Assembly (NCBI RefSeq): GCF_029227915.1
Contig: NC_079880.1
Location: forward strand, 24,676,501-24,740,500
DNA: 64,000 nt
Origin: Hydractinia symbiolongicarpus
Taxonomy: Eukaryota > Cnidaria > Hydrozoa > Anthoathecata > Hydractiniidae
Direction: 5' to 3'
Program-made: the position numbers and the translations under genes
Notes under the pieces: model-generated
The model's input: the letters and a program-made list of their open reading frames with translations, nothing else
Database searches by the model: none
What the model was told of the DNA's origin: nothing
Shown: positions 1 through 64,000 of the stretch, piece by piece
Layout of the letters: the number at the start of each line of letters is the position of its first letter
How positions within the stretch are numbered: position 1 is the first letter of the stretch

Positions 1-3000
1 GAATTATTAAAACTTTTCATTTTTTTACAAAAAAATGTAACACGACTCTCTACGAGATGAAAAAGAAAATTTACAGCGTTGATTACACTCCATAGACGAA
101 ATAAAAAGTTATTTTGCAGAAAATAAAATGTTGGTGTCTTAGGTAGGATAAATTATGTTTCTCGTTACCTAGGTTTTACAAATCTAAATATTTTCGTGTC
201 AAATTCACTGTCTTACCTCAGAAAACAACTTCGAATTTTGGTCAGGTATTACTTAATCTAAATAAAAACGGTTTGTTCCGAAATCAAAATCAGTCGAGAC
301 AGACAGCCTGGTCCCCAACCTCGTCCCCAGGGTTTCTTGCCACCTGTTAGCTGTCAGGTAACAAGCCGGATTCGACATCGGGCACAAGCCCTGGGGACGA
401 GGATGCCTCGTCCTCAGTGCTTTGTAGGATTTTATAAACCTTGAATGAGGAATTGGAAGATTCGCTGTAGCTCAATTTTTTTTGCATATTTTAACGATGA
501 CATGATTTCGAAGTAATTATCAATTAATCTATCTTGAATGTGTTTTTTCTTTCCCTGATCCCTTTAATTTGACTTAATAGAAGAAATATTGATATCGTTT
601 GTAATTTTGTAATTACTCTGCGCATGCGCCGATCTATGTTAATTAGAGGATTATAAAAAGTTCTCTCATTTCAGCAGAATTTTTCTCTTTAATCTCCTTA
701 GTAAAACAGTCCATGCATTTAATAACACACAATACAAATCTGCCCGAATTTATCGAAATCTTTACTTCATATTTTTGAAACAGCCTTCTTCACACAATAT
801 AACTTTTGTGTAAACAGGGCTTTATTTTATTATCCTGTAAATGTTATTTCATCCATTGAATATAAAAAAATTGAACTTTACATCAATTTTAATTAAACTT
901 TATATGAAAAATATTTTTTCCTAATGTGTTAAAATGGAGTTGAATGGTGTGATATCGATAATATATAATGTTTCAAAAAGGCGATCATGACAATTTTTGC
1001 ACGTTCTTTCCTTGTACGGAAAAAAAATATAATTAAACAAGAAGATTCTTTTTGGATGTAAAGTTTTATGCAATCTCTAGCAAATCGTTTGACGATTTAT
1101 ACCAAGACATAGAGCAGTAGATAAGTTAAAAAAAAGCAAAGAAGTTTAATCGATGAAAAAGTTGGCTTTAAAATTAATAGGTATGGTTGAATTAATGCTT
1201 TAATTTTTTATACCATTTTAGCCACTCGTATTTTTTTTCGTGTCAACCTCGTTTCCAAGGCTCCTTTGCGGCTTGCAGACTTCTTTGCGGCAGCACATAA
1301 CAGAAAAGAAAGAAAATCGCCCTAGGAACGAAACTATGTTGCGTGTGATTTTTAACATTTGATCATATGTGTAAAAGAAATTCGCTAATAAGAAAATCAG
1401 AGGCTATCTCTTAATCAACTCTATTGTCGTTGTTGTTGTTGTTGTTGTTGTTGCTTTCATGTATTTACACCCTCGTTCCCAGATATTATTGCTTTTTGAT
1501 ACGATAGAACACGAGCATAGTAATATTTGTACAAAATCTGTAAAAATAAGTTCCATAAATATTTTAAAAATCGGTCCTCCACAAAAATTTCTTCCGCAAA
1601 ATTTACCATTTCTTCTATCCGCAAAAACCTATACCATAAAATTTTTCATTTCTTTGTAAAAATAGCCGTAGTTACTTCCAGCAGGATAGATAAACAGTTT
1701 TGCTCCTAATAAATCTCTGCCCTAAAAGTAACTAGAAAATTAATTAAATTAATTAAAAAAGAAATATCGAGGAAAAGTTGATTAAAAAGAAAGATTGATG
1801 GAAAGTGTTGGTAGAAATCAACAAATGTTACTTAAACTATTTGATGAAAAAAGTTTCAAACACCTCATTTTCTTGTTTCAAATATTTTATCATTTATCGT
1901 TATTTTTAAACTGCAATTATAGACTGGTATAGCTTATACACTAACTATTTCGTCCCCAATCCCTTTTTATGATTTCCTAATACTGTGGTCTGGATTAAAA
2001 ACACGTACTGGGAACCGTTATGTTTACACTTATTCATGATGTCATGAAAGTCCACACGAATATTGTATGGCAAATCAATTACTTTGTGAATTTATTTATG
2101 TGTCACCTATGGTATAGAAATAGCTTAGATTTATTAATGGACGTGATTTTCAACACCGGAGGAGAGCATTGAAACATTATTAACAAATCGTCATTTTATT
2201 GATAAAAGTTATGGAATAGCAATTTAAATTTTAGAAAGTTAATAACGCAGCAACAAAAAAGCAGTAGAGAATTTGTTTGAAAACGATTTCCAAGATTGTT
2301 TTATTTTTATCGAAATAAAGTTGCTTGAGTAAGTTTGTTTGTCATTGTTTATTTGTTGTTTGTTTACTTTTGTTTGTTTGTTTGTTTGTTTGTTGTTTTT
2401 TATTTTATAACCACATAAGATTTTACAACAACACACTAATTTTTGCTTTGTTGTGTTCGAACATCGATGGAAAGTTTTTTTTGACGTTCTGAGGTTTTCC
2501 CACATTTTATTGTTTGATTTTCTTCAGTAAATATTTAGATTTTTTTTATCCACTAGTTATTGTATGGGTACGGGTTAGCGGTCAGTAAATATTCCTATCA
2601 TTGCGAAATTTTTTCGAAGAAATACACGCTCTGTTATAAGAATACCAGACTGAAATTTTAGGTCAAAACCCAATGGGTGTATTGTTTAGAAGAATATAAA
2701 AATAAGAATAAAAACCAGCTGGAATTTCGATATTCTTGTAAAAATGCGTGTAGTGAATGTCAGTCAACACGACACACCCCACAAAGAAAATTTTCTCAAG
2801 CACACGAATCTATATTATACGTCTGTCTATCACGCAAATTGGTACTGCAAGTAGCGAGACGCACGCAATGCAGTACAACAAGGACGGACGAACCTGTCGA
2901 CATTTCCACAGGCTACCAACTATTTTAGGGACAAATAATTCTATCCATATTGACTTAAAATTTTAAATCACAGGGCATTGGTAAACTTTTAGCACTAAAC

Positions 3001-4912
3001 AATATATAACAAGTAAACCCTGGATATTTCCATTATCCATTCCAGTTTTTTAATGTGATTCCTTACTTATCCATACTACGGCATATTGTTTAACAACGAT
3101 TCAACAGATTTTTTATAAACATCTTTCGCTATATAAACCTCTGTGAAGGAGTGTTATGTTTAGATAACGGTTTTCTCTGTGTGTCAACAAAAAGTGTCAC
3201 ACATTCATGTAACGGAAGTTTAAAAAGAGGAAGAATAATTAAGAAAAAAGTGTGATAAGCGAAGTAATGGACAAAAAAAATGCATGCTCATGCCTGCTCA
3301 GCACTTTTTATTCTCTCCCCAGTCTCTATCACATATATTTTTTAAAAAACTAGAATTAGTAGAATTGCATTTTTCCTTATTAATATGGAACTGGCGTCGA
3401 ATATCAAAAAAACATTTTATAAAACCGATATTTGCAAAATTAAAATTTTTAAGCTTCAGGACATCCCTTTTCTTCACTCACTACTTTGACGATTCGTATA
3501 TATTTTTAAATTTATGACTCACCCTCAACCCTGCTTCCAATTTCACGTGAACGAACGCCTACGTTGTGATGTAACTTATTTTTTGTTGTGTACGGTTATT
3601 TGATTTTGAAGATGTTCAAAAATATTGATTTTGACACAACGTTTTGTGTGAAGATTTTATTGTAACAAACTCGTATTACAATGGTTAACGGCTTGCCTAG
3701 TGAACTGTTGTATTCTTACGTCCTGCCATCGTTTTTTTTTTTTTTGAAAAAGGTGTAGTGAAGACTAGAAATAATACTTTTGATGAGTTTTGTAATTACA
3801 ATTAGATTTCTTCAAGTGCAAAGAGTTTCAATGAATTTTAACTTTTTTTCGCAAGAATATAATAACCGCCGCCATTGCAGATGACTTGCCAACTTAGTTA
3901 TCAGGCCTATTACAATGTTGCTGTATATCTTCTATAAATAACACCTAAAGTTATACTGTAACTTCGTTTCCAGGCTCACTAGTTGTACATGCCAACCGAT
4001 TCTTTGATAAATGTTGTAGAATCGTTTTAATATTTTTGGATTTAAAAATTTTAATTAATAATGGCTGACATTATCATATTTTGATAAGTTTCGTCTCAGC
4101 TGTGGTAAAAAATCGTGGCTTTATATTTTTAACCTATCATATGTGTAATTTAGGGACCAGATTTGTAAACATAAGGACATCCCCCTTAAAAACTTAGCTA
4201 AAGTAGGTCTGCAGAATGCTCCGTTGGCAAGTCAGGCCATGTGGTTTTAGCCAACAGGAGAGCGGCATGTACGTTAAATAAGGGGCCTGGGTCGAGGTTG
4301 CTGTTGGTAACATTCTATAATACTGACATTCGCCTGCTTCCCTGTGCAAACTTTGTGTGTTCTGTTAAAGGCCATATTTTGATTGAACGTCTGTCTGCTG
4401 GCAGTTTTTGATTCAATTTTAATTACTTTTTTCTCCTGATGTCATTTACGTCAAGTTTGAAATTTCCGTTGTATTAAAAAATTCCTTAAATACTTCTTAA
4501 TAAAATATTTTAATTTAAAAGTGAACTTCTTAAAAAAATCTAATGACATATTTTTTGTTGAGGGTAGTGTTGTTCAAATAGAACAGTTATTTTTCAAACA
4601 TAACTATTAAATTACAGCTAATTTGTTTGAGTTCGGCGAAAATGTTTTTTGGAGAAGAAACAACGTTGAATCCAGTGAACTTCAATATAATACATTTGTG
4701 GATAATAGATAGAAAGTAGAAAAACATTCTTTTTTTTTGTATTTATTTACATAATAAATGGTTTCTCAGGTGCATAAATATTTCTCAATGAGCACGTTGT
4801 ATCGTTGTTTTTTGATTCTCTCTGTAATAACAAGTTTATACTATTTTGATACACTTCTTTGAAATAAAAACAAATTTTAAATGAATTACATTACTTCTAG
4901 AACTACACAGTC
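1..4912. other. AT-rich intergenic region, no gene seen
   Basis: No open frame here has recognisable protein similarity or a convincing chain of splice sites. It holds simple repeats, namely (GTT)n near 1426-1454 and (GTTT)n near 2365-2395, and a fold-back at 319-402 described separately. A GC-rich palindromic 10-mer, GCGCATGCGC, lies near 620 and resembles an NRF1 site, but no gene start was found beside it. Confidence 0.6.
319..402. repeat. Fold-back repeat with CCTCGTCCCCAGGG arms
   Basis: The arm CCTCGTCCCCAGGG at 319-332 is repeated in inverted orientation at 389-402. The same core recurs near 5860-5930 (again as a fold-back) and singly near 11924, both in or beside the SLCO locus. This looks like a small dispersed MITE-like family. 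No target duplication was established. Confidence 0.55.
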
Positions 4913-5773
4913 ATGATGGTGGCAGAGACGGATTTTTACATAGCCAATCCAAGTAGCCATGACAACCAAATCGAGTTCGATTGCGACAGAGAGTCGAGAA
5001 AAAACGGCAGTCAACCAACCAGTCCGACGGCAAAGGATTTTGACAATCCGACGTTTCAAAAAGACGATTCCAACGACACGTCGTCGGCAGTGTCGGCGAA
5101 ATCTACAAGTTCTGATTCGTTTTATAACACAAATTACAGATATGGATGGTTATGGTTAGATTCAAAATTTTTACAAAGGTTTAACAAGCCGATATACTTT
5201 TTAGTTACCATGGTTTTAGCCGGCATCACACAAGGACTTGTCGTAACTGGAGTCGGATTTACCGTGATAACTTCGATAGAAAAACAATTTGGTTTTAAAA
5301 GTACGGAAGTGGGTTTGTTTGGAACAGCTTACGATACAGCTTATGGTATATGCTGCGTGTTTGTAGGCTATATTGGTCATGTGCATAAACCACGCTGGCT
5401 AGGTTTTGGTTTATTACTTATGGCAACTGGTGCATTAGTGACTTCGACGCCTAAGTTTATTATTGGTTCTTATAACGTTGGTTTTGAGCGTTTTAGCGAC
5501 TTCTGTCATTTAAGCAACACAACAGCCGGCGATACGAAATGCGAATCGTCTTCCGAATGGTATTATATGTTTTTGTTTATACTCGGGAATATTTTAATGG
5601 GTATTGGAGCGACGCCGCTGTACACACTTGGACCTGCACATATCGATGAAATAACAGAACGAGGACAAGGGAGTTTATATTTAGGTGTTTACTATGCAGC
5701 GGCCGCTGTTGGTCCAGCGTTGGGCTTTATCATTGGCATGCCGATTTTGGATACATGGGTTGATGTAACGCAG
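4913..5773 (+). CDS. SLCO/OATP transporter, variable first coding exon a (N-terminal half)
   Basis: This exon encodes 287 residues: about 80 polar residues (acidic, Ser/Thr-rich), then the N-terminal half of an organic anion transporting polypeptide (solute carrier SLCO, plasma membrane, sodium-independent uptake of amphipathic anions). Family landmarks visible are the QG segment in the first membrane helix, an IEKQFGFKSTEVG segment, a YIGH loop, and HIDEITERGQGSLYLG before the sixth helix. The exon ends in phase 0 (..VDVTQ) at the donor CAG|GTCAGC. In the same phase it can join the acceptor at 9134|9135, giving 718 residues with the shared exons. Without splicing it would run on only to a stop at 5848. 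An acceptor-like CTTCTAG lies 12 bases before the ATG, so a 5'-UTR exon is possible. Of the three variants this is the most divergent. Confidence 0.85.
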
Positions 5774-5851
5774 GTCAGCATTTGTCTTGTTTATTCAAAC
5801 AGTTGTTGTTGTTTTTTGTTTTCTAAGAAAAAAAACATCGATGTATAAGTT

Positions 5852-5933
5852 TAACCACCCTCCAGGGTTTTTTATGTTTTTAATAGGAGAGATTCATATC
5901 AAGATGTCAAAAAACCCTGGGGACAAGGGTGAA
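5852..5933. repeat. Fold-back repeat sharing the CCAGGG core
   Basis: An arm near 5855-5875 (CCACCCTCCAGGGTTTTTTA) is complementary, with mismatches, to a segment near 5910-5930 that carries CCCTGGGGACAAGGG. It sits between SLCO first exons a and b and resembles the repeat at 319-402. Confidence 0.45.
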
Positions 5934-6540
5934 ATTTACCTTCTTCGTCACCAAAACCCTGTCCCTCTGAAATCTAGGTAGATACATTGGTAGACCTCTT
6001 TTAGAATCTGCTTATAAACTTCCCCAAGCAAAAAGTTCTGTTAAGCCTGAACCAAGAGAGTTCCAACAAGCCGTTTATTAAAACTCTCTAAACACGCATG
6101 AACTTCCAAAATGGTGTTTCTAAAAGTTGGAGAACCTCAAAACAAGTACTAATTTTTCTTCTTGTGATAAAACAACTTCTTGTCATACGATACTACCACT
6201 TCAATCTGATTCAACTTGATTGTTTTTGTAATAAAAGAAGTGCTCTTTACACTGGAGGATAAAAGATAATAAAATTAAATCTTAAGTGAAAGATTTTTAG
6301 ATCACCTGCGATGGAGGGAGTGTATTTTGAAATGCATGACAGTTAACAAATCGCGAACGTTTTCATACGCTGTGTGACGTTTGTGCGATTGAATCATAAT
6401 TAATTCTAGTATACAACCATTGACTTCACATATATATCGATTGATGTTCCATGTTATTCGCTGTTTTATCTTTTCTGTTGCTGATTGATATTTTCTTTAT
6501 AACTCGCTAAACCACTTATCTGCAAGTTACCAAAGATATC

Positions 6541-7272
6541 ATGCTTGAAAGGGGAGAGAATTTACTAAAGAAAAGTAGTGATCATCAGCTCCATAAGAAT
6601 AGCGAGTCAAACTATGGCAAGTTAAAATATGGCTGGGGTAAATGGCGACCGAATTCACTGCAGTGTTTGAATCGTCCTGTTGCTTTCCTCGCTTGCATAT
6701 GCGCTTGTGCGTTTGGTCAAGGTATGATATGTACTGGGATGTCGAATACGTTCTTAACATCAATCGAGAAGCGATATGGCTTTAAGTCAACACAAATTGG
6801 CCTCTTTTCGACCTTTTATCACGTGGTACCAGCGCTGCTTAGCACGCTCGTGTGCTATATTGGTCATCGACATAGACCATTTACGATAGCACTTGGATTT
6901 ATAACTTTAACAATGGGTGTGCTAACTTTGACCATACCTCAGTATATTGTACCGTCATACAACGTCGGGGTCGACCGTCATCAAGACATTTGTCGGTATA
7001 ATGTGGCCAACAAAACTGTGCACTCTTCTACCTGCGAGGAAGTTGTTCCTCATAACTGGATTTATATGATCATTTTCATATGTGGTTACGCTCTCATGGG
7101 TCTGGGTGTGTCTCCATTATACAGTCTTGGTTTTGCTCATCTCGACGAAATAACCAACCGCGGACAGAATAGCCTGTATTTAGGTATAATGGCAACTTTT
7201 GCAGTTTTTGGTCCGGCTGCCGGTTTTATGGCTGCTAATCCAATCTTAAAAGTATTTGTTGACATTAAACAG
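6541..7272 (+). CDS. SLCO/OATP transporter, variable first coding exon b (N-terminal half)
   Basis: This exon encodes 244 residues that align along their length with exons a and c. It has a short N-terminus, then KYGWGKWRPNSLQ, the FGQGM motif of helix 1, IEKRYGFKSTQIG, the CYIGHRHRP loop, and HLDEITNRGQNSLYLG. It ends ..VDIKQ in phase 0 at donor CAG|GTAATG, the same alignment position at which exons a and c end. Joined to the shared exons from 9135 it gives 675 residues. Read through, it stops at 7346, which would leave only half a transporter. It is closer to exon c than to exon a. Asn-linked glycosylation-type sites (NKT) lie in the extracellular loop before helix 5. Confidence 0.85.
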
Positions 7273-8134
7273 GTAATGAATCTCGTTCTTAAGAAATTTA
7301 AGAGGGAAATCTTTTTGTATCTCTGCGAAACATTAGAAGCCTAGAGACAAAGTAAAGCATACGTTCAGGAGAGCGAAATTTTATTTAATATTTTGCTTTT
7401 CCAGAGATGATGGAGGAGAGTAAGGAAATAAAGTAGAGGGTAGTAAGGACAAAGAATGATGGGGATACTGACAGGTTCGACTAGTTACAGAAGGAATTTA
7501 TTGAATAGTTGTCTCTACATTCAATTCAACATTGACTTTGAGGAAAAATGATTCACGGGAATCTGCGCATTTCCCGTTTACGGTGATAAAAATGTTTTCA
7601 CTTGCGACTGATCAAAAACGATACTATTTTTTTCAGCGATGGATGGATTCAGAAGACAAAAACTAAAAATTAAAAAAAGGCTTTGTTAACTATGGAACAA
7701 TCAAGCTTGTATAAGGTTTCTGTGCCACGTATCTTAAGATTGTATGAAGCATCAACAATAAGTATTTGTCATGAAAATTGTTAAAAAATGAAACCGTTGA
7801 CAGAAGTTGCCGATATATTAAAGAAATATCAATACAAATTACTTCTAACACTATTGTTGACTCACATATTGGAAGGTTAACGCTACACCACTTTTAAAAA
7901 AAACGTCTCTATTATTATTATTCATCTCATGTATGTACAGATCTCAAAAATTTCACAGCGTTACGTGTCACAGGAAAAGAAAATTGGATTTTTTGTTTAC
8001 AAAACAAAGGAGTACATTTAGTTAAACATTGACCTCGGGATGTTTGTTCTGTCAAAGAAAAAGACAAAAAATAATGTGTATCGAGGCTTTTTGACATTTT
8101 AAGCGAGTTGACAAAGTGTAGCGTTTCATTAAGG

Positions 8135-8965
8135 ATGGTTTGTGAGAGCGTTAGTGGTGAATCACTTGTAGAAAAGGGTGATATTATCGCTAAGATGTGC
8201 TCTAATGTAACACAAGCGTTTGACAAGGATAAAAAATTTAATGTAAAACAGGCCTTACTGAATAATTCAACGATAGAGAGGCGCCCAAGCGAAGTAAAAT
8301 ATAGAGGCGTGGAGAACATCACATCACGATATGGTTGGGGAAAATTTACACCAAACTCTCTGCAACGTTTCAACAATACACGCTCCTTCTTAGTGTTTAT
8401 TTGCGTGTGTACGTTTGGTCAAGGCATGGTTTCTATTGGGATGATCAGCACGTTTCTCACTACACTTGAAAAAAGATACGAGTTCAAATCGACAGAAGTT
8501 GCCCTCCTTACTACATTCGCTGATATTACTGCTGCTATCTTTTGCTGCTCCATTTGCTATTATGGTCATCGCCATAGACCACGTGCGATAGCGTTTGGAT
8601 TTATAACTTTAATTTTCGGAATTGTTATAACAACTATCCCGCAGTTTATTTCACCACCGTATGAAGTTGGTGTTGAACGAGTCACTGATGCATGCCAGGC
8701 CAGAAATACGACAGGCGAAAATTCTGAATGTCAACAAAGGATCGATAACCAAATTTATTTGTTTATTTTTATTATTGGTGGTTCTATAATGGCGCTAGGT
8801 CCGGTGCCACTATACGGCCTTGGATTTGCACATATTGATGAAACAACCGACCGTGGACAAAACAGCTTGTACATAGGTATAATGGAGGCGTTTTCGGCGT
8901 TAGGGCCAGCTGCCGGATTTATGTTGGGAAAGCCGATACTTAATATTTACGTTGATATTAAACAG
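8135..8965 (+). CDS. SLCO/OATP transporter, variable first coding exon c (N-terminal half)
   Basis: This exon encodes 277 residues from the ATG at 8135; the open frame extends a little further upstream without another ATG. The transporter part begins RYGWGKFTPNSLQRF and shows FGQGM, LEKRYEFKSTEV, the YYGHRHRPR loop, HIDETTDRGQNSLYIG and ..VDIKQ. It ends in phase 0 at donor CAG|GTATCA. It is the variant nearest the shared exons (about 170 bases upstream), so it is the default partner and would give a 708-residue protein. The extracellular loop has an NTT glycosylation-type site and cysteines in positions similar to exons a and b. Confidence 0.88.
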
Positions 8966-9134
8966 GTATCAGCAACTTAGTGCCCATATCCCAAACAAAA
9001 GTATTGATCACAACAGTCATAAAACTACTTCCCACCGCTTTGTTTGTTTGTTTGTTTGTCTGTTTGTTTATCTTTTCTTAAAGCAAATCTCAACAATAGC
9101 TTGAGCATTAAACTTGCTGAATGTTTTCTTTTAG

Positions 9135-12100
9135 CCTGAAGGCTCGTCACTGGAACCTACCGATCGCAACTGGGTGGGAGCATGGTGGATAGGCTATTTG
9201 GTAGCTGCCTTTATCTTGTTAATCCCTGTCATCCCAATGCTGGGCTTTCCTAGACTCTTTCCAAACACACAGGCTGTTCGCGAGCGGAAGAAGGAACTCG
9301 AAGATACTGTCGAAGTTGATAAGAATTTGAATCATGACTTTAAGTCAGTATGGCCGGCAACACTGGCGTTGTTGAAAAATCCCACGTATTTATGTATCTG
9401 TTTGGCTATATCTTCTGAAAGTTTAGCAATTGGTGGCTTCTCAACTTTCATTCCAAAGTTTATAGAAACACAGTTTCATTTCACTGCATCCAATTCGGCC
9501 TTGTACACAGGATTGATAGTTATACCAGGTTAGTTTACTATTAATTTTAGTACTAGTCGTTAACCCGTAGACAAAATTCCGGGGTCGTCCTCCTCTATGT
9601 ATCACATTTCGTGTTCCGTAACAGGACGCGCCTTCCGCGGACACACAGACAGACGACGGCTATTATTAGAGAGATTTTGCAAAATCATTCTGTCACTGCG
9701 ACCCTTAAGAGGAGACGTGTTTGCAGGGAATCGAGGTTCTGTTACCAGCGAATTTCGCGTAATTTCGACCATTTTTAAGTGTTTTGTAGAAATTCACTCA
9801 CTAATACAGTGCATTTATCGCTAAAGCGTAAAATTCGCGGCATTGAATTTGCGGAATTAGGGACGAATGTGAAAAATTATCTTTCAAGAAACAGTATCCT
9901 CGTGCCAATTCAATAAGCACCCGTTGTATGTACGCAATATGAGCAGGTCTAATTAAAAGCAACTAATCGATTCGTGTATCATCATCAGCTTACGTTGGGA
10001 AGTATTAAGCAACTACCAAGTGGTTGATTCTGCACACGTGACACTTCATAATAAGATCGGACTGTCAAGATCAATCCTTTTAAATAAACACCCTGAAACC
10101 GCCCTGGGCGGCAGAGTTCTAATAAACAAACAGGACTTCAATTGGTTCTATTGAGTATACTTAGAAGTTTATAAAATTCAGGAAGAATTCTTTTCATTTA
10201 CTTGCTTTACGAATTGTTTATTGAATTCGGGAACAACGGAGTTCGGTCAAAAGAAATCTTGTATTGCTGTGTTGCTGTTTTATAGCGTGTTGTTTTAATG
10301 CACATATATCTAAATATTCTTCAATTATGCTAACAAATTGAGTGGCCATCGTGATCTTCACTTTATACGACAGCTTTTCACGCCTAATAAGTAATAACTT
10401 TGTAATACACTCAGATGTCCGAAAATATTTCCAAATTCTTCTAGGAGCTGCAGGTGGCATATTTCTTGGGGGCTATCTATCTAAACGATTTGGTTGGACT
10501 TGCAAGCAAACTTTAAAAGCAGCAACGGTGATGGCGTTTGTGGCTGCGTTGTGTGTATCTGCAGCTTTGGTTGGCTGTGAAGGAAGAAAGGTTGTAGGGG
10601 CTGAAGGACAACACTATTATAACAGGTGTGGTGTTATTTTTTACTAATTTTTGATTCAATGTATGTAAAAATCAAAGTCGCAAAGATGCCACAGTATTAA
10701 AGACTAGCTGAAAGTCAGAATGAACATCAGCACTTTTTTTGAATAAGAAACTCTTCCATAAAATAACTAGAACTTGAAATTTTGTTAATGCAATTTTTGT
10801 GTTTCGTTTAGTACTGGAGATGTCAGCCTGTCAAGTGCTTGTAATAGTCACTGTCAATGCAGCACGCAATATTATAAACCAGTGTGTTCTGTGGAAGATC
10901 AGAAAACGTATTTTTCTCCTTGTCATGCAGGATGTGCGAAAGAACATCAAGTTGGAGACGTAAGAGAACATTTTGTTCTTCGCTTTCAATATTTGTATTT
11001 TGAAATAGGACAATGCTCTTAAATAGTCATCAAAAATCAAATCTGTCCCTCTAAATTTTTTGCTATGTGATCAACAAGACGCTGGGATATAAACCAGAAG
11101 AACCGATATAGATTGTCGTCGAGCCTGCTTTTGATGCAGAAGTTTATATGTTTATTTTACATATCCCTTTCTTTTTTTATTTAGTCTTTCTACAATTGCA
11201 GTTGTTTACCACCTGAAGTCACGCATGCTGTTGATGGGCGATGTAAACCTGAATGTAAACTCTTCCCTATCTTCGTCCTCGCTGCTTTTCTCCTCATGTT
11301 CTTCACCTTCATGAATAACGTACCAATGTTGAATGCTACTTTCAGGTGAGTTTATTTTTACTGTCGCTCTGTTCCACGCGCAAATTTTTCTTATTTGTAA
11401 AATTCAATCGCAGAAACCAAAGGCTAATAGCTAGTTTATATATCTGAAGTTCTTCAATTGGAACATCTGGGTAAACCAGTCCTGGATGCATTGCAAGAAA
11501 GATCTGTCTTGCGTGAATACTTAAGTGAGCTCTTAACCGTTCTTTTTTTTCTGAAACAGATTTAATAAGCGTTCTCCTTCATGGAGTTCTCCTGGAAGAT
11601 TTTATAAGCACAAAGCACCTCTTTAACTTTTTCTGGCCACACTTAGCGACTTAACCCTCTTAAAATAAGTTCAACGTTGTATCGTTCTTATAGAGTGGTT
11701 CCGGAGGGGCAAGGGTCGTTTGCCATGGGTTTCCAGCAGGTGTTTGTGCGCTTTCTTGGCTTCATACCAGCTCCGACAATGTTCGGAAAGCTAATCGATG
11801 AAAGTTGTGACTTGTGGCATGTTGATGAATGTAGCGGAGATACGACAAGTTGTTTGGAATACGATAACGCCGATTTCAGGTATAGATAGAGATTTATTCG
11901 TCTTGATAACTACTCTCAACCTCGTCCCCAGGGTGGTGTGGCCCCTGAGCCGTTATTACGCTACTCTACCTTAATGATTATCATATCCCTGACAGTACTA
12001 CTTCTGTGATAAACACTCACCATAACTCTCTCTCTATTGCTTCTAGATATTACATGTTTGCGCTTGGTGTTATTACCAAATTCCTTTCTTTCATATTCAT

Positions 12101-12272
12101 TTTTCTGGCGTACAAGTTTTACCGGCTACCGGCAAATCGCAAAATAGAAGTGGACGCTGAAAAACAAAACAATGGTAACGTGTACAATATGAAAGAAATG
12201 GCTGGTGATAATATTGCAAATTCCGCACCTGTGAATAAAGATGGTAGCTCATCGGACGCAGTGAAGGTGTAA
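9135..12272 (+). CDS. SLCO/OATP transporter, shared C-terminal exons
   Basis: Six exons encode the common C-terminal 431 residues: 9135-9528, 10445-10625, 10812-10959, 11185-11345, 11694-11879 and 12047-12272. All joins keep frame and use GT..AG. The first carries the OATP superfamily signature DRNWVGAWWIGYL. Exons 3 and 4 encode the large cysteine-rich extracellular loop with a Kazal-like pattern (CNSHCQC..Y.PVC..C). Exon 5 has RVVPEGQGSFAMGFQQ followed by an FGKLID motif. The last exon encodes helix 12 and a polar cytoplasmic tail ending at TAA 12270-12272. There is only one copy of this half, against three upstream N-terminal halves. An AATAAA lies at 12948-12953 and an ATTAAA near 12478; either could be the poly(A) signal. 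Confidence 0.9.
9556..9690. repeat. GC-rich insertion in an SLCO intron, probable dispersed repeat
   Basis: A block with clearly higher G+C than the surrounding intron contains CCGGGGTCGTCC, ACGCGCCTTCCGCGG and ACACACAGACAGACGACGGC followed by TATTATTAGAGAG. The composition and the CAGACAGAC run look like one end of a retroelement. No second copy is present in the window, so this is a guess from composition. Confidence 0.3.
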
Positions 12273-15200
12273 CCAGGTATCATAATGGTGAGCAGTGAAT
12301 TATGGGTATTCTAAGATGGTATTTGGGTGCTTGTTGTAACTCGATGTATTCCATTCTTTATGCTTCCAACAACAGAAAATGAACTTTAGGACTCTTAAAA
12401 ACTTCTATAATCCTAAAAAAACATTTCCAACCAGCTGGAATCTGGTGTCATAAACATACAGAAATATTCTTCTATATATTAAACCCACCCAGGTGGTGGT
12501 AACGTTTTGTCGTAAAAGTACCTGTTTGCCATAACAGTGTCATATATTTTGTAGTAACGTGTTTGTTATTATTTTTGATAATGGCGAAACTGTTTTACGC
12601 GGCCTCGTAACGGCGTATATTATCTCTGTTACGAAACCAGTACATAAATTAGTTTGAATTAGTTGAGTTTTGTTCTTCGTTGCGATGTCTTGTTACTGTT
12701 TTCGCTATTCGCATTTTTTTCAAACAACGCTTCTTTAAACAACCTTTGCTTAAACGATAGGGGCGGACAATTTCAGTTTTTTTTTCTTGATGCGAATGAT
12801 AGTGAGATGATTCTGAGAGACAAAAACATTGATATGATTTACTTGGGACATAGCGTGTCTAGTAGTGGAAGATTATGTAGGCTTCTGCGCATTTAGTAAT
12901 ACGTAATAATTTAAAATTCCACAAAAGGATTCACAAAATTATTCCACAATAAACTTTGAGTACGACTGGACCACTACCCGTTGCAAAAATTAGCCCACCA
13001 ATCAATTTCGAGTACTTATCAAATAAAATCTCTCCAGATTCTGCTTAGCAGAGCTCGCTGGACAAAATTTAAGTCGGTCAAAAATGTAATTTTTACCCGA
13101 CAATGTTTTGTCCAGTAACATATTAAAATTTCTTAAATTTCCAGTTTTGCGTTCTTTTCGTGGATTTTAACTTTCCAAAAGACTTACGTACTTTTATATT
13201 TGTAAAAAATATTTTGTAAATATAATAATGAACTAATAATATCCGATTTCCTACCCGAAATCTTGTATGATGAAAATATTTAACACGGGTTATTTATATT
13301 TTTATAAACTGTTTTCAAATACTGTAATTTATACTAAATACAAGATTGAAGATGAAGATAAATACGTGCTCTTATTTGTGTGTAGTTTACACAGAATATT
13401 AGCCTGGTTAACTAAGCTTTCTTTGAGGACATCAAATGAAGTTTTTATGAAACGAAAGCTTAGTCGTAGTCAGATCAAATCCCTAAAATTCCAATCTACC
13501 TTATAGCAAACCCTGTTTTGAATCATTTAAGCAGCACTAAGTCGGCGTGGTCACGTCTTACCCTCTTAAATGATATAAGAACTATGTTTGTTCAGGTCAG
13601 TGAGGCCATTAGCGCTTAAAACAAAAGATTTTTGATATTGACCACGTAAATAAAACTAACCAATCAAAAAGCGTGGTCAGTATACTGACCGCAGAAAAAT
13701 CGTTTGAGACTTCGATTTCAATTCCGATTTCCTGGTGGTAAGAAAAATTATGCTGGGTCTCCTGGCTAACAGAACATTGAATTGAGAAGTGTTTTAGTTA
13801 CTTGATTTTAGTGACTTTAAAATTAATCAAAGCAACTAAGGCTCCAGTCTTTCTAAAGTAATTAATGTAATTACCCCAACTTAGTTACCAGGACCTATTG
13901 AATATTTTTATTTATAAAATAGTACACGACCTTTGCAATTACTCGCACTTTGGGTGAATCTGCTTATGTAAATGTTCCGAGTGTGAAATACAGTTTTATG
14001 TTGGTTATTTATCTGATTAGATTGAAATAGGGGTTTTGTTTTATTCTGCAAGGTCTCTGTTGTACAATAAATAGGAGAACGTTCCAGAACACCTGAATGA
14101 GTTAGAACAGGTAATACCATCCTAATAACAAGCTGGAACAACCGGAGAAAGTAAAAATAGAAGACTGTGTTGACTCTGTAAATGAAACCGGATTCACAAC
14201 AAGAAGTTTCCACTAAATAACGGTATTCCCTTTGTGCAACAACAATATTAATGGCTCGTATTCTACCGTAATTCTTCGAATAATAAACGTACTCTCCCAT
14301 TGCACACACTCTTCCTATTTCAATGATTTTTTAATTGCAACATCTTTGGTAACACTGGTGTTTGGGTGGACATGTGTTGATAAAACTCCGTTGATAATGA
14401 AACAGCGCATTGCTAGTTATTGTGCTACGGTGCTCGCGTGTATCAGTCCACTAAAAGGATATATTTGGTCACATTATTACGGATGATATTCTTGGTCAGA
14501 TGACATTCTACATTGTTATCTGTGTTTGTTATTTGTCAGATCACAGGACACATCACAGGGCACAGCGGTTATCATGCTAACGTTTATTGTTCGCGCAATG
14601 ACGACAAAATAGAGAATCTGACTTTATCAGCATGAGACGAGGGTATGACCTGCAGCTGCAAGTTATCGAATATATATCATCAACTAAATTTTTGCTAGAC
14701 TTTATTTTGGCTGAGACTTAACTGGTTTTTACTTGTTGTGTGGTTGTAATAAATACTTTGCATACAAGAACTTTGGCGTACCGCATGGCGTATGACGGAA
14801 CGACATGGCGGTAGCATCAAAGCAAAAGTAAACGGGGCCATATCAGATTCTTGCTTTAAAATTTCATGATTTTATGTTCGCAGATAATCCATTGGGTTGT
14901 CTCGTCAACAGTCATGTGGACGTAAATGTTGCGGGTTTTTTGCTCAAAATCACGAAATGCCATCTGACTTTGTGAATCGCAATAATTAATGCCGCAAAAT
15001 CTCTGTTTGTTAATTTAAAATTTCAAAAAAAAAAACAAAAAAAAAACAGAATAAATTTAAATCTAGAGATGAAAGAAATGTTGAAATTTTTCTTTTTCTT
15101 TTATCGTTCAAAATCATCTCCGACAATTAATTACACGCTTTTTATAACAATATGCTTTAAAGGAAAATCGGGTTGGGATTTTAAAATGAATACAATAGGT

Positions 15201-15325
15201 TTATTGTAGAAAACGATAGAAAAATAAGAAGAATGATGAGCTTGATAATATTTGGATACATATACAAAAATGCGTGTATGGTACCTGTCATGGTAATCAA
15301 AGCTAAAAACGATGCATTAAATTTT
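12273..15325. other. Intergenic region between SLCO and the Mutator element
   Basis: No gene is supported. Open frames such as those near 12663-12896 and 13908-14309 have no recognisable similarity. The segment holds one copy of the 9-bp-duplication MITE (13400-13768). Confidence 0.5.
13400..13768 (-). mobile_element. MITE family 1, copy A (non-autonomous, 9-bp target duplication)
   Basis: The element is bounded by TAGCC at one end and GGCTA at the other. Its right end carries GCTGGGTCTCCTGGCTA, the reverse complement of the start of copy C at 38046. Inside are the shared block with CAATCAAAAAGCG and the block AACTAAGCTTTC near the left end. Flanks are ACAGAATAT (13391-13399) and ACAGAACAT (13769-13777), a 9-bp target duplication with one mismatch. 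A 9-bp duplication is characteristic of Mutator-like elements. Confidence 0.7.
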
Positions 15326-18193
15326 AAGGTGGTTCCCTGGGAAATAAAGCCCTTTTTCATTTTTTTTTCAATATTGAGTATTATATACTGTTGGAAAGGT
15401 TATTCTCTCAGCTATAAGGTGGTATAAATGGTTTTCCAAGGTCCTGCAATAATTTTGCAAATTTTACAGAAGTTTCTATACAGGTAGAACCTAAAATTTC
15501 GAAAATTTCCTTAGCAACGGTCCTTAGAAACTGATTTAGGCCAATATCTTTTTGTTAAAAAGTCGTAAGGGCGTGAAAATGCCGCCATTTTGACGCCAAA
15601 GGGCTGTTCTATCTTGCACAGCAAAGTTTTACTATAAGATATACACCGAAACCATCCTGAAGTGCTTTCAAAGTTAGAGCTCCTGGTGAAAGGTCATAAA
15701 TTCTTCCTCCATTTTTTAAACACAAATAGCTTGATTCTTTTAACCAATTAAAGTCATGGCTAACAAGAAAAGTTATCAGAAGAGAAGATCAAGGAAGAGA
15801 AAAGGTTTTAATGGTGCAAATGTTACAGCCAGCAATACAACATTAAACGGAACATCTTCAGAACCAATCCAAGAACTCACCGAACCTGAACCGTCAACAC
15901 AAACTGGAGCATCAGCTGCCAAATTAGATTGTAGTACTACCTCAGAAACAATTGAGAAAGAGTTTGTTGCTAACTGTTACATTATAATAGAGAGTGACTT
16001 GTTAATGTCTTTGATTTTTATGATAGGAAGATGCCCAGACTGTGCAGCTTCTGTAAGCGTGGAACATCTATTGCAAGCCAAAATGGGAATGGCTCATTTC
16101 CTTTTAATCTCATGTGCAGAATGCCCATGGAATTTGAAGTTTTGTTCTTCTAAAGAGTGTGATAAACCAGATCCAGTTAATGGCAGAAAAGGTTATGACA
16201 TTAATAGAAGGATTTCGTGAGAATGGTATTGGTTTCAGCGGCATCGAAAAATTTTGCAGATGCATGATTATGCCACAACCAATGACAAAATCAACATTTG
16301 AAAACATTAATTCATTGGTCCACAATGCTTATGTACAGACTTCACATGAGTCCATGGCTACAGCAGCAAAAGAAGTGCATGAGAAAACAAAAAGAAATGA
16401 CCCAAGTAGTGTTGATAAAGAGGATATCGCTAATATAGCTGTCAGCGGTGATGGCGCCTGGCAAAAGCGCGGATTTTCATCCCTTAATGGGGTAATGACA
16501 TTGATCGCAGATGGAAAGTGTATTGACACTGAGGTTATGTCGAAAAAGTGTAAAGAGTGTGATGTTTGGGAAAAGACAAATGACACCCATTCTGAGAAGC
16601 ATAAAGAGTGGAAAGAAAATCATGCTGCGTTTTGCTCTATCAACCATAGAGGCAGTTCTGGTGCCATGGAGATTACCGGCTTGAAACGTATTTACCATCG
16701 CTCTGTGAAAACTCACAAACTCCGATACACTTTTTACATTGGAGACGGAGACACAAAATCTTTTGTGGAACTTTGTAGTACAAATCCCTACCCAGGACAC
16801 AGCTTGAACAAAGGTGAATGTATCGGGCATGTACAGAAACGTGTCGGAACCAGATTGCGAAAAATTAAAACTGACCACAAGGGTGTAAAGCTTTCAGATG
16901 GAAAAGGCATTGGCAGAGGAAAGGGAAGACTCACAGACAAGATCATGAATACACTTCAAAACCATTATGGAATGGCTATTAGACAGAACACTGATAATCT
17001 TTATGCTATGCGTAAATCTGTTGCTGCTGTCCTTTTTCATTCGACAAATGAACCTGATGAAGAAAAGCGTCACATGTACTGTCCCCGAACTGAGAACTCT
17101 TGGTGTAAATATCAAAGGGATAAGATAACTGGTGAATCTACTTACAAAGGGCATTTAAACATTGATAAAGTTGTCTCAGACCTCATTGCACCTGTATTTT
17201 CAAGCAAAGACCTTGGAAGTGAGGATCTACTTAAGAAATGCCTTCATGGTCAAACACAAAACGTAAATGAGTCTCTCAACAATGTCATCTGGTCAAGATG
17301 CCCTAAAAGAGTTTATGTTGGAAATGCTGTTTTCAAAACAGCAGTAGCATCTGCAGTAATAGCATATAACAATGGAGAAACAGGACTGTTACCAGTATAT
17401 TCCAAACTTGGTTTAGAACCTGGTTATTATACCGAAACTGGTTTTCGTAAAGCTAACACAAAACGTGTGAAAGAGTCAAACCGCAAGTCTACTGACAGAG
17501 TTAAAAATGACAGAAAAAGGCAGAGAGCTGCCAGAAAAGGTTATGAAGATAAGAATTTGCTTGAGGAAGGGGAAACATATGGATATGGTGCTTTTGTTGG
17601 ACTTTAATTATTAGTTTATGAACAGATTAGTTTTTTTTTATACAAACTGTTTTTTTTCTTTTACCGATATTTCAAAACAAGATTTTTGCAGATTTTTGAA
17701 CTCCTAACAAAGATAACTTTTCATTGGAACAAGCTTTTGAGCTGAAATTTTGAACATCAGTTCTTCATTCTATTTAGGAGGGACTGTGTGAATTAGTTTT
17801 TCAATTTTACTATTTTTTCTTCTCCTAGAATCTAGTATGTTGTCATTGATATTCTCTTTTCCGGAAAAGTCAAGTTTGGTGGCCAACCCGATGCGATTTA
17901 GATAAAAAATTAAAAAAGTAATTCACTCAGTCCCTTCAGCTACTCAATATTAACACATGTGCAAAGTTTTATCTTGATTGGAAAAGTCTACCTAGAGATA
18001 TCCTTGTTAGGAGATACCATATGTTTTTAGCCTATAATTTGTTAATTATGCGCATAATTAGTGACGTCATCAAAAAAATTTAAAAAAAGAAATTTTTTTC
18101 TTCCTATTTTATTATGATACAACTTTGTGCCAAAGCATTTTGAAAAAAAACCATTTTTTGGAAAAAAATCCTTGTTTCCCAGGGAACCACCTT
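15326..18193 (+). mobile_element. Mutator-type DNA transposon (2.87 kb)
   Basis: A perfect 19-bp terminal inverted repeat, AAGGTGGTTCCCTGGGAAA, lies at 15326-15344 and inverted at 18175-18193. The interior encodes a Mutator-like transposase on the + strand. The expected 9-bp target duplication is not visible: the flanks are TTAAATTTT and AATATATTA. Either one end has changed or the true ends differ by a few bases. Beyond the 19 bp the two ends do not match well. Confidence 0.75.
15756..17607 (+). pseudogene. Mutator-like transposase, one frameshift
   Basis: Two overlapping frames make up one transposase. The first (15756 to about 16215) encodes a basic N-terminus (KRRSRKRKG), a Thr/Ser-rich linker and the zinc-binding start of the domain (CPDC..CAEC). 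It runs as far as GYDINRR, where the frame must change. The second continues ENGIGFSGIEKFC to the stop at 17605-17607. Catalytic landmarks of the Mutator-like domain are present: VSGDGAWQKRG, YIGDGDTKSF and a glutamate in NVNESLNNVIWSRCPK. The tail is basic. The break lies between about 16200 and 16222 and is a single-base shift; the rest of the frame is open, so the copy is either young and just inactivated or affected by a sequencing error. No intron is evident. Confidence 0.8.
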
Positions 18194-18464
18194 AATATAT
18201 TAAGGCTTATAGCACACATTTAGTATAACAAGACATATATATATACTACACACGACACATTGGAAAGAAATCGCGTGTTTAACAAATTGCGCCTTGCATA
18301 TGCACCTCAAGATTACGAACAAAAATTTTAAAAAAAATTAAACTCAACATAAATTTGGTAAATACAAATTGTAAAAAACATAAAAAGTTCTAGAAACCAA
18401 GTACGTTCTAAATATTTCGCTGTCTATTAATTTCAAAAATAACCAAATATAAACCACAAAAAAC

Positions 18465-19283
18465 TCACATAATTCCGCTGCTAATCATTTTCTTGTTTGC
18501 CTCGATTACCTTGGTCCAATCTCGCTTAGACAACAAAGACACTGCTTTAATTAACACTTTGGTAGCTTTATCCGCATTCTTTTTTAGAGTTTGATAAACC
18601 TGCTCCACTGTTACGTGGTCCTCATCCTTCCAAGCATCGTAATCTGTTACCATGGCAACACTTGAGTAGCAAATACCAGCCTCTTTCGCTAACGTTACCT
18701 CAGGAACAGTTGTCATACCAACCAAGTCTCCTCCCCAGAGCGCAAACATCTTGCTTTCAGCTTTCGTTGAAAAACGCGGTCCCTCGATAATGACCATGGT
18801 GCCCGCTTCGTGGAAATCGAAGGCGAGCTCTTTCGTGGCAGCTATCATGACTTTTCTCGTCTCTTCACAAAACGGATGTCCCATTGGGATGTGAAGTACA
18901 CCCTTCGGGTCTTCCTTGTTGCCAGAGTAAAACGTATTATGCCGTAAAAATGTTCTGTCGATAAACTGATCCAAAATGATCAGATCGCCGACTTTATACT
19001 CTTGCCGCAGTGAGCCACAAGCGTTTGTTGCGAGGATATGAGTACATCCTTCGGCTTTCAGCGCCCAAATGTTAGCACGGTAGTTGATTTGCGACGGGTT
19101 GATGTCATGACCTTTACCATGTCTAGCAAGTAAGACCACGTCGACACCTTCAATTTGTCCGAGCGTTAAGACGGATGACGGTTCTCCATACGGTGTGGTC
19201 ATACTCTTCTCCGTTTTCTCATGAAGAATCTTTGGATCATTTAACCCTGAACCACCGATGATGCCGACTTTCAGTGTGCCCAT
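18465..19283 (-). CDS. MTAP: S-methyl-5'-thioadenosine phosphorylase (MTAP)
   Basis: The 272-residue protein matches the MTAP/PNP family along its whole length and is close to the usual 270-285 residues. It cleaves methylthioadenosine with phosphate to adenine and methylthioribose-1-phosphate in the methionine salvage pathway (cytosol and nucleus). Visible motifs are the N-terminal GIIGGSGL phosphate-binding loop, ARHGKGH, NYRAN, ATNACGSL, EGPRFST, and the substrate-binding GMTTVPEVTLAKEAG followed by TDYDAW. The ATG at 19283 starts just before the conserved first strand. The gene is a single exon, although neighbouring genes have 9 to 15 coding exons. No poly(A) tract follows the stop and no flanking duplication was found. 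An NRF1-like site lies about 150 bases upstream. Confidence 0.95.
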   Translation of the reverse strand: MGTLKVGIIGGSGLNDPKILHEKTEKSMTTPYGEPSSVLTLGQIEGVDVVLLARHGKGHDINPSQINYRANIWALKAEGCTHILATNACGSLRQEYKVGDLIILDQFIDRTFLRHNTFYSGNKEDPKGVLHIPMGHPFCEETRKVMIAATKELAFDFHEAGTMVIIEGPRFSTKAESKMFALWGGDLVGMTTVPEVTLAKEAGICYSSVAMVTDYDAWKDEDHVTVEQVYQTLKKNADKATKVLIKAVSLLSKRDWTKVIEANKKMISSGIM

Positions 19284-19432
19284 GTTTGTTTATAATTTAT
19301 ACTAAAGCAAAAATAAAATTAATTTCGTGGAAACTAAATTAACCTAAACTAAATTAATTTATCAGACTAAATTAACCCATGTGCGGTGCACCAAGGTCCA
19401 TAAACTTTGCTCGATTGATTATTTATAAAGTA

Positions 19433-19444
19433 TGCGCATGCGCT
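19433..19444. promoter_or_regulatory. NRF1-like palindromic site upstream of MTAP
   Basis: TGCGCATGCGCT differs by one base from the NRF1 consensus TGCGCATGCGCA. It sits about 150 bases before the MTAP start codon, where such sites are usual in TATA-less housekeeping promoters. The function is inferred from position and sequence only. Confidence 0.45.
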
Positions 19445-20233
19445 GAAAAACAAAAGGGTTGGTTTAAAGCAGCATGCAAACTTTAAAACAACTAAATTTC
19501 AAACAAGCAACTAACGCCATATGAGCCGCAATTACAACAAAAAATTAGTCATAGGACGTTAGGCCACTGACAAAATACGTAAAATCGAAAGGCAGATTAT
19601 TAGAATAGTACAAAAGGTATCAAAAAAGAAATAACCGCTACACAACGATGAAATCAGTAGAAATAAATCCAAAGAATCAACAAAAGGGCGGCTACCCTCA
19701 AACATCACATGACGTGACCAACTAATCATGGATGTGTTTTTACAAAATTGACATCTCAAAGACAGAAAAAAAAGTAACCCACCTTTTTTGTAATTACTTT
19801 TATAATGGACATGTTATTTATATATATTGTTTTTATATTTTACGATCATTATATTTTCCTAAAAAGAAAGCTTTAACGTAATACAAAAATTATTTTCTCG
19901 ATTTACCGCCCCTTACTAATAACCGTCCACCCTAAAAATCAAAATTTTAATAAGCGCTCCAAGGCGCTTAAACGAGTATTTACAGTAAGCATAGTGTTGT
20001 CTAAATTCGACGGCGAGTATATAAAAAGTAATCCAGCACTCACCCTAATACAAAACACAGAAAAAGTTGATGATTAGCCACAAACGAAGTATACGATAGC
20101 ATAATAAGTTCAAATCTCACGGTGGCGGTCCTTTGTGTCAATTTTAATAACGAAATATAACTCCATTGCTGCCAACATTTATGACACATGCGGTTTTTTG
20201 CATATAAAAAACAAAAGACTTAGAAGACTTAGA

Positions 20234-20239
20234 TTTATT
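20234..20239 (-). terminator. Candidate poly(A) signal of NAF1
   Basis: TTTATT on the + strand reads AATAAA on the minus strand, about 280 bases after the NAF1 stop codon and before the MTAP promoter. It is the most plausible poly(A) signal for that gene. Confidence 0.4.
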
Positions 20240-20521
20240 AAACCTTTGTGAATAACTTTTTTTAAGTTTATCCACTCTTTAAACACTACAAGACTGTCAC
20301 AAAAAAGTTAAATATTACAACTTAACATTTATGTCTGCCAATTATTGTATTAAGATGTCAACAACAACAACAACAACGAAAAACAAAATGGTGGAAAAAA
20401 TTGTCTTTTTCAAGATGAGTATCGAAAATACACACAGAATAAGTTGACCAAAATTTCAGCTGAATATTTAGCAACTTTCAAAATGCGCAGCACTAAACAA
20501 AAACGACATATGGACACTTGT

Positions 20522-23500
20522 CTATCTTGGTTGAAAGTGTGGTCGCGTGTTTCGGATTGACTGCATGCTTGACTGATTAACCGGTTGACGATGACTGTGA
20601 CCATCAAAATGGGGCACATAAGTCGGTGTGTATGTTCTGTCATCAGGTGAAAACTCGGGTGGAAATTCCTGCGACAAAGAAGGTCTGTTTTGTCCATACA
20701 TGTTCCCACGATACTGCGATGTTGCTTCCCTGTGATAGGGTGAAATTGTAGCATCCTGAAAATCTGTAGTTGGTGGTTTATGGTACGGCGCGTTTGGACG
20801 ATAAATCCGTTCGTCGCGTGGTGGAAAGGCGGGTCGCACGTCAAACCTTTGCGGCGGCGGCGGCGGCTGTTGATGTACATACCCGCCTTCGTAGTCGTTG
20901 GAACTACCCTTGTGATACCGTTCTTTATCGTATTCATGTTGTTGTTGTCCTTCATGTGGTTGGGTATGACCAAACGGTGGTCTGACGGAAGACGGACCAG
21001 TATTTTGTTGTGCGAGCTGATTTTTTGGTGATATTGCAGGAGCTTGGGGAGGATTCGCTTTCAAGTATTTATCAAGCGGTTCAATATTAACGCGTGTTTT
21101 CTTCTTACTTGGAGTCTCTCTCGGGGACGATGGTTCTTGTTGCATTGGTTCTGGGATTGGTAGATTTGGTTGTCTTTCACGTTTGGCTTGATGTCCATGA
21201 GTCGCGACTGGCGTGGGCGTTGCTTGTGTCTGGTGCTGCATGGGGAGCGGTGGCGGATGACGCCAAAAATTCCAAGGAGGTTGGAGCGCATATGGGTTAG
21301 GAAACGGCGGAAAAAAAGGATTGAAAACTGGCGGGCTTTGGAATCCACCAAACTGTTGATTTATTTGCGGCGGACAGTAGGGAATCTGAGGTGGCATATT
21401 GTTCACTTTCTGCTGATCCTGCGGCGGACAGTAGGGAATCTGGGGTGGCACATTGTTTACTTTCTGCTGATGCTGCGGCGGGCAGTAATGAATCTGGGGT
21501 GGCACATTGTTTAATTTCTGCTGATGCTGCGGCGGGCAGTAGGGAATCTGGGGTGGCACATTGTTTACTTTCTGCTGATGCTGCGGCGGGCAGTAATGAA
21601 TCTGGGGTGGCACATTGTTTAATTTCTGCTGATGCTGCGGCGGACAGTAGGAATTTTGAGGTGGAACACCGTTCACTTTCTGCTCATGCTGCGGCGGACA
21701 GTAGGAATTTTGAGGTGGAACACCGTTTACTTTCTGGGCATGCTCCAACAGAGGATTACGTTGTGGGACGTACATCTTTTTATTGCCAGTATTTGGAACA
21801 TCTAAAAATTAGGGCGCGTTAGCACGTTAAGATAGGAGGTAAAAAAATTGGAAGGTTATGTGTTTGAGTAATGTCCACTCTGTTACAAACAGAACCAACA
21901 AAACATACGTGGGAAATTCCTAGACGTATTAAACTTTAGGTAAGAAAAATTCTAACAACTTACCACGGTTTTGAATTATATGACGGTTATCATGACGGTT
22001 ATCATTACTATCCAATCTAAACAAATAAATAAAAACATAACTAAACAACTGAAGTATTTGCAAGGATAAGCGTGACCAAGGAACAACAGTATTTGTAAAG
22101 ATAGTGTGACCAAGAATCTACAGTATTTGTGAAGAGAGTGTGACCAAGGTACAACGGTTTTTATAAATATGATTTGACCAAGGAACACAGTACTTGTAAA
22201 GAGAGTGTGATCAAGGAACAACAGTATTTATAATGACAGGTATGATTGTGACCAACAATACCATCGAGCTAGAGATAGTTTGCACGAAAAATTTCTTAAT
22301 GTATAGACTAACTTTCCGTTTTTTCTCCGCTTCTTTTGTTCACTTTTCACTCTTCTTTCTTCTTCGTCGTCAGAATAATCAAGAAACTAAGCATTGGGTA
22401 AATTAAAATATTAATAAAATAACAAACAATAATAAAATTGCCAAATCACGCGAAAGATATGCACAAATCCAAAAACACTATTTGAAATTTTAAAAAAAAA
22501 TATAATTCTGTGATTTTTGTTGGGTGCTGGAAAGAACGCAAGTAACCTATGAAACGAGTGGTTACAGAAACCAGGTCGCTAAAAAAAATGAAACAACACA
22601 TTTTTACAGCTCAAGGTAGAATATAATTCTAAGTTTTGTCCTATCAAATGAATATTTATAGAAACCAGATCACTAGAAAAATAAAACATCGTGCGAGAAT
22701 AAATGACATAACGAGACATACCTCAGGTGGCGGCTCACAGTCATCTTTCCATGAAGCATCTGAACCTTTTAATCTAAAAGTGTACACAAGTCAAATCCAT
22801 CACAAGAATAAAAAATTATTAGAGAAAAACAATATGACAAAAAAAATCTAAAATAGAGGTTCTTTTAGGATATGAAAAGCAGATTGTGTTGAAGTGTATC
22901 TCATATAAAAAAACAAACAAAAAAGAACCAAAACGAGGCTAAATTCTGAGGTTTTTTTTTACCTTCTCAATAAAAGAAAGTCAGTTATAATTTGAAGTCA
23001 GCAAAATAGTCACTTGCACAAAATTTAGTCTTTAAGGACTAAATTGTTAAACTAATTCATAAAGTACATTCTACTTCACGAATTAGTTTATTTATAAACC
23101 ACTCCTACAGATATAGTAGAGTCAGCAAGTACTAATTGAAATAACAAATGGATAATCAACAACCATATGCAATGGAAATTGACAAATTTCATTAAAATCA
23201 AAACTTTGTATTCTATTTATTTTAACGCACTAAAACAGAACGCCAAAACAATCTAAGTAAATGGTTGGTCAGGAAAACAATTTTAGTCAGCACATAATAT
23301 TAGCCACCGAGTCAACAGTTAGTCAAAGTTCACCGGTCCTTTCTTACTGATATACTACTGTTATAAGGAACAAAATATAAACAAATCAGGCTGTGAAAAA
23401 GGTTCAAAAAAAAGATCAGCCAGCATCAGGTAAGATCGTTTTTAAGACTACTATTACGCAGGCTTAATAATAAAGGGAGAGCAATAGCTCTTGGTCACGC

Positions 23501-26500
23501 AAAGGGTCGCCCAATACCAAGAAATGAGAAACTAGCTGAGGAATATCAATTCATCTCACATGGGAATCAATGTTATTTTTCTTATTATTTTCAGTAAAAC
23601 AAAAAAACCAAATTATATAAAAAAGACAAGATAAAACAATAAAAAAGATTTTATAATAAAATATGCGTTTATAAACACTTATTCTATTTCAGATTGCCAG
23701 CCAAGTCTAAATTATTCTAACCTTGTGCGAGCGATTTATTGCTCAGGTGTTATTTTCTTATTCATAGGCTTGATAACGAATTGTGAAAGTTGAAGTTGAA
23801 GACGAGGGAAGAGAGTATCCAGTGTTGTCTATTTTTTTAACATTTTAAAGCAGAAAAAATTCCCACTTACAAGAAACGTTTTGAAAACGGACAAAAAGCT
23901 AATGAGAAAAATGTTTAACTTTTTAAATGGTTTATCCATAACCCACAATGACTTTATACTCTAAAAACAATTTTTTTCAAACTTTGCCAACAGTAACAGT
24001 AGCAAACTGCAAAACAACAATTAAATGTTTTGAGGTTCACTGCATGAAACAAATTTGTTTTTTGAAAAGATAATAACACTCACTTTCTTAGTTGTTCCAA
24101 AAACACATATTTTGTAATTGACTGATTGAACGGAACAAAGTAGACTCTTGTTCCCTTCTTGGGTTTTGTGGAGTCCATAGCTTTCGATAGCCTGACCGTG
24201 TAAAATGGAGTCTTGACTGGTCCAAGTGTTTCGAAAATCTGAACGAATATAATAGAAGTTTAAAAACAGAAAACAGCTTCTCATTTTAATCTAGTGATGC
24301 GTGTTTAAACATAGCAGTTTAAATAATCCTTCCTATCAATGGATTATTTTGGAAATTTACACATAATACGTGTGTCCACTTAGTACTTTCATTGAAACCT
24401 TGGATTACCTTACAAGAAATTAAATTTGATACAGCATATTAGTGTTAAATCTTGGAGAACAGAGCTGAAATTCAATAAATATATAGGTCAGATTGACCAT
24501 TTAAATAGTCATGATCAAATAATTTAAATGTAAAAATTATGATATCTTCCTGACAAATAAAATAAATTCCAGTAACTTTGACACAATTTTAAAAAATTCT
24601 TAACAGTCTCTGGCTTTCGCGCCCTCTCCACTTCAAATGATGTAGTAACAACAATCTTTTTACAACTGAAAAACTCCAAATTTATCAAAATCAACTTTCA
24701 CCTATCACTATTGGTCTCACCTTTTTACACATTACTTAAAGTATGATAGCCAGATTTAAAAAAAAAATTATGTGCTGTTCTGAACATCATGACAACGACT
24801 ATTACTACGATTAAACTATACTGCATATGCACAATATAACAAGAATGTTATGTTAGGAATGAGGCTGAGAATCAATACAACGAAAGTGTATTGGAAGTTG
24901 AGAACGGATGCGTCACAGCGTTGGTATTCTCGATTTATGGCAGTATGGGTCGAGAGTGCCAAACATTCTACCATCGATTGGCTGAAGACATCACAGCGAA
25001 AAAAAGCAAAACCTGGGCAATGTGATATCGTGGATCCGTACAAAACTGAGTTTTTCACTGCTGAGTTCATGCCTATTGTGTATTGGAGACTCCCGTACGG
25101 TAAATGTCAGGTCATAGTGCAGTAGATTGGTTGCTGAAGACATTGATGTCGATCATCAACCGGCTAAAATTTAGATTGTTCCTTGTAATGTAATCTTTTC
25201 TATGTTCTGTTATCCTTCCACGTGTTATGTCTCCAGTCGAATTTATATGTATTTAATGCAGTTTTTTCAACAAAAATTTTTACCTTTCCAAGAAATGTGT
25301 CATGGTTGAGAAACAACGCAGTTTCAGCATCAAGAGCTGGCGCTGTTTTGTCGGCTTCGATCACAACTAGAAGATGAAAAAAAATAAAAAACGAAGTATT
25401 AGAAATAAAAAATAATACATTATATGCTAAAAACTAATTTTACTAAAAAAAGCCATTACAAATACCCAAAAAGATTTTACTAATTTGATTCTAAATATGT
25501 ATTATTACTCATGCGTTCAACAACAGCAGATATAACTCCTATCAGAAGCAGGTTATCTCCTGGCTGAATTGCTATTATATCCTCATCCTCTGGTAATTCC
25601 TGAAAAGAAAAGACAATTTCTTGAAGGCGCAACATGTTTATGTAATATTGATCTTCATAATTACAAGGGCCATACAGCATTTCCCACTTACTTATTTTAG
25701 GGTAAATGAAGTCAATAATGCAATTTAGCCATGCAAATAATACGATAAAATTCACTGCAAAAGTGGTTTTATAGGCAAACGAAAACACACAAAAAAGAAA
25801 GTGGGAGTGTAGAAATAGCATCACAATAGCTAAAAACTGGAAAACTTTAACTAAAAAAGACACATAAATCACAGTTAAAAGTACGTAACTAAATATGGGA
25901 GGTTATATGCAATTCCTTTGCTTTTAATCTTTATGCTTTGTTGTACATTTTGTTCTTCTTGTTAAATCACTGTTTTGCAATTCTGCAGGCGTGGTAATCC
26001 CTAAAAGCATGGTCCCGGAAATATCCGGGCTACAGTCAGGCAAAGACAGCTGTTGGAGTGTCATAACTCCTGACCAGGTTGTCATAAAAGGTGGGCTTTG
26101 TTTTAAAAAAGAGGTTGAAATAAACTACTCAACAGTACCAAACACAAACCATGTAGGTCTTGACCCTAACCACCAACCGCGGTTCAAATTTCATGGAGCT
26201 TATGAGTAGTCACAAAAGTTAATATCATAATATTGTTAAATCAGATGGTAAACATATGCACAGTTTTATCATAAGGGAAAGGAAAAAAAGGTTATTGAAC
26301 AGAAAAATGTAATTCATATTAAGGTCATACGTTCTTTTTCCTGTTCATAACAAAACAGAATTTTACAAGAATTATGGTGTTATAACTTGAAAAGTGTTGA
26401 TTTTACACTTAGTGGACACTTATAGTGGATCAATATGCATGCCTAACTTGTTGACAGCTGTGCTAAATTATAATTAAAATTAAAAAAATGACAAACAGCA

Positions 26501-27181
26501 TGTGTAAACAAACCTGTGGCAAGACTTCATTCTTTACTTTCGGAATCACATTTACAACTTTTTCTTCTTCCTTCAAGGTAGCTGCAAGACTATAATTATT
26601 ATAAAATGCATATACCAAGATTTATGTAAATCAATTATGGATAAAATAATAATTTATGAAAACATACTCCCTTATTTTTATGGGAAAAGTTGAAAAGATA
26701 CTTACTGTTCTGCAACGTCTCCATTATCATCGTCGTCGTCATCAGAACTAGTTGAGTCCTCATCATAACAATTGGTTGAAACTTTGCTAATCAACAAATT
26801 TAAAACTTTTTGCACAATTTCATGTTCATTTTCATTTTCATTAACAAGACCCCCTAAAGCTTTTCTGTCAACATCAGAGTTCTCACTTTCAGCAGCAGTG
26901 CTATCTTCATAAAAAGCTGACACAATGCTTTTTTGCCCCTCCTGTTCAACTTTGACAATTTTTACTTCTGAATCACTCGAGGAATCTGACTCAGAGTCTT
27001 CCGAACTTGAAATTGTTACGCTTGTTTGTCCATTGCCATTCTCATGCAGGGCAGCATTCTCCATAATAAATATTAGGTCTTGTGCAATTTTTGGAGACAA
27101 TTTTTTAGAGGTGGTCTTTTTAAAGTCAATCCTTTCATAATTGTTTATAATAGCGGTTTCAGCATTATCAAAATCATCCAT
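20522..27181 (-). CDS. NAF1: H/ACA ribonucleoprotein assembly factor NAF1
   Basis: Nine coding exons were rebuilt in transcript order: 27181-26706, 26589-26514, 25599-25509, 25366-25284, 24238-24084, 22773-22722, 22386-22313, 22016-21964 and 21801-20522. They give 779 residues with every join in frame. NAF1 brings dyskerin to H/ACA RNAs in the nucleus and is later replaced by GAR1. Residues 1-158 are acidic and Ser-rich. The Gar1/Naf1 RNA-binding core (about 184-310) reads ELPEDEDIIAIQPGDNL, then GVISAVVE, IVIEA, a GKIFETLGPVKTPFY block and YVFLEQLRKLKGSDASWK; KGSDAS is diagnostic of NAF1. A DYSDDEEE acidic/basic stretch follows (about 312-335). The long last exon is Pro/Gln-rich, as in other NAF1 proteins, but here it begins with seven 18-residue repeats (about 376-501). 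The open frame at 26702-27181 runs two codons past the donor by chance. Confidence 0.93.
21359..21736 (-). repeat. Seven 54-bp coding repeats in NAF1 (18-residue PPQ.YCPPQ unit)
   Basis: Seven head-to-tail copies of an 18-codon unit of the form QK(V/L)N(G/N)VPPQ(N/I)xYCPPQ. The first two are an NSY subtype. After that IHY and IPY subtypes alternate, which suggests duplication of a two-unit block. Each unit has one Tyr-Cys pair flanked by prolines. The array is in frame and open, so it is translated if the gene is. Confidence 0.9.
22075..22240. repeat. Minisatellite of about 32 bp, five imperfect units
   Basis: Imperfect units of the form GTGACCAAGGAACAACAGTA followed by TTTGTAAAGAGA lie in the NAF1 intron directly upstream of the 53-nt coding exon 22016-21964. 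They create an open frame on the minus strand that is not a gene. Confidence 0.75.
24940..25130 (+). pseudogene. Decayed retroelement-like coding fragment in a NAF1 intron
   Basis: The + strand reads ECQTFYHRLAEDIT, AKKSKTW, then after a one-base shift VISWIRTKLSFSLL and LLCIGDSRT. This resembles the segment (RLAE..., W.RTK.SFALLRSALLC.RGSR) found in many unannotated invertebrate retroelement proteins. That is recognition from memory, not a search. The frameshift and an in-frame stop mark it as decayed. Confidence 0.4.
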
Positions 27182-28737
27182 AGCTAAACAACTGAATTTA
27201 ATTTCACAATTTTAATATCTAGAAACAAAATACTGATCATAAAAATATCTATATATATAATATAAATATAATTTGGTTGTCAGGGCTAGCTAAAACAGGG
27301 GAAGGCTAGAGGGTAATCACAATAACAATCGATGTAGCAATTAAAGTTAATGTTGTTGTTTACATACACACTTTCAACAAAAGTTTATATAATTTATCAG
27401 CGATAAGACATAAGAAGATATATACAAGATTTTGATTTGACCATAATATTTTATAAGATTTACTTTCATTTTAAAAATATAGCATAAAACGAACCATTGA
27501 TTTTTATGCAAGTTGCAAAAACGTTTGTGTATATGTTATGCAAACTTGGTTAACACTTACCCCATTACACTGCACTTCAAACTTTGAGGCTAAAATAACT
27601 TGTAAACGAAGTGGTAACATCACTTATTTTTTACTGTGTGGGTAACTAGAGACTACCTGAGACCAATTTGGGTATGTTTACCAAGGCCGGGTTCCCAAAT
27701 CCGTTTTGGAATGGACAGTTTAATAACGTCATCAAAAAACATTTTACACCCCAATATCTCTGCAACCATTTGTCAAAAGCACATGATCTTATACATTTTC
27801 TTGATCAGCGTTGAAGGCAATGGGTACATAAATAATTTTTTGTATATTTGTTTGTCTTTTGCTGACGTTAGCAAAATTTTTAAACCCTGATATCTCCTTA
27901 GCTTTTCGTCAAAAGCATATGATCCTATAATTATTTCAATTAGCTATCCAAGCTCTAGGCAATCAAGTAGACAACTTTCTAAAAAACAAAATATTTGACT
28001 TTATTAAAATTCCAGTGACGGTTCTCTTTTTGGATTTTCTCCTGCCTAAGTGGATTTTTCAATTTATATAGTCTATACATACAAATATAAAAAGGCAGTG
28101 CAAAACGGAAGTCATGTAAAATTTAGTAGCTAGTTTTAGACATTAGTGAAGACTGGATAAATATAGTTACATCGTTTGTCTTTTGTTATAATTAAATCCC
28201 TTGAGCGTTTTGCGAGTTTATATGTGCGTGTTAAAAAACAATGCGCTCGCAAAGAAATATCGAAGCAATTATATTTCTTCTAATAGCGAGATGCATTGTG
28301 TGAATGTATTGATCAGCTATTCCCTTAAGTATTAGCGTGAAGTAATTAAATAATAAAAATCTTTCGCGAAGTTTTATAATACATTGCGCAAGAATGTATT
28401 GTTGATTTAATTACTTAAAAAGATTACAGCGCGTTTAATCTAAGAAACATACGAGAAGCATTGTTCACAACTATTAATGCAGCTTTTCGTTTTTAAACTT
28501 TTAAAATGCTATCTAAAAAACATTTCTATCGCCGCTATAAATTAAAATGCAATTTTGGTTAACGCTGGAGACTTGTCAAAATAAACAGCGTGGAATTCCA
28601 AAAGCAGTTGGTTTTAAAACGTGTTATAGCTACGGTTGAAATAATGAAATGAAATGAAATATCTTTTCTATCTCAAGTAATAAAATAAAGTAAAATACAA
28701 GTTGATTTTATATTAACTTAGGAAAAGCTAGAGACAA
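27182..28737. other. Intergenic, nothing coding seen
   Basis: AT-rich region upstream of NAF1. No open frame with recognisable similarity and no long repeat. The NAF1 promoter must lie here, but no clear core element was identified. Confidence 0.5.
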
Positions 28738-28743
28738 GGATAG

Positions 28744-28774
<31 letters not shown>

Positions 28775-29135
28775 GATAGATGTGCATATTTTACATGGCT
28801 AGCCTCACTAATATGGAGGGATATACCCTGTCTATTATTTCCAGGAGGGGGCATGGCTTAGATGGAGAGTCCTAGAGTATTTAATGCTTGTTTTGAGCTA
28901 CGCAGACCCAATTAGGGCCCGCGCTCTACTAGATAATTCACAGCAACATCCAACGGCCCACACATGGAGCCATCTCCCCAATTTCCCTCACATGGCTTGG
29001 GTTAACCCCGGGATATGGTAACATTCACTCGCCCATGTTGAATCGCTTGTCAAGAGGAATCGAACCCCGGTCTCCCGCACATAGTACGAGAGCTTCTATG
29101 GTGCCACTAACCACTAATCTACGGCGCCACGACCG
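28738..29135 (-). mobile_element. tRNA-derived SINE with (TATC)n tail
   Basis: On the minus strand the sequence starts near 29135 with a tRNA-like head. The A box is TAGATTAGTGGTTAGTGG (29104-29121) and the B box GGTTCGATTCC (29056-29066), spaced as in a tRNA gene. A body of about 250 bases follows and ends in a TATC repeat (28738-28782, GATA on the + strand). No acceptor-stem pairing was demonstrated, so it is a SINE rather than a functional tRNA gene. Confidence 0.75.
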
Positions 29136-29503
29136 TCATATAGTACAACTAATCTGGCGATGGCCCTTAATGGAAGATTTATTGTTAACAAAGATCACTT
29201 ATAAAATAAAATAAAAAAAAAAATATTAACCTATATTAATCTATATATATATACATTGATTTATAAATTTTTTATACCTAAAACAAGACAAAAAATTTCA
29301 GATAGTAAAAATAAATAGATAAAATCAAAACTTCTGAAGACTCCAATTGGACTCCAACTGGAGATTTTTTAAATGCAATTTCAACATATAGCTATAGCTA
29401 TAATGAAAAAATACTAAAGGTGAGATTTTATAATAAAAAAAACATAAAAAAATATTAGTTGTATAGCTAGCTACATTCAAGGCCAAAAAATATGGTCAAT
29501 GTA

Positions 29504-29627
29504 AATTTATGTAGTATTCTGCAGTACTTTCAACTCCTCCTCCCCCCTACTCTATAGCTAGCTAGCTAGCTGGCTGCAAAGGGGTGGGGGAGAGGATATG
29601 AAAGTACTGCAGAATACTACATAAATT
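29504..29627. repeat. Perfect 27-bp inverted repeat with 70-bp spacer
   Basis: The arm at 29504-29530 (AATTTATGTAGTATTCTGCA then GTACTTT) is exactly complementary to 29601-29627. Inside the arms a CT-rich run (CTCCTCCTCCCCCCTAC) faces a G-rich run (GGGGTGGGGGAGAGG), extending the pairing. The centre holds GCTAGCTAGCTAGC. It could be a MITE or a hairpin-forming element. Confidence 0.85.
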
Positions 29628-30695
29628 GCTAGATTATTGCTACAGTGGTCAGAATGTCACAGGGCTCATGTATGAAATTTAGTAAAAGTATTATCATGCT
29701 TACTTGAAATGAATGGTGAATATACAAACAGCAACAAAACAACGAACACATGGTGTGCAAGGCATGGGAATATTGCGCAATTGTAAGGGTCAGTTTTCAC
29801 CGCACAAGGAAACGAGTCAGGCCCCATTATACTATATTACTTATATCGTGGGAGCTAGGCCTTATTATTTCAAAGTAGATATACAAGGAAGAAAATTATA
29901 CGTTGTTTGCACAGTCCCCAGGATCACATTGTTTTGTGATACATCTACTAATTAATTTACATCACATTAAATATTCTCATTTAATATGTAAGTTATCCAT
30001 GCGTTTAAAAATCATTGTAACTTAATTTGTTTTTCCAAAAGGTAAACAAAAAAAGTCCATCTTCTGAAGTAACAAAATAAAACCGGAGCAAGTGGAGTTA
30101 CAGCCAAGAAAGGTGGCTAGGCAAGGCTAGCTAAATATGTTTTCTCTTTTTCATTTTTTATCTCCATTTTCTTGGATTTATGTTATGGTTAGTTTTTGGG
30201 ATGTGCTTGCTCTTTGTTTGGGTGTCCTGAATTTTGCATATCATATTGCTTTATGTATATACGAAGCTAGCTAGCTACAAAGAAGGTCTTCGCAGAGCAG
30301 AAAATTGTTTTTCTTTTTTTTTGGATGCCACCTTTCATAGTTCAATAGTGGTTGTTGGCACTACTAGTTGTCCACTACTGGTGGTTGTTGTCAGCATCTG
30401 TTGGAAACTGGTGACTTTCCAGTAACAGGAGCAGACAGAAAACGACTGTATACATTTTGTAATCTTGTGCATTCACTATGATTTAAAACGGTAAGATGCA
30501 GCACAGAGAGGCAGCCTTTTTTGTTGCACTATTTTAATTATCAATCAAAACAAAATCTTATGCACACAACAAAATGCAAGTGAAAACAAAAAAGCCACAC
30601 AACTGTGATATAGCTAATAGAGAGAAGTCCCTGAATATAACTTGTTTTATTTTATTTTTTATCAAACGAAGTTGCAATGGGCATTGTATTTTATG
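29628..30695. other. Intergenic, nothing coding seen
   Basis: No supported gene. Short open frames (for example 29713-29955 and 30234-30425) have no recognisable similarity. Confidence 0.45.
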
Positions 30696-30957
30696 TAGAC
30701 CTAGCATAATTTTTCTTGCTACCAGGTAATCAGAGTAGTTATGGAAAGAAAAATTACGCTGGTTCGCAAACAAGTTTCTTGCAGTCAGAATACTGCCAGC
30801 GCTTTTTGATTGGTTAGTTCTATTAACTTTACTTACATGTTATGAGCCTTAAGGTGGTGAATTTTAAGGATTTGCTCTGACCTTTGTTTGCTTCTAAGCT
30901 TTCTCATGAAAGAAATTTATTTTATCGACTTTGTAAAAACATTAGTTAATTAGGCTA
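30696..30957 (+). mobile_element. MITE family 1, copy B (degraded)
   Basis: The order of blocks matches copy C at 38046: CTAGCATAATTTTTCTT, AATCAGAGTAGTTATGG, AAATTACGCTGG, CAGCGCTTTTTGATTGG, TTCTAAGCTTTCTC and a right end AGTTAATTAGGCTA. The left end has a small deletion and no 9-bp duplication is visible. It lies about 95 bases outside the left end of the 7.8-kb transposon. Confidence 0.65.
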
Positions 30958-31054
30958 CAGTACAGTCCGAATGTAAGCTTTCGCGTACGCGCTATACAAA
31001 CCTTTTCCTGCAAGTCGGAAGCCCTTTAATCTTTTGTTTATCGTAATTACTTTA

Positions 31055-31385
31055 GGGATCGTCCACAAATTTCGTCCCATTAACGAGACGCTATAAGACG
31101 AAAAAGTTAAAAAAAATTCGTCTCGTTTTGTTCTTAATTGAAATTGAGACGATTTAAAAATCGTCTCATAAATATCAGGAGACGATATTTTGTCAATTCG
31201 TCTCAGAATAAAAAAAGTGGAACAAAATATTTTAAGACGAATTGAGACGAATTGAGACGCTGCGGTAAAATCACGGAGACGAATTGAGACGAATTAAGAC
31301 GCTGCGGTAAAATCACGGAGACGAATTGAGACGAATTAAGACGCTGCGGTAAAATCACGGAGACGAATTGAGACGAACTAAGACG
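31055..31385. repeat. Left subterminal AGACG-rich repeats, with three 42-bp units
   Basis: After the terminal repeat, CGTCT/AGACG pentamers recur at short intervals, often inside GAGACGAATT. From about 31240 to 31370 a 42-bp unit built from GACGAATTAAGACGCTGCGG, TAAAATCACGGA and GACGAATTGA repeats about three times. Such dense subterminal motifs are typical transposase-binding sites. An open frame of 14-residue repeats on the minus strand is a by-product. Confidence 0.8.
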
Positions 31386-31445
31386 ACAGGGTTTCTTAAA
31401 CACGAAAATTTATTTAAAAAGCTAGTGTTTTTTAAAGTGGTTTTA

Positions 31446-34323
31446 ATGTATTCAGATATTTCAGATAGCGACAGCGACCTAGATTGGTTGTTTACGGACG
31501 ATTCTTTGTCCGATGATGAAAATGAAGATTACATCAACGAAATTTTACAATGCGGTAAATATTTATTTTTATCTCGTCGTAAAATTTTCAGCAACGGTCT
31601 TGAAAACAAAAAAATATATAATTGCCCAATTTATCTTGTGATTTTTCCGTAGTCATGAGAAAAAAACTACTATAATTATAAAACTATATATTTTCTTTAT
31701 TCGTAAATTTAAAGCTCGATGATGCAAAATCTTTAAAAGATTTGTTGTTTTTTTACCAACAACACACAAATATTCGAAAAACCTCACTATTTTAACTTTT
31801 CTCTTCGCACATGCCGGTGTGAGCATAAGAAGTAAATAATAGCAATTGAAGTTTGTTGCGATATTGCTTCTGAAAATTACGAAAAAAAACTATTTTTGCT
31901 TTATTATTTTTGTCAACTTGCACTGTTATATTAACTTAATGTATAATTATACTTATACAATTGATTATGGTGGGCTGCACATTGCAAAAAAAAAATTATT
32001 AACAATTTTATGTGACAGAAACGGCTTGTCAGAAGCAAATAATGTTCCGCAAAAAAACTGTGTGACGTGCGGTTGCATTACGTAAAATGATTTCAGACAA
32101 ATTAGATAGCCGCTTGTTTAGACACTCAGTTGAGCAGCCTAGTGCCCATGGATTAAGATTTGAATCATTTTTTGTAAACTATCACAAAAAAAAATCAAAT
32201 GGATAAACTTTTTTCCTTTAGCCTTCAATTTTGTCAATTCAATACGCGATTTGTTTTATAAAAACTGCGTTTTTAAGAGCGTTGAGGCTGAGATTTTGCC
32301 AATAATTAAGAACATATTAAAAACGTACTCAACCTGAATTCCTTCACAGATTATAAGAACAAAATAATGTATTCCAGTAATCTTTTTTTGTTTGCTTGAA
32401 TTTTTTATATTTTGTGCTGGACTTAAACATATTATCTCATGTATATAAATACATAAATTTCAGAAACTTTGGGAAAAATATATCAATAAGAACAAATAGA
32501 GGCTAAATTCTGAAGTCGTGTTCTTACTATTAAGAACAAAATAAGAATAAAACAGACTGAAAGTCTCAAAAGTAAGAATAGCCAGCCTCAAGTCAGATTT
32601 TACTAAATAAACATTAATAAACTTGTTTAGTAATCACTCGCGTCATTATTTGCATTTATAGAATAGTCTTTTTCTTATTTTAGCTTCAAAAAAACGAGGC
32701 AGACCAGCGCTACACGAGCAACATCCGGGCTTGGTTCCATGTATCGCATCCTACATAAGTCAGAACTCGGCCGAGGCCCATTTGAGGCGCAGAGACAGTA
32801 TTATGTACACAAATGGTGTAAGCTTAAAAGATATTGTCTCTCACATAAAAAGTACGCTCGGGTTAAATGTGAGTAAGAGCGCAGTGCATTACCTCATGAG
32901 ACCGAGGAGAAAAAAAACCACTTCGAGCAAGCGTCACAAATCGTTGGTTGATGCACGTGTTCCGCCCAAGCGCAACACGGGAGAAAAAAAGATCCATGAA
33001 GATTTTCATTTTTCTTGCTCCCAAGTTAACTTGGTTAATGAGTTAGCGCAGTTATGCAATGAAAACACAATCTCCTTGTCAGTTGACAACAAAAACAAGG
33101 TGGATGTTGGTATTCCCGCCACGAGTAGACGTGCGCAAATCCGACGTTATCACATCGAAAATGAGGCTCCCATTTACAATGACCACGACTTCCCCTATCC
33201 GAATAGTAAATTAACCCCAGCAGGTTATCAACAATTAAAGGTGAGAATAACAAGATCACGCTCATTATCTCCAACCCGCCAGCCTTTAAAAATAAATAGA
33301 AAAAGGTCTTTGTCTGAAGGAAGCAGTTTTCTGGTCCTAAAATCAGAAAGAACCAAGGACAAAGTTGGTAGAAGCAAAATCAAATGGTCCCGTAAAGGTC
33401 CGCTTTTCATACATTTATATCCTTCACGTTTAGTAGAAGCCACCAACGTCATGCATGTAAACTATCTTCTTCATCTTTTGCAACAAGAAAAAAAAATTAA
33501 AAATGTTTATAACGTCGTTGCAATTGCAGATGGAGGCCCCGACTGGTCAACAAAAGCAGTAGTTAACCTGATGTCGTTGGGTTATTTGTGGTTGAATTTA
33601 CGTTTAGATTGTTTGATCGTTCAATGTTACGCTCCGGGGCACTCCCGTTTTAATCCTATAGAAAGATGTTGGTCTTTCCTCACCCAGCAGCTGGTAGGAG
33701 TAACGCTTCCCGTTGAGGTTGATGGAAAAACACCTAATCCAAATGATTCTGAAAAATGGTTAAACGTCCTCGACAATGCTGCAACGGTTTGCTCAAAGTT
33801 TTGGAACAATAAAATATATGATGGTTTTCCAATAAAAGTAGAAACCTTCCTATCTACAAATCCGTTGCTGAAGGATATCAAGTGCGCGCACGATACTATC
33901 AAAAGATTTTGTGTTGCATCCAGAAAATCGATAAAATCATCTGTTGAATTTACAGAGCTACAACAGAAATACCGCTTTTTCGTGAAGCATTGTACGAGGA
34001 AAGCGTATCAAATTGAGTTTGTACGTTGTACTAGCACAGATTGTGACCATTGCTCATCCTTGCCACTTCGGAAGAACCAATTTTTAGACGTGATAAGAGA
34101 ATTTGGAGGCACGTGTCCAACACCACAACATAGTGATTTTTTTGCAGGTCACTATAAAACGCTCATCGAGATGGTACAGTCACAACTATGCCGAAATATT
34201 TCTAGTGCATCGCGCATCATGCCCTGCCTTACAACAAAATATGATGTCTGCAATCATGGCTGCAGATACGCTTTTTTTTCAGAAGCAGACAAAACCCGAC
34301 ACATGAGGTTAATGGACCATTAA
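31446..34323 (+). CDS. DDE transposase of the 7.8-kb element (two exons)
   Basis: Exons 31446-31554 and 32684-34323 join in phase 1 to give 582 residues. Exon 1 encodes 36 very acidic residues (MYSDISDSDSDLDWLFTDD..). Exon 2 begins with an AT-hook-like KKRGRPA, then a helix-turn-helix-like region (about 75-105). The core shows three candidate catalytic acidic residues: D171 in LSVDNKNKV, D319 in IADGGPDWS and E363 in FNPIERCWS. The last two are 43 residues apart. The DGGPD..APGHS..NP.ER pattern occurs in uncharacterised proteins of aquatic invertebrates (from memory). A Cys-rich stretch (near 490-515) and a terminal C2H2 finger, C-x3-C-x12-H-x5-H (559-582), follow. The intron contains the acceptor TATTTTAG. 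No internal stops. Confidence 0.75.
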
Positions 34324-34919
34324 TGGACATATTTGCTACTCGGGCTACTTAAGGCCAGTCCTTTTTTATTTCGGGGTCATTTTCAATATCTCAAGTTATG
34401 AAGAATCTGGCATAATTTATTGGGCACCATATTATATGTAAAGTAAAACGCAGAATTCAACTTTTCTGAAAAATTTCGATGGCGTCATAGACCAAAAACG
34501 CCCTTTATCCGCGTTTTTTTCCAAGCGGTTTTCCAAAAGACAAAGCGCAAAAAGATCTGGGGACGAGATTGCAGGATTATTTCGATAAAAAGGCGCGAAC
34601 AGTGTAAACCAAGGGTTTTAGCTTAGAGTGGAGACTAGCTATAGCTATATGATATACATTATTTAATATTTTTTTGGAAAAGTTCTTAATATTAATAAAG
34701 TTTTCTTTTGGATACGTTGCTGAAAGATTTGTTCTTAATTGTCGTCGATATATAGTAAAAACTAGCTAGCAAGCTAGCTATAGTTATAATTTTACGTGGT
34801 AGCGATATAAAGAAAAAGTAAGCAATATTCTTATATTTTTTGGACGCGAGACAGTCCGTCTTTCAGAAATACTTATTTATGTAGAGTGTATACAAATAGC
34901 TATCTACGCGTCCTTTTAG

Positions 34920-36744
34920 ATGGAGTACAAAGTTAAGTCCTCAGTCCAAGCCTTAGATCCCGAAACTAGGCATTGGCTTAATGCTGTAGTCGTAGAGAAT
35001 AGTGGGGAGAGGCTGAAAGTTACTTGGACAGGCTATGCAAAATCGTACGACTGTTGGCTTGACACAAACAATGTGAGGATGCCAATTCTAAAACGGTCGT
35101 TGGTATCAAGGAATGCCATCAATTCAAAAAACTTCCCGTTATACAAGCACCCTAAATATTTACAAATGGGTCATATTATTTTTGACAGGGTTCGAAAAAC
35201 AAAGTTCATTGTTGATGTTAACGATGAATTTAACGCAAAGGTAAATAGATTCTATTTTTGTCATATCATAGTCACATTAAGAAAAGTGTATGCAAAAATG
35301 GTTTTTGTTTTCTATGTTTTCTTTTTTTTATCACGTTCGAATTCGATTTCATACAGAAGACGTTGCATTGTATCGCGTGAATGATGCATAATTTTGACAA
35401 CACATGTTTTTTTTAAAGATATATTGCAACTCTAGAATTACTAAGAAACAATTATTTAATTTTTATTAGAACAATAAGGCTGATATTTGTTGAAAATAAG
35501 AATAAAATAAGAACAATTTCAGACTAAAAACACATATTTAATAAGCAAAAGGTTTATCCGGTAAAGAATATCTCCCAAAGCCCGTTTATTTAGACTTATC
35601 CAGTTTTTAAACTTTCCAAAACTTACTTTTTGCGAAGGTTACCACACGATGCGGCAACTCGGTCATGTACGAATACATGGAGGAAGCCAGTGAAGAGGAA
35701 GCCAGTGAAGAAGAGCCCACAGGTAATGTGGAAGATAGCGTAGCAGATTCTAGCAAAGAGATTACGGATGAGAGCCACCTACCAAGTGATCAACTAAAAT
35801 CCTTGGACTTGGTATTTGCAACCAAAGCAGTCAAAAGCCTTTCACCGTATAAAACCTTGCCAGGCCTTTCACTATCTAAAACCTTGCCTGACCATTTACC
35901 ATCCAAAACATCGCCTGATCATTCACCTTCTAAAACTTCGCCAGCCATTAATCTTTTGACTCCGGAAAATTTTCTTTTTAATATCACACCAGAATTACCG
36001 TCAATCGTGTCCACTTTAAAAAATGATCCTGCTACCGTCTCCACAAGCTCTTTCATTGCTGATTGTGTTCAAAACATTCCAAATTTTAACATTGCCGACC
36101 ATGAAATCGATTTTGAGTCCAACAATCTGGCACAGGTAATCCACGAAACAAAAAGAAACACTGATTTGATACTGGGCCTGTGTCAGAAGTTGGACACAAA
36201 AGTAGACGCTATAAGCGCAAGAACTGCTGTGCTTGAGAGTTACATCATGAAAAAAAGAAACTTATACGAGGCTAAAAATAAAATTTACCAGGAACCATTG
36301 CCCTTGCCAGCAACAATTACCCAGCCACCGAATAGTTATGTTGAGATGCTGGAAAATAATTTTGATCCGCTACTTTTCTTGCCCACAGAACATGATGACA
36401 TGGGCATGGAGACCACGCATGTTGAAGCACGGCCGCAAGTCGCAACTCCGCAAGCCACACCACCCGTTGGTAAAAAAAACCCGCTACGCAAAATTAACCC
36501 ATGCTCCGCGTTAATTAAAAAAGAGCTGGGTAAGCGTTTCACCCTTGCCGAATTAGCAGGTGGCAGGTTGAATGGTGGCAAAAATAAAAACGTGTTGTCA
36601 CCACGAAGAATGGGAATAATTTTGCAGAAGGCCAGGAAGGAGCATAAGGAGGAATTTGAAAATAATATAAAAAACAATTTAAATGAAATCATTAACTCAA
36701 AATGTCGAAAGGCAAGTCAGAAAATAAGGGACACCACGGATTGA
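34920..36744 (+). CDS. Tudor-like plus BEN-domain protein of the 7.8-kb element (two exons)
   Basis: Exons 34920-35240 and 35638-36744 join in phase 0 to 475 residues. Residues 1-55 (VQALDPETRHWLNAVVVE..LKVTWTGYAKSYDCW) fit a Tudor/chromo-barrel fold of the kind that reads modified histones. The middle is acidic (EEASEEEASEEE) with SPSKTSP-type repeats near 175-210. The last 85 or so residues (ALIKKELGKRFTLAELAGGRL.G..NVLSPRRMGIILQKARKEH) resemble a BEN domain, a DNA- and chromatin-binding module. An acceptor CCTTTTAG directly abuts the ATG, so a 5'-UTR exon is likely. It lies 600 bases downstream of the transposase gene on the same strand, within the terminal repeats, so it is probably an accessory protein. 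Both domain calls are by eye. Confidence 0.65.
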
Positions 36745-37111
36745 TAAAATAAATAGACGAAATTATTTAGGTCAATTCTCACGTTCCGAACTTTTTTTTT
36801 CTCGCATTCTATAAAAAACCTTAGGCACAGAAAGGTCAAAGTAAAAGTGTTTTTGCATACGTATTTAGCTACGTATTTATGGACTGGTTTCTTATAAAAA
36901 AAACGTGCATAACGTAAAATGTTGAGATGATTGATTTCCTAAAACCGTGGAAATTTCAGATAAAATTTTTTAGCTCCTTATTCTGACTTGTCTTCGTATT
37001 TTAAGTTTTTATTTTAATATTGTTTGAAAAAGAATTTGTTCTAATTTATTCCGCGCTTTTTTATTCTCGCACTTTTTTTATTCCCTTACAAAATAAAATG
37101 TCTTACAAAAT

Positions 37112-37168
37112 AAATTTTAGATATTTCTAACTATGATTTATCATAGTTAATAGAAATATCTAAAATTT
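37112..37168. repeat. Near-perfect 57-bp palindrome inside the transposon
   Basis: Arms AAATTTTAGATATTTCTA (37112-37129) and its exact complement (37151-37168) flank a second complementary pair ACTATGAT/ATCATAGT. This predicts a long hairpin between the BEN gene and the right end. It could act in transcription termination or be a small insertion. Confidence 0.8.
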
Positions 37169-38045
37169 ATTAACTCCCTATTTTAACTTTTCTTCGGGTA
37201 TAGGTTCAGCATGTTTATGTTTCTCATAACATACTTAAAAAAAGAATCAAACTGATAAAAAAAACGACAACTCACTCGCACGTGTGCTCTGACCCTCTGA
37301 AACCAATGAATGAATCACGATTCGAACACAGAGCAGAAGATAAAAATTGTTACATTTTTCTTCTTGAAAAATTCGAAAAGGACGGTTTCTCTTAGCTCCC
37401 CAACATAACATTTAAATGTATTAAGTTAAAAAGAGCTAATATACTGAAATGTACGAACCATTACAGGCAGAATACACCTAAATACACCTAAATACACCTG
37501 AGAACAAACATCTTGACATAAATTTTGCTTTTATCCCTGATCTGTGTACTGGTTTCGTTTGGTTAATGAATACCATGTTAAGGCTATTTTCTACCTCAAG
37601 AAAATTTTCGGCGATTTTTGATTGGCTAATTTTAATGTTTTTCGATGATGTGACGTTTGCGGAGGAACGCCAGCCATTTCGAATATATCTCCCAGTAAAG
37701 ACGAGCTATGTTTCGCATCTAACTATCTATATTTAATATCTATATATTCCTTCCTAACAACATATTTAAAGAATCCTAATCTTAAAGAATATTTATGGCT
37801 AAATTCAGTTTCAGATATACTTACCAGTAAATATCGAAAATAACTCAAGATTCCATCTGTCACGACCAATAATAATATTTTTTGTGAGATTTGTTTCGCT
37901 TTTCCACAACATAGTTCCAGCTTCGAACGACGAAGTTTGCTGTGATAAAATGTTGCCAAGTTTGATAAATATACAGACCGTAACATTCAACAATCGAACG
38001 AGTACAAACAATGTAGCTTAAGTTAATCAGTAGCTGTGCCACTGC

Positions 38046-38472
38046 TAGCCAGGAGACCCAGCGTAATTTTTCTTACCACCGGGAAATCGGAGTAGTTAAG
38101 GTGGGAAAATTACGCTGGGTCTCAAACGATTTTTCTGCGGCCAAAATCTGGCCGCGCTTTTTGATTGGCTAATTCTATTGTTCTCTGCTCACGTGATTAT
38201 TATCGGGGAAAGCCCTTTTCATCCCGAATATTCCAGTGAGTGGTTTCACTCACCCTAACAAACATTAGTATTCTACAAAGTTTTTACCAAAGTAAGATTT
38301 GACCTAGCTTGGTAAACAACTCACAGATAAATTAAAATGTCCTCGTAAGCAATTAGTCACATTGTTCGATTTAAACTCGGGGTTTCCGCTGAGTCATTCG
38401 TTCGCGTCTAAGCTTTAGTTTGAGAGAAACTCATTTTATCAACTGAAGAAGAAAGCTTAGTTAACTAGGCTA
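38046..38472 (+). mobile_element. MITE family 1, copy C, nested in the 7.8-kb transposon
   Basis: The element runs from TAGCCAGGAGACCCAGCGTA to TTAGTTAACTAGGCTA. It is flanked by a perfect 9-bp duplication, TGCCACTGC (38037-38045 and 38473-38481). Blocks match copies A and B. The duplication places this insertion after the 7.8-kb transposon was already present. Confidence 0.85.
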
Positions 38473-38481
38473 TGCCACTGC

Positions 38482-38550
38482 CGTTCCGCTAGAACAATGG
38501 AATAATTTCTTTTTCACGGAACAAAATCACGCTGGGTCTCCTGGCCAAGA
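38482..38550 (-). mobile_element. Partial MITE family 1 end
   Basis: Immediately beyond copy C, ACAAAATCACGCTGGGTCTC then CTGGCC matches, in inverted orientation, the start of the family. This is a solo end about 25-70 bases long; its own boundaries and duplication are not visible. Confidence 0.5.
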
Positions 38551-38579
38551 TTTTTAAAGTTTCGTGTTAAACTCACGGA

Positions 38580-38889
38580 AGTGTTCGAAAATATTTTTCA
38601 ACTTTTGAGACGAATTTATTATAGCAGAGACGAATTGAGACGATTTGAGACGAATTAAGAAAATTCATAGACGAAATGAGACGATTCGGAGACGAATTTG
38701 TTTTTAAAATATGATATTCGGAGACGAATTTGTGACTATCAGGAGACGATATGAGACGAATTAAGACGGTTAAGACACTACAATGTTATCACAAAAAATC
38801 GTCTCGTATGAAAGAGTTAAGACGAACAAAACAAATTTACAAGACGATTTAAAATGAGCCGAATTTAGACGAAATTTGTGGACGATCCC
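38580..38889. repeat. Right subterminal AGACG-rich repeats
   Basis: Many GAGACGAATT/AGACGATT motifs lie in this segment. They include an ATCAGGAGACGATAT block also present in the left end in the same orientation (near 31177). The last 22 bases are the inverted terminal repeat. Confidence 0.8.
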
Positions 38890-39577
38890 TTAATGGTCTT
38901 TCCAAGAGCTATGTTGTGAGTGATTTAACAAAAGCTTCGCCATAAAACAATCTAATTATTTTCTCATAACTGCGAGTTTAATTAATAAAACATATTGAAA
39001 ATAAAATCCCCTTAGGTACTAGCACAAATAATGAAATTTATTGATTTGTTACCTCCACGAAATATTAAAATAAATTGTGCAAAATATATTGTTTTTAAAA
39101 ATGTTTTAGTGCCTGTTTATGTTGTTTTTTTATATCTTCTAAACTTGGTCTGTTTTAAAAAATACAGTTCTTAGCATTTTATTCTACGCTATTTTTTCTC
39201 AACAAAACATTACGCAAAAGAAATCGCGCACAAAACTATTGTTGTTAAAAAAGTTTCATGCGCTTATTTTTTGTTTAAAAGGCTTTTCAAAAAAATATCA
39301 TTTTGAACATTTTATTGCGATCTTTTTTTCTTAACGAAACTTTAGGAATAACTTTAGCACCGTAACTTTAAAATATAAGTCTGGCATGAAAGTTATTTTC
39401 CATTTACTCCGACGCTTTTCCACCTTGTTCTACCACATTTTAAAAGCGTATACAGTCCTGTTTTGCCAGTCTACTCAATAAAGAGGCTAAGCGTGCAACA
39501 CTTTGCATGCCAAACGTGTTTCTATATTGTCAAAGTGTGCGATTCTCAGTTCTTTCATAACTGTATCTACAACAGAG

Positions 39578-40854
39578 GAGGGTGTTACGACAAGCATATT
39601 CTCTGTGTATTTTCACACCATGCACGCATATAATTTTTTTGCTGCGAAAAAAAAATTATAATTCCTCCCTTTAAAAAAATGAATAAATTTGCTCTCCTGC
39701 TTAGCAAAATTAGTAGTTTTACAGGAAGAAGTTTTCTTGTACTGTTTTTAAAATTATGCGGCAAGAATTGTGTTTGTCTCACTATAAAAAATGTTGGATA
39801 AATTGGTTCTCTTGTTTTGAAATATTAGTATAACTAGTTGTTAAGATAAAAAAATACTTGCATGATCAAAAGCTTGTTTTTAAAAGTTATGCAGCAAAAA
39901 TTTTTCTTGTGCTGTTTTGAAAGTTATACAGCAAGAGTTATTCTTGTGCTGTTTTGAAAGTTATACAGAATATACTTGTGATGTTTTGAAAGTTATACAG
40001 CAAGTTATATTTGCACTGTTTCGAAATTTACACCGCAAGTTATTCTTCTTCCACTTAAATAATAAAAAAAAAATTAGTGTTTTTTTAATGTTTTTTGTGC
40101 AGTCTTATAAGAAAATCTAAATTTAAGTGCAAAATCTTTTGCAGACTATACTTTCGTTGACAATAAAGTATTACGCAGCAATAAAATTATTTATTTAAAA
40201 TTCATAAGGAAGGAGGGTGTTACGGCAATAATAATCTGTCTTGTTTTTTACTTGTATTATATCTATTTTTAGCGAAATTTTATATATAGCTAATTTTTGT
40301 TATAAATCACATAAAAATTTAAACTTCTGTTTAACCACATAACTATTTTTGTGATTACAAAATTTGTGCATGTCCCACATGTGGAAATTTTTTTAAGAAA
40401 TATAGTGTAGGCAACAATTATGTTTTATCATAATGGAGGAGGGTGTTACGACAAACATATTCTGGGAAGTATTTGTTATATTTTTTTTCGTATAAAGCGG
40501 ACATTAACCTATAGTCAGCAGTATTACATATCATCATCATCATCATCATCATCATTCTCGGCTTAACGTCTGTTTTCCATGCTAGCATGGGTTGGACGGG
40601 GTATATTAATGACCCTCTTCCAATCTGATCTAGACTGTGTTAGATCTAAACTCAACTTTCTCTCTATCAAGTCTGTCCTTATAACCCCCTGCCAAGTCTT
40701 TCTCGGTCTGCCTCTGGGCTTTGCCCCAGGAACTATCAAGTCTCTACACTTTCTTACCCAATTATCCTCCTCCATTCTTTCCAAGTGCCCCAGCCAATTC
40801 AATCTTCTAACATATATATTATAATTATCATAATGAAGGAGGGAGTTACAACAA
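39578..40854. repeat. Four spaced copies of GGAGGGTGTTACGACAA
   Basis: Copies lie at 39578-39594, 40212-40228 (ACGGCAA), 40438-40454 and 40838-40854 (GAGTTACAACAA), all in the same orientation. The last two share an upstream TATCATAATG. The LINE fragment 40530-40810 lies between copies 3 and 4. They look like remnants of a diverged long tandem unit. Confidence 0.6.
40530..40810 (-). mobile_element. 5'-truncated LINE, 3' end with (ATG)n tail, copy 1
   Basis: On the minus strand, 40802-40563 encodes the end of a non-LTR retrotransposon reverse-transcriptase protein: NWLGHLERMEED, GRPRKTWQGV, then ..ASMENRR and stop. The 3' end follows directly with an (ATG)n repeat (CAT/ATC on the + strand, 40533-40556). 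GHL.RM and RGRPRKTW are typical of the last part of LINE ORF2. The upstream part is missing, as expected from truncated reverse transcription. Confidence 0.8.
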
Positions 40855-41309
40855 TAATGTTATATCTTGTTTTTTTCTCCAGTCTTTTCAGATGGGCGTC
40901 ACGATTACTGATGCAAGTTACAGTTTTACAAAAAATATAAAGTAATGTATGTAATGAACGATGTATTGAAATCATGTTCTGAAAATATAAGATATTTTAA
41001 ATTTTATATATAACACAGTAAAGTTTATTTTTATATTATTAAATACTTTTGTTTACAAATTCTATAAACGCGGCACCAAAAGTATTCTCAACATCGTCAC
41101 ACGCAGGTTATTGTTATTTATACAATAAGTTTCCCCGATCTTTTCAAATTCTTGCAGTGTAATTATCTTCTCTAAAAGACAAAAGTCTATTATGAAAGTA
41201 ATTATTTATGCGAGTTGCACGTACGCGGAAGGTTACATTCGGACAACCACAGTCTGTACTATGCAGTGAAAACATATTTACTTATATTTATACTTTTTAG
41301 TTGCATAAC

Positions 41310-41804
41310 ATGGATATTATACCTAAGAAATGTTGCATAAAATATACACCACCTACTCTTATCTTGTTTTACGAAATCAAAGAAACTGGAAAGTTGCATC
41401 GTCGATCAATACCAATCCGCACAATAGAGGATGACAGTGTCCATGAAAATATCTTGGAAAATTTAATGTCTGAAGACCGTCATTCAAAATATTTAAAGCA
41501 ATTCCAGCAAAAACAACTACAGCGACTTCTTAGAATGTTGACACAAAAAAATTCAGGCCTAAAATTTGAACTTACCGAAAATGAAACAGACAATCAAGTT
41601 GACGTTGAAAAAACAGATTTGAATAAATTAGATGATGAGAATTTGAATAAAGTTAAAGAAAAAATGAATGAATCTTTTGAACAAAATAAAGTTAAACCTG
41701 GTGATGACAAATGGAAATACGATATTGAAGTAGATTTTGAAAAGCAGGGGCAAATTGAATCTTCTGCTTGGGATGATGCTGATGAATCAGACATGGAATT
41801 TTAA
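41310..41804 (+). CDS. CEP19: Centrosomal protein 19 (CEP19)
   Basis: The protein has 164 residues, the usual CEP19 length, in one coding exon. It begins MDIIPKKCCIKYTPPTLILF, as in vertebrate CEP19 (KKCGI.F.PP..IL.YE), then YLKQFQQKQLQRLL, a Leu/Asp-rich DLNKLDDENLNKVKEKM, and ends DIEVDFE..QIESSAWDDADESDMEF. CEP19 acts at the mother centriole/ciliary base, where it recruits RABL2 and supports intraflagellar transport entry. A splice acceptor, ACTTTTTAG, lies 9 bases before the ATG, so a 5'-UTR exon or a trans-spliced leader is likely. AATAAA follows at 42000-42005. ADHFE1 starts only 307 bases after the stop on the same strand. Confidence 0.93.
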   Translation: MDIIPKKCCIKYTPPTLILFYEIKETGKLHRRSIPIRTIEDDSVHENILENLMSEDRHSKYLKQFQQKQLQRLLRMLTQKNSGLKFELTENETDNQVDVEKTDLNKLDDENLNKVKEKMNESFEQNKVKPGDDKWKYDIEVDFEKQGQIESSAWDDADESDMEF

Positions 41805-41999
41805 TTATTATTATGATCACATTAAGTTTTTTATATGGTTTATTAGTATATGTTTCTTGTATTACTATATAATTTAAAACATACACTTTAGTTATAAATT
41901 ATAAACCTTAACATGTAATACTGTCAAAAATCAATCCTTTTAAAGGAAAGGCTATGAAACAATTTGAAACTAAATGATATTAAGTGTCTGTGTAACTTT

Positions 42000-42005
42000 A
42001 ATAAA
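42000..42005 (+). terminator. Candidate poly(A) signal of CEP19
   Basis: AATAAA lies about 195 bases after the CEP19 stop codon and about 107 bases before the ADHFE1 start codon, which leaves very little room for a separate ADHFE1 promoter. Confidence 0.5.
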
Positions 42006-42111
42006 AGGCCAGATTAGAATTTTCAGACACTGTACATAATGGCTTCTGCATTAGCTTCATGAGGAAGCGATGTTTCTCATGTTCTACTTCTAAAATATAC
42101 AGTTAAACAAA

Positions 42112-45100
42112 ATGAAGTTACCAGCTGTCTCCAGAGAAGCAGTACTGCGAATCATGCGCATGGCTGCTGTTAATGGGTGAGTATACACACCATAAAGAAT
42201 GTTTCACATTTTTACATAAAACAGTACATCAAATATTATAAAAGTGCTGAGATAACTAAATTTATTAATTGAAAGTAAACAAGTAAAAATAAGCAATGAG
42301 TTAATGAATAAATGAATGAATGATTCATTTTAAATTTTCCTTTAGGTGCCAGTGTCCAGCTCATTCTCAATCATTTTCTGGTATATCAGCTCAAAATTGT
42401 GGTAAGTTTCAACAGCTGCGGGTAGCACTTATTATTTACAATTTTAATTTTTTATATTTTGCCAGTATTTAATTTTGCAATATTGTGTTATTTTCAAACA
42501 CTTTAAAGTATACAGTTATTGATTTTTGCATAACGATATTTCTTAACAAATTTTATGCTGCTTAATTTTGTTGAATCTTGCATGTAAGAATTTTAGTACA
42601 ATTATATGATATTTTCATAGTTAATGACCATCATAATACCAGCTTTATTTCTTATTTAAGCTTCCAAAACTCAGCAACAAAACTCAAAAGAATATGCTGT
42701 AGAGGTAATCTCATTCTTCCATTTTATCATGTTATGCAATAAACTTGCTTTTGTTTCTGCATAACCAATTTCTTTGATGAGTAATCTTTTGATATCATTC
42801 TTCCTGACACATAAACAAGTAAGGTTATGTTGAATTGAAGGATTAAAGGGTCATTCTGAGATAAATCTCTTCCTTTAAGCAACCTGTTGACAATAGGATT
42901 TTGTTCTATACAAAGGAATAAGTCTTCCTGGCATAATTTAATTGTCAGACAATGTGTAAGTTTAATAATCCCAGTTTAATGAAAACAGATTGACTTCCAT
43001 TTAAATTTCTCATTAAACCACAAACTCTAACTTTTTAATTATTTTTTTTGGCTAAGTTTGAGATCTTTAGTAATAACTCGTTCTGTGAGTGAAGTCAAAC
43101 CAACAAAATGTATTTATTGTGTTATATTGTGAAATTCTTTCATCCCTCTACTTTGGGGGAAAGTACCATGGCTTTTAGGTGAGGTTGTCGTTACCTTTTT
43201 ACGCAGAATCTTTTTTAGGCCAATGACACAAATTTGAAAATTAAACCACATTCTTTACTTTTTTACTGAATTTGACCAACCCAATGCATTTCTTACCCAT
43301 TTTCTAGACCAATTACAATTTTGTCATTGAGTTTTGGGCAATGTTTTGTCATGTTTGGGATGTTTTCAAAATTCTCACGACCTTTGTAACAGATCGTAAG
43401 TTAAAAAAAATCCTTGAAACACACTAATTGGAATTCAGATAATATATCCTAAAGGGAATATCTAGTTAAAATAATGGTTTGTACAAGTGTTGGATAAGAT
43501 CAAGGATATATACAATGAACAGTAAAGAAATGATAGCATTAATTATACACACGAACCAAAATAAATATAAATAAATATAAATAAATAAAATAAAACATTA
43601 TTATTTGAGTATACAAAAGAAATATTTAGTTGGAATAAAAATGATATAACAATTGGATAGGTTCATGGATCGTAAATTAAAAAGACAGGAATCAGTAGCA
43701 CTTGCAGACGACTTTGCTGAATATCATCATCATCATCATCATCATTCTCGGCTTAACATCTGTTTTCCATGCTAGCATGGGTTGGACGGGGTATATTAAT
43801 GACCCTCTTCCAATCTGATCTAAACTGTGTTAGATTTAATCTCAACTTCCTCTGTATCAAGTCTGTCCTTATAACCTCCTGCCAAGTCTCCCTCGGTCTA
43901 CCTTTATAACTTAAATTAACAAGGCAGAAAATATAAATTATTATTTTGAAATCTTTATTATATTCTCCCGTAGATAAGCTCAAGTATCTAAGCTTTGTTT
44001 GATTAAAGCTGCTATAGTTTTTTGAAGGTCATTTTAATTTATTTCTTGAAATATTAGGGAAATCTGCCAATGTTTATCAGAATCATAATAGACCTTGCAC
44101 ATCCTTAATTTTAGATGGCATGTTCAAACATAAGATATGGAAAAGGAGTTACAGCTGAAGTTGGAATGGTAGGAATCGTTTGTCTTTCTATTTTTTTTTT
44201 TTTTTGGCCACGATAGAATGTTAGAATGTTTGTTATACATAAAGACCACGATTTTATCGTGGTTCGTGTGCACCACGCTCGTTACACGAACACGATGTTA
44301 ACAAACCTTTTCACAGTACTGTAATTGCTGGTTAATATAATGTGGAAATACAAATTTTTGTGTCAGTAATTTAAAAATCTGCATAAAAAATATAAAAGAT
44401 AAGAAAGGCAAAGCTTTAAAGCTCTCTCTAGTGGAAAAGTTTTGTTTGTTTGGTTATTTGTCGTTATTCTGAATACAAAAGTAATCACTGTGAAAAGCCC
44501 TGTTATTTCTAAAACAAAGAGATGAATGTTTCTTCTTTCACAAATAAAAATCAATAAGTTACTACAATGTTTCAACATTTTCTTTAGGATCTTCAAAATA
44601 TGAATGCCAAACATGTTGCTTTATTTACAGATAAAAACGTAAGCTATTGTATTTTTTGTATTTTTCGGAGCACTTTGATTGTAAAACATAGATTGTTCTT
44701 AAAAAGCTGATTTTATAACTCTCAAAGTTGCTTTAAAAATTTTTTCCTGTTACATACTTTTGTTTTCCACTAGTATTAATGGGAAGGTAAGGTTGAAATA
44801 ATATGTTGTGGAGCTGAAAAAGGTTGTTTTACAAGTTTTGAAAAACTTTTGAGTGACCTCATTTTGCTGATAAAATAACTTTATATATTAAACTTACCTA
44901 AGTAATAAAGAAACATAATAAAAACACACAAAACAAAATAGTATTTACTTCTTGATTGAGTGTCGATGTAATGACTGAAAAGAAATTAACCACCACTCTT
45001 GCTGACGAAATACCTAAATGTAGCTATATCTTACAGCGTTTTGGTTGTGATAAGCCATTCTCAAGTCGTAAAAAATATGTTTAGCTATTTTGTTGAAAAG

Positions 45101-48100
45101 AGGTGTTTTTTCCTTCAGTCAAAATGGTAAAAAAGAAAAAAATGCCAACAACTGTTTTATTTATTTCTCAAAGTCTTTTTTTTAATCTCTTTTAGCTTGT
45201 CAACCTGCCACCAGTTTTGGAGACAATCAAATCCTTGGAACAAAATAACATCAACTTCTCATTATTTGACAACGTCCGCATCGAGCCCACAGATGTTAGG
45301 TATGGCATAAATGTGAAATCTTCAGGAATTAGTAGGTTTTTTGTTTTGTTTTTGGAATCGAAATGTGTGTGATTGCTATACACAAAAAAATATATATTTC
45401 AGTATCATTTTGTAGTGTATGTTTCTTGTTATGTGTATGTATTTTTTACATAGTTTCCAAGAAGGTATCGATTTTGCAAAGAATGGAAATTTTGATGCTT
45501 TTTTGGCTGTTGGAGGTGGATCAGTGATAGATTCTGCTAAAGCTGCAAATTTACTTCTTTGTCATCCAAATCACGAACTTCTGGATTTTGTGAATGCACC
45601 CATTGGAAAAGGCTTACCTACAGAAAACGAACTGAAACCACTTTTAGCTGGTATTTTATACCTTAATACTTGCGTTAACCGCCAATTAGTTTTTTTAACT
45701 TTAAAAGGCACTTTTATTCAAAGCGCTTAAATTTTGCCAAATATTTCAAAATTCTATTTTAAAACAGATTATATATTTTAATTTTATAACTGCGTCTGAC
45801 GTTAAATGCTTATGATTAATATCTTCTACTATATTATATTTTAGTTCCAACAACAGCCGGAACAGGTTAGCACATTTTCTTTAGTTTTTTTTCTAAAACA
45901 TTGTCACTGTTTGTTGTATAATTGTTATATATTTGTTATTTTTCTTCTCAGGAAGTGAAACCACAGGTGTGGCAGTCTTTGATTATACTCCGTTAAAAGC
46001 AAAAACTGGTATGTCGGTTTGTTCTTGTTATTTTGTTTGTTTGTTTGTTTGTTGTTTTTGTCATTCTTGCTTAAAGAAGTCTAAAAACGTAATTCGATCC
46101 TTCTTCAGCATGACTGGATAAGAATTTTCTTTATACTTGAAATAAATTGTCACAGTAAACAAGCATGTTGGTGACAATTTAACTTTTAACTTGTTTTCCT
46201 CAATAAAATTAATGCAACATCTTTCACTAAAAATTACCAAAGTACACATAAAAAGCTATCAATTTGATATTCAACTTGTTGCATACGAGCACAAAAATCT
46301 GTCGTGCCTAAAGATTCAACTTTTTTAAGCCTCTTTTTTAACTATAGTACAAAGTTTATCATTTAAATTTGCAAAAGCCGCCATCTTTTAGTGCTTACAG
46401 CTCTATACTAATTTTTATTTCAGGAATTGGCAACCGCGCACTTCGGCCATTGCTTGGGATAGTCGATCCACTTCATACTTTACACATGCCCGCAAGAGTT
46501 ACAGCTAACAGTGGATTTGATGTGTTTTGGTAATTAACTGTTCTGTCTTCTCTCCTTTTTCTTTTTAACTTTAAAATAATGATAGAAATATGTTGTGCTT
46601 TTAGTCATGCGCTGGAATCCTACACGGCAATTCCATACACTGAACGCTCTCCACGTCCGAGTAATCCGAAATTGCGCCCAGCTTACCAAGGTAGTAATCC
46701 GATCAGTGATGTTTGGTCAAAGCACGCATTAAAAGTTTGCGTGGATTATTTAAAAAGGTGATTGGTTTTGCAATTCAGTTTCTCGCGTGGGTACTTTCTG
46801 CTTTTGAAAAAGCCTTACTTTAGTGAATTTTTTTCAGTCATAAATGTTTGCTAATTCGGCTCAGTTTGAAAAAAAATAAATTAATTCGTTGATTTGCTAA
46901 AAGAATATTGATCAATAAGTTACAAAGTTTGTCCTCTCAAAATATTTTGTTTCCATGCAAAGTGTTTACTGCAATATTTTCTGACACTAAATTAAGTTAA
47001 AATCCTTCGCATTTTTGGTCATTTTCGCGAATGTTTATGGCTATAGAAATTGTAAGTCAGCAAAATAAGGGATATTCTTCAAGACGAGAAAGTTTTTTCA
47101 ACTTAAAAAATAAAACAGCGGGAAATTCTCAAAGTTAATAATTTATTTCTTCTTTAACCTTCAAATACATTGTGTTTTCATTCTTCTTTGGTACTACGGA
47201 CATTTGTTGGATGTCCTGATCCTTGAAACGGTAATGGATGCAGACTTTAGATTACAAACAATAAGGAAAGAAGAAATAAAAAAAGAATTAATTACAATTC
47301 GCGATTTTTTCACCTCGTGAACTTTTTTGCCTGCGAAAGTTCCTGCCACTAAATTAGCTCTCCGAAATTACTAAAGGACTTCATTTTAATATTATTTTAA
47401 AACCAAAAATTATAGCCCCAGATATAATTATATTCGCTAACCGTGTTTGTTATTCGTTAACCGTGTTTGTTATTCGCTAACATGTTTGTTATTCGCTAAG
47501 CATGTTTGTTATTCGTTAACCGTGTTTGTTATTCGCTAACCGTGTTTGTTATTCGCTAACCGTGTTTGTTATTCGCTAAGCATGTTTGTTATTCGCTAAG
47601 CATGTTTGTTATTCGCTAAGCATGTTTGTTATTCGCTAACCGTGTTTGTTATTCGCTAACCGTGTTTGTTATTCGCTAACCGTGTTTGTTATTCGCTTAT
47701 TCTATCTTCTGTTTAAACCCAACAGAAGCATTAACGTGAGAATTTTTAATGGAACAAATGTATCTTTTTCCCTAGAGCTGTTTCAGATCCACATGATATG
47801 GAAGCAAGATCTGAGATGCATCTGGCGAGCGTGTTTGCTGGTATTGGCTTCGGAAACGCAGGTGTTCATCTATGGTATGTTCATATGTATATACGATCAG
47901 TGTATATACGATCAGTGTATATACGATCAGTGTATATACTGTCAGTGTATATACTGTTAGTGTATATACTGTTAGTGTATATACTGTTAGTGTATATACT
48001 GTTAGTGTATATACGGTTAGTGTATATACGGTTAGTGTATATACTGTCAGTGTATATACTGTTAGTGTATATACTGTTAGTGTATATACTGTCAGTGTAT

Positions 48101-50596
48101 ATACTGTCAGTGTATATACTGTCAGTGTATATACGATCAGTGTATATGCTGTCAGTGTTGTCAGTGTATATACGATCAGTGTATATACTGTCAGTGTATA
48201 TACTGTTAGTGTATATACTGTCAGTGTATACACTGTTAGTGTATATACTGTCAGTGTATATACGATCAGTGGATATACTGTCAGTGGATATACTGTCAGT
48301 GTATATACTGCCATTGTTTATTTCAAATTCCGTATAGTATGTGAGACTAAATTTTTTTCGAAGATGGTAAAAAACAATCAAACTTCACGAAATCAAACTC
48401 GCGAATAATTACTCTTGTTCAGATGGTGATAATTCAGCTATTTTAATTTGTATTGCACTTCTGTTTTGCCAATCGTCTTGACGTGATCTTTTTTGTGTAT
48501 TAGTCATGGAATGTCGTACGCTCTGTCTGGCATGGTGAAAAAATATCAAGCTGAAGATTATAATGTCGAACACGCGCTTGTTGTGAGTAACTCTGTTTTA
48601 GTTGTTCTAGTGATAATATACAAGCAGAGTTTCTGCAGGTCTAGGGACGCTGTTATGATAAATCGAGACATTTTGAATCCATGAAAATCGACATCACTTT
48701 TGTGATAAAGGTAAATTCCACTAGATGTCTGTTGCGCTCCATGGGCGCTTGTTTTGGTGGCGCGTAATCTTGATGGGCGCTTGTTTTGGTGGCGCCTAAT
48801 CTTGATGGGCGCTTGTTTTGGTGGCGCTTAATCTCCATGGGCGCTTGTTTTGTTCAAAATTTGTAAACTTTGCTAATAAAAATAGCTTTTGTACTTACTT
48901 TGACATTGACTCTCTTGTTTCAATATATTTTGTCCACGTTATAGGAGACATAATTTAAAGGGACCTTAAGTAGGGTTAAAAATCCCAAGGCTTACTCTTT
49001 TCAATTTTTTCAACTATAGTCGTACTTTGATAGTATAAGCATTTTATCGAACAAAAACACGAGTTTGTTTCATGCGAAGATTGCTAATTTGTAGTCTGCA
49101 ATAACGTTTCTTCAGTCTTGTCTTCCATTCGTATTTCAGGCTGATCGTTTCTTAAATTTCTTCATTGCAAAATCACATAGAATTAAAATTTGTTTGTTGA
49201 ATATCAGTACATTTACTAGTTATCCAAGATTCTTTACTTTCACGGAACCTGCTCATCTTTCAGCATGTTCGTGTAAGGGGTCTTCGAATTTTTTTTTTGT
49301 GGCCCCGTTAGCGGGATATCGCCGCTAAGATTCAGACCCCCTCCCCCCTCTTTTATCGAATTTCCGTCCGTGAAATACACACATTCGGGTAAATCTTGAA
49401 AGGCTCAGGGGCGTGTTTTGTAGATAAAAGTTATCGGAATTTATGAAAAGAGGAATTATGCTCACGAACGACGAAGAATTTTTAGGCCACAAACAATTTT
49501 TTAAAATTTCTCAATACTTAGCGGATTTTTTTTTCAAACATCAGGGGGTCTGAAGGGGGTCCCCCCTTATAATTTTTGAAGGCCCTAAGACATTAAAAAG
49601 GTTTTCATCACGTGTTCTTTTATTTCAGCCGCACGGTTTGTCCGTCATTATCACAGCACCTGCAGTGTTTAACTATACCGCGCCAGCTTGTCCAGAAAGA
49701 CATCTTGATGCTGCTGAAATATTAGGTATGGTTTTCGAAATTTGGATTGTTACATGATTTTGTAGTACCTAAAGAGTTTATATTTTAATTCTATGCGAAA
49801 TAGATTTTAACACTCACATCGAAGAATTACTGAACTTTCATTTGGCCTCGCGGAAAATTTTTAAAGGCCTTATTCGTGAAATCTATTTTCTCAAACATAT
49901 TGAACGCTGTTCTTCGCGAAAGTTTTTTTTATTTCGGAATTATTTTTTTTATATCGCTTTCGTATTAAGTTTTAGTGTAGCAATTGTAATCAACTTTTTG
50001 AATCGATTTAAAACCATGAGGTTTATTGTAACTTTACGCGCTATTTCAAGATCTCCTTTAACGAATAATAGTCACATGCATATACTTATATCGCCTTAAC
50101 GCAAAAAAAAAATTATCTTCGAAATTTTCTCCTTTAAAGGTATTTAGTAGATAAAAAGAAAGTGGAAATATTTAAGAAGTTGTATTTCTGAGATTTTATC
50201 CAGTTTGCGCACGGAATTTACACCTGATCGTTTTGCGCGCCTTCAACTGTAGCGCGATTTCTTCGCGTGAAAATTTAAGACGCACAAAAAGTTTTCTTCA
50301 TTGACCTGCGTCTGTGGAGTGATTCTTATTTTATATTTTGTTATATTCTAGGTGTTGACATCTCCAATGCAAAGAAAGAAGACGCTGGCCCGATATTATC
50401 GGATGCAATTCGCAAATTCATGTATGACTTAAATGTGGACGACGGTATTTCAAGTTTTGGTTACACGAGTTTGGATATTCCCGATTTAGTCAACGGGACG
50501 TTACCACAACATCGGGTTACAAAACTAGCCCCGGCAGGCGAACCAGCACCTGAAGAGTTCTCCATGATATACGAGCAGTCGTTAAAGATTTATTAA
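42112..50596 (+). CDS. ADHFE1: Hydroxyacid-oxoacid transhydrogenase, mitochondrial (ADHFE1)
   Basis: Fifteen coding exons give 475 residues, all joins in frame: 42112-42176, 42346-42401, 42661-42704, 44115-44168, 44588-44638, 45196-45299, 45454-45650, 45845-45865, 45952-46008, 46424-46529, 46605-46757, 47776-47874, 48504-48582, 49629-49725, 50352-50596. The enzyme is an iron-containing alcohol dehydrogenase that oxidises 4-hydroxybutyrate to succinic semialdehyde while reducing 2-oxoglutarate to D-2-hydroxyglutarate. The basic N-terminus ([16 protein letters not shown]) suits mitochondrial import and runs into [10 protein letters not shown] as in vertebrate ADHFE1. Core motifs include [13 protein letters not shown], the nucleotide-binding [28 protein letters not shown], the metal-site histidines in HALESY and HGMSY, and GFGNAGVHL. 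The end is SLKIY. One exon is only 21 nt. Introns 11 and 12 carry large minisatellites. Confidence 0.95.
43725..43905 (-). mobile_element. 5'-truncated LINE, 3' end with (ATG)n tail, copy 2
   Basis: In an ADHFE1 intron, the sequence from the ATC-repeat (43727-43746) through TTCTCGGCTTAACATCTG to CTCGGTCTACC is nearly the same as copy 1. It ends about 75 bases shorter, in the middle of the GRPRKTW-encoding segment. Coding matches on the minus strand end ..ASMENRC. Shared 3' end and different 5' truncation points are the hallmark of LINE insertion. Confidence 0.8.
47435..47696. repeat. 20-bp minisatellite in ADHFE1 intron 11
   Basis: About 13 head-to-tail copies of TATTCGCTAACCGTGTTTGT. Two main variants occur: CTAACCGTG, and CTAAGCATG in blocks of consecutive units. 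Confidence 0.9.
47880..48312. repeat. 15-bp minisatellite in ADHFE1 intron 12
   Basis: About 28 copies of TGTATATACTGTCAG with variants CGATCAG, CGGTTAG and CTGTTAG, beginning within a few bases of the exon-12 donor at 47874. Because the unit is 15 bp and lacks stops in several frames, long open frames appear on both strands. They are not genes. Confidence 0.95.
48722..48850. repeat. Tandem repeat of about 33 bp in an ADHFE1 intron
   Basis: Four units containing GGGCGCTTGTTTTGGTGGCG, separated by TAATCTTGAT or similar. The G+C content is high relative to the surrounding intron. Confidence 0.8.
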
Positions 50597-53030
50597 AACG
50601 TTTCGTCTGTTCAGTATGTGAAATTGCTGAAGTCAGCACTTTTTTAACCCAGTAATTAAGAAGGTTAGCCACTTTCAATTTGCCTTGAAACAATAATTTT
50701 TTATTTTTTAAAAACTAAATTTTTTAGATTTTAGTATTAGATTTAATTAGAATTTATTAGCGGTTGATAATTACTTCGGATGACTAGTGCTTACAATTTC
50801 AATATTTTAAATAGATCGAATTCGTTGAATTTAAAACTCATAGGACCTTTTTAAATATTGTAAAAAATGATGGCCCCAGATTTAAAACTTGGCAATTTTA
50901 AGAACTTTTAGGGTAATTAGAATTTTTTTTGGGACAAATTCTAGAAGAGAACACCAAAAAACATACTAAAACCATTTTTAATTTTAGAAGATTTTAGGAA
51001 GAAATGAAGTTAATAATAATCAAGACTCTTATTTCAATGTCAGAGAGAGGCCCTTCATTTTGAATTGTAGTAATTATGTGAATATAATTCATCAATCTTG
51101 TTGCAAGGTAAACATATCCTTCATTTGTTGTCACAAAACGTAATAGCAAAAAGTTACTATTTAATAAAAATAATAAATGTCACTATGAACCACCACTAGA
51201 AGGTGTTAATATTTTAGGAGGTGTGGCCACTCTGTAGAACTGACACAAGTCTCTGTATATTATCCTGCAAGGAACGGAGGTTCGTCCAAAATGAAAATTG
51301 CTTATGCGCTTTTCTAAAATCTCATTTCAGATTATTTTAACAATTTTGAAAGCGTGCAGTGGTCAAATTACGCATTTGAGTACTGCATGCTTCCTTTATA
51401 AAAATAAAAAAAAATTCCAACAAGCCGAGTTATTATTTTTATTGTTCCATTGTTTTGAACATTAGCCCTATTGTTTTTAACTTAAAATTCCAGCCTGATA
51501 TTCTTATGAAAGAAAAAGAGTGTATTATCAATTTCTCATTTTAGACCTTCACCGGGTGGCAAAAAAAGGTGGCTAGCGTCTGCATAAAACGTGTAAGTGT
51601 TGAGAAAATTGATTCAGTCCTAAAAACCCTTTCTGAAAATCCTGAAAATAAATATCCTTGCTTTTTTGTCTATAGTTGTTCTGGGATTTTCGGAAAACTG
51701 GCTCATGTATTTTTGAAATCTAATTTAAATAATCGATCGTCACTTAATTGTTCTCAAACTAGGTCCTTATAGAAAAAAGCGTGTACACCCGTCCGAGTAA
51801 CTCGTATAAACATTGTTCATAATAAGCTCGCACGAAGGCGACGGTAGCGACTAAACTCTTTAAAAAAATGATTTTTAATGATAGACTTGTAAATAAAAAA
51901 GTTTTTGTAACTTTTAATAGGTAAAAATATTGAATAAATTTAATTTTCTTTCTTGATTTTTTACTTTAGACAAGTAAAAATTCGAAAGAACATTATTTAT
52001 GCTCACCTACTAATAATTGTTATGTTTTAAAATCGCGCCTTTCGGAGATGGATGCTTAATTAAGTGCTGCGGTCGACCATGGCAAAATAAAGACGGTCAC
52101 ACCAAAATAAAGACGGCCATGGAAACATAAATAAGGCCACAGAAAAACATTCCACGTCTCAATAAATTTATAAATTGGAAAATTAAAAAAAAAATAAATA
52201 AATAAAATCTGACTATTTTTCGATATTCTAGAATGTAACAATATGCGAAGTTTAAGTTCAAAAATGATAAACTTTAAAAATACTTTAACCTGCTTTAATT
52301 TTTATCATTCTTACCAATTTTATAGATTAAGGCTCCTGTGCTAAAATAAGTAGCTTTGAATAAAAATAATAAATAAATAAAAAATCAATCTAATCAGTCA
52401 TTATTTTGAAAATAATAAGTGTCACTGAAGAAATCTGAAAAAAAAAACATTGCCGAGCCTCGACCTCAAGCCTATCATTGGCGAAGAAGAGCGGTCAAAG
52501 TTGCTAAATCTTAGCTTCATTATACTTATTAGAAACATCCACCATCTGTTTTTTATTTGTTTTATTCGCATAATACATTCAGCTCACGTGATTGCAGTGG
52601 GGTGTCCAGCTTTCAAAGCGAATAAATTTGTCTTTAATTATTCAAACCAATCTGTCCATTGCGTTGTTGTTACATTCAAACGTCAGTCTAAAACAGATTG
52701 GCGAAGTCAGTTCAATGAAAGAAAAACATATATAAGGGCGCCAAATTTTTTAGTTCTTTAATAATGTAATGAAGTTAAAGTTAAAAGACAAAGCGTTCAT
52801 CAGTGAGGATTCAATTTTTATCTAACCCGACAACATTTAAAAACGAATAAGAAGATTAAAATTCCAGATAAAGATGGACCAGAAAGAACTTAATGTTATA
52901 AAATGTTGAAGAACTGCAGTCGTAGTTGTAGTTAATAAACTCGTGGTTCGCAAATGATCGGTTATAAAATTATCTGAGGATAATTTGATATCTGAGCTTG
53001 CAAAAATATCGTTAAAGTCACATAAGAACT
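50597..53030. other. Intergenic between ADHFE1 and the guanylyl cyclase gene
   Basis: No gene is supported. A short run of repeats with AAAATAAAGACGG lies near 52082-52130. Open frames at 51569-51772 and 52450-52761 have no recognisable similarity. Confidence 0.45.
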
Positions 53031-55720
53031 ATGTACAAAAACAAATACCGCAAGATAACGCAAACACCAAGCAAGCACGTCGTATGTCGTACAGTACTAA
53101 TGTCACTGTTTTTGAACAAATACGTTGCCGGATTGGATGAAATCAAATTGGGTTTCCTTTTAACTTGGTCACATGTTGAGAAATATAACGACGCAATTTA
53201 TTACGCGGGTGCTGTCACGCGGGTGGTGGATGATATAAATAATAACCCAAACCTACTTAACAGCACAAAGGTGACATATCTGACCGCTGATTCCACATGT
53301 AGTAACCATAATGGCGCCAAAGGTACGGTTGATTTACTCTTTAAAAACATTACAGCTTTTATTGGACCGCTGTGTTCAAAACAATGCATCACAGGAGGAG
53401 AGATAGCAACATGTAAGAAGATACCAATGATCTCATTCGGATGTTCTTCAATACGGTTATCAAATAAAAGCAGCTTTCCATACCTGGCACGCGTTAAATC
53501 GTACGCACGGGGGAGTGGGGTTTGGACACCAAAAACCTTCATTGCGATAATGAAGAAATTTAATTGGAGACGCGCCTGTATTATTGAACGCACGCATGAG
53601 ATCTATACGCCATTAGGTGAAGCTACGGTTAAGGCGTTTTCAGAGTCTAACTTAACAATAGAAGAAAGATATACGTATCAATTGTATACAACGAAATATG
53701 AGAAGAAAGCAATTATTGAAAAACTTAACAAGAAATGTCGAGGTAGGTATCAATTCATTACCAGAGGGAATATGCTTGCACCTTTTTTTTATCTCAACGG
53801 TATGCTGGTTCAGTGGCAACAATTGTTCAGGTGATCACAAAAATTCGGTACCCAATTCTAACACAGATATTATGACACAACAGTATCAACCGGCCTTTAT
53901 CTTGTGAACAAAAAAGTAGGCAAAAAAAAAGGTGGAGAATTTTTTTTTTTGGTAGGTAAAAGTATTTGGCACTTGCAAAAAATTTGTGAAAATCAATTTT
54001 TACCAACATAGTTCATACAGTTCAATTTTTACCGCTAATTTTTGTTTATTTTTTTTCAAATACATGCAAATTTTACAAATGCTCCTTTTCATCTCGCAGT
54101 TTAGACTAAAAATTTAATCTAAATATCCAACGTATGTATTCTCTTCTTTTTGACGCATTTTGGTTCTTATTGGACTAAAAAAAGGTCAAGCAAAAATAGG
54201 GAAAAATGGTACTTGATGAACCAAAATATGGACAGTTTTATGGACAGTAAATATAAGCCGAAAAGCGAATGTATTACTTGTTTGGATTTCCACTTATCCG
54301 AACAAATTAAGAGGGTTTGATAAAGCAAATCCAAAGGGACTGGGGACAATGATTTCACTCCGGGGTTCTACATATCGAGCGGTAACTGTACACCTATCAT
54401 AGGTCACCGAGTTAGAAAGTGGACAGAAATATGGTGCGTTTACTAGCGAAAAAAGCGTATACACTGAAACGATCTGTAGCCGATTTTTCAAATTTCTCGT
54501 AAAATACACAATAAAAATTGATTGTAGCATCATCTACTTTATTTTTCAAAGAACAATATCTGAAGTTACTTTATTGCATGGAAGTTTTATTCACAGATAA
54601 GTAATCATTTTTGGTCTTTGTTGGAAAGATGTGAAAAGAAGATGTGTTTCGTTCGAACTGTTCACTGATTGGTGAACGTAGAAGTCACCATTAAACCTAG
54701 TGCACACTTTATTTGCAAAATGATTTGATGGACCGTTACCAAAACTTTTAGCTTACATTTTAAAAATAAAATATTTTGTCTTTTAGGCGGGTAAGTAATA
54801 GCCACAAAGCCAAATCTTTTTATGCCTATCATATCCAGAAAAGGAAATATCAGTCCAAACTTTCCCCGTCAAATTTTTGTCGTCCCTAGTATTTTTCCTC
54901 AAAATTTCGTCACTTGTGGCGTCTTGATAAAATGAAATTTATGGAGGCCTTTTCATCACTTGGATCAATAAGGTGTAAAGATATTTACAGCTTTTTCTTG
55001 CAACCTTTCTTGTAGTGATGTTCTTTCTAACACATTCAGAAGACGTGACGTCATTTCTTCTTCTTGCATACGAACTTGGCTTGATGAACTATGTATACAT
55101 CACCATGGACTATAAATTACTGAACGTGACAACAAGACAAAAGAAAGCTTTGGAAGGTTTGATATCAATCAGTACCAATTACCCGGCAAATGTTTCTTCT
55201 ACAAAATACGTTGAATTTCAAGAAGATTGCCGCAGAAGAGCGAGGCTTCCTCCATTTGAGCTGACTGACGTCAACTTAACAACCAAGGTATAACTTTTTA
55301 GAAAGTTGAGAGGAAGTTTATTTAGATTTTGTTAAACGAAAAAGTCAAGAACGTTCAAATTTAACGCGTAGAGTAAAATTCTGATTATACAAGAGCATAT
55401 CATATACAGCTTTCGTACGAATTCGTTTTATCATGCTACGTTATGACACAGTGAAGAAGTTATAATGTCTCCAGTAAATTTATATGTGCACTTGTTTTTT
55501 TTGTTTGCGCATTTGTGCTCTATACTCGTAACGTTGCGATGTTTAGAATTCTTCGATAGCTGCTTATCTTTACGATGCAACAATGTTATATACAATCGCT
55601 GTTGATGCAATGATAAAAGATGGAAAAATAGTTAATAATGTGATTAACTCCACGCTTTTGATGGATTACATCAGGAAAACTAAATTTCAAGGTATGTGTA
55701 AATAAATGAATGAACCAACG

Positions 55721-55760
<40 letters not shown>

Positions 55761-58700
55761 AAAAAATAGAATGATATAAGGATTACCATCCGACATGTGT
55801 TGCTCTTGGCATGTTAGTTTATATAAAGTCTTTCTCCTATTTCGAAGGGCGCTTGATCGGCAGAAACACAAATGATTTCTTCTTCATTCTGAATTGTATA
55901 CTTAGCCCTTTACGTAAATCAGTACTATGCCGTAATATTTATCTTTACAGGAATGTCTGGAGAGGTAAAGATGGATGATAATGAAGATAGAGTGCCGTTG
56001 TTTCAAATCCAAAATGTGAAAAAAGGAAAACTGGTCGTCACTGCGACGTATGATCCGTTGACTAACACTCCAATTGTGTTGAACGGTTTGTCTGAAATCC
56101 ACTTTCCAGGCGGATTATCGAATCCTCCTAGAGATGTGCCAGAGTGCGGATTTCATGGCGAAAAGTGCGGTAAATAATTATTAATGCCATGCTTTGAAAA
56201 TTTAAGTTTTTATTCTGCCTGAAAACACAAGAGCTAATCATTGGGCAAACAGATTCAATTAGTCAAGTAGCTAGCAAGCAAGAAAATTTGCTATTATGTA
56301 GGCCAGGTAAAAAAAGCAATTGACACGCTGTCTAGCCTGTTCATATCACAGAACCATACACATCTGGGCCTTCGAAGTCTTGGAAAAAGGAGAAGGAGTC
56401 ATTGACGCCGCAATGGCGATGTTTGTTTGGAGATTGTGGATCTAAAAATCTCAAACTAATATGCCAACTACAGCTCGAATACACAAGAAGAATCACAAAG
56501 CAAACAAAAATACAACTCTGTCGGATGTTTGTTAAAAATACAAACGTTTCTGTTTTTACAATGCGCAAGATTTTTTTTGAAGATTAAAATTTTTGGTACG
56601 AATTGGATAGCTGTTTTTCAACCTCAGTTTCCTATGCGATATTTACAAATAGACATTTTTAATAAAATTCGCTTACCCCTCATATCCGTCGTGTGTATCA
56701 CGCAGCGGTATTTGAAGACTTTTTTATTCACCATTATTACCTGACTGATACAAACAACGGTTAGTATGAAAAATCCGATGATTTGATTGGTTTACGGCTT
56801 ATTTTAACAGGTCTTTATATGAAGCCACACTAACCGGTGTTCGAAGCCATTATTAAAATGGTCACATAAAAAATTAAAAAACATTTTCATAGCACACAAA
56901 AAATATAAAAGTGGCTCACTTAAAACCATATTTTCATTTCAATTCACATAAACAATGATTCGAATTTGTTTTGTGTATAAGATTTTAAAATCGAACGATC
57001 TTGAATTTGAAGGGTATGAAAATCGAACATGCGTTTTTTTTCCTTGTTGCCTTGGGAATAGCAACTTTAATACAGCTTTGTTTTTTTTGTTCACAAAGGA
57101 ATATTTATTTGCAGATCAGATACAGTCAGGTAATAAAACGGATACTGACCAGTTTTGATGTTGCACTGTAAAATACAATGCCCTCGGTGAAGGGCACAAT
57201 CCTCGCAATCTTGGTCTGTACTTTTGATCCCAGACTTTGTATTTTACAGTACAATACCAAAATCGTCAGTATCCGTTAAGTATTCATTAACAAAAGGGTA
57301 TTTTTGGTTGACGTAAGTAGTCTTCAAGCCTTCAAGTGATTATATATTTGTTCGGATATATTTAAAATTCTGTTTTTTTAGTTCACGAAGATTCTTCTTT
57401 TGGTCGTTTCTTTCTTGCTCCACTTCCTCTGATATTGTTACCAGTACTTCTGTGTTTTCTTAAGAGGTAAGGAATTATTTTCTTATTATTATTGTAATGT
57501 CATGTGATACTGTTTCTTATTCACTGCTTATTATTGTAATGTCATGTGATACTGTTTCTTATTCACTGCTTATTTTTGTAATGTCATGTGATACTGTTTC
57601 TCATTCACTGCTTATTATTGTAATGTCATGTGATACTGTTTCTTATTTAATGTCATGTGATACTAATACTATGTAAACTGTTTTGTCTACCCATACCGAG
57701 AAATCGCAAGTATATCTTGAAAAATAATCCTGCTTTCTACAAACTCGAACAAAATAGCTATCAGTTAGAAATACAATAAACTGTTTTATCTATCTCTTCC
57801 GAGAAATATTACCCTCGGTTAGCGTCTTAACCTCCAAGCTCGGTTTACACTTTTGACCTCAGATAATATTTGTCGGTATAGATAGACGAAACAGTTTATA
57901 TTGCGTTGGTATAAAGCCCGTTGTGAAGACTTTTTAGCCAGTGAGCTGCGGATTTTCCGTAAAACCAGTTAAAAATAGCTATCAGTTAGTAATGCCTATT
58001 GTTAACTGCCTGGATTTTGCAAGCGGGCAATTAGCGCTCTTGACGACGGGAAGAAAAATGGTAGCATAAAATTTAAAGCACGAAAAACAAGTTTTAGGAA
58101 GCATTGAAAATGATTATATATCTAACTCCTACAATAGATTTTTTGATAAAACATTTTCATAAAATAGAAACAACAACAATGTCAAGATAAACAGTTAAAA
58201 TAACCATATTCAGCAACTTTCCGTCTGGATGCTTCTTCAACATGGCTAGTTAACTAGCTACATTGTCCATAAAAAACGACGATCTGATGATATCCAGTTT
58301 AATCAATAATACTATTAAATACAGGATGACGAAATTGTAACAAATACGTCTCCTCTCATTTTCAGACTCGTTTCTTCAGCTTTTTGGTTACCCAGTCAAT
58401 AAAAACTCGTTGAAGTCCATGTTAGCTAGCTTGCTAGTTAAAAAATTTACTTCAATATTCGTTGTAACTACATGTTAAGCACACATCCAACTATTCACAT
58501 TTTGTTTTTTCACATAACTTTTATTTCATGTCATTAAGGAACAGTATCACGTAATAGTATTAATTAGAGGTCCTAATTTTTAACTATCCCGAAAATTATC
58601 CCGAATTATCCAATTATCCCGAAAATTATCCCGAATTATCCAATTATCCCGAAGAAAACTTATGCAATGCAACCACATTTAATTTATTTTCATTCCTTTT

Positions 58701-61700
58701 CGGTAAACGTTTGGTTTTTAGAAAAATTCAAATTGAACAGAAGATTCTAAGCAACGACCTGATTATTCCCATCGAAGAAATACGATTCGCAACTGATACA
58801 CTACAGAGAAAGGTATACATTTTTGTATAAATAAACGGTAGGTTATGAATGCAAAGTTATATACAAATTATCGTGCTTTCTTAAAAACTATTATAATTTG
58901 TATAATTTGTTTTGTAATTTCTCGTAATTTGCAGAGCTATACTGTATAAAACACACAGACTTCACCCCAGGTACTGAGCTATTTCGTGTTTATTTGCAAT
59001 CGGATCTAAACTTGTCTCACGGCTTTTGGGATATCTTAATTTGGCAAAATTGAGACATGTGAAAAAAAAAACGGGCTGAAAAGTATACATGTAATCGCAA
59101 CAGTAGAAAATCATTGGATAATCAAGACCTTATTAGATCACCGAATCAGCCTAATTAACGAGCAATGCAGAGTATATGCTTATAAACGAGATTAACGTAC
59201 ATATCAATAAACGACCGATTTATCGCGCTGAGCGTTTATGTAGAAAATGATATGGTATGCGAGTTTATTTTGAAGGAGCGTATCTCAAACAAAAAGGTTT
59301 TGGTAGAAGGTTAATAGCTAAAGATACAGAAAAATTAGGATTATAGACCTCTTCTCTCCCGTTCACACATAATATAGTTGGATCTGTTCACTTTAAATAT
59401 TTCCAATAAAGATGATTTCCAGGTTTTAACAAAATTAATCAATATTTATTTAATTATCTATTGATTTAATATAGATTTGCCAGTTTCAAATAAAAACCTC
59501 CGAACGTATATGTTCGTTTCGCACCAATGTTAAGCCTTAAGCTGAATTTCCTCTTAAATATAGTTTGCTTCAGAAAGGATCAGATTGAAACGAAACGGAA
59601 ATTCATTAATTTTAATTTCCACTAATGCATTGGAACAGATCGTGATAAAACGGAAGTCAACGTTTTAACAAACTAGATGTTTTCCTCGAAAAACATCAGA
59701 AGAAGTTGAATTCAATTTTATTTGCACGGAAACGAAAAGTTCAAAAAATTACCAAGTTACGTCAGTGAAAAATTGCTTCTAGAGCAACTTAACCCGCTTA
59801 GTGAGCTAATGACCATCACTGTGCTGTATGTTGTGCGTCATTGTACATTCTTCTTCGTAGATTTCTGGTGCACAAAAAGGTGGCATGGGAGCTAGGAAAA
59901 ACAATGATGCATGCGCTGTCTACAAAGGGAGAAAAATACATTTAAAGACGATGTATAATTTTGGAAGTTCAGTTAAAAGAGATTTCCTGATAAAACTTCG
60001 ACGGGTGAGTTACAACTGAAGTACATCAATCTTAATTTTACAAATACTATATTCCACTTACTAACTAAAGAAAATGAAGGCTCGATATGATACCTACTCC
60101 TATTGTTCACAAGCCTATGCCTCTCCTAACGTTACCCTGTAGATTTCATACTAATTGGGTCCGCATTCTCGGCGTTAGTGAAATGAACATAAAACGATTA
60201 GCTACAGTCAACGCTAAATATGTCGGACTCTTGAGTAGATTAGTGTTCGAGACACCGGTTGAACCTCACAAATTCGAAGAGAACTTCTTAACCTTTTGGC
60301 CACACAAATTCTTGTGGCATTTGAGTTATGGGGTATAGGAAAAATCAACATCTTACCAGTAGAAAGTAAAAATTATGAAAAAAATCTGACCTTTTTATGC
60401 ATTAACTGTTCTTCCAGCTACGTCTTGTTTCTTTAATTTTCTCAGCCATGGTAAACCGGGGAGTATAATATTAGTGTTTCTTAAACAGTATTCTCATATT
60501 GACATTTAGATCTAGTTAAATTGAACCACTTTGGCCAGAAAAAAATGTGACCAAATTTTTTTACTAGGATAAGCACTGATAATGATTCATATGTTTTTGA
60601 CTCATTATAACAGCTCCTATATACTTTTTATGTAAGATGAAAGATATAAATCATATGAACGTGGATGCGTTCGTGGGAGTGATCAGACAATCTGAAGATT
60701 TGCATTTCGTTTGGTCTTATTGCTCGAAAGGGTGCTTGCAGGTAAGCTCTTATATCTCTTAGCTCTTATACCACAATCTATTGTATCTTATACCTATTGT
60801 ATAGTTTTTTATGTTTATATCTTTTATCTATATGTATTTATATTTTATTTATCTCCCTTAAAATGTTTAGGAGGTGCTTCAAAACGAAATAGAATTAGAT
60901 TGGATGTTTAGAGTTTCATTTGCTGATGATATATCAAAAGTAAGTCTAAGATTTACAACCATCATTGACTCTAACCCTATTCGGTTCAGGGGTTAAAAAT
61001 CCCCCCCTGTTGGTTTATTGTAATTACTTTTGAGACATGTTGCTTCACGGGTTGAAAATTAGTGTCTTGCTCATCATTTTTAGGGAAGGTTTTTGTTAAA
61101 CTGTTTTTTAAGTAAACGAGAATGTGCATATTAATTTATACAGTCATATTTTAACTTCCACTGTTTTAGCCTGTTTTTGATTAGAAACAAACTACAGGCA
61201 TTATATGTTTGATTCGCCTTATTCTGAAGTAGGAATACCTAACATCCAACAAATTGAGCCTTTTTTTAAATAGTCAAGTGTACCATTCGCAACCAAAAAG
61301 CATTTCCCAATTTCGTGCTACTAAATGTCTCAGTACTACTGCAAGGATGTAGGTGTACTAGATTCCCCACACAATTCAGCTAACTGTTGTAACAGTGATT
61401 TCAAACGTACTAGGTAGATAGTTCACAAAACCGTAACGGATTTCACTAATGAGCTGATTCCCAGGGATGCTTATCCAAAGAAAGGACGTTTAATTACCGC
61501 TATGTCTGTCTTAGCGGTAATTTTTGTACTATTTTTTCAGGGCTTAGGGGCAATCCATAAAAGTTCGGTGGAACTTCATGGTAATCTGTCATCATTGACA
61601 TGTGTTATTGACAACAGATGGGTGTGCAAACTCACAGATTTCGGAATGTTCCATTTTAAGCAGGAGCTGGATGCAAATTATAATTATTTGCCATATGGAA

Positions 61701-63751
61701 TGACCAAAGCAAAAGGTAATTTACAAACTTTTCCTTTAACTATGTTATAGATTTACTGCCGCGTTGCCATATGGAAATTTTATAAAAAGGTTGAGCAATA
61801 AGCTTTTTTTTCGAATAGGTTTTAGTGAATGGTGCAAGCTCTTGTTGTTCTGATACTTCTGTTATAGGATTTTCCCACAACTCATAATAGCTGGTCATTT
61901 TTTTATGAGCTAAGCAACTATAGCTCGAAAAAAAGTTAAAAAAAGTTAAATTGGTGTACAGCTTGCACTGTCGAAGCAAAGCATGAAAGCAAAACAATTG
62001 TTCTTAATGTTCTTCTATATTTCCCCGAAGCCTTTTCCACGCTAATGTGTGAACTGGGTTATTGAAGAGAATAAACACTTTAAGGCCTTCAACAGGATAC
62101 ACAATGTGAATGATCCAACAAAGTCACTTGCCACAGTAATCAGAAATCCGTCAGCTGACCGACTGTTAGCCTTGTGGTAAAGTGTTCGCTTCCAATGCCG
62201 GAGGTCTTGGGTTCAAACCCTGGCGAAGGCATGCGAGAGACTATAAAAGTGTGAATATATGCTTTCTTCTTCGCGATTAGCATGAGAATGGGTTCATATC
62301 TTAGGCAGTTGTCTAGTTGAGCGATTACATTGCTTGCACTAGCTCAAATGGGAGCTTTAAATGCTCTAGGACCCTCTTCGCAGGACCCTCGTTGATAGCA
62401 TTATCCTGGGTTAATAATTTCAATAATAATAGACAAATGCTGACAGCAAAGTCACTGTCCGTACACGACCTCATATTTAACTTCAAATTTCAACTATACT
62501 CTTATCGTGTTATAACTTAAATTTAAAAACTATAACAACTACTATATTCTCTGTCATCCATGATTTGCAGCAACAAATACGCTACAATAAGCTTTCTTTT
62601 CAATTTCACAGTGCTATTGAATTCATTTTAACACCTTAACCCCGAAACACTTCCACCGCATTTTGTTTCGTTATCCTCTTTAACCTAATCAGGCATCATT
62701 CTACATTCATATCAGATCGCTGTTGTTCCTGCTTTTGTAGTTACATAGAGTTTATTTAAAACTTCTTGACGCTATCCCTGCAAAAAAATCCAGTGTCGCG
62801 ACTTATTCATTAATCACGTGATCTGCCGAGTGAGCATGGCTGCTGTGCAGTTGTTACGTTAGCGAATGGTGACGTATAAAGATCGAGGCCGCCTTCCAAC
62901 AGGCAAGAAGTGATTCTACGTATGCGATGTAAATAGTGAGCCTAATGAAGTTGTTTATATACAAGAAGAAAAGTATATAAAACTATATGTGATTAATTTT
63001 TGTCGTGACTCCACGCAAGATCCCGACACCAGCTACAACGCTTAAAAAGTTTAAAGACACTTAAATATACTTTAGAGCAATTTTGGTGGGCTCCTGAAGT
63101 ACTGCGCGATAAAAAAAACCGAGTACGAGAATCTGATATCTACAGTTTTGGTATGGTGTTGTATGAAATATTTATGAAGCAGCGACCATTCTTTGATGTA
63201 ATCGACAACGGAAGCAAACATCCACAAGGTAAGGCCTACTTTAGAAATTAGCCAAAGCCTAGTCAAACTCATTAAACATTTTACGGTTGGAATTAACCAA
63301 GAACAATGAGTACATCTGCAGGAGACGAGTTGACAGAAAAATACATTTCATCAGGCGTAATGTAAAGTGACTCAAAGTTGAGACATGGATCCGGATGAAT
63401 GGACTAAAATTTCTTACTCAATTTCTTCTCAAATTCGACTTTGCACTTGGAAACTGCTTACTTCGTCTTAACTATTTTTAATGAATGTTTGAGTTCCCAG
63501 GGGGTTCACTGTATAAATAAAAAGAATCATAAATTCATAAATAAGTTTATTTTTTATTTCGTTATAGATTTGATTCGAGAGATAGCCATAATACCTTCAT
63601 TTCACTTGCGTCCTTCATTACTAAATAACGAAAACACACCTGAAATTATAATCGATTTGATAAAGCAATGTTGGTCTGAAAACATACATTCACGACCTTC
63701 TCTCAAAGAAATTACTAAAATCATACAAAGTTTAAACGAAGAAAATTACTC
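53031..63751 (+). CDS. Receptor-type guanylyl cyclase (natriuretic-peptide-receptor-like), C-terminus beyond the window
   Basis: Twelve coding exons join in frame to 784 residues: 53031-53742, 55016-55287, 55547-55691, 55951-56169, 57382-57466, 58722-58812, 59861-60004, 60637-60741, 60871-60939, 61541-61715, 63076-63228, 63568-63751. Residues about 35-449 form an ANF-receptor ligand-binding domain (GAVTRVVDDIN, FIGPLCS, IPMISFGCSS, AAYLYDATMLY). One exon encodes the single membrane helix (FFLAPLPLILLPVLLCFL). The kinase-homology domain follows: VYKGRKIHLKTM, VWSYCSKGCLQ, ELHGNL in place of the kinase HRDL, DFGM, FWWAPEVL, SDIYSFGMVLYEI and RPSLKEI. HGNL is the usual pseudokinase form in these cyclases. 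The last donor (phase 2) points out of the window, where the dimerisation and cyclase domains are expected but not seen. The ATG at 53031 is uncertain: no clear signal peptide, alternative ATG at 53100 or an upstream exon. Confidence 0.85.
55722..55760. repeat. (GACA)n microsatellite
   Basis: GACA/GACAGACA run in a guanylyl cyclase intron just after the donor of exon 55547-55691. Confidence 0.9.
57136..57281. repeat. Fold-back element 1 in a guanylyl cyclase intron
   Basis: AACGGATACTGAC near 57138 and GTCAGTATCCGTT near 57268 are inverted, with a second inverted pair of ACTGTAAAATACAA type inside. The interior carries CCCTCGGTGAAGGGC. Confidence 0.75.
57485..57665. repeat. 42-bp tandem repeat, about four units
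   Basis: Units contain TATTGTAATGTCATGTGATA followed by CTGTTTCTTATTCACTGCT. The last unit is partial. It lies in the intron after the membrane-helix exon. Confidence 0.85.
57772..57904. repeat. Fold-back element 2 in a guanylyl cyclase intron
   Basis: CAATAAACTGTTTTATCTAT near 57775 pairs with the inverted GATAGACGAAACAGTTTATA near 57883, and CCGAGAAATATTA pairs with TAATATTTGTCGG. The interior again has a CCCTCGG motif, as in fold-back element 1, so the two may be related. Confidence 0.75.
58585..58655. repeat. Short ATTATCCCGAA tandem repeat
   Basis: Repeated ATTATCCCGAAA/ATTATCCAATTATCC units in an intron upstream of exon 58722-58812. Confidence 0.8.
62160..62290 (+). mobile_element. 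tRNA-derived SINE head
   Basis: GTTAGCCTTGTGGTAAAGTG (62165-62184) resembles a tRNA A box and GGTTCAAACCC (62210-62220) a B box, with a normal spacing of about 25-45 bases. Downstream GCGAGAGACTATAAAAG and an AT-rich stretch replace the expected acceptor stem, so this is a SINE rather than a tRNA. It lies in a guanylyl cyclase intron. Confidence 0.55.
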
Positions 63752-64000
63752 GTGAGTATTTTTGTAGTTGGCTTTTGAAAGTATACTAGACTAGCTTGAG
63801 TATGAGACAACATTAGTAGTAGTGATAATCTCTCTCCGTTCTTTAAGGCATAATAAGTAAGCATAGAGCTTTTTCTTCCCATGCCTAATACAGATGAATT
63901 TTTTACTAGCAAAAACTGACCATGGAATAAATAAACGTTTTTTATCAGCAACTCCATATTTTAATTTGCTAAGGGTGAAATTTCAATCAGCCTTAAAGTT

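Follow-up and report, generated by a model that had tools for sequence, protein, structure and literature searches.

The element and its ends

The sequence analysed, a 64,000-nucleotide stretch of Hydractinia symbiolongicarpus contig NC_079880.1 (hereafter the window), contains between positions 31055 and 38889 a complete transposon of 7.8 kb with two spliced genes, the transposase gene (gene A) and a second gene (gene B). Its neighbours in the window are an OATP-type transporter, CEP19 and receptor-type frames. The features of the element are listed in Table 1.

Table 1. Features of the transposon and of its target site (window coordinates)
Feature	Position	Strand	Basis or remark
TTA target duplication, left copy	31052-31054		adjoins left end; single insertion
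Left terminal inverted repeat, 22 bp	31055-31076	+	GGGATCGTCCACAAATTTCGTC
Left subterminal GAGACGA-type motifs	31095-31386		motif counts; includes 42-bp tandem array
42-bp tandem repeat in left array	31235-31385		3.6 copies
Gene A exon 1, acidic N-terminus	31446-31554	+	GT donor, in-frame join
Gene A exon 2, PF07592 region and conserved columns	32684-34323	+	profile match, alignment
Gene B exon 1, weak MBT-like domain	34920-35240	+	PF02820 below cut-off; L(3)mbt-like PDB chains
Gene B exon 2, acidic repetitive middle, basic C-terminus	35638-36744	+	open frame, GT/AG join, charge
Nested host-type repeat, 23-nt inverted ends	about 38048-38545		kin elsewhere in window
Right subterminal GAGACGA-type motifs	38607-38876		motif counts
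Right terminal inverted repeat, 22 bp	38868-38889	-	GGGATCGTCCACAAATTTCGTC
TTA target duplication, right copy	38890-38892		adjoins right end; single insertion

The two inverted ends are identical at 22 of 22 positions. At up to three mismatches GGGATCGTCCACAAATTTCGTC has only two matches in the window, both of them the ends of the transposon, and an equal number of matches was obtained in 0 of 100 shuffles (mean 0.00). TTA is present on both sides of this one insertion, a 3-bp agreement which, as sole evidence, is weak. The motif GAGACGA occurs nine times on the plus strand and three times on the minus strand in the left 400 bp, and nine times and once, respectively, in the right 400 bp. It does not occur in the intervening 7,033 bp, and the window outside the transposon holds two copies on each strand. 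We regard these subterminal motifs as putative binding sites. The description of a complete 7.8-kb element given in the earlier note, with its identical 22-bp ends, TTA, subterminal motifs and two intact spliced genes, is confirmed.

Approximately 0.5 kb of the transposon is accounted for by a nested repeat which is foreign to the element's own design. This ~0.4-0.5-kb repeat is represented by three copies in the window: the one nested within the transposon (38048-38545), which carries the 23-nt inverted ends, one at 13400-13772 on the minus strand, and one at 30697-30957 on the plus strand, just to the left of the transposon.

Gene A: structure and likely catalytic residues

Gene A specifies a product of 582 amino acids and has a single GT/AG intron. 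The longest open frame is 553 codons; when the element was randomised 300 times with a first-order Markov model, none exceeded 205. The exon-1 model is supported by those relatives of the protein which have a similar acidic D..WLF start before the GRP motif; with a loose pattern this start was found in at least 9 of 91 protein records, a lower bound, many of the records being partial. By eye, the acidic start nearest to that of gene A is found in P0008. The second exon comprises a likely N-terminal DNA-binding part, a DDE core and zinc-binding-type Cys/His motifs at the C-terminus.

In the spliced numbering the motifs SVDNK, DGGPD and NPIER start at residues 169, 319 and 360. Alignment of the relatives revealed invariant columns at D134, D282, G284, P285, D286 and N323 (exon-2 numbering), and E326 is kept at 90% or more. 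The catalytic triad is likely D171, D319 and E363 (spliced numbering), residues which are called catalytic because the protein belongs to the DDE families. This triad is provisional, since D166, D168, D225, D286 and D308 (exon-2 numbering) are also invariant. Of 89 proteins, among them that of the window, 76 have 43 residues between D319 and E363; the other 13 were unreadable by the pattern, and the records P0002 (the window's own transposase product) and P0079 (gene B) had been removed beforehand.

Transposase family

The only Pfam family matched by the transposase at E<=1 is PF07592 (DDE_Tnp_ISAZ013), with 33.1 bits versus a curated cut-off of 26.9; the alignment covers 63 of the 308 profile positions. 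The best NCBIfam match is ISAzo13 (NF033519; E 7.5e-10), whose score of 38.4 bits does not reach the cut-off of 200 for the bacterial family. IS630 follows (E 0.019; 14.4 bits versus a cut-off of 100), and IS256 is third (E 0.032). In an alignment of 25 rows, where exon 2 from the window was joined by 24 sequences out of the 77 protein-search matches, PF07592 was found at E<=1 in 19 rows, with six rows lacking it. The founding description of Zator by Bao and others in 2009 reportedly names the same Pfam family. The earlier note had held that the transposon fits no named superfamily by eye, and had itself named as counter-evidence a known superfamily which the transposase matches clearly by profile and which has the same gene pair. 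A profile match of this kind is present in PF07592, with ISAzo13 as the best NCBIfam family, and the proposal is not supported; described Zator elements may or may not carry the same gene pair.

Relatives of the transposase

A protein search with the transposase gave 77 matches, one of which is the window's own product. LOC130644463 of Hydractinia symbiolongicarpus is 61% identical in an alignment that spans 58% of the query, and the other named relatives belong to bdelloid rotifers (Adineta, Rotaria). Of the named relatives, the one from Hydractinia is nearest. In a tree of 51 rows the window protein falls within an 11-row clade which includes Hydractinia (support 100/99). The rows were records of at least 450 residues, with P0002, P0079 and P0091 left out and the Hydractinia row added despite its lesser length; the tree is made up of relatives found here, with no named Zator or bacterial sequence among them.

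A profile search of the protein database with the transposase gave 89 proteins; most of these lack a name, and among the names shown none is bacterial. The longest contigs given for P0002 and P0079 differ in length (31.0 and 28.8 Mb), and P0002 stands for eight member sequences, which may represent several near-identical copies or several assemblies. Three of the relatives (P0080, P0081, P0082) are 962-1095 residues long and possess a long N-terminal extension, opening with an SRQ..LFG- or YRNPTTRY-like stretch, in which no Pfam match above cut-off was found.

Among viral contigs, the transposase alignment brought up 36 stretches, none of which was confirmed. Among genome contigs, one of 21 stretches was confirmed, a 54-base Nostoc match without a frame of at least 40 residues spanning all of it. 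The PDB sequences included no relative at E<=1 when queried with the single protein, and the transposase profile picked out one unrelated chain (E 0.77).

Gene B

Gene B is a real gene by its reading frames. Its product is 475 amino acids long and is encoded, like that of gene A, with one GT/AG intron. The first ca. 51 residues resemble the MBT domain (PF02820), with scores of 18.4 and 19.4 bits versus a cut-off of 22. At E<=1 there were matches to 15 PDB chains, and every one of them carries the name L(3)mbt-like or KIAA1798, with E-values from 6.8e-4 to 0.3. The lowest value is a sum over several weak target repeats; within the top chain no single stretch scores above 10.5 bits. The C-terminal 90 residues are basic, with a net charge of +14. 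No BEN domain was found in the C-terminal 93 residues by Pfam at E<=10, a search in which the HMMER filters drop weak matches and a remote BEN fold might be missed, and among PDB sequences the C-terminus matched no BEN protein, but two unrelated chains (E 0.59 and 0.97). An AHH match to the C-terminus (E 0.014; 15.9 bits, below the cut-off of 22.3) was taken as chance. Gene B had previously been described as a Tudor-like/BEN protein. The Tudor-like half of this description survives in the form of a weak, sub-threshold MBT match, while BEN has neither profile nor PDB support.

The full protein has no homologue among 7,404 candidates except its own product P0079, and none of four stretches in viral contigs was confirmed. 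This single record contrasts with the 77 matches for the transposase (one its own), and it is quite possible that gene B is a captured host gene, or is private to this copy, rather than a fixed partner of the transposase. Against this stand the long, intact, GT/AG-spliced frames, which lie on the strand of gene A and inside the ends; moreover, a word-based search misses fast-evolving proteins, so that absence from it is weak evidence. A captured or private gene B would be compatible with the assignment to Zator given below. For its product the likeliest role is that of a helper which binds chromatin or DNA and is supplied by the transposon itself. Gene B is the sole part of the transposon that might be new. 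In the listed titles and abstract openings of the openly licensed literature there is no mention of a second gene, of BEN or of MBT in such transposons.

The introns of both genes contain similar AATAAGAACAAA-type motifs (32485-32552 and 35497-35529).

Superfamily assignment

Members of the PIF/Harbinger superfamily insert at TTA, have GGG..CCC ends and carry two genes, and the window element resembles them in all three respects. It differs in its proteins: the transposase matches PF07592 only, and no Harbinger-type or IS5-like family, at E<=1, and neither exon of gene B has a Myb-type match at that threshold. Nor is a Harbinger- or Myb-type family among the 20 listed for the 25 aligned relatives. 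A PIF/Harbinger element is thus ruled out by the family profiles, and we consider this origin extremely improbable. In this the earlier note was right, having described a complete two-gene DNA transposon outside PIF/Harbinger.

Tc1/mariner (IS630) elements share with the window transposase an NPIE-type third catalytic motif, and the IS630 profile appears among its matches. The target of the window element is TTA, not TA, and the IS630 score is far from its cut-off; Tc1/mariner was rejected on the duplication and on the profile. The right end is not directly abutted by TA.

Zator is listed in Repbase as a superfamily of eukaryotic DNA transposons (PMC4455052). Other reports pair Zator with ISAzo13-like elements (PMC5718144) and state that eukaryotic Zator resembles prokaryotic ISAzo13, both producing 3-bp duplications (PMC10045372). 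Zator and bacterial TP36 are described as kin of Tc1/mariner yet apart from it (PMC7386202, PMC8533490), with Zator as a separate superfamily inside the IS630-Tc1-mariner group (PMC7386202).

The window element shares with Zator an ISAzo13/TP36-type DDE transposase and, at its one insertion, a 3-bp duplication (TTA); its two spliced genes agree with a eukaryotic host. Based upon the ISAzo13-type profile, the published pairing of Zator with ISAzo13 and the 3-bp TTA duplication, the element is very probably an autonomous-looking Zator DNA transposon, a eukaryotic counterpart of bacterial ISAzo13/TP36, set beside Zator by profile and published descriptions. The 43-residue D-E spacing, the match to PF07592 in 19 of the 25 aligned rows and the 22-bp ends speak for this assignment as well. 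Points against it are the short PF07592 alignment, the low ISAzo13 score, the six aligned rows lacking PF07592, the further invariant aspartates and the single insertion. The second gene, with its weak MBT-like domain, is a possible point of difference from described Zator elements. With bacterial ISAzo13/TP36 the element shares the 3-bp duplication (PMC10045372) and, across the core's second half, the transposase profile. It differs from these in its introns, acidic N-terminus, Cys/His-rich tail and second gene, and its transposase scores far under the bacterial family cut-off.

One might instead propose that the element represents a new superfamily, akin to bacterial ISAzo13 yet independent of Zator, and with a gene pair of its own. 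The PF07592 match is short, the comparison with Zator is by description only, and the gene pair has no parallel in the protein search or in the listed portions of the openly licensed literature, all of which would suit such a proposal. On the other hand, the profile family and the duplication length are those of Zator in the published accounts, and the relatives in several animals belong to a single unbroken family that shares its catalytic spacing. We consider a separate superfamily very improbable.

Proposed mechanism

The ends, the flanking TTA, the intact spliced frames and the family of the transposase are observed, and upon these a course of transposition can be sketched, in which the steps beyond anatomy and family are modelled on DDE transposase families in general. 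We infer in this way the activity of the element, its binding sites, the chemistry at the DNA strands, which residues exactly are catalytic, and the action of gene B. Cut-and-paste would be the most likely mode. Binding to the inverted ends and to the subterminal GAGACGA motifs would be the task of the N-terminal part of the gene A protein and/or of its Cys/His-rich tail. The D171-D319-E363 core would then excise the transposon and insert it at TTA with a 3-bp stagger, giving rise to the TTA duplication. The product of gene B may assist through an affinity for chromatin or DNA.

More specifically, the element might belong to a two-component Zator lineage whose transposase acts together with a conserved MBT-like, DNA-binding partner; such a partner could, for example, recognise histone methylation and thereby direct integration or avoid silencing. 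We regard this as unlikely. If gene B were such a fixed partner, it would represent a chromatin-reader-like helper in a transposon of the cut-and-paste type.

Significance and other features of the window

The transposon is well preserved and, as a Zator element, belongs to a superfamily that is already known; its transposase group has been described before. Zator copies that are intact and have clear ends make good reference elements. A mollusc survey counts 44 Zator among 14,275 DDE/D elements (PMC10294476), and a study of C. elegans gives Zator as the most abundant class of DNA transposon (PMC12239620).

Two further features of the window were recorded. A second transposase-type gene is located at 15744-17607 on the plus strand; it is Mutator-like (PF20700; E 4.4e-55) and consists of two overlapping frames. 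Lastly, the region 47750-48408 contains open frames of short tandem repeats on both strands and is minisatellite-like.
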